From assembly GCF_000189755.2 (NCBI RefSeq), contig NZ_KI912183.1, positions 2,296,257-2,360,256 on the forward strand: a DNA stretch of 64,000 nucleotides. The letters are read 5' to 3'. A program made the translations under genes and the position numbers. This DNA is from Desulfotomaculum nigrificans DSM 574. GTDB lineage: Bacteria > Bacillota > Desulfotomaculia > Desulfotomaculales > Desulfotomaculaceae. Below, one piece after another: positions 1 through 64,000 of the stretch (positions are counted from its first letter, which is position 1; each line of letters begins with the position of its first letter). The notes under the pieces were generated by a model. The model had not been told where the DNA came from, made no database searches, and was given only the letters and a program-made list of their open reading frames with translations.

Positions 1-360
1 AGAAAGCTGGAAATAGACAGGTGTCAAACCTTGCTGGGACCCCACCGGGATGATATCTCACTGGCCATTAACGGCGCCGAGGCCAAAACCTTTGGCTCCC
101 AGGGACAGCAACGGACAGTGACCTTATCTTTAAAACTGTCAGTCCTGGAACTGTGGTACCGAGAATTCGGTCATTACCCGGTTTTGTTACTGGATGATGT
201 ATTATTTGAACTGGATCATAACCGGCAAACCATGCTGTTAGATAAACTGCAGGACAAAGTGCAAACCTTTATTACCACCAGCTTCCCAGGGGGCATTGAT
301 AATCAGATCAAGCAGGTGGGACAAGTCTGGCGGGTACATGCCGGTAACCTTACAGGATAG
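1..360 (+). CDS. recF: DNA replication/repair protein RecF, C-terminal fragment
   Basis: This is the last 119 residues of RecF, the SMC-like ATPase that helps load RecA at single-strand gaps. The frame is open to base 1, so the gene is cut by the window edge and is not truncated in the genome. The fragment carries the family sequence LLGPHRDDI near its start, a signature region with SQGQQRT, and the Walker B/D-loop sequence LLLDDVLFELD. It is followed 11 bp later by remB and then gyrB, the usual recF-remB-gyrB order near the replication origin in Firmicutes. The identification is secure; the N-terminal P-loop lies outside the window. Confidence 0.95.
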   Translation, partial: RKLEIDRCQTLLGPHRDDISLAINGAEAKTFGSQGQQRTVTLSLKLSVLELWYREFGHYPVLLLDDVLFELDHNRQTMLLDKLQDKVQTFITTSFPGGIDNQIKQVGQVWRVHAGNLTG

Positions 361-371
361 GAGGAGTTTTC

Positions 372-632
372 ATGTTTTTACACTTGGGTGGAGATGTGGT
401 AGTCCTAAAAAAAGACATTATTGCTATTCTAGATACCCGTACCAAACAGTCCAGTATTACCAGGGAATTTATTGATATTGCCAAGGATGAAGGGTTTATT
501 CAATCGATATCCAATCAGGAAAAAGAAAAATCCTTGGTTATTACCACTAAGGAAATTTATGTATCTCCTATATCCTGTACTACCCTTAAAAAGAGATCGG
601 AAAATATTTTAGAAACCCAGGACGAAGAGTAG
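372..632 (+). CDS. remB: Extracellular matrix regulator RemB (DUF370 family)
   Basis: This 86-residue protein matches the DUF370/RemB family (B. subtilis YaaB) in length, in its N-terminal MFLHLGGDVVV, and in its position between recF and gyrB. In Bacillus, Rem-family proteins are small DNA-associated regulators of biofilm matrix genes; the role here is inferred from family and synteny. The start is supported by GGAGGAG eleven bases upstream. It ends 24 bp short of the turn of an intrinsic terminator, so it probably forms the last gene of the recF transcript. Confidence 0.85.
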   Translation: MFLHLGGDVVVLKKDIIAILDTRTKQSSITREFIDIAKDEGFIQSISNQEKEKSLVITTKEIYVSPISCTTLKKRSENILETQDEE

Positions 633-634
633 CG

Positions 635-658
635 AAACCGTGTTAACCACGGTTTTTC
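635..658 (+). terminator. Intrinsic terminator after remB
   Basis: The arms AAACCGTG and CACGGTTT flank a short TTAAC loop and run into a T-rich tail. It separates the recF-remB transcript from gyrB, which has its own promoter. Confidence 0.8.
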
Positions 659-737
659 TAATTGCTTGGGAAAACTTGAACCTATGGATAGATAACGTAA
701 GTACCCTATTTCGCCAGGGTGATTATTAAGACGTTAG

Positions 738-2720
<1,983 letters not shown>

Positions 2721-2782
2721 GTTCTTTTCAACGCTACTGTAAGTAAGATAAAATAAATTAATTAATTTCAGGAGGGTGGCTT

Positions 2783-3721
2783 ATGCCCAATTTAAAAAAT
2801 CCTGTGGCTCCTCAAGAATTACTGGCAGTGGCGGCAGCTTTAAAGGTGGGTATTTTTGATGCTTTATATCAAAAGCCAGCAACCATAGATGAATTAGCCC
2901 GGGATCTCTCTTTAGATCGGCGAGCGTTATGGACAGTGAAAGAGGCGCTGGTGGACTTGGGTTATTTAACAGAATCAGATGTATTAAAGTTGACACCGGA
3001 ATCCATTGATCTTTTCTACAACGAAGAAAGTGAAAATTACCTGGGTTATGCCATTATTCATACATTTAACGTGATTAAATCCTGGACCGGTTTACCCGAA
3101 GTTTTAAAATCAGGGCATCCTTTGCCACGGGAAAGGGATAAACAAGATATTAAAGGTTTTATGGCGGCCATGAAAAGGAGTGCCAAGGAAGTTGTCACTG
3201 AATTGGTGCAAATTTGTTTAGCCGGACTACCCCGGGAACCCAAAGTATTAGATATTGGGGGTGGCCCGTTAAACTTCGCCCGTCCCTTTGCCCGGGCCGG
3301 TGCTGTGGTCACCGTACAGGATGTACCTGAAGTATGTTCGGTAATGGAGAAAACGCTGTTACCGGGAGAAAAAATTAAATTTGTGCCGGGGGATTTTACC
3401 AAAGGCATTGTGGCCGGTGATTTTGATTTAATATTTTTGGGTAATATCTGCCATATCTATGGACCAAAGGAAAATAAAATTCTCTTTAAAAGAGTATTTG
3501 ACTCCCTGGTCAAAGGCGGCCGGATAGCCATTCTGGATTTTGTCAGGGGTATTAGCCCCAGGGCAGCCCTGTTTGGCATTAACATGCTGGTTAATACCGA
3601 AACAGGCGGTACCTGGACTATGGATGAATATACTAGTTGGCTCAAAGAAGCAGGTTTTTGCGATATCGGGTTACATAATTTATCGGTTAGGCAGATTATT
3701 ACCGCCAGCAAAGAAAATTAG
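2783..3721 (+). CDS. SAM-dependent methyltransferase (O-methyltransferase family)
   Basis: This 312-residue protein has the two-part build of the plant-type O-methyltransferase family. An N-terminal winged-helix dimerisation segment (about residues 10-75, ALKVGIFDALYQKPATIDEL) precedes a Rossmann methyltransferase domain. The SAM-binding motif I is VLDIGGGPLNFARPFA near residue 155, and FDLIFLGNICHIYG corresponds to the later core strand. The acceptor substrate cannot be read from the sequence. It sits between gyrB and gyrA with a strong AGGAGG site and no terminator after gyrB, so it is probably cotranscribed with gyrB. It shows no resemblance to topoisomerase-modifying enzymes that I know of. 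Confidence 0.8.
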   Translation: MPNLKNPVAPQELLAVAAALKVGIFDALYQKPATIDELARDLSLDRRALWTVKEALVDLGYLTESDVLKLTPESIDLFYNEESENYLGYAIIHTFNVIKSWTGLPEVLKSGHPLPRERDKQDIKGFMAAMKRSAKEVVTELVQICLAGLPREPKVLDIGGGPLNFARPFARAGAVVTVQDVPEVCSVMEKTLLPGEKIKFVPGDFTKGIVAGDFDLIFLGNICHIYGPKENKILFKRVFDSLVKGGRIAILDFVRGISPRAALFGINMLVNTETGGTWTMDEYTSWLKEAGFCDIGLHNLSVRQIITASKEN

Positions 3722-3750
3722 TTATAAATTTGGCATATTTTCTTTATTAT

Positions 3751-3779
3751 TTGCGAATATGCTATGATTTTGTTATAAT
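3751..3779 (+). promoter_or_regulatory. Promoter of gyrA
   Basis: TTGCGA (3751-3756), a 17-base spacer and TATAAT (3774-3779) form a good sigma-A promoter about 130 bp before the gyrA start. Confidence 0.65.
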
Positions 3780-3805
3780 TTATTTGGTAAAACTTAGAAT
3801 ATAGG

Positions 3806-3882
3806 CTAATTAAAAAACCCTGAGTACTTGTGTTTTTAATTAGCAGTATGTAAAGACTGGGTATTTTTCTCTACCAGTCTTT
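3806..3882 (+). other. Tandem hairpins in the gyrA leader
   Basis: Two perfect inverted repeats lie between the gyrA promoter and its start codon. The first has arms CTAATTAAAAA (from 3806) and TTTTTAATTAG (to 3843). The second has arms AAAGACTGG (3852-3860) and CCAGTCTTT (3874-3882). Neither has a clear G+C-rich stem plus T-run, so they look more like leader structures than a strong terminator. Confidence 0.6.
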
Positions 3883-3911
3883 GATTTATGTTTATGATGG
3901 AGGTATAGTAC

Positions 3912-6374
3912 ATGGCATCCCTTACTGGTAAGGTCATTCCTTTGGATATTAACAACGAAATGAAAAACTCATACCTGGATTATGCTATGAGTGTAATTGT
4001 CGGTCGTGCTTTACCGGATGTACGGGATGGCCTTAAACCTGTTCATAGAAGAATCCTTTATTCTTTGCATGAACTTGGGTTGACGCCGGATAAGCCCTTT
4101 AGAAAAAGTGCCGGTATCGTGGGTAAGGTAATGCAGGATTTCCACCCCCACGGTGACATGGCAATTTATGATTCAATGGTTAGGTTAGCCCAGGATTTTT
4201 CCAGCCGTTACCCGCTAATTGAAGGCCACGGTAACTTTGGTTCCATTGACGGTGACCCTCCGGCGGCCATGCGTTACACTGAGGCCAGGATGGCTAAGAT
4301 TACCCTGGAGATGTTGGCCGACATCGACAAAGAAACAGTGGATTTTGCTCCTAACTATGATAACCGGACCAAAGAACCCGTTATCTTGCCTGCCAAAATT
4401 CCTAATTTGTTAATTAACGGTTCTTCCGGTATTGCTGTGGGTATGGCCACCAACATTCCGCCCCATAACATCGGTGAAGTTATTGACGGGGTTATCATGA
4501 TGATTGATAATCCCAACGTCACCCCTGATGAATTGATGAAGGTGATCAAGGGGCCGGATTTTCCCACTGGAGCTAAAATTATGGGCCGCGATGGAATTCG
4601 TGCTGCTTATCGCACCGGCCGCGGCAGTATCAAGATTCGGGCGCAGGCTACTATTGAAACAAAGAATAACGGTAGATCAGCCATTATTGTCAACGAAATA
4701 CCTTTTCAGGTGAACAAAGCTAAACTAGTTGAAAAGATTGCTGAACTGGTTAAGGATAAAAAAATCGAAGGTATATCCGACCTGCGGGATGAGTCTGACC
4801 GCCGGGGTATGAGGATTGTTATCGAACTGAAGAAAGATGCCAATCCCAATGTTATTTTAAATCAACTTTATAAATTTACCCAAATGCAAGAAAGCTTCGG
4901 CATCATTATGCTGGCTTTGGTGAATAACCAGCCAAAGGTATTAAACTTAGCTCAGGTTTTATTTTACTACTTGGAACACCAAAAGGATGTTATTACCCGG
5001 CGTACCAAGTATGAGCTAAAGAAAGCTGAAGCCAGGGCGCACATTGTGGAAGGGTTACGTATAGCCCTGGCCCACCTGGATGAAGTTATTAAAATTATCC
5101 GTGAATCCCGCACTACCGAAGAGGCCAAGCAAGGTTTAGTGACCAATTTCAACTTAACTGAAGTGCAAGCAGAGGCCATAGTGGAAATGCGCCTGCGCAG
5201 TTTGACCGGGTTGGAAGTTGAAAAGTTGGAAAAAGAATATAAAGACTTGTTGGCTAAAATAGATTATTTACGCTCGGTACTGGCTGATGAGAAAAAAGTT
5301 TTAGGGATTATTAAAGATGAGTTAACCGAAGTTAAGAAAAAATTTGCCGATCCCAGACGTACTGTCATTAGTAATGAGGCTGCCGGAGACTTTGACATTG
5401 AAGATCTGATTGATGAAGAAGGCATGGTGGTAACCATTACCAACCAGGGTTACATCAAGCGTATCTCTCTGGATACTTACCGCAGCCAAAGAAGAGGTGG
5501 CAAGGGCATCACGGCCATGGGCACCAAAGAAGAAGATTTTGTTAAACACCTCTTTGTTGCCTCAACCCACCATTACTTGCTGTTCTTTACTAACCAGGGT
5601 AAGGCATATCGGTTAAAGGTGCATGAAATACCGGAAGCAGGTCGCACCGCTAAAGGTACCCCGCTGGTAAACTTACTCTATATCTCTAGCGGCGAATATG
5701 TCACCACCGTGATTCCAATTAAGGACTTTACAGAAGAAGCATATCTATTTATGGCTACCAAACAAGGGGTGGTTAAAAAGACCAACCTTTCCGAGTATGA
5801 CACATCCCGGCGTGACGGCATTAATGCCATAAACCTGGATGAGAGTGACGAACTGGTGGCGGTGGAGCTCACTCACGGTAGGGAAGAAATTATATTAAGC
5901 ACCAGAGAAGGTATGGCCATTCGTTTTCCGGAAGAAGATGTGCGCCCCATGGGGCGGACAGCCCGGGGCGTGAAAGGCATAACCCTGACTGGTGACGACA
6001 GTGTAGTTAATATGGATGTGGTCAAGGATGGTGGCGATCTGCTGGTGGTAACCGCCAATGGTTACGGTAAGCGGACAAACCTGGATGAATACCGGACTCA
6101 AACGAGGGGCGGTAAAGGAATTATTAATATTAAAACCAGCCCACGCAATGGTCCGGTAGTAGGTGCGCTGGTGGTTAAAGATGATGATGAGATTATGATG
6201 ATCAGTGCCGAAGGAATTATGATCCGGTTAGCCGCCAAGGATGTGTCCACCTTTGGCCGTAATACCCAGGGAGTTACCCTAATGAAGGTAGCGGAAAATG
6301 ACCACATCGTGGCGGTGGCCAAGGTTGCCGGGGAGGAACATGATGAGCATGAAGAAGAAAGTTCAGAGGAATAA
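3912..6374 (+). CDS. gyrA: DNA gyrase subunit A
   Basis: GyrA is the DNA cleavage and religation subunit of gyrase. The 820 residues comprise the breakage-reunion domain, a coiled-coil region, and the C-terminal beta-pinwheel with repeated GyrA-box-like segments (for example RSQRRGGKGI and RTQTRGGKGI). The catalytic tyrosine is Tyr122 in AAMRYTEARM, which matches E. coli numbering. In the quinolone-resistance region the sequence is GDMAIYD at 81-87, so position 83 is Met where E. coli has Ser. The C-terminus ends in an acidic tail. GGAGG lies ten bases before the ATG, and an intrinsic terminator follows directly. Confidence 0.97.
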   Translation: MASLTGKVIPLDINNEMKNSYLDYAMSVIVGRALPDVRDGLKPVHRRILYSLHELGLTPDKPFRKSAGIVGKVMQDFHPHGDMAIYDSMVRLAQDFSSRYPLIEGHGNFGSIDGDPPAAMRYTEARMAKITLEMLADIDKETVDFAPNYDNRTKEPVILPAKIPNLLINGSSGIAVGMATNIPPHNIGEVIDGVIMMIDNPNVTPDELMKVIKGPDFPTGAKIMGRDGIRAAYRTGRGSIKIRAQATIETKNNGRSAIIVNEIPFQVNKAKLVEKIAELVKDKKIEGISDLRDESDRRGMRIVIELKKDANPNVILNQLYKFTQMQESFGIIMLALVNNQPKVLNLAQVLFYYLEHQKDVITRRTKYELKKAEARAHIVEGLRIALAHLDEVIKIIRESRTTEEAKQGLVTNFNLTEVQAEAIVEMRLRSLTGLEVEKLEKEYKDLLAKIDYLRSVLADEKKVLGIIKDELTEVKKKFADPRRTVISNEAAGDFDIEDLIDEEGMVVTITNQGYIKRISLDTYRSQRRGGKGITAMGTKEEDFVKHLFVASTHHYLLFFTNQGKAYRLKVHEIPEAGRTAKGTPLVNLLYISSGEYVTTVIPIKDFTEEAYLFMATKQGVVKKTNLSEYDTSRRDGINAINLDESDELVAVELTHGREEIILSTREGMAIRFPEEDVRPMGRTARGVKGITLTGDDSVVNMDVVKDGGDLLVVTANGYGKRTNLDEYRTQTRGGKGIINIKTSPRNGPVVGALVVKDDDEIMMISAEGIMIRLAAKDVSTFGRNTQGVTLMKVAENDHIVAVAKVAGEEHDEHEEESSEE

Positions 6375-6400
6375 AATTTAATCTGTAGCTTTACTGACTA

Positions 6401-6426
6401 ACACCTTCTTGCGAAGGTGTTTTTTA
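6401..6426 (+). terminator. Intrinsic terminator of gyrA
   Basis: The arms ACACCTTC and GAAGGTGT surround a TTGC loop and are followed by six T residues. It closes the gyrA transcript before the rrn promoter. Confidence 0.9.
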
Positions 6427-6544
6427 TGCTAAATGACCGCGCGGTTAGAGTGTTGGCTCGGATATTAAGTAAAATATATTAACCAGACTCTAAAAACTAA
6501 GAAAGTTTTTTGTTGAAGTTTGTTCGAAATGAATAATTTGGCTA

Positions 6545-6573
6545 TTGACCAAGGATTAAAAAAGTGATATGAT
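6545..6573 (+). promoter_or_regulatory. rrn operon promoter
   Basis: TTGACC (6545-6550), a 17-base spacer and TATGAT (6568-6573) lie about 250 bp upstream of mature 16S rRNA. No protein gene lies between 6375 and 6820; the rest of this stretch is the rRNA leader. A second rrn promoter was not obvious. Confidence 0.7.
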
Positions 6574-6616
6574 AAAAAACGTCGCGAGAGCGATAGTGAA
6601 TAGACAAGCACAGGTC

Positions 6617-6642
6617 TTTGAAAACTAAACAGTGGATGATGG
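6617..6642 (+). other. Pre-16S processing stem, 5' strand
   Basis: The leader segment AAAACTAAACAGTGGATGAT, continuing to 6642, is almost perfectly complementary to 8447-8470 downstream of 16S (TCCATCATCAAACTGTTTAG and on). Such a long stem enclosing 16S rRNA is the usual RNase III processing site. The pairing is visible in the sequence; the processing role is inferred. Confidence 0.75.
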
Positions 6643-6820
6643 ATGTGCAGCACGGTCAAGTCACAAGTCAGCCTCCCCTAAAGGGGACAAGTAAAGCTGA
6701 TACTATGACGACCACATCCTCGTCAAGCGTGAAAGCGCTAGCGAGTAATTCCTGGAAAAGTAAACTAAAGAGCCGAAGAACTCTTTAAGATATTGAACAC
6801 CCTAAAGGGTGCGAGAAATA

Positions 6821-8358
<1,538 letters not shown>

Positions 8359-8362
8359 AGCG

Positions 8363-8412
8363 AATTGGCTGTTGGCCATTAGCCATTGGCCATTGGCCTT
8401 TGGCTTATGGCA
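8363..8412 (+). repeat. Intergenic palindrome family, copy 1 (after 16S)
   Basis: A run of GGC(T/C)-ATT-AGCC units (TTGGCCATTAGCCATTGGCC and neighbours) lies between mature 16S and the processing stem. Its reverse complement style recurs at 8550-8595, so the two can pair across the spacer. Confidence 0.7.
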
Positions 8413-8446
8413 GTTGCCAAACAAGCTGATTTACTCTGGTCGATCG

Positions 8447-8470
8447 TCCATCATCAAACTGTTTAGTTTT
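8447..8470 (+). other. Pre-16S processing stem, 3' strand
   Basis: This segment is the complement of 6620-6642 with a one-base slip, and completes the stalk around 16S rRNA. Confidence 0.75.
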
Positions 8471-8549
8471 GAGAGACCAAATCAACCAGAAACATCCGGT
8501 TGATTAAAGAAGTCTCTTGAAATAAAATAAAAAACCCAGGCTGATTGCT

Positions 8550-8595
8550 GAGCCAAAAGCGAATAGCAAAAGGCGAAAAGCGAACAGCCGGACCC
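8550..8595 (+). repeat. Intergenic palindrome family, copy 2 (before tRNA-Ile)
   Basis: AAAAGCGAATAGCAAAAGGC and AAAGCGAACAGCCGGACCC are the opposite-arm form of the repeat family, ending in the typical GGACCCAAAAG. Confidence 0.7.
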
Positions 8596-8621
8596 AAAAG
8601 AAAAACCTATAAGTAACTCAC

Positions 8622-8698
8622 GGGACTATAGCTCAGCCGGTCAGAGCGCACGCCTGATAAGCGTGAGGTCGGTGGTTCGAGTCCACCTAGTCCCACCA
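8622..8698 (+). tRNA. tRNA-Ile (GAT)
   Basis: The 77-nt cloverleaf has the acceptor GGGACTA paired with TAGTCCC, anticodon GAT in CTGATAA, TTCGAGT in the T loop, and encoded CCA. It lies in the 16S-23S spacer, followed by a short hairpin (8703-8728) and tRNA-Ala. Confidence 0.97.
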
Positions 8699-8735
8699 AT
8701 AAGAGATGTGAGAAACCCTCACATCTCAAATATGT

Positions 8736-8811
8736 GGGGGTATAGCTCAGCTGGGAGAGCACCTGCCTTGCAAGCAGGGGGTCAGCGGTTCGAACCCGCT
8801 TACCTCCACCA
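8736..8811 (+). tRNA. tRNA-Ala (TGC)
   Basis: The 76-nt cloverleaf has acceptor GGGGGTA with TACCTCC, anticodon TGC in CTTGCAAG, GTTCGAA in the T arm, and encoded CCA. It is the second spacer tRNA of the rrn operon. Confidence 0.97.
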
Positions 8812-8817
8812 ACCGTT

Positions 8818-8852
8818 CCTTGAAAACTGAACAGCAACAAGTAAAGCGTCGC
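8818..8852 (+). other. Pre-23S processing stem, 5' strand
   Basis: CCTTGAAAACTGAACAGCAA and the following bases pair with 11949-11984 (ACGACGATTTACTTGAAGG and TTGTTCAGTTTTGAGG). The two strands enclose 23S rRNA and are inferred to form its RNase III-type processing stem. Confidence 0.7.
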
Positions 8853-8907
8853 AGACAAACACTGCAGGATACAGCAAAGTAACCGAGCAAAAGGGGAAAC
8901 TGCTTAA

Positions 8908-8958
8908 AAGGAAAGCTGAAAAGCTAATGGCCAAAGCCAAAAGCCAACAGCTGACCCA
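8908..8958 (+). repeat. Intergenic palindrome family, copy 3 (before 23S)
   Basis: AAGCTAATGGCCAAAGCC and AAAAGCCAACAGCTGACCC belong to the same modular repeat as the other rrn spacers and the 35-50 kb intergenic regions. Confidence 0.65.
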
Positions 8959-8986
8959 AGAGCACTACCCGAAAGGCAAACAGCAT

Positions 8987-11919
<2,933 letters not shown>

Positions 11920-11948
11920 ATATTGGCAGTTGGCCAGGTTACAAAGAA

Positions 11949-11984
11949 TACGACGATTTACTTGAAGGTTGTTCAGTTTTGAGG
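11949..11984 (+). other. Pre-23S processing stem, 3' strand
   Basis: This strand is complementary to 8818-8852 and completes the stalk around 23S rRNA. Confidence 0.7.
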
Positions 11985-11987
11985 GAA

Positions 11988-12098
11988 TTAGCCGTTCGCT
12001 ATTCGCCATTCGCTGTTCGCTTTAGGGCAAGACCCTAAAGGAACGTAAGAGCAAAAACGAAAAGCGAATAGCGAAAAGCGAAAAGCCAGACCTCAAAG
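11988..12098 (+). repeat. Intergenic palindrome family, copy 4 (23S-5S spacer)
   Basis: TTAGCCGTTCGCTATTCGCC on the left and AAAAGCGAATAGCGAAAAGC on the right form a long imperfect palindrome. The loop GGGCAAGACCCTAAAGGAAC resembles the GGGTC/GACCC modules of the other copies. Confidence 0.75.
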
Positions 12099-12120
12099 AA
12101 TTACCCAACAGCATAAATTT

Positions 12121-12236
12121 TCTGGTGGCGATACCGGAGGGGGTACACCTGTTCCCATCCCGAACACAGCAGTTAAGCCCTCCAGGGCCGATGGTACTTG
12201 GGGCTCACGCCCCTGGGAGAGTAGGTCGCTGCCAGA
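12121..12236 (+). rRNA. rrf: 5S ribosomal RNA
   Basis: TCTGGTGGCGAT at the 5' end pairs with CGCTGCCAGA at the 3' end, and the conserved CCGAACACAGCAGTTAAGCC is present. About 116 nt; last gene of the rrn operon. Confidence 0.96.
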
Positions 12237-12244
12237 GTAATTTT

Positions 12245-12285
12245 TAAAAAGGCTGTCTCAGTAAAGAGATGGCCTTTTAATTTTA
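12245..12285 (+). terminator. rrn operon terminator
   Basis: AAAAGGC-TGTCTC and GAGATG-GCCTTTT form a stem with two G-U pairs, followed by a T-rich tail, directly after 5S rRNA. Confidence 0.8.
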
Positions 12286-12376
12286 TATAAAAATTTATTT
12301 CATATATCTAATTGAAGGGTATTTATTAAGATTTATAGAATAATTATCCAATCATTTTCTGATTGGGAGAAAGAAT

Positions 12377-13594
12377 ATGGATCAGTTCTTAACTAATTAT
12401 TATAAATTATTAAGCTCTCTTAGTCTGGCCATGGATTTTAGTTTCCATGGTTTGTTAAGGCATCATCAAAGGGTAGCCTTAATGGCCCTGCAAATTGGCA
12501 AACTTTATGGCCTTTCTCAGCAGCAAATGGAAACGCTTTTTACCGCTGCAATTCTCCATGACGCCGGTTCCAGCACCTGGGAAGAAAAAGGCCAGATATT
12601 TAAGTTTGATGTAATATCGTCGGCTAACCATTGTATTAAAGGGTATGAATTATTTAATGGTCATTTATTGTTTAATTCTATTGCCGAAGTAATATTAAGT
12701 CACCATGATCGGTGGGACGGCAAAAATAATATTTCAGGATTACAACGTCAAGAGATACCCATAGAAAGTCGGATCATCCATTTAGCCGACCGGGTTGATG
12801 TACTGATAAGGGATAACCTGTATATACTGCAGCAAGCCAACCCAATCTGCCAAATCATTAACCAACAAAGCGGCAAATTGTTTGATCCTCTTCTGGTAGA
12901 GGCATTTACTGATCTAAGTAAGAGGGAATGTTTTTGGCTGGATTTACATTCCGAATTTATTACTGATATTTTACAACACCATTGCCCGTTAGCCAGCAAG
13001 AAACTAGGTCTCTCCGAAGTTATTGCCATAGCTGAGACCATGGCAAAAGTTATTGACTTTAAAAGTCCTTTTACCATGAAGCACTCCAGGGGGGTAGCTA
13101 AAACATCAAATTTACTAGGAAAGTTAGCAGGATTGGATGAAGACGAGTGTAGTATTTTAACAGTTGCCGGGCTGTTACATGATTTAGGTAAATTAGGTAT
13201 TCCTGACGCTATTTTAAACAAACCGGGGAAGCTTACAGATTACGAATTTAGAATTATTAAAAGACATACTTACTATACTTATCATATTTTGCATATGGTA
13301 AACGGGTTTGAACAAATTAATCATTATGCTTCCTGTCATCATGAAACATTAAACGGAACCGGCTATCCATTTAAATTGGACAGATCAGATCTTAAACTTG
13401 GTGCAAGAATAGTAGCGGTGGCAGATATTTTCACCGCCCTTACGGAAGATAGGCCTTACCGTCCGGCTATGGATAAGAAATTAGTAATAAATATCCTTCG
13501 CAAACAGGCTAGAATAGGAGCAATTGACCCTGATCTGACGTCCTTACTGCTGGACCATTATGAGGAAGCAATATACAACCAAAATATAAATTAG
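12377..13594 (+). CDS. Dual HD-domain protein (HD and HD-GYP type)
   Basis: The 405-residue protein has two phosphohydrolase-like domains. The N-terminal HD domain shows HHQRVALMALQIG (about residues 29-41) and ILHDAG near residue 60. The C-terminal domain shows LLHDLGKLGIP near residue 268, HHETLNGTGYP near residue 323 and DIFTALTEDRPYRP, the arrangement of HD-GYP cyclic-di-GMP phosphodiesterases. No sensor or membrane domain is present, so it is probably cytosolic. Cyclic-di-GMP hydrolysis is inferred from the family. It has its own GGGAGA ribosome site and stands alone between the rrn terminator and pdxS. Confidence 0.85.
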   Translation: MDQFLTNYYKLLSSLSLAMDFSFHGLLRHHQRVALMALQIGKLYGLSQQQMETLFTAAILHDAGSSTWEEKGQIFKFDVISSANHCIKGYELFNGHLLFNSIAEVILSHHDRWDGKNNISGLQRQEIPIESRIIHLADRVDVLIRDNLYILQQANPICQIINQQSGKLFDPLLVEAFTDLSKRECFWLDLHSEFITDILQHHCPLASKKLGLSEVIAIAETMAKVIDFKSPFTMKHSRGVAKTSNLLGKLAGLDEDECSILTVAGLLHDLGKLGIPDAILNKPGKLTDYEFRIIKRHTYYTYHILHMVNGFEQINHYASCHHETLNGTGYPFKLDRSDLKLGARIVAVADIFTALTEDRPYRPAMDKKLVINILRKQARIGAIDPDLTSLLLDHYEEAIYNQNIN

Positions 13595-13599
13595 CCAAT

Positions 13600-13626
13600 C
13601 CCCACCAGGTTTAACCCGGTGGGGAC
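13600..13626 (+). terminator. Possible terminator hairpin after the HD protein gene
   Basis: CCCCACC and GGTGGGG flank AGGTTTAACCC in a strong stem, but the T-run is interrupted (ACAAAGTAAAACTTTT), so termination is only probable. Confidence 0.5.
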
Positions 13627-13657
13627 AAAGTAAAACTTTTCTAATAAAATAATGTCT

Positions 13658-13685
13658 TTTACCAGTAAATGTGTTAACTTATAAT
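13658..13685 (+). promoter_or_regulatory. Possible promoter of pdxST
   Basis: TTTACC (13658-13663), a 16-base spacer and TATAAT (13680-13685) precede pdxS by about 110 bp. Confidence 0.5.
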
Positions 13686-13797
13686 AATGAAAGTATGGCT
13701 AAATTAACGATGCTAAGTAAAAACTTGTTTTATGTGGAAGAATAAATTAAAATTAATAATCAGTGAGATAGACAATGACTTTCTAGGGGGAATTAAA

Positions 13798-14682
13798 GTG
13801 GTCGAAAAGGGTACATGGACTGTTAAGAAAGGCCTGGCAGAAATGCTTAAAGGCGGCGTAATTATGGATGTTACCACTCCGGAACAGGCTAAAATTGCTG
13901 AAGAGGCTGGAGCCTGTGCTGTAATGGCTCTGGAGAGGGTTCCGGCTGATATAAGAGCTGCCGGTGGGGTGGCCAGAATGGCTGACCCTAACGTTATTCT
14001 TCGGATTATGGACGCTGTGACCATTCCGGTAATGGCCAAGGCTCGTATTGGTCATTTTGTAGAGGCACAAATACTTGAAGCCCTGGGAGTAGATTACATA
14101 GATGAAAGTGAAGTGCTTACTCCGGCAGATGAGCTTTTCCATATTGACAAGCACCAATTTAAGGTGCCCTTTGTATGCGGCTGCCGGAACCTTGGTGAAG
14201 CCCTGCGCCGTATTGGCGAAGGTGCGGCCATGATTCGTACCAAGGGGGAACCCGGCACCGGTAATGTGGTAGAAGCAGTGAGACACATGAGACAAGTGAT
14301 GAGTGAGATCCGCATGGTGAAAAATATGCCCAAGGACGAGCTGATGACTGCGGCAAAGGAAATGGGGGCCCCCTATGACCTTGTTTTACAAGTACATGAA
14401 TTAGGCCGGCTGCCGGTGGTTAACTTTGCGGCCGGTGGCATTGCCACGCCGGCTGATGCTGCTTTAATGATGCAACTAGGCTGTGACGGTATATTTGTTG
14501 GTTCCGGTATCTTCAAGTCTAAGGATCCGGCGGCCAGAGCCAAAGCCATTGTAGCTGCCACCACCCATTATAATGATCCGCAAGTTTTAGCTGAGATTTC
14601 CAAAGACCTGGGTGAAGCTATGCCTGGTATTGAGATTTCTACCATTGCCGCAGAACAACGGATGCAGGAAAGAGGATGGTAA
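13798..14682 (+). CDS. pdxS: Pyridoxal 5'-phosphate synthase subunit PdxS
   Basis: PdxS makes PLP from ribose 5-phosphate, glyceraldehyde 3-phosphate and ammonia supplied by PdxT. The GTG at 13798 gives 294 residues ([17 protein letters not shown]), the standard length, with AGGGGG about eight bases upstream. An earlier ATG in frame at 13732 would add 22 residues without homology. The conserved [11 protein letters not shown] and [10 protein letters not shown] segments, which carry the catalytic and phosphate-binding residues, are present. The gene overlaps pdxT by seven bases, indicating translational coupling. Confidence 0.96.
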
Positions 14683-15260
14683 CAATTAGTAAGCTAGTAA
14701 TAGGAGTATTAGCACTGCAAGGAGCGTTTATTGAACACCAAAAGGCATTGGCTAACTGTGGTGTTGAGAGTATCCAAGTGCGCAAACCGGAGCAGTTGGA
14801 GGAAATCAAGGGGTTAATTATTCCTGGTGGAGAAAGCACCACCATGGGTAAGCTGATGCATCAATTTGATCTTTTTGAGCCCATTCTAAACCTGGCTCAT
14901 AAGGGAGTACCAATTTTCGGTACCTGTGCTGGGATGATTATGTTGGCTAAAGATATAGTTGGTTCCAATCAGCCCAGATTGGGCTTGATGGACATTGCTG
15001 TGGAAAGGAATGCATTTGGCCGCCAGGTGGAAAGTTTTGAGGTGGATTTAAATGTTCCAGAATTGGGTGAAGAACCATTAAGAGCGATTTTTATTCGAGC
15101 ACCATACATTAAAAGTGCATCCAGCAATGTACAAGTAATGGCAACTTTCCAGGACAAGATTGTCCTGGCCAGACAAGGGAAATTTTTAGCAGCTGCCTTT
15201 CATCCGGAATTAACAAATGACTTAAGACTGCACAAATATTTCTTAAATATGATAGACTGA
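14676..15260 (+). CDS. pdxT: Pyridoxal 5'-phosphate synthase glutaminase subunit PdxT
   Basis: PdxT is the glutaminase that delivers ammonia to PdxS. The 194-residue protein contains [10 protein letters not shown] at about 51-60, the nucleophile Cys84 in GTCAGMIML, and the FHPEL segment with the partner His-Glu near the C-terminus. Its ATG lies inside the last codons of pdxS and uses a GAAAGAGG site within that gene. A strong terminator follows at 15278. Confidence 0.96.
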
Positions 15261-15277
15261 GACTAAAGTCCTATTCT

Positions 15278-15303
15278 AAAGAGGCCAAAGGGCCTCTTTT
15301 TAT
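15278..15303 (+). terminator. Intrinsic terminator of pdxST
   Basis: AAAGAGGCC and GGCCTCTTT flank an AAAG loop and run into TTTTATATTTTT. Confidence 0.9.
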
Positions 15304-15389
15304 ATTTTTAGTAAAAAAACTGCCTAAATACCAATATTCGTCATTTTTCATCAAAGGAATTTGTTATTATTTAGCAAACTAAATAGATT

Positions 15390-16004
15390 ATGATGAAGAA
15401 TTATAAAAAACTAATTGATTCATGGGCCACAACGTTGGCCCAACCGATGCAGGGAAACAAGGAAGATAACAGGGCCATCATGGCTTATGCCTTGCACCTG
15501 GTGATTTTTAACATTATTTTAACCCTTAGCACGCTACTGACCAGTATCTGGTTAGGTGTTTTCGCTACTGCGGCTGTTGCCCTGCTGGCCAGCGGTTCGC
15601 TGCGTATTTTCAGCGGCGGCTATCACTGTAGCAGTCCTGTTACTTGTCTCTTACTGACGGTAAGCCTGTTTAATATTTACGGTGAAGGTGCGGTTATATT
15701 AACAAACTATACCAAATTTTATCAGGTGCTAGGAGCTTTAATAGTTATCATGTGGTTGGCCCTTTGGTTTATTATTAAAAATGCTCCTGTGGAAACGCCC
15801 AATAAACCTATCCGGGAAGAGCGTAAGCCCGGGCTGAAAAAGAAGGCCCTGATGGTGTGGCTATTTTGGACGGTAATTTTAGTAATATTGACGGTGATTG
15901 ATTTTAACGGTTACAAGCAATTTATATTGGCTATCGGACTGGGAATAGCCAACCAAACATTTTCAATTTCCGGTTGGCTTAAAAATAAGAGGAAGGAGGT
16001 GTGA
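15390..16004 (+). CDS. agrB: AgrB-like peptide-processing membrane endopeptidase
   Basis: AgrB cleaves and helps cyclise the AgrD propeptide into a thiolactone signal. The 204-residue protein is strongly hydrophobic, with several membrane segments. It has RIFSGGYHCSSPVTC, placing His79 and Cys86 seven residues apart, as for the catalytic His77 and Cys84 of staphylococcal AgrB. The gene is followed two bases after its stop by a small agrD-like gene, which strongly supports the call. AgrB activity is inferred from family and context. It begins the locus whose sensor kinase is broken by the IS element downstream. Confidence 0.88.
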   Translation: MMKNYKKLIDSWATTLAQPMQGNKEDNRAIMAYALHLVIFNIILTLSTLLTSIWLGVFATAAVALLASGSLRIFSGGYHCSSPVTCLLLTVSLFNIYGEGAVILTNYTKFYQVLGALIVIMWLALWFIIKNAPVETPNKPIREERKPGLKKKALMVWLFWTVILVILTVIDFNGYKQFILAIGLGIANQTFSISGWLKNKRKEV

Positions 16005-16006
16005 CA

Positions 16007-16126
16007 ATGAAAACCAGAGTAATCTTTTTATTGTCTACTGTACTGTTTTTCATCGCCCAGGTTAATGCTAATATTACATGTTTATTTGGACACTATGAGC
16101 CTGAAATTCCAGATAGCCTGCGTTAA
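16007..16126 (+). CDS. agrD: AgrD-like cyclic autoinducer propeptide
   Basis: This 39-residue gene is easily missed because of its size. Residues 1-21 form an amphipathic/hydrophobic leader with Lys and Arg at positions 2 and 4, then NITCLFGHYEPEIPDSLR. Cys25 would start a five- or six-residue thiolactone ring (CLFGH or CLFGHY). The acidic tail with EPEIPDSL matches the charged C-terminal recognition region of clostridial AgrD peptides. GGAGG within the end of agrB provides the ribosome site, so translation is coupled. The mature peptide boundaries cannot be fixed from sequence alone. Confidence 0.85.
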   Translation: MKTRVIFLLSTVLFFIAQVNANITCLFGHYEPEIPDSLR

Positions 16127-16140
16127 AGGGGAAGACAGAT

Positions 16141-16617
16141 ATGAAAACAATATTTTTTAATCTTATGTTTCAGGGCTGGCCAGAAATGGTTGCCCTAATT
16201 TTTACTGCATTTTCAATTATTGGATATAATGCTTCTTTAAAATCTATTCTTAGATACGGACTAATACTAGCATCTCTTATATGGTTGGTGCGGGCTATGT
16301 CAGTACCTTTTGGTTTGCATACATTAGTAGGAGTTTTTGGTTTTATTTTAATCATGCATAAGATAGCAAAGGTTTCATTGGTTAATTCTTTTTATGTTAC
16401 ATTTTTTGTTCAATTTATGTTGGCTTCTTTAGAAACAATTGTACATTTTACTGTTAATAAGGTGTTTGGAGTTGTTTTTGTCACTCAAGATTGGTTGTGG
16501 ATACTTATCGGTTGGCCTCAAATAATTATTATTTTAGTTTTTGGTTGGATAATTAAGAAATGGCTTCGCCCGTGGATTTTATCTAAATTTAAAAACGGGG
16601 GTATATTACATGGTTAA
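16141..16617 (+). CDS. Small integral membrane protein of the agr locus
   Basis: This 158-residue protein consists almost entirely of about five hydrophobic segments and short basic loops, with a basic C-terminus (KKWLRPWILSKFKNGG). It has no catalytic motif that I recognise. It starts 15 bp after agrD and overlaps the following kinase gene by eight bases, so it is translationally coupled to the sensor. A role as an accessory receptor or peptide-handling partner is a guess from position. It could also be the separated membrane part of an AgrC-like receptor. Confidence 0.7.
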   Translation: MKTIFFNLMFQGWPEMVALIFTAFSIIGYNASLKSILRYGLILASLIWLVRAMSVPFGLHTLVGVFGFILIMHKIAKVSLVNSFYVTFFVQFMLASLETIVHFTVNKVFGVVFVTQDWLWILIGWPQIIIILVFGWIIKKWLRPWILSKFKNGGILHG

Positions 16618-17288
16618 TAGGTTTTCCCCTGTAGCTAAGGTTAAAAATGTTTATTGGATTGGTCATTTTTTATTTTTTATCATAATTTTAGTAGTTATTA
16701 TTATCTCTGATCCAAAACAATTTTCACCAGGAAAAATTGACGGTAGCCTATTAATGGGGTTTGCTTCCATATGGGCAGTGGGGTATATCTTTTTTTTTAT
16801 CGCTAATTACGTATACTTTAAGGCCGTAAATGAAAAATTTACTACTCCTAATAGAGTTTTATATCAGGTGTTATATTCAATTGTATTAATTATCTTTACC
16901 TTGTTGTTTTTTTCTGTTTACGGTGAAAAAGTTTATGTTTCCATATATGTTATTCCTGTTGCTCTGATTGCCATGACCTGTGGTCCCTATATAGGAATTG
17001 CTGCTACCATAATTCTTGGCTTCAGCATATTTTTTCTTCAAGAATATAACTTAAGTCAAAGATTCTCAATACATGAAGTAACTACAATTTTATGTTTACT
17101 AATTTTAGCCTGGTTAGTGGGGCAAATATCACAAATCAGTATTTTACACACTTTACAGTTAGCTAAAGAAAAAAAGTTTTTATCCGGATTAATTGAAACC
17201 TTTAGTGGAGGAATTATAATCACTAATCTAAAAGGAGAGATTACTCTCTGCAATAAAGAAATAGAAAATATCTTTAAAATTAATAAGA
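16610..17288 (+). pseudogene. Histidine kinase, N-terminal part (split by IS)
   Basis: This is the first 226 codons of a membrane-bound sensor histidine kinase. About six membrane segments occupy residues 10-185, and the start of a PAS domain follows (GLIETFSGGIIITNLKGEI and on). An IS30-family element enters within the PAS domain after AAAATTAATAAGA (17276-17288), and the interrupted frame then meets TAA at 17291. Joining base 17288 to 18625 restores one frame of 527 residues. A truncated membrane fragment may still be translated. It is coupled to the preceding membrane protein gene. Confidence 0.9.
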
Positions 17289-18611
<1,323 letters not shown>

Positions 18612-18624
18612 AAAATTAATAAGA

Positions 18625-19529
18625 GTAATCTAATGGGACAGATGGAAACGCTACTATGGTATGACTGTTCTCCACCTGTTTTTCAATGGCCACAAAATTT
18701 TAATAATCTTGAAATAACAACTGGTTCAAAAAGCTATCTAGTCAGCCGATTTATCTTAACGGGTCCAGGACCTGAAGAAATATGTTATGCCACCGTCATT
18801 AATGACATTACCGAGCACAAACAACAACAATTGCAACTGCAGAGATTGGCTACTCTATCGGCAGTGGGTGAATTGGCCGCCGGAGCGGCTCATGAAATCC
18901 GGAATCCTCTTACAACGGTAAGGGGTTTTTTGCAACTTTTAAGGGAAAAGGTCACCGATCCAAGGACCGCGGAGTTAAGCCAGTTAGCCATCGAGGAAGT
19001 GGACCATATCAATAATATTGTTACCAGCATGTTGCAATTAGCCAAACCGGAAAATGGCCAAATAGGACCTTTGGACATCAATCAAATTATCAATGAAACA
19101 TGGGATTTATATACCTATTCAGGTATCCGCAAAGGCATCAGTTATGAAAAAGAGTTGGCTTACGGACTGCCCCTGCTGGCAGGTAATGCAAAACAAATCA
19201 AGCAAGTGCTGCTAAACTTGCTGAAAAATGCAGAAAATGCCTGCAATCCGGGAGATAAAATCAAGGTTAATACGTATGTGGATAACCATGTGATTTGTTT
19301 AAGTGTAACTGATACGGGCAAAGGAATTGTCCCGGAGCAGCTGGAGAAAATTTTTAATCCCTTTTACACCACCAGTTCCTCAGGAACAGGGTTAGGTTTG
19401 GCCATCTGTAATCGCATTGTAGCTGACCATCAGGGTACCATTAAAGTGGACAGTCAACCAGGTATGGGAACCACCTTTACGGTGTGTTTTAGGAGTATAG
19501 ATGTATATAAATCAAACCACCAACAGTAA
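18625..19529 (+). pseudogene. Histidine kinase, C-terminal part (split by IS)
   Basis: This part carries the rest of the PAS domain and the whole catalytic core. The H-box is AHEIRNPLTTVRGFLQLL with the phosphorylated His, the N-box QVLLNLLKNAENAC, and the G-boxes DTGKGI and GTGLGLAICNRIV. This is the NtrB/KinA-type core, not the HPK10 core of classical AgrC. An ATG at 18633 could start a 298-residue soluble fragment, but no good ribosome site is visible. No response regulator lies next to it. A perfect second copy of the 13-bp repeat directly precedes the segment. Confidence 0.9.
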
Positions 19530-19689
19530 AATTATGGAAAATAGTATAGGACTGAATAGGAGCGACTTGCTTAATACATACAGCCAAATTTAAAAGAAAC
19601 CAGCATTAATTACCAAAAAATGGTACTTGGAAACATGTGCTAATATATTAATGAATGCTTACTTGGCGGCGTTCAGGAGGTGAACTGTG

Positions 19690-19983
19690 ATGAAGTTTAT
19701 CAACCTGAACAAACTGGGCAAGTTGCTCATCACAGTGGCCGTAATATTATCCTTCCTTTTTGGCACCATGGTAGAGAATAGATATCAGGTGGTGCATAAT
19801 TTCCAAGCAGTAACAGAAAATGTCAATGCGATAATATTACCCACTGGCCAAAAAATTAAAGAAAGGTTTGGTGACTACTACAGAGAAGCTGAAAAAACCT
19901 ATGATGCCCTTAAGATTGGCACTGCCATCAGCCTGGCCATTGTATTGAGTTCCTTTCCTAAAAAAAGTGACAGGGGGCCATAA
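19690..19983 (+). CDS. Small membrane-anchored protein of unknown function
   Basis: The 97-residue protein has one clear N-terminal hydrophobic segment (LLITVAVILSFLFGTMV, about residues 12-28) and a second weak hydrophobic stretch near the end (IGTAISLAIVLSSF). The middle is polar and probably helical. I do not recognise the family. A strong CAGGAGG site precedes GTG 19687 and ATG 19690; the ATG has better spacing. It follows the kinase by 160 bp and could be part of the agr locus, but nothing in the sequence proves this. Confidence 0.6.
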   Translation: MKFINLNKLGKLLITVAVILSFLFGTMVENRYQVVHNFQAVTENVNAIILPTGQKIKERFGDYYREAEKTYDALKIGTAISLAIVLSSFPKKSDRGP

Positions 19984-20000
19984 AATTAATAAATCCATAA

Positions 20001-20029
20001 TTGACAAACAAATGTCTCTCAGGTAAAAT
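20001..20029 (+). promoter_or_regulatory. Promoter of the T-box/serA operon
   Basis: TTGACA (20001-20006), a 17-base spacer and TAAAAT (20024-20029) immediately precede the T-box leader. Confidence 0.75.
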
Positions 20030-20039
20030 CATATACATC

Positions 20040-20345
20040 TTACAAAGGAAATCATAGTTAAACCCGTTGAAGGGGAAAAGTAACTTGGTCTGATCTTACA
20101 GAGAGCCGGTGGGTGGTGTGAACCGGTAGAGAAGTTCAGGTGAATTCCTCCCCGGAGGGGATCTGCCGAACCCGGTAAGAGATAAACAAGGGCTGTGAAG
20201 TAGGTGGATACGGGACGATACCCGTTATAACGAACGAGAGGGCCAGGGATATTTAGAATGTTTTCCTGGTCAATAAGGGTGGCAACGCGGGAGTATACCT
20301 CTCGTCCCTAATGGACTAATCTCCGTTAGGGGCGGGAGGTTTTAT
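20040..20345 (+). promoter_or_regulatory. T-box riboswitch, probably serine (UCC)
   Basis: The conserved T-box sequence AAGGGTGGCAACGCGGG lies at 20275-20291 and is followed by a terminator with arms ACCTCTCGTCCCTA (20297-20310) and TAGGGGCGGGAGGT (20327-20340) plus a T-run. The upstream stem I contains the distal AGAGAGCCGG region. In the specifier loop, GAAT is followed by TCC (20146-20148). The same spacing (GAAC then ATG) holds in the methionine T-box at 47068, so I read the specifier as serine UCC. Uncharged tRNA-Ser would then turn on the aminotransferase-serA operon. Confidence 0.9.
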
Positions 20346-20391
20346 ATTTTCCCACCCCGGCGGGTCAAAAAATTTTTTTGGAGGGATTATT

Positions 20392-21549
20392 ATGATGCCA
20401 GACAAAAAGTATCTATTAATTCCGGGACCGACACAGGTTCCCCCCAGGGTGGTAGAGGCTATGTCCAGACCCATCATTGGACACCGTAGCGCCGAGTTTC
20501 AAGTACTGATGGAAAGGGTTACAGGTAAACTTAAAAAGGTATTCCAAACCGAAAACCACGTTTTTATCCAGGCCAGTTCCGGTACCGGTGCCCTGGAAGC
20601 GGCAGTGGCCAACTTAGTCAGCCCCGGGGATAAGGTATTAGCATTATCCTGCGGCAAGTTTGGTGAACGCTTTGCCGAGTTAGCCCGCATCTATGGCGGC
20701 GAAGTAGATTTTGTGGATTTTGGCTGGGGTTATGATATAGACCTCAATGTGGTCAAAAAGAAATTAGACGCTGACCCGGGTATTAAAGTGGTGCTGGCCA
20801 CCCAAAATGAAACTTCCACCGGGGTACAAAACGATATTGAAGGACTGGGCAAACTGGTGGCCCAGTATGATGCGGTGCTGGCAGTTGATGCTGTTAGCGG
20901 TTTAGCCGCCATTGATTTAAAGACCGATGCCTGGCATGTGGATGTGGTGGTCAGCGGCTCCCAAAAGGCCTTCATGCTGCCACCTGGTTTGGCATTTATC
21001 AGCGTCAGTGACAAGGCCTGGAAAAAGATAGAGCAAAATACCTCTCCCAACTACTATTTCAATTTGTTAAAGGCCAGAAAATCAATTGCCAAGTGGAACA
21101 CAGCATATACCACTCCGGTATCTATGGTTTACGGCCTGGAAGCTGCCCTGGATATGATTTTGGAGGAAGGACTGGACAATGTATTTGCCCGGCACGCTCT
21201 GCTGGCCAAAGCCACCCGGGCGGGTATTCAGGGACTGGGGCTGGAGCTTTTAGCCCCTGATGAGTGTGCTTCCAACGCGGTAACGGCAGTGCAATCGCCC
21301 ATGGTAGTAAATGCGGACACCCTGCGCAAAGTACTGCAAAGAGATTACGGTGTTACCTTTGCCGGCGGACAGGAAATCATGAAGGGTAAAATTTTCCGCA
21401 TAGCGCATATGGGTTACGCCGACAAAATGGATGTAATTATCGCCCTGGCTGCCCTGGAAATGGCTCTGGGCAAATGTGGTTATAAAGCTGAGCTGGGTGC
21501 CGGTGTAAGAGAAGCTGAAATGGTATTTGTAGGAGGGGAACATGCATGA
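20392..21549 (+). CDS. Class V aminotransferase, serine biosynthesis type
   Basis: The 385-residue protein is a PLP-dependent class V aminotransferase like alanine-glyoxylate/serine-pyruvate transaminases (YLLIPGPTQVPPRVVEAMSRP at the N-terminus, with only part quoted). The PLP lysine is in VVSGSQKAFMLPPGL, and AVDAVSGLAAIDL provides the conserved Asp. Placed under a serine T-box and overlapping serA by four bases, it most likely transaminates phosphohydroxypyruvate in place of a typical SerC. Serine-glyoxylate activity is an alternative. Two ATG codons (20392, 20395) follow a GGAGGG site. Confidence 0.85.
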   Translation: MMPDKKYLLIPGPTQVPPRVVEAMSRPIIGHRSAEFQVLMERVTGKLKKVFQTENHVFIQASSGTGALEAAVANLVSPGDKVLALSCGKFGERFAELARIYGGEVDFVDFGWGYDIDLNVVKKKLDADPGIKVVLATQNETSTGVQNDIEGLGKLVAQYDAVLAVDAVSGLAAIDLKTDAWHVDVVVSGSQKAFMLPPGLAFISVSDKAWKKIEQNTSPNYYFNLLKARKSIAKWNTAYTTPVSMVYGLEAALDMILEEGLDNVFARHALLAKATRAGIQGLGLELLAPDECASNAVTAVQSPMVVNADTLRKVLQRDYGVTFAGGQEIMKGKIFRIAHMGYADKMDVIIALAALEMALGKCGYKAELGAGVREAEMVFVGGEHA

Positions 21550-23129
21550 TGAAAGTATTAGTGATGGATAATGTGTCGGAGCAAGGCTTGGCGCCTTTAC
21601 GCCGGCATAATGACATAGAAGTGGTCATCGGCCAAAAAATGACCGAAGATGAATTGGTGGGAGTCATTGGAGAATATGACGCTATGATTGTACGCAGCGC
21701 CACCAAGGTAACCGCCAGGGTGATTGAGGCTGCTACCAAACTTAAAGTAATCGGTCGGGCCGGTGTGGGTGTTGATAATATTGATAGGACAGCGGCCACC
21801 AATAAGGGTATCCTGGTGGTCAATGCCCCGGACGGTAATACCATTGCGGCGGCGGAGTTAACCATGGCCATGATGTTGGCCCTGGCCAGAAAAGTACCCA
21901 TGGCCTGCAGCAAGCTTAAAAACGGAGTGTGGGATAAAAAGGCCTTTCTGGGCGTGGAACTGCGGGGCAAAACCCTGGGTATCATCGGCCTGGGGCGCAT
22001 CGGTACAGCGGTGGCCAAGCGGGCTCACGCCATGGAGATGCAGATTATCGCCTATGATCCCTACATTGCCGAAGAGCACGCTAAAAAAATGGCCGTTGAG
22101 TTGGTCACCCTCAAGGAACTATTTAACCGGGCTGATTTTATCACCATCCACATGCCCAAGACCAAGGAAACTTATCACATGATTAATCAAGAGGCCTTCA
22201 ATCAGATGAAGGACGGGGTGCGCATAATCAACTGTGCCCGGGGCGGTATCGTGGATGAAGCAGCCTTGTATGAAGCCATGATCAGCGGCAAAGTGGCCGG
22301 TGCAGCCCTGGATGTTTTTGAAACAGAACCCTGCACTGACAGTCCCTTACTGCAATTGGATAACTTCATAGCCACCCCCCACCTGGGTGCATCCACCCAG
22401 GAGGCCCAAATTAACGTGGCCGTGGATGTGGCCGAAGAAATTGTGGCCGCCCTGCGGGGCGAGTTGGTTAAAAATGCGGTTAACATTCCGTCCATGAGCC
22501 CCAAATTACTGGCTAAAATCCGACCCTTCCTGGATTTGGCGGAGAAACTGGGTAAATTCCAGGCCCAGATGTTGAACGGCCGTATCGAAAAGGTAGAAGT
22601 GGTTTACAGTGGCGAGTTAGCTAAATACGAAGTGAACCCCATTACCACCACATTGCTTAAAGGTTTGCTTGATCCCATCCTCCAGGAAAACGTGAATTTT
22701 GTGAACGCTCCCCTGGTGGCTCGCAACCGGGGTATTACCGTCATCCAAACCACCAAAGATAATGCCGAGGATTATAACAACCTGATCACTGTTACCGTTT
22801 ATACGGATAAAGGGCAGCGGATTTTGGCCGGCACCCTGTTCCAGGGCAATGATCCCAGGGTTGTTAATATTGACGGTTACCGTATTAATGCTGCCACCAC
22901 CGGGCATATGTTAGTGATACCTCATATTGATAAGCCCGGTATTGTCGGTAAAGTGGGTACCCTGGTGGGTGACAAGGACATCAACATTGCCGGCATGCAG
23001 GTGGGCCGCATTGAATTGGGTGGTAAGGCCATTATGGTAATGATGGTAGACAATATCGTTCCCCAGTGTGCCTTGGATGAAATGGCTAAGATAGATGGTA
23101 TATTGGAAGTTAAGATGGTTAGCTTATAA
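21546..23129 (+). CDS. serA: D-3-phosphoglycerate dehydrogenase
   Basis: SerA oxidises 3-phosphoglycerate in the first step of serine synthesis. The 527-residue length is that of the long Bacillus-type enzyme. It has an N-terminal substrate domain, an NAD domain with LGIIGLGRIGTAVAKRA near residue 140, the catalytic Arg-Glu-His region (CARGGIVDEAAL, ending with ATPHLGAST), an intervening domain, and a C-terminal ACT domain (MLVIPHIDKPGIVGKVGTLV) that usually senses serine. The start overlaps the stop of the aminotransferase gene, so the two are coupled under the T-box. Confidence 0.96.
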   Translation: MMKVLVMDNVSEQGLAPLRRHNDIEVVIGQKMTEDELVGVIGEYDAMIVRSATKVTARVIEAATKLKVIGRAGVGVDNIDRTAATNKGILVVNAPDGNTIAAAELTMAMMLALARKVPMACSKLKNGVWDKKAFLGVELRGKTLGIIGLGRIGTAVAKRAHAMEMQIIAYDPYIAEEHAKKMAVELVTLKELFNRADFITIHMPKTKETYHMINQEAFNQMKDGVRIINCARGGIVDEAALYEAMISGKVAGAALDVFETEPCTDSPLLQLDNFIATPHLGASTQEAQINVAVDVAEEIVAALRGELVKNAVNIPSMSPKLLAKIRPFLDLAEKLGKFQAQMLNGRIEKVEVVYSGELAKYEVNPITTTLLKGLLDPILQENVNFVNAPLVARNRGITVIQTTKDNAEDYNNLITVTVYTDKGQRILAGTLFQGNDPRVVNIDGYRINAATTGHMLVIPHIDKPGIVGKVGTLVGDKDINIAGMQVGRIELGGKAIMVMMVDNIVPQCALDEMAKIDGILEVKMVSL

Positions 23130-23141
23130 CGATCACCCCGT

Positions 23142-23170
23142 TTTACAAATGGTAGGCTCTGTAGTATAAT
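23142..23170 (+). promoter_or_regulatory. Promoter of serS
   Basis: TTTACA (23142-23147), a 17-base spacer and TATAAT (23165-23170) lie 77 bp before the serS start. No T-box is present in this short leader. Confidence 0.7.
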
Positions 23171-23222
23171 ACTTAGGGCAAAAAGTGATTATTTTTGGCA
23201 ATAATACCAATAAAAGATTTAA

Positions 23223-24521
<1,299 letters not shown>

Positions 24522-24547
24522 AGTCATTAATATCTGGTTCAACTAAA

Positions 24548-24577
24548 TTGACAAACCAGTCAACACTGTGTTATACT
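24548..24577 (+). promoter_or_regulatory. Promoter of the tRNA-Ser pair
   Basis: TTGACA (24548-24553) and TATACT (24572-24577) are 18 bases apart, upstream of tRNA-Ser(TGA). A small GGAGG/CCTCC hairpin (24609-24624) lies in between. Confidence 0.65.
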
Positions 24578-24630
24578 CAATCTTGCGTTGAGGTTAAGAG
24601 ATAATCAATGGAGGGTAGTCCTCCAATTTT

Positions 24631-24720
24631 GGAGGGGTGTCCGAGCGGTTTAAGGAGGCGGTCTTGAAAACCGTTGTAGGGGTGACTCTACCGTGGGTTC
24701 GAATCCCACTCCCTCCGCCA
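24631..24720 (+). tRNA. tRNA-Ser (TGA)
   Basis: A 90-nt class II tRNA with a long variable arm, anticodon TGA in TCTTGAAAA, TTCGAAT in the T loop and encoded CCA. Confidence 0.96.
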
Positions 24721-24750
24721 GACCTTCCGCCGATAAGTTAATAAATTAAT

Positions 24751-24845
24751 GGAGAGCTGGCCGAGTTGGCTGAAGGCGCTCGCCTGCTAAGCGAGTATAC
24801 GGGCTTAAACCTGTATCGAGGGTTCGAATCCCTCGCTCTCCGCCA
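24751..24845 (+). tRNA. tRNA-Ser (GCT)
   Basis: A 95-nt class II tRNA with anticodon GCT in CTGCTAAG, a long variable arm, and encoded CCA. It shares the promoter of tRNA-Ser(TGA) and is followed by a terminator. Confidence 0.96.
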
Positions 24846-24854
24846 TTATATAAA

Positions 24855-24882
24855 AACCGTTAGTTTGGGCTAACGGTTATTT
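24855..24882 (+). terminator. Terminator after tRNA-Ser (GCT)
   Basis: AACCGTTAG and CTAACGGTT flank TTTGGG and are followed by ATTTTAAT. The rest of the 205-bp gap to the next tRNA holds a TTGATT/TATAAT promoter-like pair near 24958-24990 and nothing else that I can identify. Confidence 0.75.
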
Positions 24883-25050
24883 TAATGTTTTCAAACGCTT
24901 TGATCATATTTATTCCATTGTAGCCATGTTCCTTTAGGCCTGGCATATAATAATAGTTGATTTTTATACAGGCTGTGTTATATAATAAAGGACGTGGCAA
25001 GTTAGCAGTGTTTGATTGTCACAGTGCTATATGTCAATCAGGTAGATAAT

Positions 25051-25127
25051 GTGCCCGTGGCTCAATTGGATAGAGCACCTGACTACGGATCAGGAGGTTA
25101 GGGGTTCGAGTCCCTTCGGGCACGCCA
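25051..25127 (+). tRNA. tRNA-Arg (ACG), copy 1
   Basis: A 77-nt tRNA with acceptor GTGCCCG/CGGGCAC, anticodon ACG in GACTACGGATC, and encoded CCA. Confidence 0.96.
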
Positions 25128-25181
25128 TATGCCACTTGACTTATGGTTAACATTATGTTATTATTCTTCTTGCCTTAATAT

Positions 25182-25258
25182 GTGCCTGTAGCTCAATTGG
25201 ATAGAGCATCTGACTACGGATCAGAAGGTTAGGGGTTCGAGTCCCTTCAGGCACGCCA
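25182..25258 (+). tRNA. tRNA-Arg (ACG), copy 2
   Basis: The 77-nt sequence is nearly identical to copy 1. The differences occur mostly as paired changes: acceptor C-G to T-A (GTGCCTG/CAGGCAC) and the top anticodon-stem pair C-G to T-A. A TTGACT element at 25136 suggests its own promoter. Confidence 0.96.
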
Positions 25259-25268
25259 ATGCTAAGCG

Positions 25269-25312
25269 GTTGTTAGTTCTGAGTTGAAAATTTGGGGCTA
25301 ACAACTTCTTTA
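25269..25312 (+). terminator. Possible terminator between tRNA-Arg genes
   Basis: GTTGTTAG (25269-25276) and CTAACAAC (25298-25305) form a stem with a 21-base loop followed by TTCTTT; moderate quality. Confidence 0.5.
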
Positions 25313-25315
25313 TAT

Positions 25316-25392
25316 GCGCCCGTAGCTCAGGCGGATAGAGCAGCGGTTTCCTAAACCGCGTGTCGGTGGTTCGAGTCCTCCCGGGCGCACCA
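25316..25392 (+). tRNA. tRNA-Arg (CCT)
   Basis: A 77-nt tRNA with acceptor GCGCCCG/CGGGCGC, anticodon stem GCGGT/ACCGC, loop TTCCTAA giving anticodon CCT, and encoded CCA. Confidence 0.95.
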
Positions 25393-25418
25393 TTTTTTTA
25401 TTTTAAGGGGTTTTTACT

Positions 25419-25871
25419 TTGTCTCATAATCGCTACATGCGTGAAGCACTGGTAGAAGCCCAAAAGGCAGCGGAAAAAGGTGAGGTACCCATCGGTGCCG
25501 TAGTGGTGGCCGAAGGAGCAATCGTAGGCCGTGGCCACGATTTAAGGGAAAGCCTTTGCGATGCCTCTGCCCACGCCGAGATTCTGGCCATGCGAGAAGC
25601 GGCAAAGCAGCTGGGGGATTGGAGATTAAATCACGCCACCCTCTATGTAACGGTAGAACCCTGTGCCATGTGTGCCGGGGCCATTGTACAATTTCGGGTC
25701 AGGCGGCTGGTATACGGTGCTCCCAATCCCAAGGCTGGATCTGTGGATTCCATATTAGATATTGTGCATCAACCAAGATTTAACCATCGGGTAGAAGTGA
25801 TTTCCGGTATTATGGAAGATGAATGCCGGGCTGTTATACAAAACTTCTTCCGTTCTCTAAGAAATAAGTAG
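25419..25871 (+). CDS. tadA: tRNA-specific adenosine deaminase TadA
   Basis: TadA converts A34 to inosine in tRNA-Arg(ACG). The 150-residue protein has the zinc deaminase motifs HAE at residues 52-54 and PCAMC at 81-85, the two Cys being 82 and 85. The start is a TTG preceded by AAGGGG at eight bases; the next ATG would remove the first helix. It lies directly after two tRNA-Arg(ACG) genes, its own substrates. Position upstream of the SRP RNA-dnaX region matches Bacillus order, although several genes are inserted between them here. Confidence 0.93.
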   Translation: MSHNRYMREALVEAQKAAEKGEVPIGAVVVAEGAIVGRGHDLRESLCDASAHAEILAMREAAKQLGDWRLNHATLYVTVEPCAMCAGAIVQFRVRRLVYGAPNPKAGSVDSILDIVHQPRFNHRVEVISGIMEDECRAVIQNFFRSLRNK

Positions 25872-25874
25872 TGT

Positions 25875-25968
25875 GGAGAGCTGGCCGAGCTGGTCGAAGG
25901 CGCTCGACTCGAAATCGAGTAGACCGTTAGCAGCGGTCTCCAGGGTTCGAATCCCTGGCTCTCCGCCA
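25875..25968 (+). tRNA. tRNA-Ser (CGA)
   Basis: A 94-nt class II tRNA with anticodon CGA in CTCGAAAT, a long variable arm and encoded CCA. It starts three bases after the tadA stop codon, so it may be cotranscribed with tadA. Confidence 0.96.
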
Positions 25969-25982
25969 AATGCAAATAAACA

Positions 25983-26022
25983 AAGGGATTCTCGCTGTTT
26001 GATGTGAGAATCCCTTGCTGTT
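25983..26022 (+). terminator. Terminator after tRNA-Ser (CGA)
   Basis: AAGGGATTCTC (25983-25993) and GAGAATCCCTT (26006-26016) pair perfectly, followed by GCTGTTTTT. The next 110 bp (to 26129) contain a G+C-rich stretch with no recognisable gene. Confidence 0.8.
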
Positions 26023-26129
26023 TTTATGAGCGGATTTAGGCGGAGCCGACGGGAGCATCGACGCTGCCGCCGGAAAGAATTTTTCAATCATTTAACAACT
26101 GGCACTATTAGGCCATGAAAAGAAATGAT

Positions 26130-26143
26130 GTGACTTGGATCAC
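26130..26143. promoter_or_regulatory. CRP/FNR-like palindrome upstream of the HD gene
   Basis: GTGA-CTTGGA-TCAC has the half-site spacing of CRP-type operators (TGTGA-N6-TCACA). It lies about 65-80 bp before the start of the HD-domain gene. No CRP-family gene is in the window, so the regulator is unknown. Confidence 0.4.
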
Positions 26144-26208
26144 GCTATTTTTATTGGATTTTTTTTATAATACACTTAAAGTAGAAAAGATATGTTGAGG
26201 TGATGTCA

Positions 26209-26703
26209 GTGGCAATTATGGCAAGTAATGTGATAAAGAAAATGATCTTATATTTTGATGGTGATGTTAAGCGTATTAACCATGCCCTTAAGGTGTATGC
26301 GTTTGCTAAAAGCATAGGGGAGTTGGAGGGCGTTTCCGGGGAAAAACTACAAATCCTTGAATTGGCATCTATTTTACATGATATAGGAATCAAAGAGAGT
26401 GAAAAGAAATACTCATCATCTGCCGGAAAGTACCAGCAAATTGAAGGGCCTCCTGTAGCACGGGATCTTTTACAGGAGTTTAATTCAAGTCAACATTTTA
26501 TTGACCGGGTTTGTTATTTGATCGGGAACCATCATACATATACCAGAATAGATGACATAGATTTTCAGATTCTGGTAGAAGCTGATTTTCTGGTCAACAT
26601 CTTTGAAGATGACCTGGGAAAAGAACAAGTGAACTCAATAAAACAAAAATATTTTAAAACCAAAACCGGGCTGAGATATCTGGAAAGTATGTATGGTCGA
26701 TAG
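26209..26703 (+). CDS. HD domain-containing protein
   Basis: This 164-residue protein is a single HD phosphohydrolase domain. The metal-binding series is visible as HALKVYAFAKSIG, then ILHDIGIKE, then GNHHTYT and a later Asp in VEADFLVNIF. The family hydrolyses phosphate esters of nucleotides or related compounds, but the substrate here is unknown. The start is uncertain: GTG 26209 lies after GAGGTG at a suitable distance, with ATG 26200 and ATG 26218 as alternatives. It stands alone with a CRP-like palindrome upstream. Confidence 0.75.
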   Translation: MAIMASNVIKKMILYFDGDVKRINHALKVYAFAKSIGELEGVSGEKLQILELASILHDIGIKESEKKYSSSAGKYQQIEGPPVARDLLQEFNSSQHFIDRVCYLIGNHHTYTRIDDIDFQILVEADFLVNIFEDDLGKEQVNSIKQKYFKTKTGLRYLESMYGR

Positions 26704-26861
26704 GCGTCAAAAACGGAGGTTTGTAGTTTATCAGATAAAAAATACAAAAAATTTAGCGAAGGTCTTGGTGGAGTCTACACCCAATTTAAAAACAATTAAT
26801 GGAAAACTCATGCTACTGCGTGGGGGAGGACAAAATACAGCTTCGGGAAGATTGGAAGAAT

Positions 26862-26904
26862 AAGGAGTTATGAAGGGAAATCTTTCATGACTCCTTGTTT
26901 TTTA
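26862..26904 (+). terminator. Intrinsic terminator in the 26.7-27.05 kb gap
   Basis: AAGGAGTTATGAA (26862-26874) and TTCATGACTCCTT (26884-26896) form a near-perfect stem followed by GTTTTTTA. The 350-bp gap from 26704 to 27054 otherwise shows no convincing gene. Confidence 0.8.
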
Positions 26905-27054
26905 TCTACTTTATAACTTTTAAATAAATACATAATACAAGTCCCGGGCAGATTGATTTTTTACCAACACACCTTTATATTATCATTTGATAAACAGTTC
27001 AAAACAAAAAATATCAGTATATACTGCAGGAATATAGCACAAGGAATGGTAACG

Positions 27055-28155
27055 ATGACCCATAAGAGATTTAACCTGGTAGGTGCCAGAATTATAAAAA
27101 CAGGCATAGCTGTGGCATTGGCCTTATACATATGCTCTTTACTGCAAATTAGCCCCCGGGTATTTGCAGCGGTCAGCGCGGTTATGAATATTCAGCCGTC
27201 TATTTACCGATCCTTTAAAAATGCTATCGAGCAGGTTTTAACCCATGTTATTTCCGTGGGCATTGCAGTGGTTGGTGGTTATTTATTCGGTACCAACCCG
27301 GTGACCATCGGACTCATTACTATTGTCATCATAACCACCATTGTACGAATAAAACTGTTACCTGGAGTGGCTATGGGGGTGGTAGCAGCAATATTTGTGC
27401 TGGATGCTCCGCATCATGATTTTTTAAATCATGCCCTTACCCGTTCATACGTGGTGTTTATAGGTCTGGGTACGGCCCTGATGGTGAACAGTTTTTTGCC
27501 TCAGCCCCGGTATAAAGATGCATTACTAAATAATCTGGCCAAACTAAATAAATTAACGGCAAATTTTTTTCAGGACCTCGTACAGGGCTTTATCAATTTG
27601 AACCCTATCAGTGATGCTGAGTTTGAGTCCCGAAAAAAAGAAATTAAAGAATTACTTCGCCTTACCAGAACGCAATTTGAATTGCATAAGGAGCAAAGTA
27701 AGTATCAGAGCCGTCTGCCGTACGATATACAGGAAAAATGGGAAAAATACTTAGACTATAATGTTAAGCTGTACTATAAAAGTCAGGAATTACACGATGC
27801 TACCAAGCAAAGGATTGAGTGGAGAAAAGAGCGGGGCGACCCGCCAATTTCCACGGAATTTAAAATGGTTTTGGGTATGTTGGAACGCGGCATCAACTCC
27901 TTCATTTCATTAAATGACCAGTTGTATGATCACATTTATTACGGAAAACCCCTGTCGCGTATACCTATAAATGAACAGTTCTGGGAAGAATTCAGTTACT
28001 TTATTGACAGGTGGCATGTTAGAATGACGGGCTCCAGCTTTTTACATGCCTTTATGTATGTTTCAGTGGTTGCCAACCATATCAAGTGGGCCAGCCGCAG
28101 CATAAAAGAATTTTCCCATAACCACAAAGGAGAACCGTCACCTTTTGTTGCATGA
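27055..28155 (+). CDS. Aromatic acid exporter/FUSC-family membrane protein
   Basis: The 366-residue protein has an N-terminal membrane domain of about five to six segments (residues 10-145, with IKTGIAVALALYICSLL and the later VVFIGLGTALMVNSFLP). A long soluble, helical, charged C-terminal domain follows. This layout fits the ArAE_1/FUSC family, members of which export aromatic acids or are uncharacterised. The substrate is not readable. ATG 27055 follows AAGGA by nine bases; the longer frame from 26953 adds residues without RBS support. It has no obvious operon partner. Confidence 0.72.
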   Translation: MTHKRFNLVGARIIKTGIAVALALYICSLLQISPRVFAAVSAVMNIQPSIYRSFKNAIEQVLTHVISVGIAVVGGYLFGTNPVTIGLITIVIITTIVRIKLLPGVAMGVVAAIFVLDAPHHDFLNHALTRSYVVFIGLGTALMVNSFLPQPRYKDALLNNLAKLNKLTANFFQDLVQGFINLNPISDAEFESRKKEIKELLRLTRTQFELHKEQSKYQSRLPYDIQEKWEKYLDYNVKLYYKSQELHDATKQRIEWRKERGDPPISTEFKMVLGMLERGINSFISLNDQLYDHIYYGKPLSRIPINEQFWEEFSYFIDRWHVRMTGSSFLHAFMYVSVVANHIKWASRSIKEFSHNHKGEPSPFVA

Positions 28156-28341
28156 AACATCATTTAAGGCATAGCTTCATGCGATATTGCCACAGTGCTA
28201 TAATAGCTTATAGAGACCAGTAGCCGATTAACCCGGCCCTTTGCAATCCCCCTGTGGAAAAGGGCAGAATCTACGTATTGCCAGTATTAAATAACCAGAA
28301 GGTTTATAAAATATTAGAAAGAAAAAGGAAGAGGTGTAAAA

Positions 28342-28905
28342 ATGGAATTATTGGAAGCCATTAAAACCAGACGCAGTATTCGTAAGTTTAAAGAAGAGCC
28401 CGTTGCCAAAGAAGTTATTCAGGAGTTAATCGACACGGCTATTTGGGCGCCCAGTGCTTCTAACCGGCAACCGTGGGGTTTTGTGGTTCTGACAGACAAA
28501 AATTATTTAAAGCAACTATCCGATGAAGCCAAGGCCGGCTGGTTGGCCCAAATGGATAGCTTACCCCAAATGCAGCAGTACCGGGCTACCATGCAAAACC
28601 CGGATTTCAATATTTTTTATAACGCGCCGGCATTAATTATTATTTACGGTAAAAAGGATTCCCATTGGAGTAAATACGATTGCAGTATGCTGGCCCAAAA
28701 TTTAATGTTAGCTGCCTGGGAAAAAGGATTGGGTACCTGCTGGATAGGTTTTGCCCACAATGTTTGTGATACTCCCCAATTTAAAGCCAAACATAATGTC
28801 AGTGAAGAGTATGAATTAGTAGCCCCCATCATTTTGGGTTACCCGGAAACCCTGCCTAAAGGGGTTGTCCCCAGAAAAGAATATCCGATTTTCTACTGGG
28901 GTTAA
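28342..28905 (+). CDS. Nitroreductase family FMN-dependent oxidoreductase
   Basis: The 187-residue protein is a nitroreductase-fold flavoprotein: AIKTRRSIRKFKEEPV near the N-terminus contains the FMN phosphate-binding Arg/Ser cluster. WAPSASNRQPWGFVV is the second FMN-contact segment, and GLGTCWIGF the third. Such enzymes use NAD(P)H to reduce nitro compounds, quinones or flavins; the physiological substrate is unknown. The start has GGAAGAGG upstream. A terminator follows at 28961, so it is monocistronic. Confidence 0.85.
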   Translation: MELLEAIKTRRSIRKFKEEPVAKEVIQELIDTAIWAPSASNRQPWGFVVLTDKNYLKQLSDEAKAGWLAQMDSLPQMQQYRATMQNPDFNIFYNAPALIIIYGKKDSHWSKYDCSMLAQNLMLAAWEKGLGTCWIGFAHNVCDTPQFKAKHNVSEEYELVAPIILGYPETLPKGVVPRKEYPIFYWG

Positions 28906-28960
28906 ATAACAGCAGGGATATTCATATTAATATTGAATATGTAAAACATACTGTAATCGA

Positions 28961-28996
28961 AAAAAGCCTATCTCATCAAGGGAGAGGCTTTTTCTT
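28961..28996 (+). terminator. Terminator after the nitroreductase gene
   Basis: AAAAAGCCT and AGGCTTTTT pair around a loop containing a secondary TCTC/GAGA pairing; the tail is TTTTTC. Confidence 0.75.
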
Positions 28997-29031
28997 TGTG
29001 CTTTAGAGGTATATCTTGGGGGCAAAGTGTT

Positions 29032-30603
29032 ATGGCATTAAAGAAAAGCAATGTATTAACTACTTTTATCAACTGGCGGGACTTTCGGTTAAAGATATTC
29101 TTTGAAGGTATTTTTATTGGCCTGGCGGCCGGTATAGCAGTGGTGCTGTTTAGATATATGTTAGAGCAGGCTGAGCTGCTCCGGCAAAGATTGTATGTGG
29201 TTTTAGAAATGAGGGGTATAGGGCTTATACTTCTTTGGTTTGCCGCCCTGTTTGTTATCGGCTGTTTGTTGTACTGGCTGGTGCAAAAGGAGCCTATGGC
29301 CAGCGGCAGCGGCATTCCACAGGTAAAGGGTACGATATCAGGTCATTTTAAAATGAACTGGCTAAGGGTGCTGGGGGTCAAGTTCATCGGTGGCGTATTG
29401 GCCATCGGTGCCGGCTTGTCTTTAGGGCGGGAGGGCCCGTCCATTCAATTGGGGGCGGCCATGGGGCAAGGTGTCAGCCGCCTACTGGGTAGGTTAAAAA
29501 TAGAGGAAAGATATCTAATGACCAGTGGAGCCAGCGCTGGGTTGGCGGCGGCCTTTAATGCCCCCCTGGCCGGAGTAATGTTTGCCTTAGAAGAGTTACA
29601 CAAAAGTTTTTCACCGGCAGTATTAATGTCGGCCATGGCCGCCTCATTGACGGCTGATTTGGTAGCCAGGGAGTCTTTCGGCCAAAAACCGATCTTCCAT
29701 TTTCCATCGCTGCCGGTGTTACCCCTTAAATATTATATCTATTTAGTTGGTTTAGGTTTGGTTTGCGGGGTGCTGGGGGTTATCTTTAACCGGGCTTTAA
29801 TTAAAGCACTCAATATTTACAGTGAGCAAAGGTGGTTACCGCGGAAGTTTGTCCCGGTCTTTCCGCTAATGATAGGGGGTATTTTGGGCTTTGTTTTGCC
29901 GGAAGTTCTGGGGGGAGGCAATGGCTTAGTGGATTTAGTTGCCCAGGGCCGGTTTAGCCTGGTGATATTAGCAGTTCTCCTGGTGGGCAAGTTTCTGTTT
30001 ACCATGGTTAGTTACGGTTCAGGGGTACCGGGAGGCATATTTTTGCCCATGCTGGTCCTGGGGGCGCTGGCAGGGGGCATTTATGGTAACCTGATGACTC
30101 ATTACTTGCATATTAATCCCCACTATATAAATGACTTTGTAGTACTGGCCATGGCCGCTTATTTCACTGCGGTTGTTAAAGCACCGGTTACCGGTAGCAT
30201 TTTAATTACGGAAATGACCGGTTCTTTTCAACATCTACCGGGTTTAATCACTGTGTCCATGACCGCTTATTTGGTCAGCGATCTACTAAAATCCCAGCCG
30301 ATTTATGAAACCTTGTTGGCGCGCATCCTGGCTAAAAAATCTCCGGATTCTTTAACCACTCAGGAGGCAGGTAAAATCATCATTGAAGAAGTTGTTTGCC
30401 TGGGGTCCGGGTTGGCAGCCAAACGGGTCAAAGATATAGCCTGGCCGCCGCACTGCTTGCTGGTGGGTATTAAACGCGGGGAAAAGGAAATTATCCCCAA
30501 AGGAAATACTAAAATCTTAGCCGGAGACTTTTTATACGTACTGGCCAATGAAGATGAGGCAGCAGAGATAAAAGATGCTCTATCGCAAATGGCAGCACAT
30601 TGA
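29032..30603 (+). CDS. ClC-family chloride channel/antiporter with TrkA_C domain
   Basis: The 523-residue protein has the ClC signatures in order: GSGIPQVKG near residue 90, GREGPSIQLG near residue 132 with the gating Glu, and GSGVPGGIFLP near residue 330. The membrane part ends near residue 440. The remainder resembles a TrkA_C/RCK_C ligand-binding domain (LAAKRVKDIAWPPHCLLVGI). Chloride/proton exchange is inferred from the gating Glu; fluoride-type ClC proteins have a different filter. ATG 29032 follows a GGGGG site; an upstream TTG at 28996 overlaps the previous terminator and is rejected. Confidence 0.9.
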   Translation: MALKKSNVLTTFINWRDFRLKIFFEGIFIGLAAGIAVVLFRYMLEQAELLRQRLYVVLEMRGIGLILLWFAALFVIGCLLYWLVQKEPMASGSGIPQVKGTISGHFKMNWLRVLGVKFIGGVLAIGAGLSLGREGPSIQLGAAMGQGVSRLLGRLKIEERYLMTSGASAGLAAAFNAPLAGVMFALEELHKSFSPAVLMSAMAASLTADLVARESFGQKPIFHFPSLPVLPLKYYIYLVGLGLVCGVLGVIFNRALIKALNIYSEQRWLPRKFVPVFPLMIGGILGFVLPEVLGGGNGLVDLVAQGRFSLVILAVLLVGKFLFTMVSYGSGVPGGIFLPMLVLGALAGGIYGNLMTHYLHINPHYINDFVVLAMAAYFTAVVKAPVTGSILITEMTGSFQHLPGLITVSMTAYLVSDLLKSQPIYETLLARILAKKSPDSLTTQEAGKIIIEEVVCLGSGLAAKRVKDIAWPPHCLLVGIKRGEKEIIPKGNTKILAGDFLYVLANEDEAAEIKDALSQMAAH

Positions 30604-30698
30604 TATTGAAAATAAATAGTTGCGGTTTAGACAAATTAATTGTAAAATGCTTCAGCTGGATTAAAATAAGTTTAAAATGGTTAGCTGAAATTTGGTTC

Positions 30699-30727
30699 TT
30701 GACTTGTCTGACATAAATTAATATAAT
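30699..30727 (+). promoter_or_regulatory. Promoter of tRNA-Ser(GGA) and SRP RNA
   Basis: TTGACT (30699-30704), a 17-base spacer and a perfect TATAAT (30722-30727) lie 37 bp before the tRNA. The SRP RNA has no separate promoter that I can see and is probably cotranscribed. Confidence 0.8.
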
Positions 30728-30764
30728 TTAGTATGTGACGTGTGAAAAGCTTAATAGTTTTTTT

Positions 30765-30856
30765 GGAGAGGTGGCCGAGTCTGGTCGAAGGCGCATGACT
30801 GGAAATCATGTAATGGGGCAACTCATTCGCGGGTTCGAATCCCGCCCTCTCCGCCA
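30765..30856 (+). tRNA. tRNA-Ser (GGA)
   Basis: A 92-nt class II tRNA with anticodon GGA in ACTGGAAATC, a long variable arm and encoded CCA. It is the fourth serine tRNA in the window. Confidence 0.96.
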
Positions 30857-30873
30857 TCAGATGTTTAAATTAT

Positions 30874-31142
30874 GACCGTGCTAGACGGGGAGGTAGCGGT
30901 GCCCTGTACCAGCAATCCGCTGTAGCTGGGTTGAATTCCTGCCTTAGGGTATGGCTTGTGAGGTCTGGCTATCGTAAGGGGCGTTGACGATCGGGTCTTA
31001 CGCAGCGTAGGATCCCGAACCGTGTCAGGTCCTGACGGAAGCAGCACTAAGGGAATCCCTGCGGGTGCCGTGAGGTAGCCTGGTCTGAGCAACCTGCGGT
31101 GGCATCGCTCGGAAGCCATTATTCGACGGTAGGTGCACGGTC
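30874..31142 (+). ncRNA. ffs: Signal recognition particle RNA, large Bacillus type
   Basis: The 5' end GACCGTGC pairs with the 3' end GCACGGTC, giving an RNA of about 269 nt. The conserved Ffh-binding helix 8 region is visible as GTGTCAGGTCCTGACGGAAG followed by CAGCACTAAG. The size implies an Alu domain as in Bacillus scRNA. It lies upstream of dnaX as in Bacillus, but a nucleoside kinase gene is placed between them. Confidence 0.94.
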
Positions 31143-31169
31143 GCCTAAATTTATATAGATTTTATAATT

Positions 31170-31201
31170 AACTGTCTGCATTAAATGTAGACAGTTTTTT
31201 G
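31170..31201 (+). terminator. Terminator of the SRP RNA
   Basis: AACTGTCT and AGACAGTT flank GCATTAAATGT and are followed by a run of T. Confidence 0.9.
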
Positions 31202-31316
31202 GCTTTTATTGTTTTTTTTAACACATTAGGCTTGATTAACCATAGGTTATGCATTGATTATAAAATACCAAATTGATACAATATTGTTCAACTAACTAGC
31301 TATGGGGGGTGTACAA

Positions 31317-32984
31317 ATGGAAAATTTTATTAAGGTTCACGTAGATGGGGAAAAAACATATGAAATAGCCCCGGGTACACCGGTGTTGGATTTACTTAAA
31401 CTGGAAACACAAGAAAGAAAATATCCGGTGGTAGCGGCTATTATTAATAACACACTGCAGGATTTAAGGACAGAAATTTCTGAGGAATGTGAGATAAGAT
31501 TTGTAGATTTAACCTCTGAGCACGGCATCAGGGTGTATCACCGCAGTGCCACCATGTTATTAATGAGGGCAATTGCCGAGGTTTTACCGGGTAGCACGGC
31601 CATTATCCAGCACTCTCTGGGTAATGGACTCTATGGGGAAATTAATTACGATAAGCCCTTAAAGGATCGGGATATTACCAGAATTGAACGTCAGATGGGG
31701 TATATTATTGAAGCCGATGAACCAATGGTGCGTAAGAAGGTAAGTAAGAAAGACGCCGAGAGATTATTTACGGAAGCCGGGTTAGTGGAAAAAATAGATC
31801 TGCTCAGCTACTTGCCCGGTGAAGAAGTGGAGATTTATTGCTGCGGCGGCTTTTATGATTTTTATAATGGACCACTGGTGCCCAGCACCGGTTATATTAA
31901 ACAATTCCGCCTGCGTTTTTACCTGCCTGGTTTTATTTTGGAATTACCTAAGAAGGAGAATCCCAATGAAATACCGCCCTATGTAGAGCAGGGCAAACTG
32001 GCCAGTGTTCATTTTGAGGCCAAAAAATGGGCCGGTATTATTAAAGTAAATAATGCTTTGTCCCTTAACCACACTGTCACCTGCGGCAATGCCAATAACC
32101 TGATCCGGGTATCCGAGGCCCTCCATGAAAAGAAAATTGCCCAAATTGCGGATCAAATTACTGAAAATATAGACCGCATTAGAATTGTTTTAATTGCCGG
32201 TCCTTCATCATCCGGTAAAACCACCTTTGCCCAGCGCCTGTCTATTCAACTGCAGGTTAATGGTATTTGCCCGGTGGCTATTTCACTGGACGATTATTTC
32301 GTGGACCGGGAGCACACGCCCCGGGATGCCGATGGTAATTATGATTTTGAAAGCATTGATGCCATTGACCGGGCCCTGTTTAACGAACATTTAATTAAGT
32401 TAATTCAAGGCGAGGAAGTTGAACTGCCTTACTTTAATTTTAAAACTGGTAAACGGGAGTATCACGGCAATAAATTAAAACTTGGTCCCGCTGATCTGGT
32501 GGTGGTGGAAGGGATTCATGGTTTAAACGATATATTAACCAGTTCAATTCCTAAAGGAAGAAAGTTTAAAATCTATGTCAGTGCCTTAACCCAGATTAAT
32601 CTGGATAACCATAACCGGATACCCACCACGGATGTCAGATTGTTGCGGCGAATTGCCAGAGATCATCGCTGCCGCGGCCGTTCGGCTAAAGAAACCTTAG
32701 CCATGTGGCCGTCCGTCAGAAGGGGAGAGGAGAAAAATATCTTCCCCTTCCAGGAAAGTGCGGATGTTATGTTTAACTCGGCGCTGCCCTATGAATTGGC
32801 CGTGCTGAAGAAGATCGTAGAGCCGTTATTGCAAGAAATCTCCCCGGAGCATGCCGAGCATGTCGAGGCCCAGCGACTTCTAAAATTTCTCAGTTATTTT
32901 GCTTCTTTGGGCATCGAGGACGTGCCACTCAACTCCATTGCCAGGGAGTTTGTGGGCGGCAGCTGTTTTCCGGCGGCGAGGTAG
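31317..32984 (+). CDS. TGS/ThrRS-like domain plus uridine kinase-like protein
   Basis: The 555-residue protein has an N-terminal TGS-like beta-grasp (residues 1-65), then a threonyl-tRNA-synthetase-like second domain (HRSATMLLMRAIAEVLPGS region). A C-terminal P-loop kinase domain follows with AGPSSSGKTTFAQRL near residue 287 and ISLDDYFVDREHTPRD, as in uridine kinases. This fusion is widespread in Firmicutes as a nucleoside kinase; its true substrate is not known to me. ATG 31317 follows GGGGGGTG; the ATG at 31302 lies before that site. An unusual structured element starts six bases after the stop. Confidence 0.85.
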   Translation: MENFIKVHVDGEKTYEIAPGTPVLDLLKLETQERKYPVVAAIINNTLQDLRTEISEECEIRFVDLTSEHGIRVYHRSATMLLMRAIAEVLPGSTAIIQHSLGNGLYGEINYDKPLKDRDITRIERQMGYIIEADEPMVRKKVSKKDAERLFTEAGLVEKIDLLSYLPGEEVEIYCCGGFYDFYNGPLVPSTGYIKQFRLRFYLPGFILELPKKENPNEIPPYVEQGKLASVHFEAKKWAGIIKVNNALSLNHTVTCGNANNLIRVSEALHEKKIAQIADQITENIDRIRIVLIAGPSSSGKTTFAQRLSIQLQVNGICPVAISLDDYFVDREHTPRDADGNYDFESIDAIDRALFNEHLIKLIQGEEVELPYFNFKTGKREYHGNKLKLGPADLVVVEGIHGLNDILTSSIPKGRKFKIYVSALTQINLDNHNRIPTTDVRLLRRIARDHRCRGRSAKETLAMWPSVRRGEEKNIFPFQESADVMFNSALPYELAVLKKIVEPLLQEISPEHAEHVEAQRLLKFLSYFASLGIEDVPLNSIAREFVGGSCFPAAR

Positions 32985-32989
32985 CAAGG

Positions 32990-33098
32990 AAAACTTGGCC
33001 GGCGCCAAGCCCTTGGGCGTACCCACAAGGGGCACAAGCCGGCGGCAGCCTTAGTTGCTCCTGTGCATGTCGGAAAGTTTATAAACTTTCTGATATGC
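32990..33098 (+). repeat. Structured repeat element A (plus strand)
   Basis: The sequence opens with AAACTTGGCCGGCGCCAAGC, continues with CCTTGGGCGT, and after an insert resumes with GGCAGCCTTAGTTGCTCC. It ends with a hairpin whose arms GCATGTC (33065-33071) and GATATGC (33092-33098) pair. A second copy on the minus strand at 54372-54461 keeps the same order and has a compensating hairpin. Element A is followed by an intrinsic terminator. I do not recognise it as a known RNA family. Confidence 0.75.
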
Positions 33099-33100
33099 TG

Positions 33101-33127
33101 AAAACCCCGAGGTTTCCTCGGGGTTTT
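33101..33127 (+). terminator. Terminator after element A
   Basis: AAAACCCCGAGG and CCTCGGGGTTTT pair around TTT and end in a T-run. Confidence 0.92.
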
Positions 33128-33260
33128 TAGCTGCCGGTCATTAGCTTTTGATTTCCAATATGTTAATTCCTGTAAATTTAACTGGAAACGCAATCCCAAA
33201 AAGGAAATAGGTATTAAAGGGCGAAACAATATGGAAGAATAACAATGGGGTGTATTTGCG

Positions 33261-34889
33261 TTGACTTATAAGGCGTTGTACCGAACCTGGCGTCCCCAAA
33301 ATTTCAAAGATATTGTTGGCCAACAGCACATTACCCGGACCCTGCAAAATGCCCTGGTTAATGGTCGGGTGGCCCATGCCTATTTATTTTGCGGCCCCCG
33401 GGGTACAGGGAAAACCACCACCGCCAAAGTATTGGCCAAAGCCCTGAACTGCCTGCGGGGGGTGGACGGGGAACCCTGTAATGAGTGTGAAAATTGCCGG
33501 GCAGTTAATGAAGGCTCTGCGGTGGATGTGGTGGAAATTGATGCTGCTTCCAACAGGGGTATTGATGAAATCCGTGATTTACGTGAAAAAGTGAAATTTA
33601 CCCCTTCTATGGGCCGGCGGAAAGTATATATAATAGATGAGGTTCATATGCTGACCGACCAGGCCTTTAATGCCCTGCTGAAGACCCTGGAGGAACCGCC
33701 TGCTCATGTGGTGTTTGTGCTGGCCACCACCGAGGCCCATAAGGTGCCGGTGACCATCCTGTCCCGTTGCCAACGTTTTGATTTCCGGCGCATAAAGCCG
33801 GAAGAGATGGTTCAGAGATTAAAGGAAGTGGCGGCTGGGTCCGGCATTGAGGTGGAAGAGGAAGCTCTATGGCTAATTGCCAAGGCTGCCGAGGGAGGCC
33901 TGCGGGATGCCTTGAGCATACTGGATCAGGCCGCAGCTTTTGCCGCCAAAACTGTCTCCCCCGCTGATATACATAGTATTCTGGGAACCGTACAGCAAGA
34001 GGTACTGGCTAATATGACCCAATACCTGGTTCAAGGCAAAACAGCCGAGGCCCTGCGATTAATATCTGAGATCAGCGACCGGGGCAAGGATCTGCGGCTG
34101 TTTACTAAAGAGTTAACTTCTTACCTGCGGGAACGATTGCTGGAAAGTATGGAACAGAGGCAGCCTGCTGCCAACATAAATGAGGCTACACTTTATAATC
34201 TGCTGCAGATACTGGTGCAGGCGGAACAGGAAATGAAATGGAGTTCTCAGCCCAGCCTGGTATTGGAATTGGCTGTGGTTAAAGCCTCCCGGCCGGAGTT
34301 AGCCGGTTCTCTGGAGGCATTGTCCAGCAGGGTGGCGGAATTAGAGCGGAAATTATCAGGTCTAACTGTTACCGGTGGCCGCCGTCCGGAGTCACCGGTG
34401 GCAACACCGGTAAGGACGCCTTTAACAAAGGAGGCCCCACCGGCCGCCAAACCCCAGCCCAGGATTGAAAAAGCAGTAACCGACAATGCCCCCGGGGGGC
34501 AACAACCGATAAATCAAGGAGATGCTGCCGGAGCAGAAAGGGTTCGCCAGGCTTGGCCCGCACTTTTAAAGGGACTCAAGGAGGGCGGCAAGATGCCTCT
34601 TTGGACTTTACTAAGTAAAGGCTCGCCGCCACTGGAGGTTAATGAAAATACTTTAACTTTATACTTGGCTGATGAGTTTGACTTTAAGACAGCGGACAAA
34701 CCTGAATACAGGAAATACTTTGAGTGGTTATTGGCAAAACATCTGGGGGGCCAATGGGAGGTTCGCTGTGTGCACGGAAAAAAGCCTGCCGCCCGGGGAA
34801 CCACCAATCCCAAGGATGATCCAATTTATCAAGAGGCGGTTCGAATTTTCGGTCCGGAGTTGGTAACCCTGGAGGATGATTCCACTTAG
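33261..34889 (+). CDS. dnaX: DNA polymerase III subunit gamma/tau
   Basis: DnaX is the clamp-loader ATPase that couples the polymerase cores. The 542-residue protein begins with MTYKALYRTWRPQNFKDIVGQ (TTG start, 33261), then Walker A GPRGTGKTTTAK near residue 45 and the four-Cys zinc site around CNECENC. Walker B IDEVHMLTDQAFNALLKTLE follows. Residues 370-430 form a Pro/Ala-rich linker, followed by a C-terminal tau-like domain. I see no slippery A-run that would suggest a programmed gamma frameshift. It is followed by ybaB and recR as in Bacillus. Confidence 0.95.
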   Translation: MTYKALYRTWRPQNFKDIVGQQHITRTLQNALVNGRVAHAYLFCGPRGTGKTTTAKVLAKALNCLRGVDGEPCNECENCRAVNEGSAVDVVEIDAASNRGIDEIRDLREKVKFTPSMGRRKVYIIDEVHMLTDQAFNALLKTLEEPPAHVVFVLATTEAHKVPVTILSRCQRFDFRRIKPEEMVQRLKEVAAGSGIEVEEEALWLIAKAAEGGLRDALSILDQAAAFAAKTVSPADIHSILGTVQQEVLANMTQYLVQGKTAEALRLISEISDRGKDLRLFTKELTSYLRERLLESMEQRQPAANINEATLYNLLQILVQAEQEMKWSSQPSLVLELAVVKASRPELAGSLEALSSRVAELERKLSGLTVTGGRRPESPVATPVRTPLTKEAPPAAKPQPRIEKAVTDNAPGGQQPINQGDAAGAERVRQAWPALLKGLKEGGKMPLWTLLSKGSPPLEVNENTLTLYLADEFDFKTADKPEYRKYFEWLLAKHLGGQWEVRCVHGKKPAARGTTNPKDDPIYQEAVRIFGPELVTLEDDST

Positions 34890-34929
34890 AAATATATAAG
34901 TAGTTCATAAAAAGGAGGACTTGGTAGTT

Positions 34930-35247
34930 ATGATGGGTGGAAATATGAACAAAATGATGAAGCAGGTGCAAAAAATGCAGGCCGATATGGCCAGAATGCA
35001 GGAAGAACTGGCTAATCGTACCGTAGAAGCTACCGCCGGTGGTGGGGTGGTAAAGGTTGTAGCCAGTGGTAGACAGGAGATTGTTAGCATCACCATTAAA
35101 CCTGAGGCAGTGGATCCTGATGATGTGGAAATGCTGCAGGATTTGATCCTGACTGCCGTAAACGATGCCCTGCGCCAATCCCAGGAGATGGTGGCCAAGG
35201 AAATGGCTAAACTTACCGGGGGCTTGAATATACCGGGATTATTCTAA
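34930..35247 (+). CDS. YbaB/EbfC family nucleoid-associated protein
   Basis: The 105-residue protein starts [20 protein letters not shown], a Met/Gln-rich amphipathic helix typical of YbaB, and continues with the conserved [15 protein letters not shown] strand. The family binds DNA as dimers. AAGGAGGA lies about ten bases before ATG 34930; the in-frame TTG at 34921 is too close to it. Its place between dnaX and recR is the standard one (B. subtilis yaaK). Confidence 0.9.
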
Positions 35248-35445
35248 AGGGTATTTCTCTGGGGTCAAGCTTTTGGCCTGGGCTTAAAGGTATTCCACCG
35301 GGGTCCCGCTATTAGCTATTAGACTTACTGGTATTCCTCATGGGTCGGCTATTGGCTGTTAGAATAAAGCCAAAGGCCAAAAGCCAACAGCTGACCCCAA
35401 AGAACTAGCCCTAAGGCTAACGACTAGACCCAAAAGAAGGACTGA
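35248..35445 (+). repeat. Intergenic palindrome family, copy 5 (ybaB-recR)
   Basis: The gap opens with AAAGGGTATTTCTCTGGGGT and contains GGTATTCCACCGGGGTCC and CGCTATTAGCTATTAGAC. It then runs into the complementary arm AAAGCCAAAGGCCAAAAGCC and AACAGCTGACCCCAAAG. The recR ribosome site lies within its right edge. Confidence 0.8.
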
Positions 35446-35451
35446 TAAGCC

Positions 35452-36054
35452 ATGCTTTACTATTCCGGCCCGGTGGCCCGGTTGGTGGATGAGTTTGCCA
35501 AGCTGCCCGGTATTGGGCCTAAAACTGCCCAGCGGTTGGCCTTTCATATTTTGAACGCCCCGCCGGAAGCAGCCCAAAATTTAGCCCGGGCATTAATCGA
35601 GGTTCGGCAATCCATTAAGCGATGTTCTATCTGTTGTAACCTGACAGATGAAGATCCCTGCCATATTTGCCGTGACACTACCCGTAACCCCAAAATTTTA
35701 TGTGTGGTGGAAGAACCCCGGGATGTGGTGGCCATGGAAAAGGCTCGGGGTTACCGGGGGTTGTACCATGTACTGCATGGGGCTATTTCACCCATAGAAG
35801 GTGTGGGGCCTGATAATCTTACCATCAAAGAATTGTTAAATCGCCTGCAAACCGGTGAGGTGGAAGAGGTGATACTGGCGGCTAATTCCGATGTGGAAGG
35901 GGAAACCACCGCCCTCTACCTGGCCCGCCTGCTAAAACCATTGGGTGTGAAGGTAACCCGCATTGCCCACGGTATTCCGGTGGGCTCGGATTTGGAATAT
36001 GCCGATGCCATGACCTTAAACAAGGCCCTGGAAGGCCGCGGGGAGTTTGGTTAA
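35452..36054 (+). CDS. recR: Recombination protein RecR
   Basis: RecR works with RecF and RecO in gap repair. The 200-residue protein has the N-terminal helix-hairpin-helix ([17 protein letters not shown], about residues 17-33) and a four-Cys zinc motif ([16 protein letters not shown] near residues 57-72). A TOPRIM domain follows with [13 protein letters not shown] and the later [19 protein letters not shown]. It sits downstream of dnaX-ybaB as usual, but a palindromic repeat fills the 204-bp gap. Confidence 0.96.
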
Positions 36055-36125
36055 GCAGGGTATTAAATTTTAACAATGGCCATTAAACAGAGGCATAAAG
36101 TTTGTCCCAACCCCCTATATATTGA

Positions 36126-36284
36126 CTAGGGGGTATTTCTTTTGGGTCCAGTCGTCAGACTTAAGGGTATTTCTTTAGGGTCCGGCTTTCGCTATTCGCT
36201 CTAACGGCGAACAGCGGTACCCGGGTGGAATACCCATTAGCCCAGGCTAATAGCAGGACCCCAAAGGAATACCCGTAAGCAAAG
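36126..36284 (+). repeat. Intergenic palindrome family, copy 6 (recR-bofA)
   Basis: GGGGGTATTTCTTTTGGGTC and AAGGGTATTTCTTTAGGGTC form the left modules. The right arm has CAGGACCCCAAAGGAATACCC, with GGCTTTCGCTATTCGC and GGCTAATAGC between. Confidence 0.8.
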
Positions 36285-36294
36285 GGGGGTTATT

Positions 36295-36558
36295 ATGGAA
36301 ACCAAAACTATTATCCTCAGCCTGTTGGGACTTATTGGCCTATACTTATTTGCTACCATCTTTGCCCGGCCGCTGGTCCTCTTGGGGAAATTGGTGTTAT
36401 CACTGGCTGTTGGATGCATCCTGCTGGTACTGGTAAATGTAGTTTGTGGTGGACTGGGATTACATATTGCCATTAACCCTGTCACATTACTTACGGCAGG
36501 TATCCTGCAGGTGCCGGGGGTTGTTTTACTGGTGTTGGTTAACTATATGATTATTTAA
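36295..36558 (+). CDS. bofA: BofA family pro-sigma-K processing inhibitor-like protein
   Basis: The 87-residue protein has three hydrophobic segments and the C-terminal NPVTLLTAGILQVPGVVLL typical of BofA. In Bacillus, BofA in the outer forespore membrane holds the SpoIVFB protease inactive until a forespore signal arrives. The function is transferred from the family and from its recR-adjacent position, which matches Bacillus. AAGGGGGG lies upstream of the ATG. Confidence 0.85.
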   Translation: METKTIILSLLGLIGLYLFATIFARPLVLLGKLVLSLAVGCILLVLVNVVCGGLGLHIAINPVTLLTAGILQVPGVVLLVLVNYMII

Positions 36559-36738
36559 ATTTAAGCAAAGTAAACAGTTGCCTACTGCTATGAGCAGCCT
36601 AACCCCTAAATAGTGCTATTGAGCGAATAGCAAGATTTTTGTGATAAACGGTTTACTGCTAGTCAAGAACCTTTCGGCGAACGGTCAAAAAACGCCTCCG
36701 AACGGTTGGAATGACCTGTTAAATTGGTTAACAAATTA

Positions 36739-36767
36739 TTGACTTATTAAAATATAACTATTATACT
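36739..36767 (+). promoter_or_regulatory. Promoter upstream of the ATPase/oxidoreductase operon
   Basis: TTGACT (36739-36744), a 17-base spacer and TATACT (36762-36767). The preceding part of the 320-bp gap contains a partial GCTATTGAGCGAATAGC palindrome and no gene. Confidence 0.7.
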
Positions 36768-36776
36768 GAGATTTAG

Positions 36777-36820
36777 GAGAACGGGATATGACAAAATAAT
36801 ATCCCGGTTCTTGTTTTTTA
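36777..36820 (+). terminator. Terminator hairpin immediately after the promoter (attenuator-like)
   Basis: GAACGGGATAT and ATATCCCGGTTC pair and are followed by TTGTTTTTTA. The hairpin starts about ten bases after the -10 box, so most transcripts would stop at about 45-50 nt unless it is overcome. Confidence 0.75.
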
Positions 36821-36881
36821 TAGAGTTATTAGGAATTTTCTGAAATGGGCAAACTAAGGCAAGTAAAAAGGTGGAGGTGGG

Positions 36882-37553
36882 GTAGCCATCTCAGAGCGAA
36901 TTGTTGAAGCTTATGTTGGTGAATATGCCAGCGGGAAAAGTGAAGTGGCAGTAAACAGAGCATTGGAGTTAGCCAGGGCTCATCGACATGTTAATCTGGT
37001 GGATTTGGATATTGTGGAACCCTGCTATACCCTGCGGCCCATTAAAAAGGAACTGGAGGCAGCAGGCATTTATGTAGTGGCCTGGGAAACCAGGGAAACT
37101 ATGGGGCTGGGTGAAGCAGGGAATATTATTAAACCTGAAGCCAGATGGGCATTATACCGGGAAGGGGATGTAATCCTCGATATTGGTTATGGTATTGAAG
37201 GGGCCAAAACCTTAAATCTTTTGGAGGGGGTAGAGGAAACCCCAGAGTTGCAGGTTTTGGTGGTACTTAATGCCAAAAGGCCCATGACTTCCACTGTTGA
37301 AGAAATTATAGAATATCTTAAAGGGTTGGGACCCATTGATGGTTTAATCAACAATACCCACCTGGGGGAGGAAACAACTGCTGCTATTGTCCAGGAAGGT
37401 GCCCGGGTGGTAAGTGAGGTATCTAAAATTCTGGGAATCCCGGTGGTGGCCACCACCGCAGTCCAGGAGGTAGCCGCAGAACTAGGCCCGCAGGATTGTA
37501 TGGGTAACCCCGTACGAATTTTGCACAGGTATATGCCGCGAACTTTCTGGTAG
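36882..37553 (+). CDS. P-loop ATPase linked to 2-oxoacid oxidoreductase operon
   Basis: The protein has a Walker A motif (VGEYASGKSE) close to the N-terminus, then LVDLDIVEPCYTLRP and a VVLNAKRPMTST strand, so it is a P-loop ATPase of the MinD/SIMIBI type or similar. A GTG at 36945 would start after the P-loop, so the real start must be upstream. The open frame (back to 36867) offers no ATG, GTG or TTG. GGAGGTGGGG at 36873-36882 points to GTA 36882, ATC 36888 or ATT 36900. From 36882 it has 223 residues. It precedes the oxidoreductase genes by 76 bp. Confidence 0.65.
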   Translation, partial: VAISERIVEAYVGEYASGKSEVAVNRALELARAHRHVNLVDLDIVEPCYTLRPIKKELEAAGIYVVAWETRETMGLGEAGNIIKPEARWALYREGDVILDIGYGIEGAKTLNLLEGVEETPELQVLVVLNAKRPMTSTVEEIIEYLKGLGPIDGLINNTHLGEETTAAIVQEGARVVSEVSKILGIPVVATTAVQEVAAELGPQDCMGNPVRILHRYMPRTFW

Positions 37554-37629
37554 GATTACCAGACCACGATACATTAAAATAAATTCTGTAACCGTAGATT
37601 TTTTAATTAATGGAGGTGTGGTATCACTC

Positions 37630-38718
37630 ATGTCCGAAAAACCCATTACCGGAGAAAAACGGGCGTTCATGACTGGTAACGAGGTAGTTGCCTGGGCAGC
37701 CCTGGCAGCCAATGCCGAAATTATGTATGGCTATCCCATCACTCCTCAGAACGAGATCATGCACTACTGGACCCGCCAGGCTCCCAAGTTTGGCCGTAAA
37801 TTCCTGCAAACCGAAGACGAACTGTCCGCCGGTTTTACCACCGTAGGTGGTGTACTGGCCGGTCGCAGAGCCTTTACCGCCACTGCCGGTCCTGGTAACA
37901 CCCTGATGCAGGAACCCATGTCCATGGCCGAAGCCATGAGGCTTCCCACCGTAACCATTGTACAACAGCGGGGCGGCCCGTCTACAGCAACCGTTATTTA
38001 CTCCCAACAGGAAGTAAACCTTACTACATATGGTGGTAACGGTGAAGGTATGAGAATTGTTTATTCCCCTTCTAACCACCAGGAACTATTTGACTATGTA
38101 ATTAAAGCCTTTAACACCGCTTGGAAATATCGCTTCCCCACCTTTGTGCTGGGTGATGGATATCAGGCCAAAATGCGTGAATCCGTAACCCTTTATGATC
38201 CTGCCGAGAGAGGCATTGAAATGGTGCCTACCGAGCCTTATGTGGGTAAACCTGGCTGCCCCGGCGTAGACCGTGAACCTGGTCTTTACCGTAATACTTA
38301 TAACGTAGAGGAAGAACTCTACGAAGTACTGCAACAACATTTTGCCGATTATGAAAAAATGTCCAAGGAAGTTGTGGAATACGCTGCGGAAGGTACCGAT
38401 GATGCTGATCTGATCATCATCGGCCACGGGGTGGTATTCCGCGGCGTCAGGGAGGCTTTTAAGGAACTGAGAGCAGAGGGATTAAAGGTAGGTTATTTCC
38501 GTCCCATCACCCTCCGTCCCTTCCCTGCTGAGCAGCTCAAGGCTTTAGCCACCGGCAATAGGAAACTGTTGATTGCCGAATCTGCTCAGGGCCAATTGGC
38601 CAAACTGGTTAAAGACCACATTTACGGTTGTACTGCTGAGATCGTTCCGTTGTTTAAACCAGGTGTAGGTATTACTACCGAACAAATTGTGGCAAAAGTT
38701 AAAGAGGTGCTCAAGTAA
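37630..38718 (+). CDS. 2-oxoacid:ferredoxin oxidoreductase, alpha subunit
   Basis: This 362-residue subunit carries the pyrimidine-binding half of the TPP site (GNEVVAWAALAANAEIMYGYPITP and the later TEDELSAGFTTVGG, partly quoted). The family decarboxylates 2-oxoacids to acyl-CoA with ferredoxin reduction. Alpha-beta-gamma-delta gene order and subunit sizes fit VorBACD- or KorABCD-type enzymes, so branched-chain 2-oxoacids or 2-oxoglutarate are the likely substrates; sequence alone does not decide. GGAGGTG lies eleven bases before ATG 37630. Confidence 0.9.
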   Translation: MSEKPITGEKRAFMTGNEVVAWAALAANAEIMYGYPITPQNEIMHYWTRQAPKFGRKFLQTEDELSAGFTTVGGVLAGRRAFTATAGPGNTLMQEPMSMAEAMRLPTVTIVQQRGGPSTATVIYSQQEVNLTTYGGNGEGMRIVYSPSNHQELFDYVIKAFNTAWKYRFPTFVLGDGYQAKMRESVTLYDPAERGIEMVPTEPYVGKPGCPGVDREPGLYRNTYNVEEELYEVLQQHFADYEKMSKEVVEYAAEGTDDADLIIIGHGVVFRGVREAFKELRAEGLKVGYFRPITLRPFPAEQLKALATGNRKLLIAESAQGQLAKLVKDHIYGCTAEIVPLFKPGVGITTEQIVAKVKEVLK

Positions 38719-38748
38719 CTTTTTTGAATCAAGGAGGGAGGTTCCAAC

Positions 38749-39522
38749 ATGTCTGTGACTCCACAACCCGCCATGCCTAAATGCTGGCGTGTAGAAAGCA
38801 AACCCCATAAATTTTGTCCCGGTTGCGGCCACGGCCTGGTATTAAAGTGCCTGGGCGAAGCCATTGATGAACTGGGTATTCAGGATAGAGTTGTATTTGG
38901 CTGTGACATCGGATGTTCTCTGTTGTCCTGGGATTTCTTCAACTGTGACAGTGTACAAACCCACCACGGTCGTACCACTCCGGTTATGACTGGTATTAAG
39001 CGGGCTAACCCCGATCTCATTTGTATTGCCTACATGGGTGACGGCGGCGGCTATGCCATCGGTGTGGGCGGTATCGTAAACGCTGCTGCCCGTAATGAAA
39101 AGGTTACTGTGATCCTTGCTAACAATACATTGTATGCCATGACCGGTGGCCAGATGTCTCCTACCACCATGCCTGGCCAAAAGGTGGAAACCGCCCCCTA
39201 TGGTCGTGATCCTGAAGCAACCGGTATGCCCACCCAGGGTCCGGAAATGATTGCTGCCATCACTGGCGCTGGTGCCTATGTGGCCCGGGGAACCATGGCT
39301 AATTTAAGACAACTGAAAAGCTACATTAAAAAAGCCCTGCAAAACCAAATAGAAGGCAACGGCTTCTCCTTTGTGGAGGCTTTGTCAGCTTGCCCCACCA
39401 ACTGGCGCACCAATGCTGAAAAGACATGGGAATTTATTGAGAAAGAAATGCCTAAATACTATAAGGTCGGGGAATTGAAAAACCCCTTTGAGGCTAAAAA
39501 GGAGGCGCAGCAGAATGGCTAA
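38749..39522 (+). CDS. 2-oxoacid:ferredoxin oxidoreductase, beta subunit
   Basis: The 257-residue protein binds TPP diphosphate and a 4Fe-4S cluster. HKFCPGCGHGLVLKCLGEA contributes cluster Cys residues, IAYMGDGGGYAIGVGG with the following NNTLYAMTGGQMSPT is the Mg-TPP motif, and a further Cys occurs at CDIGCS. AAGGAGGGAGG precedes the ATG. It overlaps the gamma gene by eight bases. Confidence 0.92.
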   Translation: MSVTPQPAMPKCWRVESKPHKFCPGCGHGLVLKCLGEAIDELGIQDRVVFGCDIGCSLLSWDFFNCDSVQTHHGRTTPVMTGIKRANPDLICIAYMGDGGGYAIGVGGIVNAAARNEKVTVILANNTLYAMTGGQMSPTTMPGQKVETAPYGRDPEATGMPTQGPEMIAAITGAGAYVARGTMANLRQLKSYIKKALQNQIEGNGFSFVEALSACPTNWRTNAEKTWEFIEKEMPKYYKVGELKNPFEAKKEAQQNG

Positions 39523-40078
39523 AGCTACCAAAATCCTGCTGGCCGGCGAAGGTGGCCAGGGTGTTCAATCTGTGGCCGAGATTATCGCTGCTGCAGCTAA
39601 CGCAGAAGGTCGGGAAGCTCTCTACATCCCCAACTTTGGTGTGGAGCAGCGGGGTGGTGTGTCCATCGCCTACCTGCAAATTGCTGATGAGCCCATTGGT
39701 GCTCCCAAATTTGACAAAGCTGATATTCTTATCGCTTTAAGTGATCGTGCTGTGCGCCGTTGCAAACAATATGTAGGTTCTGAGACCGTATATGTTTACG
39801 ATGCCAGCATTGAAGGCGTTGAAAATGACTTGCCCAAGGAAGGCGAAGCCAAGAAAGTTCTGGCTATCCCAGCTCTGGAAATTTCCAAGAATGAGCTGCA
39901 TCCCCGGGTATTTAACGTAGTAATCATGGGCGCAGTTGTGGCAGCTACCAATGTGGTTCCGGTGGAGGCAGCTAAAGCTGCCATTGAAAAGAAATTGGGT
40001 TATAAATTTGAACAAAATCCCAAGCTGCGTGAACTGAACTTCAAAGCTATTGATCGTGGCATGGAACTGATGAAGTAA
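39515..40078 (+). CDS. 2-oxoacid:ferredoxin oxidoreductase, gamma subunit
   Basis: The 187-residue protein has the gamma-domain glycine motif GEGGQGVQSVAEIIAAAA at the N-terminus and NFGVEQRGGVSIAYLQI, the CoA-binding region of this subunit. ATG 39515 lies nine bases after AGGAGG, inside the end of the beta gene, so translation is coupled. Upstream in-frame starts are not supported by a ribosome site. Confidence 0.92.
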   Translation: MAKATKILLAGEGGQGVQSVAEIIAAAANAEGREALYIPNFGVEQRGGVSIAYLQIADEPIGAPKFDKADILIALSDRAVRRCKQYVGSETVYVYDASIEGVENDLPKEGEAKKVLAIPALEISKNELHPRVFNVVIMGAVVAATNVVPVEAAKAAIEKKLGYKFEQNPKLRELNFKAIDRGMELMK

Positions 40079-40091
40079 GGGGGGGAGAATC

Positions 40092-40337
40092 ATGGAATTC
40101 AAAGGCCGTACCCTGGAACTAACCAAATGTGATTGGACTCTGTTCACCGGTCTGTGCAAAGGCTGTGGATTGTGCATTCAAAAATGCCCTAAGAAATGTA
40201 TTGCCTGGTCCAAGGTGCTGGGTGTATACGGAACCCCCTCGGTAGAAGCCAATGACGAGTGCATCGCCTGCGGTATCTGCCAGATGGTTTGCCCCGATAC
40301 TGCTATCCGGGTAGATAAAAGAGCTAAAGAAGCGTAA
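40092..40337 (+). CDS. 2-oxoacid:ferredoxin oxidoreductase, delta subunit (2x[4Fe-4S])
   Basis: The 81-residue ferredoxin-like subunit has two cluster motifs, CKGCGLCIQKCPKKC and CIACGICQMVCP. It passes electrons from the TPP site to the free ferredoxin. It is the last gene of the operon, followed by a strong terminator. Confidence 0.92.
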   Translation: MEFKGRTLELTKCDWTLFTGLCKGCGLCIQKCPKKCIAWSKVLGVYGTPSVEANDECIACGICQMVCPDTAIRVDKRAKEA

Positions 40338-40344
40338 TACCATA

Positions 40345-40386
40345 AAAACCAAAAGCATTCCCGGCGGGAATGCTTTTGGTTTTTTA
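40345..40386 (+). terminator. Terminator of the oxidoreductase operon
   Basis: AAACCAAAAGCATTCCCG and CGGGAATGCTTTTGGTTT form a long perfect stem followed by TTTT. Confidence 0.95.
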
Positions 40387-40494
40387 AAACAGACACCAAA
40401 ATATCAGCAGGAGCATAAATTACATTACCAGAATTTTATATGCCGGGATTTTGGGAAACACTATAGGTGTAGCCAGGCGCAGGAGGGATTGAGA

Positions 40495-40683
40495 ATGCAA
40501 GAAACGCCAAAATGTATTTTCTGCCGAACCACTTTGCCTCACAGTAATCAAGGCATTGTCATTTTAGGGCAATACATTTGTGCCAGTTGTGAACGCAAAA
40601 TAACCAACCTGGCCTGGGATGACCCTGATTATGAGGTTTATAAAAGCGGCCTTAAAAAAATTTGGTGTTGTAAAGAGGCCTGA
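40495..40683 (+). CDS. csfB: Sigma-G inhibitor Gin
   Basis: The 62-residue protein has two CxxC pairs, CIFCRTTLP and ICASCERKI, matching the zinc-binding Gin/CsfB family that prevents premature sigma-G activity in sporulation. Position before the yaaO-tmk-holB block is the same as csfB in B. subtilis. ATG 40495 follows GGAGGGATTGAG; a TTG at 40489 is a possible alternative. Its last 46 bases overlap the convergent gene on the other strand. Confidence 0.85.
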   Translation: MQETPKCIFCRTTLPHSNQGIVILGQYICASCERKITNLAWDDPDYEVYKSGLKKIWCCKEA

Positions 40684-40907
40684 CTCTGAGCCAGGGCCTT
40701 TTTCTTTTGCTCCAGTCTTAACCGGCGATGGGCCAGTTGAATATCAGTCTTAATTTGACGCAGGGTCATTAAGTCGATCCCTGTCTCAGAAGCAATTTCC
40801 ACATCACTTTGTCCTTTTTTCCACAGTTTGATTAATTTAGCAACACTGGTGCGATATTTTTTCGACAGAGCCCTGGTATCTATTTCGGGAGCCTTGGGTT
40901 TAACCAT
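40638..40907 (-). CDS. Small helix-turn-helix protein
   Basis: The 89-residue basic protein contains a probable helix-turn-helix (KKGQSDVEIASETGIDLMTL, about residues 30-49) and a Lys/Arg/Gln-rich C-terminal helix. AAAGGAG about seven bases before its ATG supports translation. It converges on gin and shares 46 bases with it. I do not recognise a precise family; DNA binding is inferred from the motif. Confidence 0.65.
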   Translation of the reverse strand: MVKPKAPEIDTRALSKKYRTSVAKLIKLWKKGQSDVEIASETGIDLMTLRQIKTDIQLAHRRLRLEQKKKALAQSQASLQHQIFLRPLL

Positions 40908-40927
40908 TATTTACGCTCCTTTCTGCT

Positions 40928-41036
40928 TTGAGGTATTTCTCCGGGGCCGGCTGTTAGCTATTAGCCATTGGCCACTAGCTTAGTAAGTCTTTCCTTAGCT
41001 AAAAGCCAACAGCCGGACCCAGAAGAAATGCTTTTA
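40928..41036 (+). repeat. Intergenic palindrome family, copy 7
   Basis: TGAGGTATTTCTCCGGGGCC, GGCTGTTAGCTATTAGCC and the return arm TTAGCTAAAAGCCAACAGCC followed by GGACCCAGAAGAAATGC. It lies between the divergent HTH and decarboxylase genes. Confidence 0.8.
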
Positions 41037-41167
41037 AGTCTATTTTCCCCTCACCTGAAAAGCATATAAGATTAAACAAATGGAAAATAAAATAATAACT
41101 AAATTGGCAGTTAAATTTTGTCTATGTTAAAATAAAGTGTTAAGTTTTATTTGAAAGGACCATTTCG

Positions 41168-42616
41168 TTGAGACAAGAGCGTGCTCCTTTATGGGAGGCC
41201 CTGATTAAACATAGATTGAGTCAGGCGGCGCAACTTCATGTTCCGGGTCACCGGGGCGGCCAGGGTATGGCGCCGGAATTTTTGGATCTGGCTGGGACAG
41301 GCCTTTGCCAGATTGATTTAACTGAGATTCCCGGACTGGACGATTTACATCACCCGCAGGGACCCATTGCCGAAGCCCAAAAATTAGCTGCGGAACTTTA
41401 CCAGGCAGATAAAAGCTTTTTTATGGTTAATGGCACCAGTGGGGGATTAATGGCATTAATCCTGACTTGCTGTGGCCAGGGGAATAAAATTTTGGTACCT
41501 CGCAATGCCCATCGGTCGGTAATATCAGGTCTGATATTATCAGGGGCCATGCCTGTATATTACTGCCCGCCGGGTATTAAAGAATTTGCTTGCCTGGCTG
41601 GGCCGGATGCCGGACAAATAGAACAATATTTAAAGCAATTTCCAGAGACCAGGGCGGTGGTGTGCGTTCACCCCACCTATTACGGTGTGGCCGGAGACAT
41701 AGCAGCCGTGGCAGAGGTTTGTCATAACCGCGGCATACCCTTATTGGTTGACGAGGCCCACGGAGCGCATCTTAAGTTTCACCCGGATCTACCCCCTGAC
41801 GCCCTGAGTTGCGGGGCCGATGCGGTGGCCCAGAGTACTCATAAACTGGGCGGATCTCTCACCCAGTCATCGCTGTTGCACCTGAAGAGTAATTTAATCA
41901 ATGATGATCGACTGGCGGACGCCCTGCGGATGGTACAAAGCACCAGTCCATCTTATCTTTTAATGGCTTCTTTGGATGTGGCCCGCCGCCAGTTGGCCCG
42001 GCAGGGACGGGAATTGTTGGACAAAGCTGTTAGTCTGGCCCGGTGGTGCCGGCAGGAATTGGCCAGGATAAGCGGCGTCAGGGTTTTGGATCAACAATAT
42101 CTGGGGGGCAGTGGGGCTAAATATCTGGATGTCACCAGGTTGACTGTATCTCTGTTGGAGGCGGGAATTTCCGGTTACCGGGCAGCAGAACTACTGGCTC
42201 AAAAATATGGTGTGATGGTGGAGATGGCCGACTATGCCAGCATAGTAGCCATAATTTCGATTGGCACCACCAGAAAAGATGTTGAACGGCTGGTAAAGGC
42301 AGTGAAAAGTATAGTTACTGCCGAAACCGGGTCTCCTTTACCACTTCAGCCGGCATTAAACTTACCCGAACCGGTGGTTAGGTTAAGCCCCCGGGAGGCC
42401 TGGTTTAAAGAAGGCAAACCCGTCCCCCTTAAGCAGTCCCTGGGAAAAATTAGTGCCGAAACCGTGGCGGTTTACCCACCGGGTATTCCGGTGCTCTGCC
42501 CCGGAGAAGAAATAACCGGCCCCGTTTTAGAGTATTTAGCGGCAGTGCAACAAGGGGGCTTTCACATACAAGGACCGCAGGACGGCACATTGAGCAGGAT
42601 AAGAGTATTAGACTAA
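41168..42616 (+). CDS. Orn/Lys/Arg decarboxylase family protein (YaaO-like)
   Basis: The 482-residue PLP enzyme belongs to the fold I ornithine/lysine/arginine decarboxylases. HVPGHRGGQGM is near the N-terminus, FMVNGTSGGLMALIL near residue 80, VDEAHGAHLKF near residue 195 and the PLP lysine in QSTHKLGGSLTQSS. The true amino acid substrate cannot be read. Synteny with yaaO before tmk is clear. The start is TTG at 41168 with GAAAGGA upstream. A repeat element begins right at its stop codon. Confidence 0.88.
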   Translation: MRQERAPLWEALIKHRLSQAAQLHVPGHRGGQGMAPEFLDLAGTGLCQIDLTEIPGLDDLHHPQGPIAEAQKLAAELYQADKSFFMVNGTSGGLMALILTCCGQGNKILVPRNAHRSVISGLILSGAMPVYYCPPGIKEFACLAGPDAGQIEQYLKQFPETRAVVCVHPTYYGVAGDIAAVAEVCHNRGIPLLVDEAHGAHLKFHPDLPPDALSCGADAVAQSTHKLGGSLTQSSLLHLKSNLINDDRLADALRMVQSTSPSYLLMASLDVARRQLARQGRELLDKAVSLARWCRQELARISGVRVLDQQYLGGSGAKYLDVTRLTVSLLEAGISGYRAAELLAQKYGVMVEMADYASIVAIISIGTTRKDVERLVKAVKSIVTAETGSPLPLQPALNLPEPVVRLSPREAWFKEGKPVPLKQSLGKISAETVAVYPPGIPVLCPGEEITGPVLEYLAAVQQGGFHIQGPQDGTLSRIRVLD

Positions 42617-42770
42617 AGGGTATTCTTTGGGGATGGCTATTGGCTATTGGCTTTTGGCCTTTGGCTATTGGCTTTAATTCTAACAGCTAATAGCTAATAG
42701 CCAATGGCTGCCCCCTGAGGAATACCTCACAGATAACAGCGGGACCCCGGTGGAATGCCCATTAGTCAAG
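42614..42770 (+). repeat. Intergenic palindrome family, copy 8 (yaaO-tmk)
   Basis: AAAGGGTATTCTTTGGGG begins at the stop codon. Its core has GGCTATTGGCTATTGGC and the complementary GCTAATAGCTAATAGCC, then GAGGAATACC and GGGACCCCGGTGGAATGCCC. The in-frame ATG at 42750, one candidate start of tmk, is part of this repeat. Confidence 0.85.
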
Positions 42771-43397
42771 GGGGTGATTGGCATATTTATTGTTTTTGAA
42801 GGTGTGGACGGATCAGGGAAAACTACCCAGCTGAGCCTTTTAAATAAATATCTTTGTGCTAACCATATAGCCACCTATGCCACCAGGGAACCAGGCGGAA
42901 CGCCCCTTGGTGAAAAAATTAGGGAGCTATTGCTGAATCCCGACTTCATCGACATGCAAAGCCGTACTGAGGCGTTACTTTATGCGGCAGCCAGGGCCCA
43001 ATTGGTGGCTCAGGAAATTCGCCCTAGATTACAGCAGGGAACAGTGGTGTTGTGTGATCGGTATATTGATTCCAGCCTGGCCTATCAGGGTTATGGCCGG
43101 GGCATGGATATTGATTTTTTAATTAAGATTAACCAATTGGGCACCGGTGGCTTAAATCCTCAACTTGTCATTTTGCTGGATTTACCACCGGAGGAAGGAT
43201 TAATTCGTTCCAGAAAGGTGGGGCCGGCGGATCGGCTGGAAAATGAGGCCCTGGATTTTCACCGTCGGGTAAGGGCCGGTTACCTGGAGCTGGCCCGGAA
43301 GAATCCGGATCGTTATTTGGTTCTTGATGCCAGAGAGTCAATCCAGACCTTGCATCAAGAAATTTGCCGGGTGGTGGGTGGTATGGTTGGTGCTTAA
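42750..43397 (+). CDS. tmk: Thymidylate kinase
   Basis: Tmk phosphorylates dTMP. The P-loop [12 protein letters not shown], the [12 protein letters not shown] segment and the LID region are present. The start is unclear. ATG 42750 lies in a repeat element and adds residues not usual for the family, and GTG 42774 overlaps the AAGGGGGTG ribosome site. The codon best placed after that site is ATA 42783 (GGC-ATA-TTT-ATT). Length is 215 residues from the ATG or 204 from the ATA. Its 3' end overlaps holB. Confidence 0.92.
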
Positions 43398-44397
43398 ACT
43401 TAAAGATGTAATTGGTCACCGGGAAATAGTCCAAATTTTAAAAAATGCTGTGCAGCGGGACCGGGTGGCCCATGCCTATCTTTTTTTGGGCCCCCAGGGG
43501 GTAGGTAAACAAACAGTAGCCCGGGCCTTTGCGAGGGTGCTGCTGTGTGACCATCCGATAGACGGGGACGCCTGTGGCCACTGCCGTTCTTGCCAGCAGA
43601 TGGCTCATGATAATCATCCGGATTTGCATTTTATGGAACCTGCCGGGGCATCAATTAAAATTGAACAAATACGTGAATTACTAAGAAAAGTACAGTTTAA
43701 GCCCTATCAGGCCGAGCGGCAGGTTTTTATGCTGGAGATGGCTGAAGCCATGACCACCGAAGCAGCTAATTGCTTTTTAAAAACATTGGAAGAACCCGGC
43801 AGTCAATCAGTATTTTTATTAATCAGTCACCGGCCCTATGCCCTGTTACCCACCATTTTGTCCCGTTGCCAGCAATTGCAGTTTCGCCCCTTGAGTAACG
43901 GGGAAGTGGCGGCGGGTTTAATGCATGTTTGTGGACTGGAACCGGAAAAGGCCCGGCAACTGGCACCAATGGCCGGGGGTAGTTTAGGCCGGGCGGTGCA
44001 GTTAGCCCAGGGCTCGGACCAATGGCCAGCCCGGACTAAAATCCTGGATTTGGTGGGCCGGATACCAGAAATGGACAAAGTGCAAGCCCTGGGCATAGCC
44101 GAGGAACTGTCCGCCGACCGGGCCGCAGCAGGGGAATATCTGGATTTGCTTCTGTTGTGGTTTCGTGATATGTTGGTTTATAAGTATACCTCTGACCAAA
44201 GTATGTTGATAAATCAAGATGTAGTGGACAAGTTAGTACAGCAAGTGGAATTGTATACCCCGGATGGGTTGGTGGCCATAATTGAAGAGATAAAACAGGC
44301 CAGGGACAGGGTTTTGGCCAATGCCAATACCAGGCTGGCTTTGGAAGCTATGATGTTGAAAATATACTCCTATGGAGGATTATATAATGCCAGTTAA
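43390..44397 (+). CDS. holB: DNA polymerase III subunit delta'
   Basis: HolB is a non-hydrolysing clamp-loader subunit. From GTG 43390 the protein has 335 residues and starts [20 protein letters not shown]. It contains a modified P-loop [14 protein letters not shown] near residue 36 and the four-Cys zinc motif around [10 protein letters not shown]. The equivalent of motif B is in [20 protein letters not shown], then [13 protein letters not shown] 43387 is an equal alternative start; both lie inside the end of tmk. It overlaps ricT by eleven bases. Order tmk-holB-ricT-yabA matches Bacillus, without yaaQ and yaaR. Confidence 0.92.
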
Positions 44398-45235
44398 AGT
44401 AGTAGGAGTCCGTTTTAAGAAGGCAGGTAAGGTATATTATTTTGACCCTATAGATATACCCCTGGCGTCAGGTGACCATGTGGTGGTGGAAACAACCAGG
44501 GGGGTTGAATATGGCGAAGTGGTAGTGGGGCCCCGGGAAGTGCCGGAAGATGAAGTGGTGGCACCTCTAAAACAAGTAATTCGTAAAGCCACTCCGGAGG
44601 ACGACCAACTGGTGCAGGCCAACAAGGAAAAAGAAAAGAAGGCCTTCCAGGTGGCTTTGGAAAAAATTGCTGCCCACGGTTTGCCTATGAAACTCATTGG
44701 TGTGGAGCAAACCTTTGACGGTAATAAAATTATTTTTTACTTCACGGCAGACGGACGTATTGATTTCCGTGAACTGGTGAAGGATTTGGCCGCTGTCTTT
44801 CGCACCAGGATTGAGCTGCGCCAAATTGGCGTACGGGACGAGGCCAAAATGATTGGGGGGCTGGGTTGCTGTGGCCGGGAGTTATGCTGTGCCTCCTGGT
44901 TGGCTGATTTTGCTCCGGTTTCCATTCGTATGGCCAAAGAACAAAACCTATCCTTAAACCCAACCAAGATTTCCGGAATTTGCGGCCGTCTAATGTGTTG
45001 CCTAAAATACGAAAATGATGTATATGAGGAAGCCAAGGAAGGATACCCCGAGGTTGGCACCCAGGTAGTAGCTCCGGAGGGGGAAGGGAAGATTGTAAGT
45101 ATTAATATCTTCCGTAAGACCGTAAGTGTTGAGCTGCAGGAAAGCAAGGCCATTCGTGAGTATACTCTGGATCAATTAAAAATAAAACAATGCCGAGGTG
45201 AATGCCACTGTGACTGCCCTGCCCGGCAGGATTAA
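44387..45235 (+). CDS. ricT: PSP1-domain protein RicT (YaaT)
   Basis: The 282-residue protein has the PSP1 fold with a Cys-rich middle part: GGLGCCGRELCC and ICGRLMCCLKYE. In Bacillus, RicT joins RicA and RicF in an iron-sulfur complex that aids RNase Y processing and sporulation. That role is inferred here. ATG 44387 is preceded by GGAGG at eight bases. It overlaps both neighbours, holB and yabA. Confidence 0.9.
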   Translation: MPVKVVGVRFKKAGKVYYFDPIDIPLASGDHVVVETTRGVEYGEVVVGPREVPEDEVVAPLKQVIRKATPEDDQLVQANKEKEKKAFQVALEKIAAHGLPMKLIGVEQTFDGNKIIFYFTADGRIDFRELVKDLAAVFRTRIELRQIGVRDEAKMIGGLGCCGRELCCASWLADFAPVSIRMAKEQNLSLNPTKISGICGRLMCCLKYENDVYEEAKEGYPEVGTQVVAPEGEGKIVSINIFRKTVSVELQESKAIREYTLDQLKIKQCRGECHCDCPARQD

Positions 45236-45521
45236 TCGTTTAGAACAGGCCCTGCGTCAAATATGTGACGAGGTGGATCGCCTGAAACAGGATGTAAAAC
45301 AACTGGAGGAGGAAAATGCCCGGCTGAGACGTGAAGTGGCTGGCATGTATTTGACTGACGGCCCGGAGGGTAGCGGGCAAAACAGGCCCGGTGCAAAGAA
45401 TCTATGGGACCTTTATGATAAAGGATTTCATATTTGCAATCTTTACTTTGGTAAGGGTAGAGAAGGGGAATGCATTTTTTGTTATGCCTTAATGAATAGA
45501 GGAGAGCAGCATGGAACGTAA
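45210..45521 (+). CDS. yabA: Replication initiation control protein YabA
   Basis: The 103-residue protein has an N-terminal coiled coil (about residues 8-50, RLEQALRQICDEVDRLKQDV and on) and a C-terminal zinc-binding part, HICNLYFGKGREGECIFC. YabA links DnaA and DnaN to limit replication initiation in Bacillus. GTG 45210 follows GAGGTG by about eleven bases and lies within ricT; ATG 45198 is too close. It overlaps rsmI by eleven bases. Confidence 0.85.
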   Translation: MTALPGRINRLEQALRQICDEVDRLKQDVKQLEEENARLRREVAGMYLTDGPEGSGQNRPGAKNLWDLYDKGFHICNLYFGKGREGECIFCYALMNRGEQHGT

Positions 45522-46362
45522 GGAGCCGGGAACCTTATATCTTTGTGCTACCCCCATAGGTAATTTGGAGGACATCACTTTAAGGGTCCTGCGCATTCTA
45601 AAAGAGGTGGACTGTATTGCTGCCGAGGATACCCGCCATACGCGTAAACTTTTGAGCCACTTTGAAATTCATACGCCCCTTACCAGTTATCACTCCTATA
45701 GCAGTGAAAGCAAGGAGGAGAGTCTCATCCAGCGTTTACTGCAGGGGCAGAATATTGCTTTAGTTTCAGATGCCGGATTGCCGGGCATTTCCGATCCCGG
45801 GGCGGACCTGGTACGCCAGGCCCTGGCCGAAAATATTAAGGTAGTGCCGGTACCTGGCCCTTCGGCCAGCTTGACCGCTTTGGTGGCCTCCGGGCTACCC
45901 ACCCATAAATTTGTCTTTGAAGGTTTTCTTTCTAATCAGCGTAAGTCCCGGAAAAAACAACTGCAGGAATTAAAGAGAGAGCAGCGGACCCTGATATTTT
46001 ACGAATCACCCCACCGGTTAACAGACACTTTAAAAGATATGTTGGAGGAACTGGGGGATCGCCCCTGTGCTGTGGCCCGGGAGCTGACCAAGCTACATGA
46101 AGAAATAAAGCGGGGCAAACTGTCGGAGTTGTTGCCATACTTTATCGAAAATCACCCCCGGGGGGAGATAACCATAATTGTGGGGGGCCTGCCTGAGGGT
46201 GAAATAACAGCGGCTGAAGTAGCAGAGTGGACTGATCTTTCGCTGTCTGACCATGTGGCCCTGTTAGAAGCGCAGGGCTTGGACAAAAAAGAAGCCATTA
46301 AGCAGGTGGCCAAGATCAGGGGCATTCCTAAAAGGGAAGTATATGCGAAGGTGCATACCTAA
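45511..46362 (+). CDS. rsmI: 16S rRNA 2'-O-ribose C1402 methyltransferase
   Basis: RsmI methylates the ribose of C1402 in the decoding centre. The 283-residue protein starts with LYLCATPIGNLEDITLRVLR and contains the SAM-site sequence VPGPSASLTALVASGL near residue 113. FYESPHRL near residue 165 belongs to the SpoU-unrelated tetrapyrrole methylase fold. It is the last gene of the overlapping tmk-rsmI group. Confidence 0.95.
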   Translation: MERKEPGTLYLCATPIGNLEDITLRVLRILKEVDCIAAEDTRHTRKLLSHFEIHTPLTSYHSYSSESKEESLIQRLLQGQNIALVSDAGLPGISDPGADLVRQALAENIKVVPVPGPSASLTALVASGLPTHKFVFEGFLSNQRKSRKKQLQELKREQRTLIFYESPHRLTDTLKDMLEELGDRPCAVARELTKLHEEIKRGKLSELLPYFIENHPRGEITIIVGGLPEGEITAAEVAEWTDLSLSDHVALLEAQGLDKKEAIKQVAKIRGIPKREVYAKVHT

Positions 46363-46371
46363 GCTTGCGGG

Positions 46372-46500
46372 TCATTCTCAGGGGTCAGCTGTTAGCCCAA
46401 GAGGTATTCCTCTGGGGTCAGCCGTTAGCCATTAGCTATTAGCTGTCAGTCCCAAAGCCAATAGCTAAAAGCCAACAGCTAGACCACAAAGTAGTGCCAA
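46372..46500 (+). repeat. Intergenic palindrome family, copy 9 (rsmI-abrB)
   Basis: GAGGTATTCCTCTGGGGTC, GCCGTTAGCCATTAGCTATT and the return arm GCCAATAGCTAAAAGCCAAC with AGCTAGACCACAAAG. It lies at the convergent junction of rsmI and abrB. Confidence 0.8.
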
Positions 46501-46533
46501 TAAGAAATGAGAGACTTAAGTGTCTCCCATTTG

Positions 46534-46800
46534 TTATACCGCCGCGTTTTGATTTTTAACACTTTCACTCATGGCAATGGCGCATTCCCGGCAAACCATC
46601 TTGTTTTTGTACAGGGTTACGTCCGAGGCGTTACCACAGAATACACATGCCGGCTCATATTTACGCAAGATAATTTTTTCGTTGTCGACATAAATTTCTA
46701 GGGCGTCTTTTTCGTCTATGCCCAATGTACGACGCAGCTCAATGGGGATAACCACCCGACCTAGCTCGTCCACCTTACGAACAATACCCGTGGATTTCAT
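46534..46800 (-). CDS. abrB: AbrB/SpoVT-type transition-state regulator
   Basis: The 88-residue protein has the N-terminal swapped-hairpin AbrB DNA-binding domain (STGIVRKVDELGRVVIPIEL and RRTLGI, residues 3-28). A C-terminal zinc-ribbon-like segment has CVFC and CREC pairs, which differs from the B. subtilis AbrB tail. AbrB proteins repress stationary-phase genes in growth. Divergent placement from metG matches abrB-metS in Bacillus. GGGAGGGGAAGCGGA precedes the start. Confidence 0.88.
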   Translation of the reverse strand: MKSTGIVRKVDELGRVVIPIELRRTLGIDEKDALEIYVDNEKIILRKYEPACVFCGNASDVTLYKNKMVCRECAIAMSESVKNQNAAV

Positions 46801-46943
46801 TCCGCTTCCCCTCCCTGGCTAAGATTCGACAATATACCAGAATTTGCTACATCTAAATCATACCAGTGATAACCGAAACAGTCAATATTTTACTATTGTT
46901 TTTATAAATTATTAAGTATATCTTTGTCCCCTGTTGTAAAAAC

Positions 46944-46971
46944 TTGACAGGTAACCTAATTTTTTTATAAA
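46944..46971 (+). promoter_or_regulatory. Promoter of the metG T-box
   Basis: TTGACA (46944-46949), a 16-base spacer and TATAAA (46966-46971), directly ahead of the T-box leader. Confidence 0.7.
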
Positions 46972-46984
46972 ATCGAAATATTAA

Positions 46985-47245
46985 AGGCGATTATGGGGAT
47001 GAGTAAAGCGGTAAACCCTTTCAGAGAGCGGGGGATGGTGCAAGCCCGCAGGGAGACCCGTTTGAACATGGCCCCGGAGCTGTCGGTTCGAAGGATTAAT
47101 CCATTAGGGCCGGTCGGTTAAGCACCGTTATTGCTTATTAAGTGTTATTTTAGCACTTGCTGAGGCTGTTGCCGTGAGGCGACGGTAAATCAGGGTGGTA
47201 CCGCGGAAACAACTCCGCCCCTGTACAGGGGGGCGGAGTTTTATT
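46985..47245 (+). promoter_or_regulatory. T-box riboswitch, methionine (AUG)
   Basis: The T-box sequence AGGGTGGTACCGCGG lies at 47192-47206. The specifier loop reads GAAC-ATG, with ATG at 47068-47070, and the distal stem I has TCAGAGAGCGG. The terminator arms AACTCCGCCCC and GGGGCGGAGTT (within 47211-47240) are followed by TTATTTTT. Uncharged tRNA-Met should allow read-through into metG. Confidence 0.95.
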
Positions 47246-47282
47246 TTTAAATTTATGGTTTTGGAAAGGAAGGTAGATATTT

Positions 47283-48827
47283 TTGGCTAAGCCTACTTTT
47301 TACATTACCACACCCATTTATTATCCCAGCGACAAATTACATATTGGCCATGCTTACACCACGGTGGCTGCCGATGCCATGGCTCGCTTTAAGCGGCTGA
47401 CCGGCTATGATGTTTGGTTTTTGACCGGCTCCGATGAACACGGGCAAAAGATTGAACGGGCTGCCAAAGCCAAAAACCAGACCCCCAAAGAATATGTGGA
47501 TCATATCGTTGATGGGTTTAAAAAGTTATGGAGTCGGCTGGATGTCAGCTATAACGATTTCATCCGCACCACTGATGAACGGCACCGGAAAGTTGTGCAG
47601 CAAATCTTCCAACAATTATATGACCAGGGGGATATTTATAAATCTGAATATGAAGGCTGGTATTGCACCCCCTGCGAAACCTTCTTTACCGAGTACCAAT
47701 TAGTTGAAGGCAAATGTCCGGACTGTCAGCGGGAGGTAGAAAAAGTTCGGGAGGAAAGCTACTTCTTCCGCCAGTCTAAATATGCCGAGCGCTGGCTTAA
47801 GTTTATTGAAGAAAATCCTGATTTTATTCAACCGGTATCCCGCCGCAACGAGATGGTCAGCTTTGTTAAGCAAGGACTGGAGGACCTGTGTGTTTCTAGA
47901 ACCACCTTTGATTGGGGCATCCCGGTTCCCTTTGATCCCAAGCATGTGGTTTATGTTTGGGTAGACGCCTTAACCAACTATATTTCCGCCCTGGGCTACG
48001 GTTCTGAGGATGACAGTCTTTACCGGAAGTTCTGGCCGGCTGATATTCACCTGGTGGGCAAGGATATCGTTCGCTTCCATACTATTATTTGGCCCATTAT
48101 GCTGATGGCCCTTAATTTACCTCTGCCGAAAAAAGTTATCGGGCACGGGTGGTTATTGCTGGACAGCGGCAAAATGTCCAAATCAAAAGGTAATGTGGTG
48201 GACCCCCATACGCTGGTGGATAAGTACGGGGTGGATGCGGTACGTTACTTCCTGTTAAGGGAATTGCCCTTTGGTTCCGACGGTTTATATTCCGAAGAAG
48301 CCCTGGTTAAGCGGATTAATACCGACCTGGCCAACGATTACGGGAATTTACTGTCGCGCTCGGCCACTATGGTGCAGAAGTACCAGGAGGGAGTATTGCA
48401 AGCTCCCGGCCCGGCGGCAGGGCCCGATGCGGAGTTGATTGATCTGGCCATCAATACACCTAAACTGGTGGCTGAATATATGGATAAGAGCGAGATTTCC
48501 AACGCCCTGGCCGCCATCTGGCAGTTAGTGGGCCGGGCCAATAAATATCTGGAGGAAACCGCCCCCTGGTCCCTGGCCAAGGCCGGCCAACCGGAAAGAC
48601 TAAATACCGTCCTTTATAATGTGGCCGAAGTGGTCAGGTTTGTCACCATTATGGCCAGTCCCTTTATGCCTAACCTGCCGCAGCGAGTGTGGCCGCAACT
48701 GGGTATTGCTGATAAACCGGAACTGCACACATGGGAAAGCCTGCGCTGGGGCAGCCTGCCTGCCGGTACCACCGTGCAGCGGGGAGAAGTGCTGTTTCCG
48801 AGGATAGACTTGAAGAGCCTGGGCTAA
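47283..48827 (+). CDS. metG: Methionine--tRNA ligase
   Basis: The 514-residue enzyme has the class I HIGH-like motif (KLHIGHAYTTVAADA near residue 19), zinc Cys pairs in CTPCETFF and CPDCQREV, and KMSKSKG near residue 300. It ends after the anticodon-binding domain and lacks the C-terminal tRNA-binding domain found in longer Bacillus-type enzymes. The start is TTG 47283 with AAAGGAAGG upstream. It is controlled by the methionine T-box. A repeat element begins at its stop codon. Confidence 0.95.
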   Translation: MAKPTFYITTPIYYPSDKLHIGHAYTTVAADAMARFKRLTGYDVWFLTGSDEHGQKIERAAKAKNQTPKEYVDHIVDGFKKLWSRLDVSYNDFIRTTDERHRKVVQQIFQQLYDQGDIYKSEYEGWYCTPCETFFTEYQLVEGKCPDCQREVEKVREESYFFRQSKYAERWLKFIEENPDFIQPVSRRNEMVSFVKQGLEDLCVSRTTFDWGIPVPFDPKHVVYVWVDALTNYISALGYGSEDDSLYRKFWPADIHLVGKDIVRFHTIIWPIMLMALNLPLPKKVIGHGWLLLDSGKMSKSKGNVVDPHTLVDKYGVDAVRYFLLRELPFGSDGLYSEEALVKRINTDLANDYGNLLSRSATMVQKYQEGVLQAPGPAAGPDAELIDLAINTPKLVAEYMDKSEISNALAAIWQLVGRANKYLEETAPWSLAKAGQPERLNTVLYNVAEVVRFVTIMASPFMPNLPQRVWPQLGIADKPELHTWESLRWGSLPAGTTVQRGEVLFPRIDLKSLG

Positions 48828-49046
48828 AGGGTATTCCACCGGGGTCGCGCTGTTAGCTATTAGCCTTGTGGGTACTCCTTTGGGGTCCTGTTGTTGGACT
48901 TATGGGCATTTCTCTTTAGTCCTGTATTCGGCAGTAACAGGACCCCAAATTAAATCCCCAAAGGCTAGCAACTGGACCCCAAAGAATAGCCCCATAGGCT
49001 AATAGCGAATAGCGAACAGCGAACACAGAAGGAATACCCCATAGAA
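48828..49046 (+). repeat. Intergenic palindrome family, copy 10 (metG-tatD)
   Basis: The element opens with AAGGGTATTCCACCGGGGTC and includes CTCCTTTGGGGTCCTGTTGT. It ends with GGCTAATAGCGAATAGCG and AAGGAATACCCC. About 110 bp of its middle are also found in copy 11 with few changes (for example AACTGGACCCCAAAGAATAG against GACTGGACCCCAGAGAATAG). Confidence 0.85.
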
Positions 49047-49060
49047 GGAGGTCTTACCCT

Positions 49061-49849
49061 ATGCTCATCGACTCCCACGCTCACTTGGATAATGAGCGTT
49101 TTGATGATGACCGGGCGGCGGTTATTGGCCGTTGCCGGGAGGAATTAAATGCCGTTATCAACGTGGGATATGATATGGAATCTTCCCGCCGGTCCATTGC
49201 TCTGGCTGAAGAGTTTCCTTTTATCTATGCCGCCGTAGGGGTGCACCCCCATGATGCCAAAGAGGCGCCGGGGGATTACCTGGATCAATTAAAGCAAATG
49301 GCCGCTCATCCCAAAGTGGTGGCCATTGGTGAAATTGGGCTGGACTATTACTACGACCTGTCACCCCGGGATGTTCAACAAAGGAGTTTTCAAGAGCAGT
49401 TGCTGCTGGCTAAGGAGCTTGATCTGCCCTTTATCATCCATGATCGGGATGCCCATGGCGATATCATGCAGATACTTCGGCAAGCAGGCCCTTACCCGGC
49501 CGGCGGGGTGATGCATTGTTTTTCCGCCAGTTGGGAAATCGCCCAGGAGTGTATGAAACTGGGCTTATATATCTCCCTTGCCGGGCCGGTAACCTTTAAT
49601 AATGCCGGCAAATTGAAAGATATTGCGGTAAAGGTGCCTCTGGAGCGGTTGCTGGTGGAAACCGACTGTCCCTACCTGACACCGGTTCCCTACCGGGGTA
49701 AACGCAACGAACCAGCCTATGTCCGTCATGTGGTCAATCATATTGCCCAGTTAAGGGGCATGAATCCGGAGGAACTGGCCAACATCACAGCGGCCAATAC
49801 CATAAGCCTGTTTAAGTTGGAATTAACAGAGGAGACTGATGATGAGTAA
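49061..49849 (+). CDS. tatD: TatD family metal-dependent deoxyribonuclease
   Basis: The 262-residue TIM-barrel protein begins LIDSHAHLDNERFDDD, with the first metal-binding His pair. It continues with IGEIGLDYYY (metal Glu near residue 91), IHDRDAHGD, MHCFSAS and VETDCPYLTP near residue 204, the metal-binding Asp. TatD proteins act as 3'-5' DNases in repair. It follows metG as yabD does in Bacillus and overlaps cobO by eleven bases. Confidence 0.93.
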   Translation: MLIDSHAHLDNERFDDDRAAVIGRCREELNAVINVGYDMESSRRSIALAEEFPFIYAAVGVHPHDAKEAPGDYLDQLKQMAAHPKVVAIGEIGLDYYYDLSPRDVQQRSFQEQLLLAKELDLPFIIHDRDAHGDIMQILRQAGPYPAGGVMHCFSASWEIAQECMKLGLYISLAGPVTFNNAGKLKDIAVKVPLERLLVETDCPYLTPVPYRGKRNEPAYVRHVVNHIAQLRGMNPEELANITAANTISLFKLELTEETDDE

Positions 49850-50372
49850 CCAAAAAGGCTTGGTACTGGTTTTCACCGGCAACGGTAAGGGTAAAACCAC
49901 CGCTGCCCTGGGTTTGGCCCTGCGGGCCTGGGGTCACGACATGAAGGTGCTGGTGCTACAGTTTATCAAGAGTCAACAGTGCGGCGAACACCTGGCTGCC
50001 CAGCGGATGCAACCGGGTTTGGAAATCAGACCCCTGGGCCTGGGATTCATTAACTTTAATGATCCGGCGGATGTGGCCAGACAGCGGGAGGCGGCCAGAG
50101 CCGCCTTAAGTAGCGTGGCAGCGGCTATGTCGGCCGGGAAATACCAGGTGCTAATATTAGATGAAGTACTTTATGCCCTGAAATATGGTCTGCTGGAGTT
50201 AGCCGATGTGCTTAAATTGATCAAACAAAAACCGGCGGATTTGCATCTGGTGCTTACCGGCAGAGATGTTCCCCAAGAAATTGTTCAATTAGCAGACCTG
50301 GTTACTGAGATGAAGGAAATAAAACATCCCTTTAAAGAGGGTATACCGGCGCAGAAGGGAATAGAATTCTAG
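49839..50372 (+). CDS. cobO: Cob(I)yrinic acid a,c-diamide adenosyltransferase
   Basis: The 177-residue protein is of the CobO/CobA/BtuR type with the P-loop FTGNGKGKTTAALGLALRAW at residues 12-31. LILDEVLYALKYGLL near residue 105 and LTGRDVPQEI are family segments. It adds the adenosyl group to cobalt in corrinoid synthesis. The start is ATG 49839 or the next ATG at 49842, inside tatD. No other cobalamin gene lies in the window. Confidence 0.9.
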   Translation: MMSNQKGLVLVFTGNGKGKTTAALGLALRAWGHDMKVLVLQFIKSQQCGEHLAAQRMQPGLEIRPLGLGFINFNDPADVARQREAARAALSSVAAAMSAGKYQVLILDEVLYALKYGLLELADVLKLIKQKPADLHLVLTGRDVPQEIVQLADLVTEMKEIKHPFKEGIPAQKGIEF

Positions 50373-50600
50373 GGGTTATTGCTTTGGGGTCAGCTGTTCG
50401 CCATTAGACTAATGGGCATTCCTTAGGGGTCCTGTTGTTGGACTTATGGGTCCCTTCTCTTTGGTCCTGTTTTTCCGGCCATTAACAGAACCATAAATTT
50501 AATCCCCAAAGGCTAGTGACTGGACCCCAGAGAATAGCCCAGTAGGCTAAAAGCGAAAGGCTAAAAGCGAATGGCTAATAGCTAATAGCCAGAAATCCGG
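50373..50600 (+). repeat. Intergenic palindrome family, copy 11 (cobO-cyclase)
   Basis: GGGGTTATTGCTTTGGGGTC opens the element and GGCTAATAGCTAATAGCC lies near its end. The middle (GGGGTCCTGTTGTTGGACTT) is shared with copy 10, so the two elements flanking tatD-cobO are paralogous. Confidence 0.85.
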
Positions 50601-50610
50601 AGGGGTTTTA

Positions 50611-51252
50611 TTGAAAATCATCGACTTAACCCACCCTATTACGCCAACTATGCCTGTGTATCCCGGTACTGAACAGCCGGGACTTGTTCCTGCTTGTACC
50701 ATAGAAAAGGATGGCTTTCGGGAAACAAAATTAACCATGTATTCCCATACCGGGACGCACATGGATAGCCCGGCGCACCTGTTTAAGCAGGGCAAAACGC
50801 TGGATGCTTTTACCCCAGAGTATTTTTACGGACCGGCCATGATTTTAGATGTGTCGGCTAAGACCGGGGAAATAGGGGTTGCCGATTTAGTTTCTTATCA
50901 GGAAGTTCTGGCCCGGGTGAATTTTTTGCTCCTTTATACCGGTTGGCATAATTTTTGGGGTGACGAGAAATATTTTGCGGGTTTTCCCGTCCTATCCCCG
51001 GAGGCTGCCCGGTGGCTAACTAAATTCCCGCTTAAAGCCGTTGGGGTTGATGCCATTTCCATTGATCAAGTAACCCCCACCGGTACCCTGCCCATTCATC
51101 AAACATTATTGGCTAATGATATATTAATTGTGGAAAACCTGACTAATTTAAACCGGTTGGCGGGAAAGAAGTTTATCTTCTGCTGTTTACCCTTAAACAT
51201 TTACCAGGCAGACGGTGCCCCGGTGCGGGCTATAGCAATTATTAACGAGTAA
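50611..51252 (+). CDS. Cyclase/kynurenine formamidase-like hydrolase
   Basis: The 213-residue protein belongs to the metal-dependent cyclase family. It starts MKIIDLTHPITPTMPVYPG and has the HxGTHxDxPxH metal motif (HTGTHMDSPAH, about residues 46-56). Members hydrolyse N-formylkynurenine or related amides; the substrate here is unknown and no tryptophan-degradation genes lie nearby. The start is TTG 50611, nine bases after GGAGGGG. A bidirectional terminator separates it from the convergent SPOCS gene. Confidence 0.85.
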   Translation: MKIIDLTHPITPTMPVYPGTEQPGLVPACTIEKDGFRETKLTMYSHTGTHMDSPAHLFKQGKTLDAFTPEYFYGPAMILDVSAKTGEIGVADLVSYQEVLARVNFLLLYTGWHNFWGDEKYFAGFPVLSPEAARWLTKFPLKAVGVDAISIDQVTPTGTLPIHQTLLANDILIVENLTNLNRLAGKKFIFCCLPLNIYQADGAPVRAIAIINE

Positions 51253-51255
51253 CAC

Positions 51256-51287
51256 AACAATAACGGGGAGGCCTCCCCGTTATTGTT
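51256..51287. terminator. Bidirectional terminator
   Basis: AACAATAACGGGGAG and CTCCCCGTTATTGTT pair perfectly between the convergent cyclase and SPOCS genes, with A/T-rich flanks on both sides. Confidence 0.9.
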
Positions 51288-52309
51288 TAAGTACCGGCCA
51301 CACCGAAGGTTGCGTCATCAATCAAAGCAGTGCAGGTATTCCAAGTCTCAGGTGTGAAGCTAAAGGCCACCATGGCTGAGTTGGTGCCTGCGGGAGCGGT
51401 GCCGGAAATTCTAAACTGGCTATAGTTATTAGGACTTAATTGTTGTGACGAAATGGCTTGCGACCGGGTATCAATTACATTGCCTAGGGCATCCAAGAAC
51501 ATGATCTGGGCCTGCAAGGTAAATCCGCAAGGATCCCGGGGAACTTCTATGGAACGGGTCCAGAAGGTTAATTCATAGGTGGTTCCGGCGGCCACATCGG
51601 CAATATTTTGGGATAGGGCAGCGGGTAAAGTGGGGCAGCAACCTAAAGCTGCGGCCAGGCCGGACCTGCCGTTGGGATTGGGGCAAACATTATTACTTTG
51701 CCAGAGGGCAGGTGTGTTGCCAATCCAATTCTCAAAGCTCTCATCCTGGATTCCTGCGGTGGCACCGGGAACAGCGGGACAAACGGCTACCCATAGCTGA
51801 CGCTGTTCCACAAATTTTAACACAAAGGAAACGGTGGCCACCTGTTGAATTTTAGTGGGCCTGGGGAGTTGGAAGTCAATATCAAGGGTCACATTACGGA
51901 AATCAATTTCCAGGTTACCGGGGTCCATTACCTCAATGGGTGGCTCTATGGTTACAGCCTTGGTAAAGGGAACATCTTCACCCATATGACGTACCTGGTC
52001 ATCTTTATTCACAAAGTAAATTTGCTTGTGGATAGTACCGTGCACATTAACACTGCGAATGGTGGCAGGACCGGTGGGACAAGGGGCACCAAAGTGTTTA
52101 GTGGCCTTTGGCGGGCAGGGTACCGCCCTGGTGCCATGGGGTCCGGAAAAGACGGCATCAGCCTCTAAATCTCGAACCACCACATCAATATGGTCTACCT
52201 TTTTAGCTTGCTCATCAAGACAAGTGACATTATTCACAGTTACTGAGGCAGGTTGCTCACCTATCACCAGCGGTAATTTAACTAACTGGCAGGTAGTGCC
52301 GTTAGGCAT
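51287..52309 (-). CDS. SPOCS (DUF3794) domain protein with C-terminal carbohydrate-binding-like domain
   Basis: The 340-residue protein has no signal peptide. Residues 1-170 resemble the SPOCS/DUF3794 domain found in spore-coat and morphogenetic proteins (PLVIGEQPASVTVNNVTCLD, then KQIYFVNKDDQVRHMGEDVPF). Residues 195-340 look like a CBM-type beta-sandwich (DESFENWIGNTPALWQSNN, then TTYELTFWTRS and DDATFGV). A spore-surface role is inferred from the domains. AAAGGAGG precedes the ATG, and a sigma-E-like promoter lies upstream. Confidence 0.75.
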   Translation of the reverse strand: MPNGTTCQLVKLPLVIGEQPASVTVNNVTCLDEQAKKVDHIDVVVRDLEADAVFSGPHGTRAVPCPPKATKHFGAPCPTGPATIRSVNVHGTIHKQIYFVNKDDQVRHMGEDVPFTKAVTIEPPIEVMDPGNLEIDFRNVTLDIDFQLPRPTKIQQVATVSFVLKFVEQRQLWVAVCPAVPGATAGIQDESFENWIGNTPALWQSNNVCPNPNGRSGLAAALGCCPTLPAALSQNIADVAAGTTYELTFWTRSIEVPRDPCGFTLQAQIMFLDALGNVIDTRSQAISSQQLSPNNYSQFRISGTAPAGTNSAMVAFSFTPETWNTCTALIDDATFGVAGT

Positions 52310-52368
52310 TTGTCAATACCTCCTTTTAAAATTTATCTCGGGATCAGTTCACACATGACCGGTAGTAT

Positions 52369-52394
52369 ATTATATGGCTTAATTTTTTGAATAC
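52369..52394 (-). promoter_or_regulatory. Possible sporulation (sigma-E-like) promoter of the SPOCS gene
   Basis: On the minus strand GTATTC (52394-52389) and CATATAAT (52376-52369) are 12 bases apart. The -10 resembles the CATA-AT core of mother-cell promoters. The match is partial. Confidence 0.35.
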
Positions 52395-52498
52395 GGCCAG
52401 TCCTATGAGATTAAACCAAGCTATTTTTTTAATCAACTAATAAACCCCTACCAATTTGGCATTTTTTTACACTGGGCTGAATATATTACTTTAGGCGG

Positions 52499-53395
52499 AT
52501 GCTAAATTGTATAAAGGGGGTAACAGCTATAAGTAATTGTAATAACTTTCAAAAAATGTGGCATGAAGTGGCCTGTCGGCTCCTCTTAGGGGTACTTGTG
52601 GCTGGAGTAGTGTTCCTGCTGGGATGTATGGTATGGGGAAAAAATGTAACCGTTATAGCAGACGGTCGCGTATACCCGCTGCTCCAATTTCAAGGCACTG
52701 TGGCGGATTCTCTGGATAAAGCCAACGTAACTTTAAGGAGAGCCGATATCGTTAATGCACCGTTAAATTCCCCGGTGGTGGATGGACAACGGATCAGAGT
52801 AGCAAGGGTGGAAGAAAAGATATTGATCAGTGACCAAATGGTCAAATTTCAAACCGAAAAAAGATGGGACCCCGGGCTATACCCCGGGCAACAAAAGGTA
52901 GTGCAAAAGGGCACCTGTGGGTTGACCAGGAACTATATACGGGTTATTTATCATGACGGGCAAGAAGTAAAAAGGGAGACCATAAAAAAAGAAATGGTTA
53001 GAAAGTCCCGGCCGTTAATTTTAGCCTACGGGGCCAGAGTAACCGTGTCCCGGGGGCAAGTGCGCCCGTCGCGGGCCTATGCCACCAGGGCAGCCGAGGC
53101 TGCTGCATTGGCCCAACCAATTGGTAATGGGCGGGTGGTAACTGCCGTGGCCACCGCCTATACCCACACAGGTAATCGAACAGCCACCGGTATCCGACCC
53201 TATGTGGGGGTAGTGGCGGTGGATCCAAGGGTAATACCCCTGGGAACCAAACTTTATGTCGAAGGATATGGTCCGGCTATAGCAGCGGATACAGGAGGCG
53301 ACATAGAAGGTAATCGGATCGATGTTTTCTTTGATAGCCGTCAGCAGGCTATGAATTGGGGCAGGCGGCAGGTTAAGGTGCATATTTTAAAATAA
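52499..53395 (+). CDS. YabE-like cell-wall protein (DUF348, G5, 3D domains)
   Basis: The protein has an N-terminal membrane anchor (RLLLGVLVAGVVFLLGCMVW), a DUF348 beta-grasp (TVIADGRVYPLLQFQG), a G5 domain (PGQQKVVQKGTCGLTRNYIR) and a C-terminal 3D domain. The last carries AVDPRVIPLGTKLYVEGYG and the catalytic-type Asp pair region AADTGGDIEGNRIDVFF, as in MltA/YabE/Rpf-like muralytic proteins. The start is uncertain: AAAGGGGG at 52516 points to ATA 52529, while ATG 52499 and ATG 52556 lack good sites. It follows the SPOCS gene divergently. Confidence 0.82.
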   Translation: MLNCIKGVTAISNCNNFQKMWHEVACRLLLGVLVAGVVFLLGCMVWGKNVTVIADGRVYPLLQFQGTVADSLDKANVTLRRADIVNAPLNSPVVDGQRIRVARVEEKILISDQMVKFQTEKRWDPGLYPGQQKVVQKGTCGLTRNYIRVIYHDGQEVKRETIKKEMVRKSRPLILAYGARVTVSRGQVRPSRAYATRAAEAAALAQPIGNGRVVTAVATAYTHTGNRTATGIRPYVGVVAVDPRVIPLGTKLYVEGYGPAIAADTGGDIEGNRIDVFFDSRQQAMNWGRRQVKVHILK

Positions 53396-53557
53396 AGGTG
53401 CCATACAGCTGGTGAAGGACGGCAAATTATTTGCCGTCCTCTGTTGCTTTCTCTGAGAATTTGTATGAATTTTTGAGAAGGATAGCCCTGCCAAGAGAAG
53501 GAATATACAGTACAGGAAATTTAAGGAAGAATGGACATGGTAAAGGAGGGCTTAACT

Positions 53558-54328
53558 ATGGATTGGTGTACCGTAGAGTGGCCACCCCGCCCACGGCCAA
53601 ATTTAAATACCCGGAGGCAAAAACAACAGTCCGGTAAAAAAGCTGCTACAGCCGGTCTATTAGGCCTTGGTATGGTTATTATCTTGGTAGGTGTGGTTTT
53701 AGGTTATGCCGTATGGTCTAAAAAGTTAACCATACCTGCTACTTTTTCTGATACCGGGGAATTGCTCAGAGAATTCATATCCGGCCGAATACCGGTGACA
53801 GTCACAGTGGACGGTGAGACCCGACACCTGCAAATAAAGGGTAAAACTGTGCAAGATGTTCTGACCCAACAAGGGATTAAGTTAAAGCCCCGGGATCAAG
53901 TACTCCCTTCCTTGTCCACACCGGTAAAAAGAAATATGTCAATTAAAGTGATTCGGGTGGAGGAAAAAGAGGAAATAAAGCAGGCGGCAGTACCTTTTCC
54001 CAGTAAACAAACACCAAGAACCCGGACGGTCATTAGCCGTGGGGGGCAGCAACTCCGGTTTACCCGGACCATGGAAATGACTGCCACCGGGTACACCTAC
54101 ACCGGTAACAACACCGCCTCCGGAGTGAAACCGGGCCCGGGGGTGGCAGCGGTTGACCCGAGGGTAATTCCCCTGGGTACCAGATTATACATTGATGGTT
54201 ACGGTAACGCCGTTGCCCTGGATACGGGGAGCTTAATTAAGGGCAACCGGATTGACTTATTTTACGAAACGGAGGCACAGGCCATCAAATGGGGAGTTAG
54301 AAAAACTAAAGTTTATGTTTTGGAGTAG
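53558..54328 (+). CDS. YabE-like protein (DUF348 and 3D domains)
   Basis: The 256-residue protein is a paralogue of the preceding gene. It has a membrane segment (LLGLGMVIILVGVVLGYAVW), one DUF348 domain (VTVTVDGETRHLQIKGKTVQ) and a 3D domain with AVDPRVIPLGTRLYIDGYG and ALDTGSLIKGNRIDLFY. No G5 domain lies between them; a short basic linker is found instead. ATG 53558 is preceded by AAAGGAGG at about nine bases. Peptidoglycan cleavage is inferred from the 3D domain. Confidence 0.85.
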   Translation: MDWCTVEWPPRPRPNLNTRRQKQQSGKKAATAGLLGLGMVIILVGVVLGYAVWSKKLTIPATFSDTGELLREFISGRIPVTVTVDGETRHLQIKGKTVQDVLTQQGIKLKPRDQVLPSLSTPVKRNMSIKVIRVEEKEEIKQAAVPFPSKQTPRTRTVISRGGQQLRFTRTMEMTATGYTYTGNNTASGVKPGPGVAAVDPRVIPLGTRLYIDGYGNAVALDTGSLIKGNRIDLFYETEAQAIKWGVRKTKVYVLE

Positions 54329-54371
54329 AGGGCGATAGAATGAATCGGCCTTATTTTTTTGCCTTTGTTTC

Positions 54372-54461
54372 GCATATCGAAAAGATAAATTTTCCGACAT
54401 GCAAAAAGGGCAACTAAAGCTGCCTCTAACGCCCAAGGGCTTGGCGCCAACCAAGTTTTCT
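54372..54461 (-). repeat. Structured repeat element B (minus strand)
   Basis: Read on the minus strand this is AAAACTTGGTTGGCGCCAAG, then CCCTTGGGCGT, GGCAGCTTTAGTTGCCC and the hairpin GCATGTC/GATATGC. It repeats element A at 32990-33098 in the same order, minus about 20 bases in the middle. It lies in the gap between the second 3D gene and the GntR gene. Confidence 0.75.
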
Positions 54462-54526
54462 TTGCAGTATATGGAGGAAAATGAGTTGAATCAGTGAAAA
54501 TTACTCTGCCTATGTGAAAAAGGTTC

Positions 54527-54555
54527 TTGACTTCCGGCAGGATAAAAACTATATT
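54527..54555 (+). promoter_or_regulatory. Promoter of the GntR regulator gene
   Basis: TTGACT (54527-54532), a 17-base spacer and TATATT (54550-54555). Confidence 0.75.
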
Positions 54556-54572
54556 TGTGAACAACAACACTT

Positions 54573-54593
54573 AACTGGTACACATGTCATTAT
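54573..54593. promoter_or_regulatory. Operator-like site 1 (upstream of gntR)
   Basis: AACTGGTACACATGTCATTA begins 17 bases after the -10 box. The same pattern, AACTGGTAC-n-n-A-n-GT-n-AT, recurs after the second promoter at 55421. A repressor bound here would block early transcription, so autoregulation is likely. Confidence 0.6.
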
Positions 54594-54616
54594 CAGTTGT
54601 TAAGGAGGAATATATC

Positions 54617-55345
54617 ATGGCTTCGTTAGATGTTCGCAACCCCATCCCATTACATGTACAATTAAAAGAAATACTAAGAAAAGAAATTGAAAAAGGACAT
54701 TATACTGAGAAAATTCCTAGTGAGAGAGAGTTAATGGACCAGTTTTCCGTAAGTCGTACAACTGTACGGGAAGCGGTTTCTGCCTTGGTGCGGGAAGGAG
54801 TTTTAGAAAAGATTCATGGGAAGGGAACCTTTATTACTAACCATCAGGTTAATGAATGGTTGGGTAATATAAGAGGTTTTAGTGAGACTATAGAGAGTAT
54901 GGGAATGAAACCCGGCATTCAATTACTGTCTCATGGGATTAACTCTAATTCTGAAATAGGCAACATGCTTGGTGTTAAGGAGTATTACTTTATCGAAAGA
55001 TTGCGTTTTGCCAATGATGAACCAATTGCTATTGAAAGAACATATTACCCTGTAGAGGTTGGCCTTAAATTGGCCGAACATGACTTGAATAAGGTAGCCT
55101 TATATTCGCTGCTTGAATCCAGTGGAATTATTCTTTACGAGGCCGAACAAAAGATTACCGTAGCAATGCCAAGCGAGGAAGATGCCAAGTTACTAGGAAT
55201 TTCCCCTGGCACCAGTGTCTTGGCAGCTGAAAGGCTTACCTCCGATCCCCGGGGCAATACGGTTGAGTATTACTACAGCACATTTCGGGCGGATAAATAT
55301 GCTTTTTGTATCAAGCTTTCCAGAATGGGCTCCAGGACTTTGTGA
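54617..55345 (+). CDS. GntR/HutC-family transcriptional regulator
   Basis: The 242-residue protein has a GntR winged helix (IPSERELMDQFSVSRTTVRE and AVSALVREGVLEKIHGKGTF, about residues 32-75) and a C-terminal UTRA ligand-binding domain (residues 95-235, FIERLRFANDEPIAIERTYY). AAGGAGG lies eight bases before ATG 54617; an ATG at 54584 lacks such a site. It precedes the MFS-SDR-glycyl radical cluster, and both the regulator gene and that cluster carry the same operator-like sequence. The ligand is inferred to be the cluster's substrate or a breakdown product. Confidence 0.9.
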   Translation: MASLDVRNPIPLHVQLKEILRKEIEKGHYTEKIPSERELMDQFSVSRTTVREAVSALVREGVLEKIHGKGTFITNHQVNEWLGNIRGFSETIESMGMKPGIQLLSHGINSNSEIGNMLGVKEYYFIERLRFANDEPIAIERTYYPVEVGLKLAEHDLNKVALYSLLESSGIILYEAEQKITVAMPSEEDAKLLGISPGTSVLAAERLTSDPRGNTVEYYYSTFRADKYAFCIKLSRMGSRTL

Positions 55346-55380
55346 AGGTAGTCCTTTTTTTTATTTTTTTAGTCATCTAG

Positions 55381-55409
55381 TTGACAAATATTTTGACAAA
55401 TTATACAAT
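55381..55409 (+). promoter_or_regulatory. Promoter of the glycyl radical cluster
   Basis: TTGACA (55381-55386), a 17-base spacer and TACAAT (55404-55409). A second TTGACA at 55393 has no good -10 partner. Confidence 0.75.
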
Positions 55410-55420
55410 GTGAACAAGAT

Positions 55421-55442
55421 AACTGGTACGGACGTGATAATG
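55421..55442. promoter_or_regulatory. Operator-like site 2 (upstream of the MFS gene)
   Basis: AACTGGTACGGACGTGATAA lies 11 bases after the -10 box and matches site 1 at about 16 of 21 positions, including all of AACTGGTAC. Confidence 0.6.
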
Positions 55443-55528
55443 TAATTACGTCAAGATGTAGCAATATACAGGCTAATTTAGCTAGTAAAAAAGAACCACC
55501 ATAATATATTTTTTTGGAGGTGTTGCGG

Positions 55529-55639
55529 TTGTGTTCACATGAACAATATACGGTAAGTGACTGTACATGGGTATTATGGGGTCACATACCAGGAGGTGGT
55601 AGACCAAAGGACCGTCAGGCTTTTCATAAAAGAATATAA
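55529..55639 (+). CDS. Possible 36-residue leader peptide rich in Cys, His and Trp
   Basis: After GGAGGTG (55517-55523), a TTG start at 55529 opens a frame of 36 codons reading LCSHEQYTVSDCTWVLWGHI and ending in GGGRPKDRQAFHKRI. It contains two Cys and three His. I do not recognise it. It lies in a 574-nt leader between the cluster promoter and the MFS gene. The rest of this 638-bp gap (55640-55983) shows no supported gene; a 66-codon open frame on the minus strand lacks a ribosome site. Confidence 0.35.
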   Translation: MCSHEQYTVSDCTWVLWGHIPGGGRPKDRQAFHKRI

Positions 55640-55983
55640 AGATATTTTGTATTATCGGAGCCGGGATTAATCAGATTGAATAACATCCATAAGGGCACAG
55701 ACCCAGCATAGGAGCATGACTAACATCTACCTCATGGGCAGGCAGAACGAAGGAATTTAGGGCTATGACCTGTGAGAAATGGGAGGATACGCCGCCGGAG
55801 AGTATGTGGATTCCAATGGCCACAATAACTTGAAAAGGACGCAGTTTTATTGTATACACATTCACATCCATAATAATACATTAATGTAAAACTTGCTCAT
55901 AAAGCTTGTTCTTGAAAATGTGAAAATCTAAGATCCAGCGAGATATCTTTAGAAAATGCAAGATTATAGAGGGAGGAGAGGTT

Positions 55984-57420
55984 ATGACAAAAGGCTTGTC
56001 CAGGCGTGAAGAGGTAAATTTATTGTCAAGGTTAGATCGGATTCCTATCACCGGGACAATTATCCGGATAATGACACTTTTAGTTTTAGCATGGATTATT
56101 GAAGCTTTTGATATTGGGATTGTAGGTCAGACCGTACTGGTGTTAAAAAAAATCTGGCACCTGAGTCCCAGTGATGTTGGTCTTTTAGGTACATCTTCAA
56201 CTTTAGGTATTGTAATTGGTGTGTATTTTGCCGGCCGGTTAATGGATAAATTCGGTCGCAAGAAAGTTCTTGTTTGGGGTGTTGCTTGGTTTGCGTTTTT
56301 TACCGGTATAGGCGCTCTTTTTGCTAACCTCTACTGGGTAGTTGCCATGAGATTTATTGCCGGCCTGGGTGAAGGTGCTGTATTCCCCATTCCGTACTTA
56401 TTAATTTCTGAATTTGTAGGGGCTAAAAGACGGGGTACTATAGTGAGTTGGCAAAACGCTATATTGTGTGCGGCTTACGTGTTACCAAGTATTGTAGGCG
56501 CTTGGGCCTTAACAAGTTTTACCCTCGATGTTGCTTGGCGGATTCCCTTCATCATTGGAGCGTTTCCCATCTTCTACGTAATTGCTTTGGCCTTATGGTT
56601 ACCTGAGTCTCCCCGCTGGCTGTTACAACAAGGTCGAATTGAAGAAGTTAAGAAATTGGTTGCTAAACTGGAAAATGAAGCAGGGCTGGATCACGATGAG
56701 AATTTAATCAATCCCAGCATCGAAAGATCTATATCCGGTCAGACCGAAGAGAAGAAACATGCCGGTATAGCCATGCTCTTTAAGAAGCCTTACCTGTCAC
56801 GTAGTTTAGTTTCCTGGGGGTTATATACAGGTACCATGATTTGTTGGTACGCCATGCTAGTTTATGCTCCTACCATTTTCGCCGCCAAGGGCTTTGAAAT
56901 GAAGAACGCGGTTCTGTTTACCGGTACGATGATGGTAATTGGTGGTCTTGGCGAAGTTGTTATTGGTTACCTCTCAGATGCCTACGGTCGTAAACCCGTA
57001 TATCTGATTTTCAGTGTCTTCTCAGCAGTTGGTATGATTGCCTTGGCGCAAGTAAATTCCTTAACAGGTTTGTTTATCGGAGGATTTATTGCTGCATTCT
57101 TTGGTTTCGGTACATTACCAATGGCTAAGATTTATATTGCTGAGCAATATCCTACCTACTTACGTGGAGCCGGCAGTGGTGTTGGGGAAGCTGTAGCCAG
57201 GTTGTTGGGTGGCGTATTGGTATCCTACTATATCTCCTTTATTCTTGCCGCAGGTGGCGTGAAGGCTGTGTTCTGGTTCGTGGCGGCTGCCTTTATCTTC
57301 TTCGCCATCCCGCTAATGATCTGGGGCCAAGAAACAGCCGGGTTAAGCGTGGAAGAGACTGGTTCCTCCTTACAAAAGGATGATATGGTAAAAGAAAAAA
57401 TGGTTAAAGTTGAAGCTTAG
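55984..57420 (+). CDS. MFS transporter of the glycyl radical cluster
   Basis: The 478-residue protein has about twelve membrane segments. The MFS loop motif GRLMDKFGRKKV occurs after segment 2 (near residue 83) and its second-half counterpart GYLSDAYGRKPV near residue 324. The central loop is charged (residues 220-255). It resembles the sugar-porter/AAHS-like carriers that take up organic anions. GGGAGGAGAGG precedes the ATG. As first gene of the cluster it probably imports the substrate, which I infer to be a small organosulfonate. Confidence 0.88.
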   Translation: MTKGLSRREEVNLLSRLDRIPITGTIIRIMTLLVLAWIIEAFDIGIVGQTVLVLKKIWHLSPSDVGLLGTSSTLGIVIGVYFAGRLMDKFGRKKVLVWGVAWFAFFTGIGALFANLYWVVAMRFIAGLGEGAVFPIPYLLISEFVGAKRRGTIVSWQNAILCAAYVLPSIVGAWALTSFTLDVAWRIPFIIGAFPIFYVIALALWLPESPRWLLQQGRIEEVKKLVAKLENEAGLDHDENLINPSIERSISGQTEEKKHAGIAMLFKKPYLSRSLVSWGLYTGTMICWYAMLVYAPTIFAAKGFEMKNAVLFTGTMMVIGGLGEVVIGYLSDAYGRKPVYLIFSVFSAVGMIALAQVNSLTGLFIGGFIAAFFGFGTLPMAKIYIAEQYPTYLRGAGSGVGEAVARLLGGVLVSYYISFILAAGGVKAVFWFVAAAFIFFAIPLMIWGQETAGLSVEETGSSLQKDDMVKEKMVKVEA

Positions 57421-57463
57421 TTAAAGATATCCTTTTAGAGGCTTCGGAAAGGAGAATAAATGT

Positions 57464-58300
57464 ATGAAGCTTAAAGATAAAGTTGCCCTGGTTACCGGTG
57501 GCACGGCCGGGCTGGGCCGGGGTATTGCACTGGCCTTTGCTCGGGAGGGAGCCAAGGTAGCCATCTGTGGTAGAAATGAGGAGAGACTGAACAAAGTAGC
57601 CCAAGAAATAGAAGAACTGGGGGTTGAGGCTTTAGCCATTAAAGTTGATGTGGCCTCCAGTCAGGAAGTAAAAGAAATGTTTGCCAAGATTGTGGAGAAG
57701 TTTGGCACCCTGGATATCCTCGTAAACAATGCCGGTATTTTCAGGTCTGACCCGGCCGGGGTAGCAGACAGAGCCAAACACCTGGATTTGGTGACCACAC
57801 CGATTCCTCGACAATCATTGCAAATCACCAGAAATATGAGTGATGAGAATTGGAAAAAAATGTTTGATGTAAACGTACACGGGCTGTTCTACTGCACCCG
57901 AGAAGCCCTCAACATTATGGAGGATAAGGGTTACGGTAAAATTATCAACATAGCATCTATTTCCGGTATCTCGGCCATTAGCTGCCATAGTCCCAATTAC
58001 TCCGCAGCCAAGGGAGCGGTGGTAGCCTTCACCAGGTCGGTGGCCTATGAAGTGGCCGGGGCCGGGGTTTGCGTGAACTGCATAGCCCCCGGTTACATTG
58101 ATACAGATGAATTTATGCGTGGTATTAACTCCATGAGCCCTGAGAGAAGAGCCCGTTTCATGCAGCTTATGCCGGTGGGCCGGATAGGTAAGGTTGAAGA
58201 ATATGCTTCGTTAGCTGTTTACCTGGCTTCAGACGATGCTAACTATATGATCGGCCAGGTAATAAGCCCTAACGGTGGTCTGGTTATTGCAGCGAATTAA
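57464..58300 (+). CDS. Short-chain dehydrogenase/reductase of the cluster
   Basis: The 278-residue protein has the classical SDR motifs: TGGTAGLGRG at residues 11-20, NNAG at 88-91, and the catalytic Tyr179 and Lys183 in YSAAK. The Arg at 37 (CGRNEERL) after the second strand suggests NADP(H). An insertion of about 30 residues (93-125) follows NNAG and may shape the substrate pocket. It lies between transporter and lyase. It could reduce the carbonyl product of the lyase or oxidise/epimerise a hydroxysulfonate (compare HpsO); the sequence does not decide. Confidence 0.85.
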   Translation: MKLKDKVALVTGGTAGLGRGIALAFAREGAKVAICGRNEERLNKVAQEIEELGVEALAIKVDVASSQEVKEMFAKIVEKFGTLDILVNNAGIFRSDPAGVADRAKHLDLVTTPIPRQSLQITRNMSDENWKKMFDVNVHGLFYCTREALNIMEDKGYGKIINIASISGISAISCHSPNYSAAKGAVVAFTRSVAYEVAGAGVCVNCIAPGYIDTDEFMRGINSMSPERRARFMQLMPVGRIGKVEEYASLAVYLASDDANYMIGQVISPNGGLVIAAN

Positions 58301-58356
58301 TTATATTTATAAATAAATTTTGGACAACTTAATTAACCAAGGTAGGGGGAATAAAT

Positions 58357-60843
58357 ATGTCTTGTTGTACAGTATTAACACCTCAAGAAGAAAGAATTCT
58401 TAATGAGCAGGCTGGACAAAACCAGGAGAAATTTAAAAAAGGTAGAGAGAGAGTTTATAATATCCTGGAAAGCTTTAAGGGTACTCCGCCGCGTATTAGT
58501 CTGGACAGAGCCCGCCTGATGACAGAATCATTTAAAGAAACCGAAGGCCAACCACTGATCCTTAGATGGGCCAAAGCATTGAAACATATCGTAGAAAACA
58601 TTCCTGTGTATATTGGTGAATACGATATTGTTGTTGGCCGGGCGGACGGTCATCCGGGCAGACATGGTCTAATTTACCCCGAGCTGGACGGTGCTTTCTT
58701 AGACAAAGCAGTGAATATGCTCACCAAAGGTAAAACGCCTTATATTGTAACTGAGGAAGATATAAAAGCCATCAGAGAAGAAATTGTACCCTACTGGAAG
58801 GGTAAGACCTTGCACGAACTCTTTGCAGCCGCTCTACCCGAAGACACCAGGAATTTAATCTTTAATAAAGATGATATTTTCTATCAAAGATATGTTGTTA
58901 CGCAAACAGCCACTATCCGCAGCTCCTTACAGTGGGTACATGATTATGAGAAAGTCTTAAAGAGAGGCTTCAAGGATATTAAAAGAGAAGCTGAAGAAAG
59001 ATTAGCAGCCCTTGATCCAATTAATCCCAAAGATAACGTAGAGAAGAAACCTTTCCTGGAGGCAGCAGTTCTGGTATGTGATGCGGTAATCACCTTCGCC
59101 AGGAGATATGCCCAGTTAGCTGCCAGTATGGCTGAGCAGGAAACCAATGAGCATAGGAAAAATGAGTTGTTAGAAATAGCCAGAATTTGCCAATGCGTGC
59201 CGGAAAACCCTGCCAGAACCTTCCATGAAGCTGTGCAATCCGTATGGTTAACCCAGGTGGTTTCCAGATTAGAACAAAACATCGGTGCGGTAGTTGGCAA
59301 TGGCCGGATGGATCAATATTTCTATCCTTACTATAAGAAAGATATAGAAGAAGGACGCATCACGGAAGAGTATGCTCTGGAATTACTGGAATCTCTGTGG
59401 GTAAATATGGCCCAATTCATCAACTTAAAAGTTTCCCCGGCCGGTGCTGCCTTTACCGAGGGTTACTCCCACTGGGAGGCTTTGACCATCGGCGGTAAGA
59501 CCCGGGACGGTCGGGATGCTACTAACGAGCTATCTTACTTAATTTTGAGGTCTAAACGGGAATTCCCCTTAAACTATCCTGACCTGGCGGCAAGAATCCA
59601 TGCTCAAAGTCCGGAAAAATTTATTCACGAAGTAAGTGAGACAATTAAAGAAGGGTCCGGTTTCCCCAAACTGATGAACGATGAGGAAATCATCCCGTTA
59701 CTTTTGGCTAAAGGGGCACCACTTGAAGAAGCCAATGACTATTGCGCCTCTGGTTGTAGTGAAGTCAGAATGGTGAACCGGGATACCTATACCAGTCCCT
59801 GTGCTTGGGTAAACCTGGGTGCCATACTGGAAATGGCACTAAATGACGGTAAAATAAAAGCCTTCAATAATGAGCAAATAGGTCCACAAACAGGGGATCC
59901 TAGGAACTTCACCACCTTTGAAGAATTGTGGGATGCTTACTGCAAGCAACAAGAATTTGTTCTGAAACATGTATTTATACAACAGTACGTGGCTGATACA
60001 TTAAGGCCCAAGCACCTGGCATCTCCGCTGGCTTCCGTACTCCACGACCTGTGCATGAAGGAGTGCAAGGATCTGCAGTCAGGTGATATACCGGGTGGCA
60101 TTAACTTAGGATTTTATGATATGCTTGGTTTTGGTACTGTGGTTGATTCACTGGCAGCCATTAAGAAACTGGTCTTTGACGACAAGAAAATCACCATGAG
60201 TGAACTGCTGGAAGCCTTGGATGCCAACTTTGAAGGCAAGGAAGTAATTAGACAACTTTTAATCAATGCTCCCAAATACGGCAATAACGATATGTATGCT
60301 GACTCCATCGGACGGGACATTGAAGCTCATGCCATTGGCTTCTCCAAGAAGTATCCCACCGCATTTGGCGGCGAATTAGACGTGAGAATGGTTCCGGTGA
60401 CGGCCCATATTCCTTTAGGTAAAATAGTCGGTGCTACTCCAAACGGCAGAAAAGCCGGCATGCCTCTGGCTGACGGTGGTGGACCATCCCATGGTGCTGA
60501 TACCAGGGGCCCCAGTGCAACCCTGATTTCCATCGCTAACACTAAGAATATGGGTGAAAAAGAACGGGCTGCCAGATTAGTGAACCTGAAACTTAGTCCT
60601 TCAACGGTGGCTGGCGAAGAAGGAACAAGGAAACTAATGTCCTTAATTCGAACATTCTGCGACTTAAAGCTATGGCACCTGCAGTTTAACGTAATCAACC
60701 GTGAGACATTACTGGCTGCGCAAAAAGACCCTGAGAAATATCGTAATTTATTAGTACGGGTTGCTGGATATAGTGCTTATTTCGTTGATCTTTCAACTGA
60801 ACTACAAAACGAAATTATTGCCAGAACTGAGCACAGCTTCTAA
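58357..60843 (+). CDS. Glycyl radical enzyme, probable sulfonate C-S lyase (IslA/HpsG-like)
   Basis: The 828-residue protein is a glycyl radical enzyme: thiyl Cys467 and base Glu469 are in SGCSEVR, and radical Gly804 is in RVAGYSAYF. Counting places Arg188 and Gln192 in TIRSSLQW, Trp373 in SHWEAL, and Arg677 in LDVRMVP. I recall Arg189, Gln193, Trp374, Cys468, Glu470 and Arg678 as the isethionate sulfite-lyase residues, so all match at minus one. Residue 681 is Val where I recall Phe682 in IslA, which could admit a larger substrate such as dihydroxypropanesulfonate. The choline-lyase and glycerol-dehydratase classes fit less well in length and numbering. The expected product is sulfite plus an aldehyde or ketone. 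Confidence 0.85.
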   Translation: MSCCTVLTPQEERILNEQAGQNQEKFKKGRERVYNILESFKGTPPRISLDRARLMTESFKETEGQPLILRWAKALKHIVENIPVYIGEYDIVVGRADGHPGRHGLIYPELDGAFLDKAVNMLTKGKTPYIVTEEDIKAIREEIVPYWKGKTLHELFAAALPEDTRNLIFNKDDIFYQRYVVTQTATIRSSLQWVHDYEKVLKRGFKDIKREAEERLAALDPINPKDNVEKKPFLEAAVLVCDAVITFARRYAQLAASMAEQETNEHRKNELLEIARICQCVPENPARTFHEAVQSVWLTQVVSRLEQNIGAVVGNGRMDQYFYPYYKKDIEEGRITEEYALELLESLWVNMAQFINLKVSPAGAAFTEGYSHWEALTIGGKTRDGRDATNELSYLILRSKREFPLNYPDLAARIHAQSPEKFIHEVSETIKEGSGFPKLMNDEEIIPLLLAKGAPLEEANDYCASGCSEVRMVNRDTYTSPCAWVNLGAILEMALNDGKIKAFNNEQIGPQTGDPRNFTTFEELWDAYCKQQEFVLKHVFIQQYVADTLRPKHLASPLASVLHDLCMKECKDLQSGDIPGGINLGFYDMLGFGTVVDSLAAIKKLVFDDKKITMSELLEALDANFEGKEVIRQLLINAPKYGNNDMYADSIGRDIEAHAIGFSKKYPTAFGGELDVRMVPVTAHIPLGKIVGATPNGRKAGMPLADGGGPSHGADTRGPSATLISIANTKNMGEKERAARLVNLKLSPSTVAGEEGTRKLMSLIRTFCDLKLWHLQFNVINRETLLAAQKDPEKYRNLLVRVAGYSAYFVDLSTELQNEIIARTEHSF

Positions 60844-60894
60844 TGTTCATTAATAATCCATCATATAAATGTGTTTGCTCAAATTGGAGTATAT

Positions 60895-60925
60895 AAGTCC
60901 TGCTCTCTATGGGCAGGACTTCCTT
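60895..60925 (+). terminator. Hairpin between lyase and activase genes
   Basis: AAGTCCTGC and GCAGGACTT pair around TCTCTATGG, with a pyrimidine-rich tail (TTCCTTCCTTCTTTTTC). It may lower activase expression relative to the lyase. Confidence 0.7.
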
Positions 60926-60962
60926 CCTTCTTTTTCTTTTTTATAAACCAGGGGGAGTTTAA

Positions 60963-61898
60963 TTGAAAATGAACCATGAACTTGTAAAGAAAGATGCAGG
61001 GCTTGTTTTTAACATTCAACAATTTTCGGTTCATGACGGCCCGGGCATAAGGACCATTGTATTTTTGAAAGGTTGTCCTCTAAGGTGTCAGTGGTGTGCC
61101 AACCCTGAATCACAGCATCATTTTCCGGAACTGGCATATAACCATAATAAATGTATCGGCACCCATGAATGTCAGATATGTAAACAAGTTTGCACCGCCG
61201 GGGCTATCAAAGAGGGAGAAAACGATAAGGTCAAAATTGATCGTAGTCAGTGCACAAATTGCGGTGAATGTGCTGAAATCTGCCCATCTAAGGCCTTAGA
61301 AGTTTTCGGAAAGTACATGAGTGTAGAAGAAGTCTTAAAAATTGTAGAGGAAGACAGCATTTTTTATGCCAGGTCAGGTGGCGGGTTAACCTTAAGTGGG
61401 GGAGAACCTCTTTTACAGGCTGAATTTGTTTACAAGTTGCTTAAGGAAGCCAAGGAGAGGGGGATGGATACCGCCATTGAAACCTGTGGTTATGTTGATT
61501 GGAAAAAAGCAGAGCCGGTTTTTAAATATCTTAATACTGTGTTTTTTGATATCAAATGCGTGGATGGAAACAAGCATAAACAATTTACCGGGTTGTCTAA
61601 CGAGATAATATTATCAAACTTTATCAAGTTATGCCAACTATACCCGAAAACTCCTATTATTGTTAGAACACCGGTAGTTCCGGGATTTAACGATACGGAA
61701 GAGGATATATTTGCTATTGCAAATTTTATAAAAGGAATTCCCCATGTCACATATGAACTTTTGCCTTACCACCGTTTTGGTGAATCTAAATACACTTATT
61801 TAGGAAAACAGTACCTGTTAACCGGGGTGGAAAAACCGGCAGAAGAACGGATGAAAGCCCTTAGAAGTATCGTCAGCTCGGTGTTAGGAAATGATTAG
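60963..61898 (+). CDS. Glycyl radical enzyme activase (radical SAM)
   Basis: This 311-residue enzyme generates the glycyl radical on its partner. The radical SAM motif gives Cys38, Cys42 and Cys45 in KGCPLRCQWCANPES. A ferredoxin-like insert with two clusters follows (CQICKQVC and CTNCGECAEIC), as in IslB, CutD and other large activases. GGGLTLSGGEPLLQ near residue 140 is the SAM-binding GGE motif. The start is TTG 60963 after GGGGGAG; ATG 60969 is possible. It lies 119 bp after the lyase. Confidence 0.95.
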   Translation: MKMNHELVKKDAGLVFNIQQFSVHDGPGIRTIVFLKGCPLRCQWCANPESQHHFPELAYNHNKCIGTHECQICKQVCTAGAIKEGENDKVKIDRSQCTNCGECAEICPSKALEVFGKYMSVEEVLKIVEEDSIFYARSGGGLTLSGGEPLLQAEFVYKLLKEAKERGMDTAIETCGYVDWKKAEPVFKYLNTVFFDIKCVDGNKHKQFTGLSNEIILSNFIKLCQLYPKTPIIVRTPVVPGFNDTEEDIFAIANFIKGIPHVTYELLPYHRFGESKYTYLGKQYLLTGVEKPAEERMKALRSIVSSVLGND

Positions 61899-61903
61899 TT
61901 GAG

Positions 61904-61940
61904 CTTAAACCATCGGTATAGCCGATGGTTTAAGTTATTT
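61904..61940 (+). terminator. Terminator after the activase gene
   Basis: CTTAAACCATCGG (61904-61916) and CCGATGGTTTAAG (61922-61934) pair perfectly; the tail is TTATTTAT. Confidence 0.75.
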
Positions 61941-61966
61941 ATGGCATCTAACCTTATAACGCCCTT

Positions 61967-62000
61967 ATTGTAAACCTAATTAATTAAATAGGTTGACAAT
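61967..62000. promoter_or_regulatory. BirA operator of the bio operon
   Basis: ATTGTAAACC (61967-61976) and GGTTGACAAT (61991-62000) form an inverted repeat with a 14-base spacer, as in Firmicute BirA operators. The right half contains TTGACA (61993-61998), the probable -35 box of the bio promoter (-10 near 62016-62023). Biotinoyl-AMP-bound BirA would block RNA polymerase. Confidence 0.85.
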
Positions 62001-62064
62001 AGTTTTGTATGTGGATTATAGTTAATTAGGAGCGGCAAAGAATTATTGAAAAGGCAGGGTAAAT

Positions 62065-63030
62065 ATGAGCAATATTTTGAAACATATCGAGAATAAACTG
62101 CTAAATGGGAAGTTGATTGACTTTGCAGAAGCACTGGAACTGTCTGAGGATAGGATTAAAAGTGAGGAATTATTTAGCCTGGCAGATCAGATATGCAAAA
62201 AATATATGGGGAATAAGGTTGATCTGTGTTCCATCATCAATGCAAAGTCGGGAGAGTGTTCTGAGAACTGCAAATACTGTGCCCAGTCCGGACATTACAA
62301 CACCGGGGTTCCAAGTTATCCGCTCATCGATATCCAGGAAGTATTGGCTTTAGCTAAAGAGAACGAAAGAAACGGCGTTCACAGGTTTTCCATTGTAACC
62401 AGTGGAAAAAGCCTGACCAACAATGATTTTGAAAAAGTTTTAGAAATGATTGCAGCGTTGCGGGTGGAGACAAATCTAAAGCTGTGTGCGTCTCTTGGTA
62501 GTATCTCCTTTGAACGGGCGTTACGTCTAAAAGAGGCAGGTCTTTCAATGTACCACCACAATATTGAAACATGCAAGGAATACTATGCAAACATCTGTGA
62601 CACCCATACCTATGATGACAGAATACATACCATCAAAAATGCAAAAAAGGCAGGGCTTGAAGTATGCTGCGGCGGTATTATTGGGATGGGCGAAAGTATG
62701 GAACAAAGGATAAAAATGGCCTTTGAAATCAGGGAGCTGGGTATTACTTCGATTCCTATCAATATCCTGAATCCCATTAAAGGGACACCCTTGGAACATG
62801 TTGAAAAAATTGAGCCGATGGAAATAGTAAGGACCGTTTCATTGTTCCGGTTAATTATACCCTATGCTTCTATTAGGTATGCCGGTGGAAGAAGTGCATT
62901 GGGAGAACTCCAGCAAAAGAGTTTCATGGCTGGCCTCAATGCATTGATGGTCGGGAACTACCTGACAACGGTAGGGAATACAATTCCAGATGACGTAAAA
63001 ATGATACAGGAAATTGGTCTGGAGGTATAG
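62065..63030 (+). CDS. bioB: Biotin synthase
   Basis: BioB inserts sulfur into dethiobiotin. The 321-residue radical SAM protein has the cluster Cys65, Cys69 and Cys72 in SGECSENCKYCAQSGHY. Family segments are YHHNIETCKEYYANICDTHT, CCGGIIGMGES and YAGGRSALGELQQKS, with the Arg ligand of the 2Fe-2S cluster. It is the first gene behind the BirA operator, and bioD follows after two bases. Confidence 0.97.
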   Translation: MSNILKHIENKLLNGKLIDFAEALELSEDRIKSEELFSLADQICKKYMGNKVDLCSIINAKSGECSENCKYCAQSGHYNTGVPSYPLIDIQEVLALAKENERNGVHRFSIVTSGKSLTNNDFEKVLEMIAALRVETNLKLCASLGSISFERALRLKEAGLSMYHHNIETCKEYYANICDTHTYDDRIHTIKNAKKAGLEVCCGGIIGMGESMEQRIKMAFEIRELGITSIPINILNPIKGTPLEHVEKIEPMEIVRTVSLFRLIIPYASIRYAGGRSALGELQQKSFMAGLNALMVGNYLTTVGNTIPDDVKMIQEIGLEV

Positions 63031-63032
63031 GC

Positions 63033-63752
63033 TTGGCAAGGGAAATATTTGTACTGGGTACAGATACAGATGTCGGGAAAACGGTGATATCGGCAGGCAT
63101 CATGTACAGGCTTCTGTTAAAAGGGTATAAGGCCTGCTATTTTAAGCCTGTTTCCAGTGGTGGAGCCTACATTGGGGGAGACTTCTATTCCTATGATGTA
63201 TCCTTTGTAAAAAACGTTTCGGGATTCCCTGAAGTGGAGGACAATATAAATCCCTTTCGATTTAGAACGCCGGTTTCACCACACCTGGCGTCCTCGCTTG
63301 AAAACAGGAAGATAAATATCAACGTGATATTGGATACATACAAAGAATTAAAAAAGAAATACGATTTCATCTTGGTGGAAGGGTGTGGAGGTCTTGCTGT
63401 TCCTTTAACAGATGAAGGATACATGCAGTACCAGCTGATCAAGGAACTTGGCCTGGGGTGTGTTTTGGTTTCTAAAACGACTCTAGGCACCATAAACCAT
63501 ACACTTTTGACATTAAAGTTTGCTGAAAACATTGGCATAAAGATCGAGGGTATACTTTTTAACGGTTACAATGGAAGCCGCTGGGAGGAAGACAATATCA
63601 AAACAATAAGAAAACTGGCGGATGTTGCTGTCCTCGGCATCATACCCAAAATGGAAGGAATTCATGTTGAAAACCTAAAAGCTGGAAATTTGAAAGCTGT
63701 TTTTGAGGAGTTAACATTTATCGAGGATTTAATTGCCGGAACAAAGGATTGA
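63033..63752 (+). CDS. bioD: ATP-dependent dethiobiotin synthetase
   Basis: BioD closes the ureido ring of dethiobiotin. The 239-residue protein has the P-loop LGTDTDVGKTVISAGIMYRL at residues 8-27 and VEGCGGLAVPLTDEGYMQYQ near residue 113, the second nucleotide and substrate region. The start is TTG 63033 with GGAGGT in the end of bioB. It is followed after six bases by bioF. Confidence 0.95.
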   Translation: MAREIFVLGTDTDVGKTVISAGIMYRLLLKGYKACYFKPVSSGGAYIGGDFYSYDVSFVKNVSGFPEVEDNINPFRFRTPVSPHLASSLENRKININVILDTYKELKKKYDFILVEGCGGLAVPLTDEGYMQYQLIKELGLGCVLVSKTTLGTINHTLLTLKFAENIGIKIEGILFNGYNGSRWEEDNIKTIRKLADVAVLGIIPKMEGIHVENLKAGNLKAVFEELTFIEDLIAGTKD

Positions 63753-63758
63753 AAGCAA

Positions 63759-64000
63759 ATGTACAAGTTTGCGGAAGCTTTGGAATCGATAAAGGAAAAA
63801 GGTCTTTATCGAGAAATGTTGTATCTTGATGCTGTGCCAGGACCGCATACGATGGTTGGGGGCAAACAGATGCTTCTGCTGTCATCGAACAACTATTTGG
63901 GTTTATGTAACGATGATCGGCTTAAGGAAGCGGCCATTGCAACCATAAGAGAGTTCGGGGTGGGGTCGGGTGGCTCAAGACTTACCACAGGAAGCTACAG
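63759..64000 (+). CDS. bioF: 8-amino-7-oxononanoate synthase, N-terminal fragment
   Basis: ATG 63759 opens a frame that continues past the end of the window (80 complete codons). It reads MYKFAEALESIKEKGLYREM and contains LLLSSNNYLGLCNDDRLKEA and GVGSGGSRLTTGSY, the N-terminal signatures of BioF, a PLP-dependent oxoamine synthase. It is cut only by the window edge. The order bioB-bioD-bioF under one BirA operator gives an operon for the late biotin steps. Confidence 0.92.
   Translation, partial: MYKFAEALESIKEKGLYREMLYLDAVPGPHTMVGGKQMLLLSSNNYLGLCNDDRLKEAAIATIREFGVGSGGSRLTTGSY

Follow-up and report, generated by a model that had tools for sequence, protein, structure and literature searches.

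The window, a stretch of 64,000 nucleotides from Desulfotomaculum nigrificans DSM 574, harbors a compact set of five open reading frames on the + strand, namely gntR, an MFS gene, an SDR gene, a glycyl radical enzyme (GRE) gene and an activase gene. The initial annotation had described a five-gene cluster with its own GntR regulator, and this cluster is real, as all five open frames are present. The following features were assigned:

54527..54555, + strand: sigma-70-like promoter before gntR, TTGACT-17-TATATT, 10/12, from a consensus scan only
54573..54593, + strand: operator-like site AACTGGTACACATGTCATTAT before gntR, one mismatch to the pattern
54617..55345, + strand: GntR/UTRA (HutC-type) regulator, Pfam GntR and UTRA above cut-off
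55381..55409, + strand: predicted promoter of the MFS-SDR-GRE unit, TTGACA-17-TACAAT, 11/12, from the consensus scan, recurring in relatives
55421..55441, + strand: operator-like site AACTGGTACGGACGTGATAAT just past the -10 box, recurring before the MFS gene in relatives
55984..57420, + strand: MFS carrier, presumed sulfonate importer, from Pfam MFS_1/Sugar_tr and orthologues
57464..58300, + strand: classical SDR oxidoreductase, Pfam adh_short, invariant columns N137/S165/Y179/K183 and G36-R37
58357..60843, + strand: GRE of 828 aa, predicted sulfonate sulfite-lyase, from Pfam, residues and trees
60895..60921, + strand: conserved hairpin of 11 bp between the lyase and activase genes, AAGTCCTGCTC-loop-GGGCAGGACTT
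60963 (TTG) or 60969 (ATG)..61898, + strand: radical-SAM GRE activase, Pfam Radical_SAM and Fer4, NCBIfam activase profiles

The GntR/UTRA, MFS, SDR and radical-SAM assignments passed the Pfam cut-offs. As listed, the gntR frame starts at 54584; the alternative start, ATG at 54617 with GGAGG ahead of it, was preferred because the operator-like site overlaps position 54584. A gap of 638 bases, which contains the promoter, separates gntR from the MFS gene. The GRE has PFL-like and Gly_radical domains, the active-site Cys and the C-terminal Gly radical motif RVAGYSAYF, and it was the single match when the host was searched for the PFL-like family. The activase sequence contains CX3CX2C and two further cysteine-rich cluster sites. 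On its 5' side the cluster is flanked by two 3D-domain proteins, and on its 3' side, at 62065, by biotin-synthesis-type genes (Pfam BATS, AAA_26).

A GRE search covering the best 80 of 180 relatives revealed all five genes also in Desulfocucumis palustris (L002), Desulfotruncus arcticus (L003) and Desulfofundulus thermobenzoicus (L004), where the GRE shows 80-85% and the SDR 81-85% identity to the window's. In L004 the contig stops within the MFS gene, and gntR lies downstream on the other strand. When the SDR was searched in 398 genomes sampled from the phylum, three gave matches (E up to 1e-75), as did six of the 113 class genomes and three of the 45 from the family of G386 (E up to 1e-70); the class-level matches include the window's genome and, as judged from contig positions, those of L002-L004. 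A fifth five-gene cluster, L158, has a GRE of 84% identity and gntR downstream on the same strand. In L157 and L159, MFS and SDR proteins of 75-86% identity stand beside a GRE that is only 55-57% identical to the window's; the gntR product of L157 shows 65% identity, and the gntR position of L159 falls outside the DNA examined. Overall, MFS orthologues of 74-80% are found in L002, L003, L004 (partial), L157, L158 and L159 (partial). L146 combines a distant GRE (57%, Asn at 192) with an activase of 58%, an MFS protein of 26% and an SDR of 60%. L148 has an SDR of 53% identity, and the ORFs in its 16 kb read include no GRE; L160 carries a truncated SDR copy near the contig end.

The consensus scan behind both promoters gave 28 sigma-70-like sites in the region, compared with 17.2 (sd 3.8) in shuffles. 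By eye, TTGACA and a TATAAT-like stretch were seen at the same place before the MFS gene in L002, L003, L157 and L158. The operator pattern matched twice in the window against a mean of 0.09 in 100 shuffles, the pattern being drawn from these two sites. In all five clusters with DNA before the MFS gene examined (the window, L002, L003, L157 and L158), AACTGGTACGKACGTS follows the -10-like box, a placement that would suit a repressor site. Of the other clusters, L002 has a matching operator-like site ahead of gntR, and the corresponding DNA of L003, L004, L157 and L158 gave none. Across the host, the 16-base operator pattern had three sites at up to one mismatch, two of which are in the cluster. 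A wider regulon was rejected, as at up to two mismatches this pattern had 41 host matches versus 74 for the reversed control. We presume that the site, of the ACTGGTNNNNAC kind, resembles the dre-like operators of HutC/NagR-type GntR regulators, which like the window's regulator have GntR and UTRA domains and a site next to promoters. None of the NCBIfam equivalog regulator models scored above its cut-off for the GntR protein, and Rfam gave no match to a riboswitch or other known RNA in 54300-62100 at E up to 1.

With small changes, the hairpin between the lyase and activase genes is common to the five window-type clusters and nine Firmicutes IslA-type clusters, and it has the same letters in L006 and L087. 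Among 13 sequences, 6 of the 11 pairs show two-sided changes that keep the pairing. Stems with 9 or more pairs (5 G-C) occurred in 60 of 109 regions downstream of GRE genes compared with 9 of 300 shuffles, which kept base content only and were made from the first 60 rows, and the related loci counted here are not independent. The hairpin may keep the activase lower than the GRE, acting as a terminator or stabiliser.

Alignment of the GRE with the lyases of PDB 5ymr, 7kq3 and 6lon placed Arg188, Gln192, Trp373, Cys467, Glu469, Arg677, Val681 and Gly804 on R189, Q193, W374, C468, E470, R678, F682 and G805 of IslA, the IslA numbering following the available part of PMC8473560. The residues named by the initial annotation are all present, each one below its IslA number. 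Its two arginines are equivalent to those of IslA, R188 and R677 aligning with R189 and R678, and Val681 is a true departure from Phe682 of the solved IslA. In the available part of the same study, the IslA variants C468S, E470Q, Q193A, R189E and R678E had no detectable activity; Phe682 packs against isethionate, and Thr312 is near the substrate without contacting it (PMC8473560). The GRE of the window has Val681 and Ala311 where IslA has Phe682 and Thr312, and HpsG has Ile and Ala there. A structure-based comparison of the pockets was dropped, as both AlphaFold models were poor (mean pLDDT 47.7 and 58.3). The bit scores were 1131 against 5ymr, 1069 against 7kq3 and 1025 against 6lon, with 601 for the best choline lyase and 536 for the glycerol dehydratase PDB 1r8w. 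The likeness to IslA and HpsG is far above chance. Identity amounts to 55.9% with the Bilophila IslA, 60.1% with the D. vulgaris IslA and 54.4% with HpsG; both IslA values miss the 62% that Peck et al. set as the threshold for a putative IslA in the accessible part of their paper (PMC6386719).

For the phylogeny, 63 rows were chosen from a pool of 108 distinct GREs, three PDB lyases and the glycerol dehydratase. Further trees had 34, 42 and 39 rows, the 39-row tree being made without L090, L135 and L137, which the 42-row version restores; none of the trees contains a choline lyase, HypD or HpfG row. In the tree of 34 rows, the window GRE grouped with its orthologues (100/100), and all 22 IslA-type and HpsG rows made up another clade (100/100) that excludes them. 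The 63-row and 42-row trees also put the window GRE outside IslA and HpsG, and in the latter the IslA and HpsG clade, which then includes L090 and L137, was still supported at 100/100. AU tests were run on the 34-row tree with groups named after the first tree had been inspected. A single clade of the window GRE and HpsG was rejected (cost 211 log units, p-AU 8.7e-62). Forcing the window GRE together with the IslA rows alone cost 204 (p 2.7e-8); as HpsG branches from within the IslA-type rows, this test is less clean. Clades of the window with L023 (p 0.34) or with L096 and L097 (p 0.07) were neither supported nor rejected. In the 42-row tree the GREs of L157 and L159 together with L094 are sister to IslA and HpsG (100/100), and a clade of them with the window type was rejected on 39 rows (p 2.1e-9). 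With the glycerol dehydratase as outgroup, the enzyme is placed beside IslA and HpsG and not in the dehydratase clade, and choline lyases, which are absent from the trees, score far lower. Residues and trees both agree with the sulfonate C-S lyase type proposed initially. Judged by its sequence, the GRE is neither an IslA nor an HpsG variant and forms a separate, deeper branch near both.

We compared the pocket code at positions 188/192/677/681/311 over 111 GREs, i.e. the 108 distinct ones obtained from 131 extracted rows plus L157-L159, with the window's own counting as one. The code R-Q-R-F-T, whose Phe/Thr pair is also present in both solved IslA, was found in 84, R-Q-R-I-A in 8 (the HpsG group), R-Q-R-V-A in 7, N-N-K-V-G in 4 and R-N-R-V-A in 3, while 5 had other forms. 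An SDR of at least 81% identity lies near all seven R-Q-R-V-A GREs (window included), four of which came from the window and the GRE searches and three from the SDR searches. Near the R-Q-R-F-T enzymes an SDR of at least 50% identity was seen in 0 of 84 cases in the DNA examined, where only 27 had 4 kb on both sides; the HpsG-type loci, with less than 1.5 kb on each side, are too short to show an SDR.

The GREs of L157 and L159 have Val681, Ala311 and Leu191 as in the window, and the closest relative of the L157 type, L094, shares Ala311 and has Gln681. Val681 also occurs in the R-N-R-V-A code of L096 and L097 outside the IslA and HpsG clade and of L090 inside it, and, together with Thr, in L137, which is inside as well. 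Because Val681 is not exclusive, the pocket shows only that the enzyme is unlike IslA, and within the IslA and HpsG clade itself Phe682 is variable. Phe/non-Phe at 681 and Thr/non-Thr at 311 took two changes each on 39 rows and three each on 42 rows. The Val681/Ala311 pair looks like the older state, with Phe/Thr gained once in the IslA and HpsG ancestor and lost later, once in HpsG. Given the contact of Phe682 in IslA and these counts, the pocket of the window GRE is probably, like that of HpsG, wider at these two positions, by separate descent.

The enzyme of the window shares with IslA/IseG (PDB 7kq3, 5ymr) the fold family, the catalytic and sulfonate-contact residues, the adjacent activase and sulfite-reducing hosts, and differs from it in its clade, in Val/Ala for F682/T312, in the SDR partner and in the GntR gene. 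With the DHPS sulfolyase HpsG (PDB 6lon) it has Arg/Gln/Arg, an aliphatic residue 681, Ala311 and Leu191 in common; HpsG is nested with IslA, whereas the window type stands outside, and the two differ at 187 (Tyr in HpsG, Ile in the window), 484 (Tyr, Trp) and 687 (Phe, Leu). The lineage of L157, L159 and L094 shows 57%, 55% and 53% identity to the window GRE, respectively. L157 and L159 have window-type MFS and SDR partners, and L157 also the GntR regulator, whereas in L157 the gap between GRE and activase is 16 bases without a hairpin.

The SDR had been described as an NADP-type partner with an unusual 30-residue insert. It proved to be a distinctive partner, with an insert of about 24 residues net compared to a FabG-type chain (query 96-122 versus 3 residues). 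The insert is not unique because the profile for D-mannonate oxidoreductase (NF006132) runs across it in a single alignment, and it was rejected as a unique trait. The NADP preference was read from G36-R37 only, a pair that is invariant in all six SDRs aligned. HpsO, acting on R-DHPS, and IsfD, acting on sulfoacetaldehyde, have been described as SDRs of other pathways. The MFS carrier had likewise been regarded as a difference from isethionate clusters. This was not borne out, because IseG of D. piger adjoins an MFS gene according to the accessible part of PMC6453916.

The host, an anaerobe of the sulfite-reducing kind as the initial annotation had assumed, was positive for dsrA (594.9 bits, cut-off 392.85); next to dsrA lies a weaker match, probably dsrB. 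A TauE/SafE sulfite-exporter gene directly follows the activase gene in L004 and L157 and lies 2.2 kb from an activase gene in L149; the cluster of the window host itself is without a TauE gene. In L161, downstream of the sister-lineage GRE L094 and its activase, there are genes for a permease, for an ATPase, for a sulfonate binding protein of the SsuA family (181.4 bits, cut-off 163.5) and for a protein of the nitrite/sulfite reductase type (NIR_SIR). These neighbour genes speak for a release of sulfite, which would then be respired, exported or assimilated.

We consider it rather likely, by analogy to IslA and HpsG, that the cluster imports and desulfonates a 2-hydroxyalkanesulfonate larger than isethionate, the most likely candidate being a C3 compound such as 2,3-dihydroxypropanesulfonate (DHPS). 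The conserved site suggests a GntR/UTRA repressor that would sit at its own and the MFS promoter until a ligand releases it, and the MFS carrier would bring the sulfonate in. As known from the enzyme family, the activase would put the radical on Gly804, from where it would pass to Cys467. By the reaction of IslA and HpsG, the Cys467 thiyl radical would take the carbinol hydrogen and Glu469 the hydroxyl proton, while Arg188, Gln192 and Arg677 would hold the sulfonate, and sulfite would leave, the carbonyl product being a methyl ketone or an aldehyde. Room for the extra carbon may come from Val681 and Ala311, which stand where IslA has Phe682 and Thr312. The SDR could interconvert carbonyl and alcohol in either direction, to form the hydroxysulfonate or to reduce the carbonyl that the lyase yields. 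The sulfite would be reduced by the dissimilatory sulfite reductase of the dsrA-positive host, and the TauE/SafE genes of some relatives may serve its export.

A different explanation would be that the GRE is an isethionate sulfite-lyase which tolerates Val681, with the SDR reducing acetaldehyde or making isethionate from sulfoacetaldehyde. This is consistent with the closer identity to the D. vulgaris IslA (60.1%) than to HpsG (54.4%), with an IslA F682A variant that still turns over at about 50-fold lower efficiency (accessible part of PMC8473560), and with IsfD, an NADPH-dependent SDR that makes isethionate (accessible part of PMC6616044). We regard it as unlikely, since the enzyme falls outside the IslA and HpsG clade and none of the 84 Phe/Thr GREs has the SDR in the DNA examined. 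Moreover, at 38 alignment positions, two of which are gaps in IslA, the four clade members share a fixed state that is absent from 37 rows picked for Phe681, in which these positions are at least 85% conserved. Another reading, in which pyruvate and sulfite are formed from sulfolactate or a different hydroxysulfonate carrying a carboxyl group and the SDR acts on the keto form, was suggested by the cluster of Desulfotruncus arcticus, which is followed by genes for a 2-hydroxyacid dehydrogenase, an Ldh_2 enzyme and a TRAP permease. The best NCBIfam profile of this Ldh_2 enzyme is that of L-sulfolactate dehydrogenase, at 321.5 bits below the cut-off of 500. However, the profile had no match in the genomes of the window host, L002, L004 and L023 or in two of three genomes of the same genus (G203 has two), and its cut-off was passed in none of eight genomes. 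Sulfolactate was rejected as the shared substrate, as such dehydrogenases are found beside L003 only, and we think this reading very improbable.

A dehydratase or another eliminase acting on an anionic diol, instead of a C-S lyase, would fit the name of the NCBIfam model NF048011, '(2S)-3-sulfopropanediol dehydratase', which the GRE matches with 1430 bits (cut-off 1000). However, this model gave one name to all eight GREs tested. It is no discriminator between the families, because it also passes L005 and L018 of the Phe/Thr type (>1570 bits) and L092 (1075 bits), which is without both arginines; an HpsG identity based on this match was rejected for the same reason. The HpsG reaction, as described in the available part of PMC12890257, is a release of sulfite to hydroxyacetone, and HpfG, the model of the Klebsiella dehydratase, reached only 503 of 1000 bits. 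CutC (582 of 1050) and HypD (607 of 1100) were below their cut-offs as well. A dehydratase is therefore hardly to be expected, and the cleavage of a hydroxysulfonate larger than isethionate remains our preferred reading.

The window type and the L157 type have common partners; therefore, both are predicted to cut the same compound. It is conceivable, and we put it forward tentatively, that they make up a third group of GRE sulfite-lyases, acting on a substrate of their own. Two separately descended GRE lineages with the same enlarged pocket would then be plugged into one shared set of regulator, carrier and SDR. In such a pathway the SDR would be a needed enzyme, and the route, e.g. from a carbonyl-sulfonate via the hydroxysulfonate to sulfite and a ketone, or a handling of the (R)-DHPS form, would differ from every described anaerobic sulfonate route. 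This partner-swap pair makes the substrate prediction directly testable.

In the literature accessible to us, only two C-S-cleaving GRE activities were found, on isethionate and DHPS, and no such cluster was indicated in the titles and opening abstract lines of the open-access papers searched. The existence of a third GRE branch with partners of its own suggests a release of sulfite from further sulfonates by anaerobes, with a bearing on sulfide production and the sulfur cycle; if true, this would add another food and sulfur source for sulfide-producing bacteria. With the Phe682/Thr312 pair it may become easier to tell isethionate enzymes from others that the NCBIfam model names alike. According to Peck et al. 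(PMC6386719), Desulfotomaculum strains have clusters of high similarity, and members of the window branch may therefore have been swept into previous IslA or HpsG counts.

Between the genes of the glycyl radical enzyme (GRE) and its activase, a hairpin was found that recurs in related loci.
Window 60895-60921: hairpin with a AAGTCCTGC-like conserved stem, between the GRE and activase genes
The hairpin was also present in L002, L003, L004/L134, L158, L006, L008, L012 and L013 as well as in L083, L085, L087, L113 and L118, and six of the 11 pairs of its stem showed base changes on both sides. An Rfam search of the window stretch containing it gave zero matches.

The NCBIfam model NF048011, '(2S)-3-sulfopropanediol dehydratase', was run against eight GREs (L005, L018, L023, L092, L105, L110, L135 and L146), all of which exceeded its cut-off; they range from the IslA type to one lacking both sulfonate arginines. 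Moreover, the designation as dehydratase is at odds with the sulfite-releasing reaction of HpsG described in PMC12890257. The sister GREs L092, L093, L095 and L098 carry Asn/Asn/Lys at the positions of Arg188, Gln192 and Arg677, and their substrate is probably not bound as a sulfonate in the same manner. By eye, two beta-hydroxyacid-dehydrogenase-like genes accompany the GRE L093 (stretch L163).

A further gene set includes the GRE L094, whose lineage is sister to the IslA and HpsG clade.
L161:8097-16069: L094-lineage GRE and its activase, together with a sulfonate carrier of the SsuA type and a gene resembling nitrite/sulfite reductases
This set looks like GRE-based use of a sulfonate as sulfur source. 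Four GREs of this family (L079, L135, L136, L137) were found on different contigs of a single Avidesulfovibrio genome (G427).

Further genes were recorded near the window cluster and directly 3' of the five-gene cluster of Desulfotruncus arcticus (L003).
Window 51287-52309 (-): 340-aa protein, no Pfam match at 1e-5
Window 52499-53395: 3D-domain protein with DUF348 and G5
Window 53531-54328: adjoining 3D-domain protein with DUF348; no direct DNA repeats of at least 25 bases found between these two genes
L003:13722-22476: UbiD-type decarboxylase, 2-hydroxyacid dehydrogenase, Ldh_2 enzyme, chemoreceptor, citrate-type carrier and TRAP permease

Follow-up and report, generated by a model that had tools for sequence, protein, structure and literature searches.

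Genes and promoters at the locus

The window, which is the whole 64 kb stretch of DNA analysed here, contained a gntR gene followed by a transporter-SDR-hpsG-hpsH operon. The gntR gene (54617..55345, + strand) encoded a GntR/HutC-UTRA regulator of 242 aa, a proposed repressor. Pfam identified an N-terminal GntR winged helix-turn-helix (PF00392, 6e-18) and a C-terminal UTRA effector domain (PF07702, 1e-32). The operon began with an MFS transporter (55984..57420, +; Pfam MFS_1, 9e-46), which was probably used for sulfonate uptake. It was followed by a short-chain dehydrogenase (57464..58300, +) conserved in clusters L101-L105, an HpsG-type glycyl radical enzyme (58357..60843, +; NCBIfam NF048011, 1430 bits, cutoff 1000), and the HpsH activating enzyme, a radical SAM protein (60963..61898, +; NCBIfam NF048010, 489 bits, cutoff 430). 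Both equivalogs scored above their curated cutoffs, and DHPS cleavage by HpsG/HpsH was the predicted activity of the operon. The bioB and bioD genes lay directly after hpsH on the same strand (62065-63752). Upstream of gntR (52499-54328), two adjacent similar secreted proteins were observed, which were 3D-domain cell-wall-like by eye.

The gntR promoter was located at 54527..54555 (+, TTGACT - 17 - TATATT), and the operon promoter at 55381..55409 (+, TTGACA - 17 - TACAAT). A second conserved element, AGTCATCTAGTTGACA (55371..55386, +; consensus TGTCRNCTASTTGACA), lay over the -35 box of the latter. It was nearly palindromic and overlapped the -35 box of hpsG operon promoters, and the perfect consensus was found in the MFS promoters of G057, G070, G085, and G099. 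When this element was searched genome-wide with one mismatch allowed, the matches were not above the reversed control. Since perfect copies elsewhere in the class preceded HdrC/HdrB-like genes (L199, L200, L202; by eye), a second regulator may be involved at the -35 element. The leader that separates operator 2 from the MFS gene (55468-55983) was longer than 500 nt, compared with about 180-400 nt in relatives. It contained a possible small ORF near 55520, behind a good ribosome-binding site. A riboswitch or known RNA was considered for the 540-nt leader and rejected, with no Rfam match.

Two probable operator sites in the window

The pattern AACTGGTACRSAYGT occurred exactly twice in the window, at 54573 and 55421, both on the + strand. 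An earlier note on this DNA had claimed two matching operator-like sites at exactly these positions, and both were confirmed, as were the gaps of 17 bases (gntR) and 11 bases (cluster) that it gave between the -10 boxes and the sites. It was also right that the window holds no third copy; the next-best match, at 40574, carried 2 mismatches. The sites and their positions stood, but the extent of the element did not. It had been cut short, and the second site went on past AACTG as 8-bp units.

Operator 1 (54572..54597, +; TAACTGGTACACATGTCATTATCAG), predicted to be autoregulatory, was an exact pattern match and contained two in-register 8-bp units, GTACACAT GTCATTAT. The predicted operator 2 (55420..55467, +) consisted of TAACTG and five in-register 8-bp units at 55426-55465, GTACGGAC-GTGATAAT-GTAATTAC-GTCAAGAT-GTAGCAAT, with the array ending at about 55467. 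Both were recovered with a held-out scoring matrix (PWM) built solely from the sites of other genomes. Operator 2 scored 34.0 bits and operator 1 scored 22.9 bits, while the rest of the window reached at most 10.1 bits and resampled windows (n=10) peaked at 10.4 bits. Profile R1, with 30 training sites and none from the window, was then run on the whole 3.05 Mb genome. At E<=0.5 it returned operators 1 and 2 only, operator 2 as the best match (E = 5e-5) and operator 1 as the second of two (E = 0.10). A third operator in this genome was rejected, as the near matches at 2393499 (1.6 bits) and 2708345 (4.8 bits) were due to chance.

Among sites with a clear promoter, ACTGG usually started 5-13 nt past the -10 hexamer, that is, around the transcription start, which fits repression. 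In the window, the distances from the -10 hexamer to the A of ACTGG were 12 and 18. The start of gntR was most likely 54617, with AAGGAGG just 5' of it, rather than the ATG at 54584 inside operator 1.

Conservation of the motif with the regulator

Orthologs of the regulator with 48-79% identity were collected both among relatives and further afield in the phylum. The motif recurred near nearly all of them. Profile R1 gave matches of at least 17 bits in 15/15 genomes with an ortholog and in 0/85 others (100 relatives searched); by counting, such a coincidence would arise by chance about once in C(100,15). The 30 training sites came mostly from the ortholog-bearing genomes, so the fair tests were the two window sites and an untrained match in G085, located immediately 5' of the orthologous MFS gene (L173). 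The strict pattern CTGGTACNNAYGTNNNNAYGT gave 6 matches in 113 genomes, all at gntR/hpsG loci, and the reversed control pattern gave 0. In an unbiased count, ACTGGTACG was the top shared 9-mer near orthologs (13/23 regions, compared with at most 8 in resamples).

Failure of the motif to recur in orthologous clusters of related genomes had been set beforehand as a refutation of the earlier note. In the search, the motif proved strongly conserved alongside both the regulator and its targets. The proposal of a local repressor controlling itself and its target operon was also supported by this comparison, with sites at both the regulator's own promoter and the target in L101, L110, L111, L112, and L155. 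Sequence comparison showed that the sites exist and are conserved, where they lie relative to the promoters, that their cores recur in an 8-bp register, and that they are linked to the regulator.

The proposed operator as an array of 8-bp units

The HutC operator core is of the type GT-N4-AC. The aligned sites contained this core, with GT in 39/39, A at +10 in 39/39, and C or T at +11 in 38/39. GT was found at +4, +12, +20, and +28, with AY directly ahead of the later ones and a step of 8. On this alignment, the operator opens with ACTG and then repeats an 8-bp unit, GT-N4-AY, in a constant register. The matrix used for site selection ended at +22, and the unit at +26..+29 served as an independent test of the register. 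An in-register unit at +26 was present in 15/41 sites against a background of 1.7% (p~1e-16), and the test with a single site per locus gave a p value of 2e-9. A four-unit run occurred in 0/100 shuffles of the window (expected 0.00), and operator 2 reached five.

A diverged paralog, L153 (48% identity), carried a seven-unit array directly after its gntR gene (9838-9893), near an aspartate/glutamate racemase-like gene identified by eye. An array-type operator may also serve another pathway there. Arrays as a general HutC property were rejected, as 24/25 distant paralogs (26-36% identity) showed at most two units. L221 (36%) alone had three, and several had a single palindrome. Because nearly all 25 distant HutC paralogs were without it, the array is, by this comparison, a feature of this subfamily. 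Operator 1, the weaker site, had two units only, and the sites of several relatives had only one or two. This meant that the array was not always needed.

Predicted target genes in relatives

The genes behind the sites in relatives included gntR, the MFS-SDR-hpsG-hpsH operon, other hpsG-like genes, xsc, ackA, alanine dehydrogenase (ald), an aminotransferase, TRAP and ABC transporters, and a chemoreceptor. By NCBIfam/Pfam, HpsG, Xsc, AckA, alanine dehydrogenase, the aminotransferase, TRAP, and MFS were assigned as sulfonate targets. The MFS transporter orthologs behind the motif were 74-80% identical. The aminotransferase adjoined xsc and alanine dehydrogenase and was of the taurine-pyruvate type by context. 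The hpsG-like enzymes of L106 and L107 passed the HpsG model, and the IslA model was absent among the matches for the hpsG-like enzymes of L106-L108. The distribution of targets suggested that the regulator is tied to organosulfonate use in general, as an organosulfonate regulon. The earlier model stood; it had missed this wider sulfonate (taurine/Xsc) regulon and the 8-bp array architecture. An xsc gene in this genome was considered and rejected, since its matches were only 33-34% and probably acetolactate-synthase relatives. With no clear xsc, the regulator in this genome appears to control the hpsG branch only.

An operator-like site was also observed before a dCache chemoreceptor gene at 4826 of L115, with a matching one in L116, beside taurine-type genes. 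This protein is a candidate sulfonate chemoreceptor. In L151, an array without GG (2203-2230) stood before an MttB-family methyltransferase gene, near the G158 regulator ortholog and neighbouring aminotransferase-like and alcohol-dehydrogenase-like genes. It is possible that this locus serves an additional substrate of the regulon.

Protein residues matching the DNA and a possible effector

The regulator fold matched NagR, DasR, and PhnF, with NagR/YvoA and DasR as the nearest solved structures. In NagR, Arg38 and Arg48 read the two half-site Gs, and native dre-sites have GG on one side only (PMC4333415). The equivalents of Arg38, Arg48, and the wing Gly69 were conserved in the regulator. Across the orthologs, the Arg48 equivalent was invariant and position 38 was Arg or Lys in all but two. 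The exceptions were L151 (Met) and L153 (Leu), and both had arrays without GG. In these two orthologs, the G read by Arg38 was lost together with the Arg38 equivalent: protein and DNA covary.

The equivalents of the phosphate-holding NagR residues Arg133, Arg135, and Tyr167, with Glu145 nearby, were conserved nearly without exception. By analogy, the UTRA pocket could accept a sulfonate where NagR binds the phosphate of its ligand. NagR position 90 was Ser/Thr in hpsG-only loci and Asn in loci with taurine genes. L108, which has xsc and hpsG, had Asn, and L152, L154, and L156 had Thr. As a hypothesis based on few sequences, position 90 might set the choice of effector.

Discussion

We consider it likely that the GntR/HutC protein uses the two sites on either side of its gene as operators, and that control works by repression, array loading, and release by a sulfonate. 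Binding, repression, the effector, and the presence of several dimers at once are what we infer from the sequences. Each operator would open with a NagR/DasR-like half-site, ACTGGT, read via the Arg38/Arg48 equivalents, followed by GT-N4-AY cores that recur in register at 8-bp steps. When the substrate is absent, a dimeric repressor would occupy the first core, and neighbouring dimers would be aided by the next in-register cores. The bound repressor would cover the transcription start at both promoters, and its own gene and the MFS-SDR-hpsG-hpsH operon would be blocked. A sulfonate, DHPS or an intermediate, would then bind the UTRA domain at the Arg133/Arg135 anion site and cause release.

It is rather unlikely, although conceivable, that the operator is an ordinary single-dimer site, in which only ACTGGTACNNAY counts, with the remaining 8-bp units making weak or vestigial contacts that bring in no extra dimers. 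A GG half-site followed by a single-guanine half-site is the non-palindromic dre-site type of NagR, and the sites with just one or two units in operator 1 and several relatives would also agree with one dimer. However, the register persisted at +26 (p 1e-16), the window had five units and L153 seven, and the array stood alone without GG in L151 and L153. As for the array model, the crystal of the NagR DNA-binding domain with DNA contained a centre dimer and edge-bridging dimers along end-to-end stacked 15-mers (PMC4333415). By our reading this implies one dimer per about 7.5 bp, so that an 8-bp dimer array is sterically plausible for DNA-binding domains. Full-length dimers spaced 8 bp apart might clash. 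Since the arrays are asymmetric, a whole dimer at each unit is an assumption.

Activation instead of repression from these sites seems improbable. Growth of Bilophila/Desulfovibrio on isethionate requires a predicted regulator gene, islR (PMC6386719), and the Bilophila islA cluster contains a PAS-domain regulator (PMC8667426), which would agree with an activator. In contrast, the present sites lie 3' of -35/-10 boxes close to consensus, usually 5-13 nt past the -10, where a bound protein blocks RNA polymerase, and NagR, a HutC relative that has been characterised, acts as a repressor (PMC4333415). We regard it as more improbable still that the motif belongs to another, co-occurring regulator or forms an RNA element in the 5' leader. 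Most strong sites share one orientation and lie inside the predicted transcript, as such an element might. Nevertheless, motif and GntR ortholog presence agreed perfectly among 100 genomes, the motif matched the half-site of the closest relative with a solved structure, and GG was lost together with Arg38. In addition, there was no Rfam family, and the targets varied while regulator and motif stayed constant.

Turning back to the repressor with its array, we tentatively propose, with some doubt, that this HutC subfamily uses cooperative multi-dimer loading on an 8-bp register, of an origin separate from NanR, in which array length would set sharpness and position 90 the effector. If true, repeat-operator repression arose in GntR proteins separately from NanR. 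The 8-bp array bears on whether HutC repressors line up as neighbours on DNA, as was hinted by the NagR-domain crystal. Sulfite-respiring anaerobes feed on organosulfonates, DHPS and taurine among them, with hydrogen sulfide as a product. In the open literature searched, no regulator of these pathways was found described for Desulfotomaculum-type Firmicutes. The motif can be used as an annotation tool for sulfonate genes, including uptake, chemoreceptor, and unknown enzymes, via regulon membership.

Comparison with known systems

No paper on this regulator was found in the open literature searched. The sulfonate clusters of Bilophila and Desulfovibrio, with IslR, are similar in that glycyl radical sulfonate lyase genes are regulated. 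They differ in that a PAS-domain regulator adjoins islA, islR is required, and no GntR is reported there. The window regulator resembles NagR/YvoA of Bacillus subtilis and DasR of Streptomyces, the GntR/HutC proteins of dre-sites, in its GntR and UTRA domains, in the half-site TGGT with a non-palindromic second half, and in the equivalents of the DNA residues Arg38, Arg48, and Gly69 and the anion residues Arg133, Arg135, Glu145, and Tyr167. Unlike NagR/DasR, its targets are sulfonate genes and not aminosugar genes, its operator runs up to five 8-bp units, and the identity is about 33%.

NanR belongs to the FadR-type GntR subfamily. Like the GntR-superfamily repressor NanR, the window protein, itself a proposed repressor of this superfamily, goes with closely spaced tandem operator repeats, here in a fixed 8-bp register. 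In E. coli NanR, three dimers bind cooperatively to a (GGTATA)3 tandem operator, a 32-residue N-terminal extension is required for cooperativity, and the mechanism was termed unique among reported GntR regulators by its authors (PMC8012715). In contrast, the window protein begins MASLDVRNPIPLH, in register with NagR and with no N-terminal extension, its effector domain is UTRA, and its repeat unit differs.
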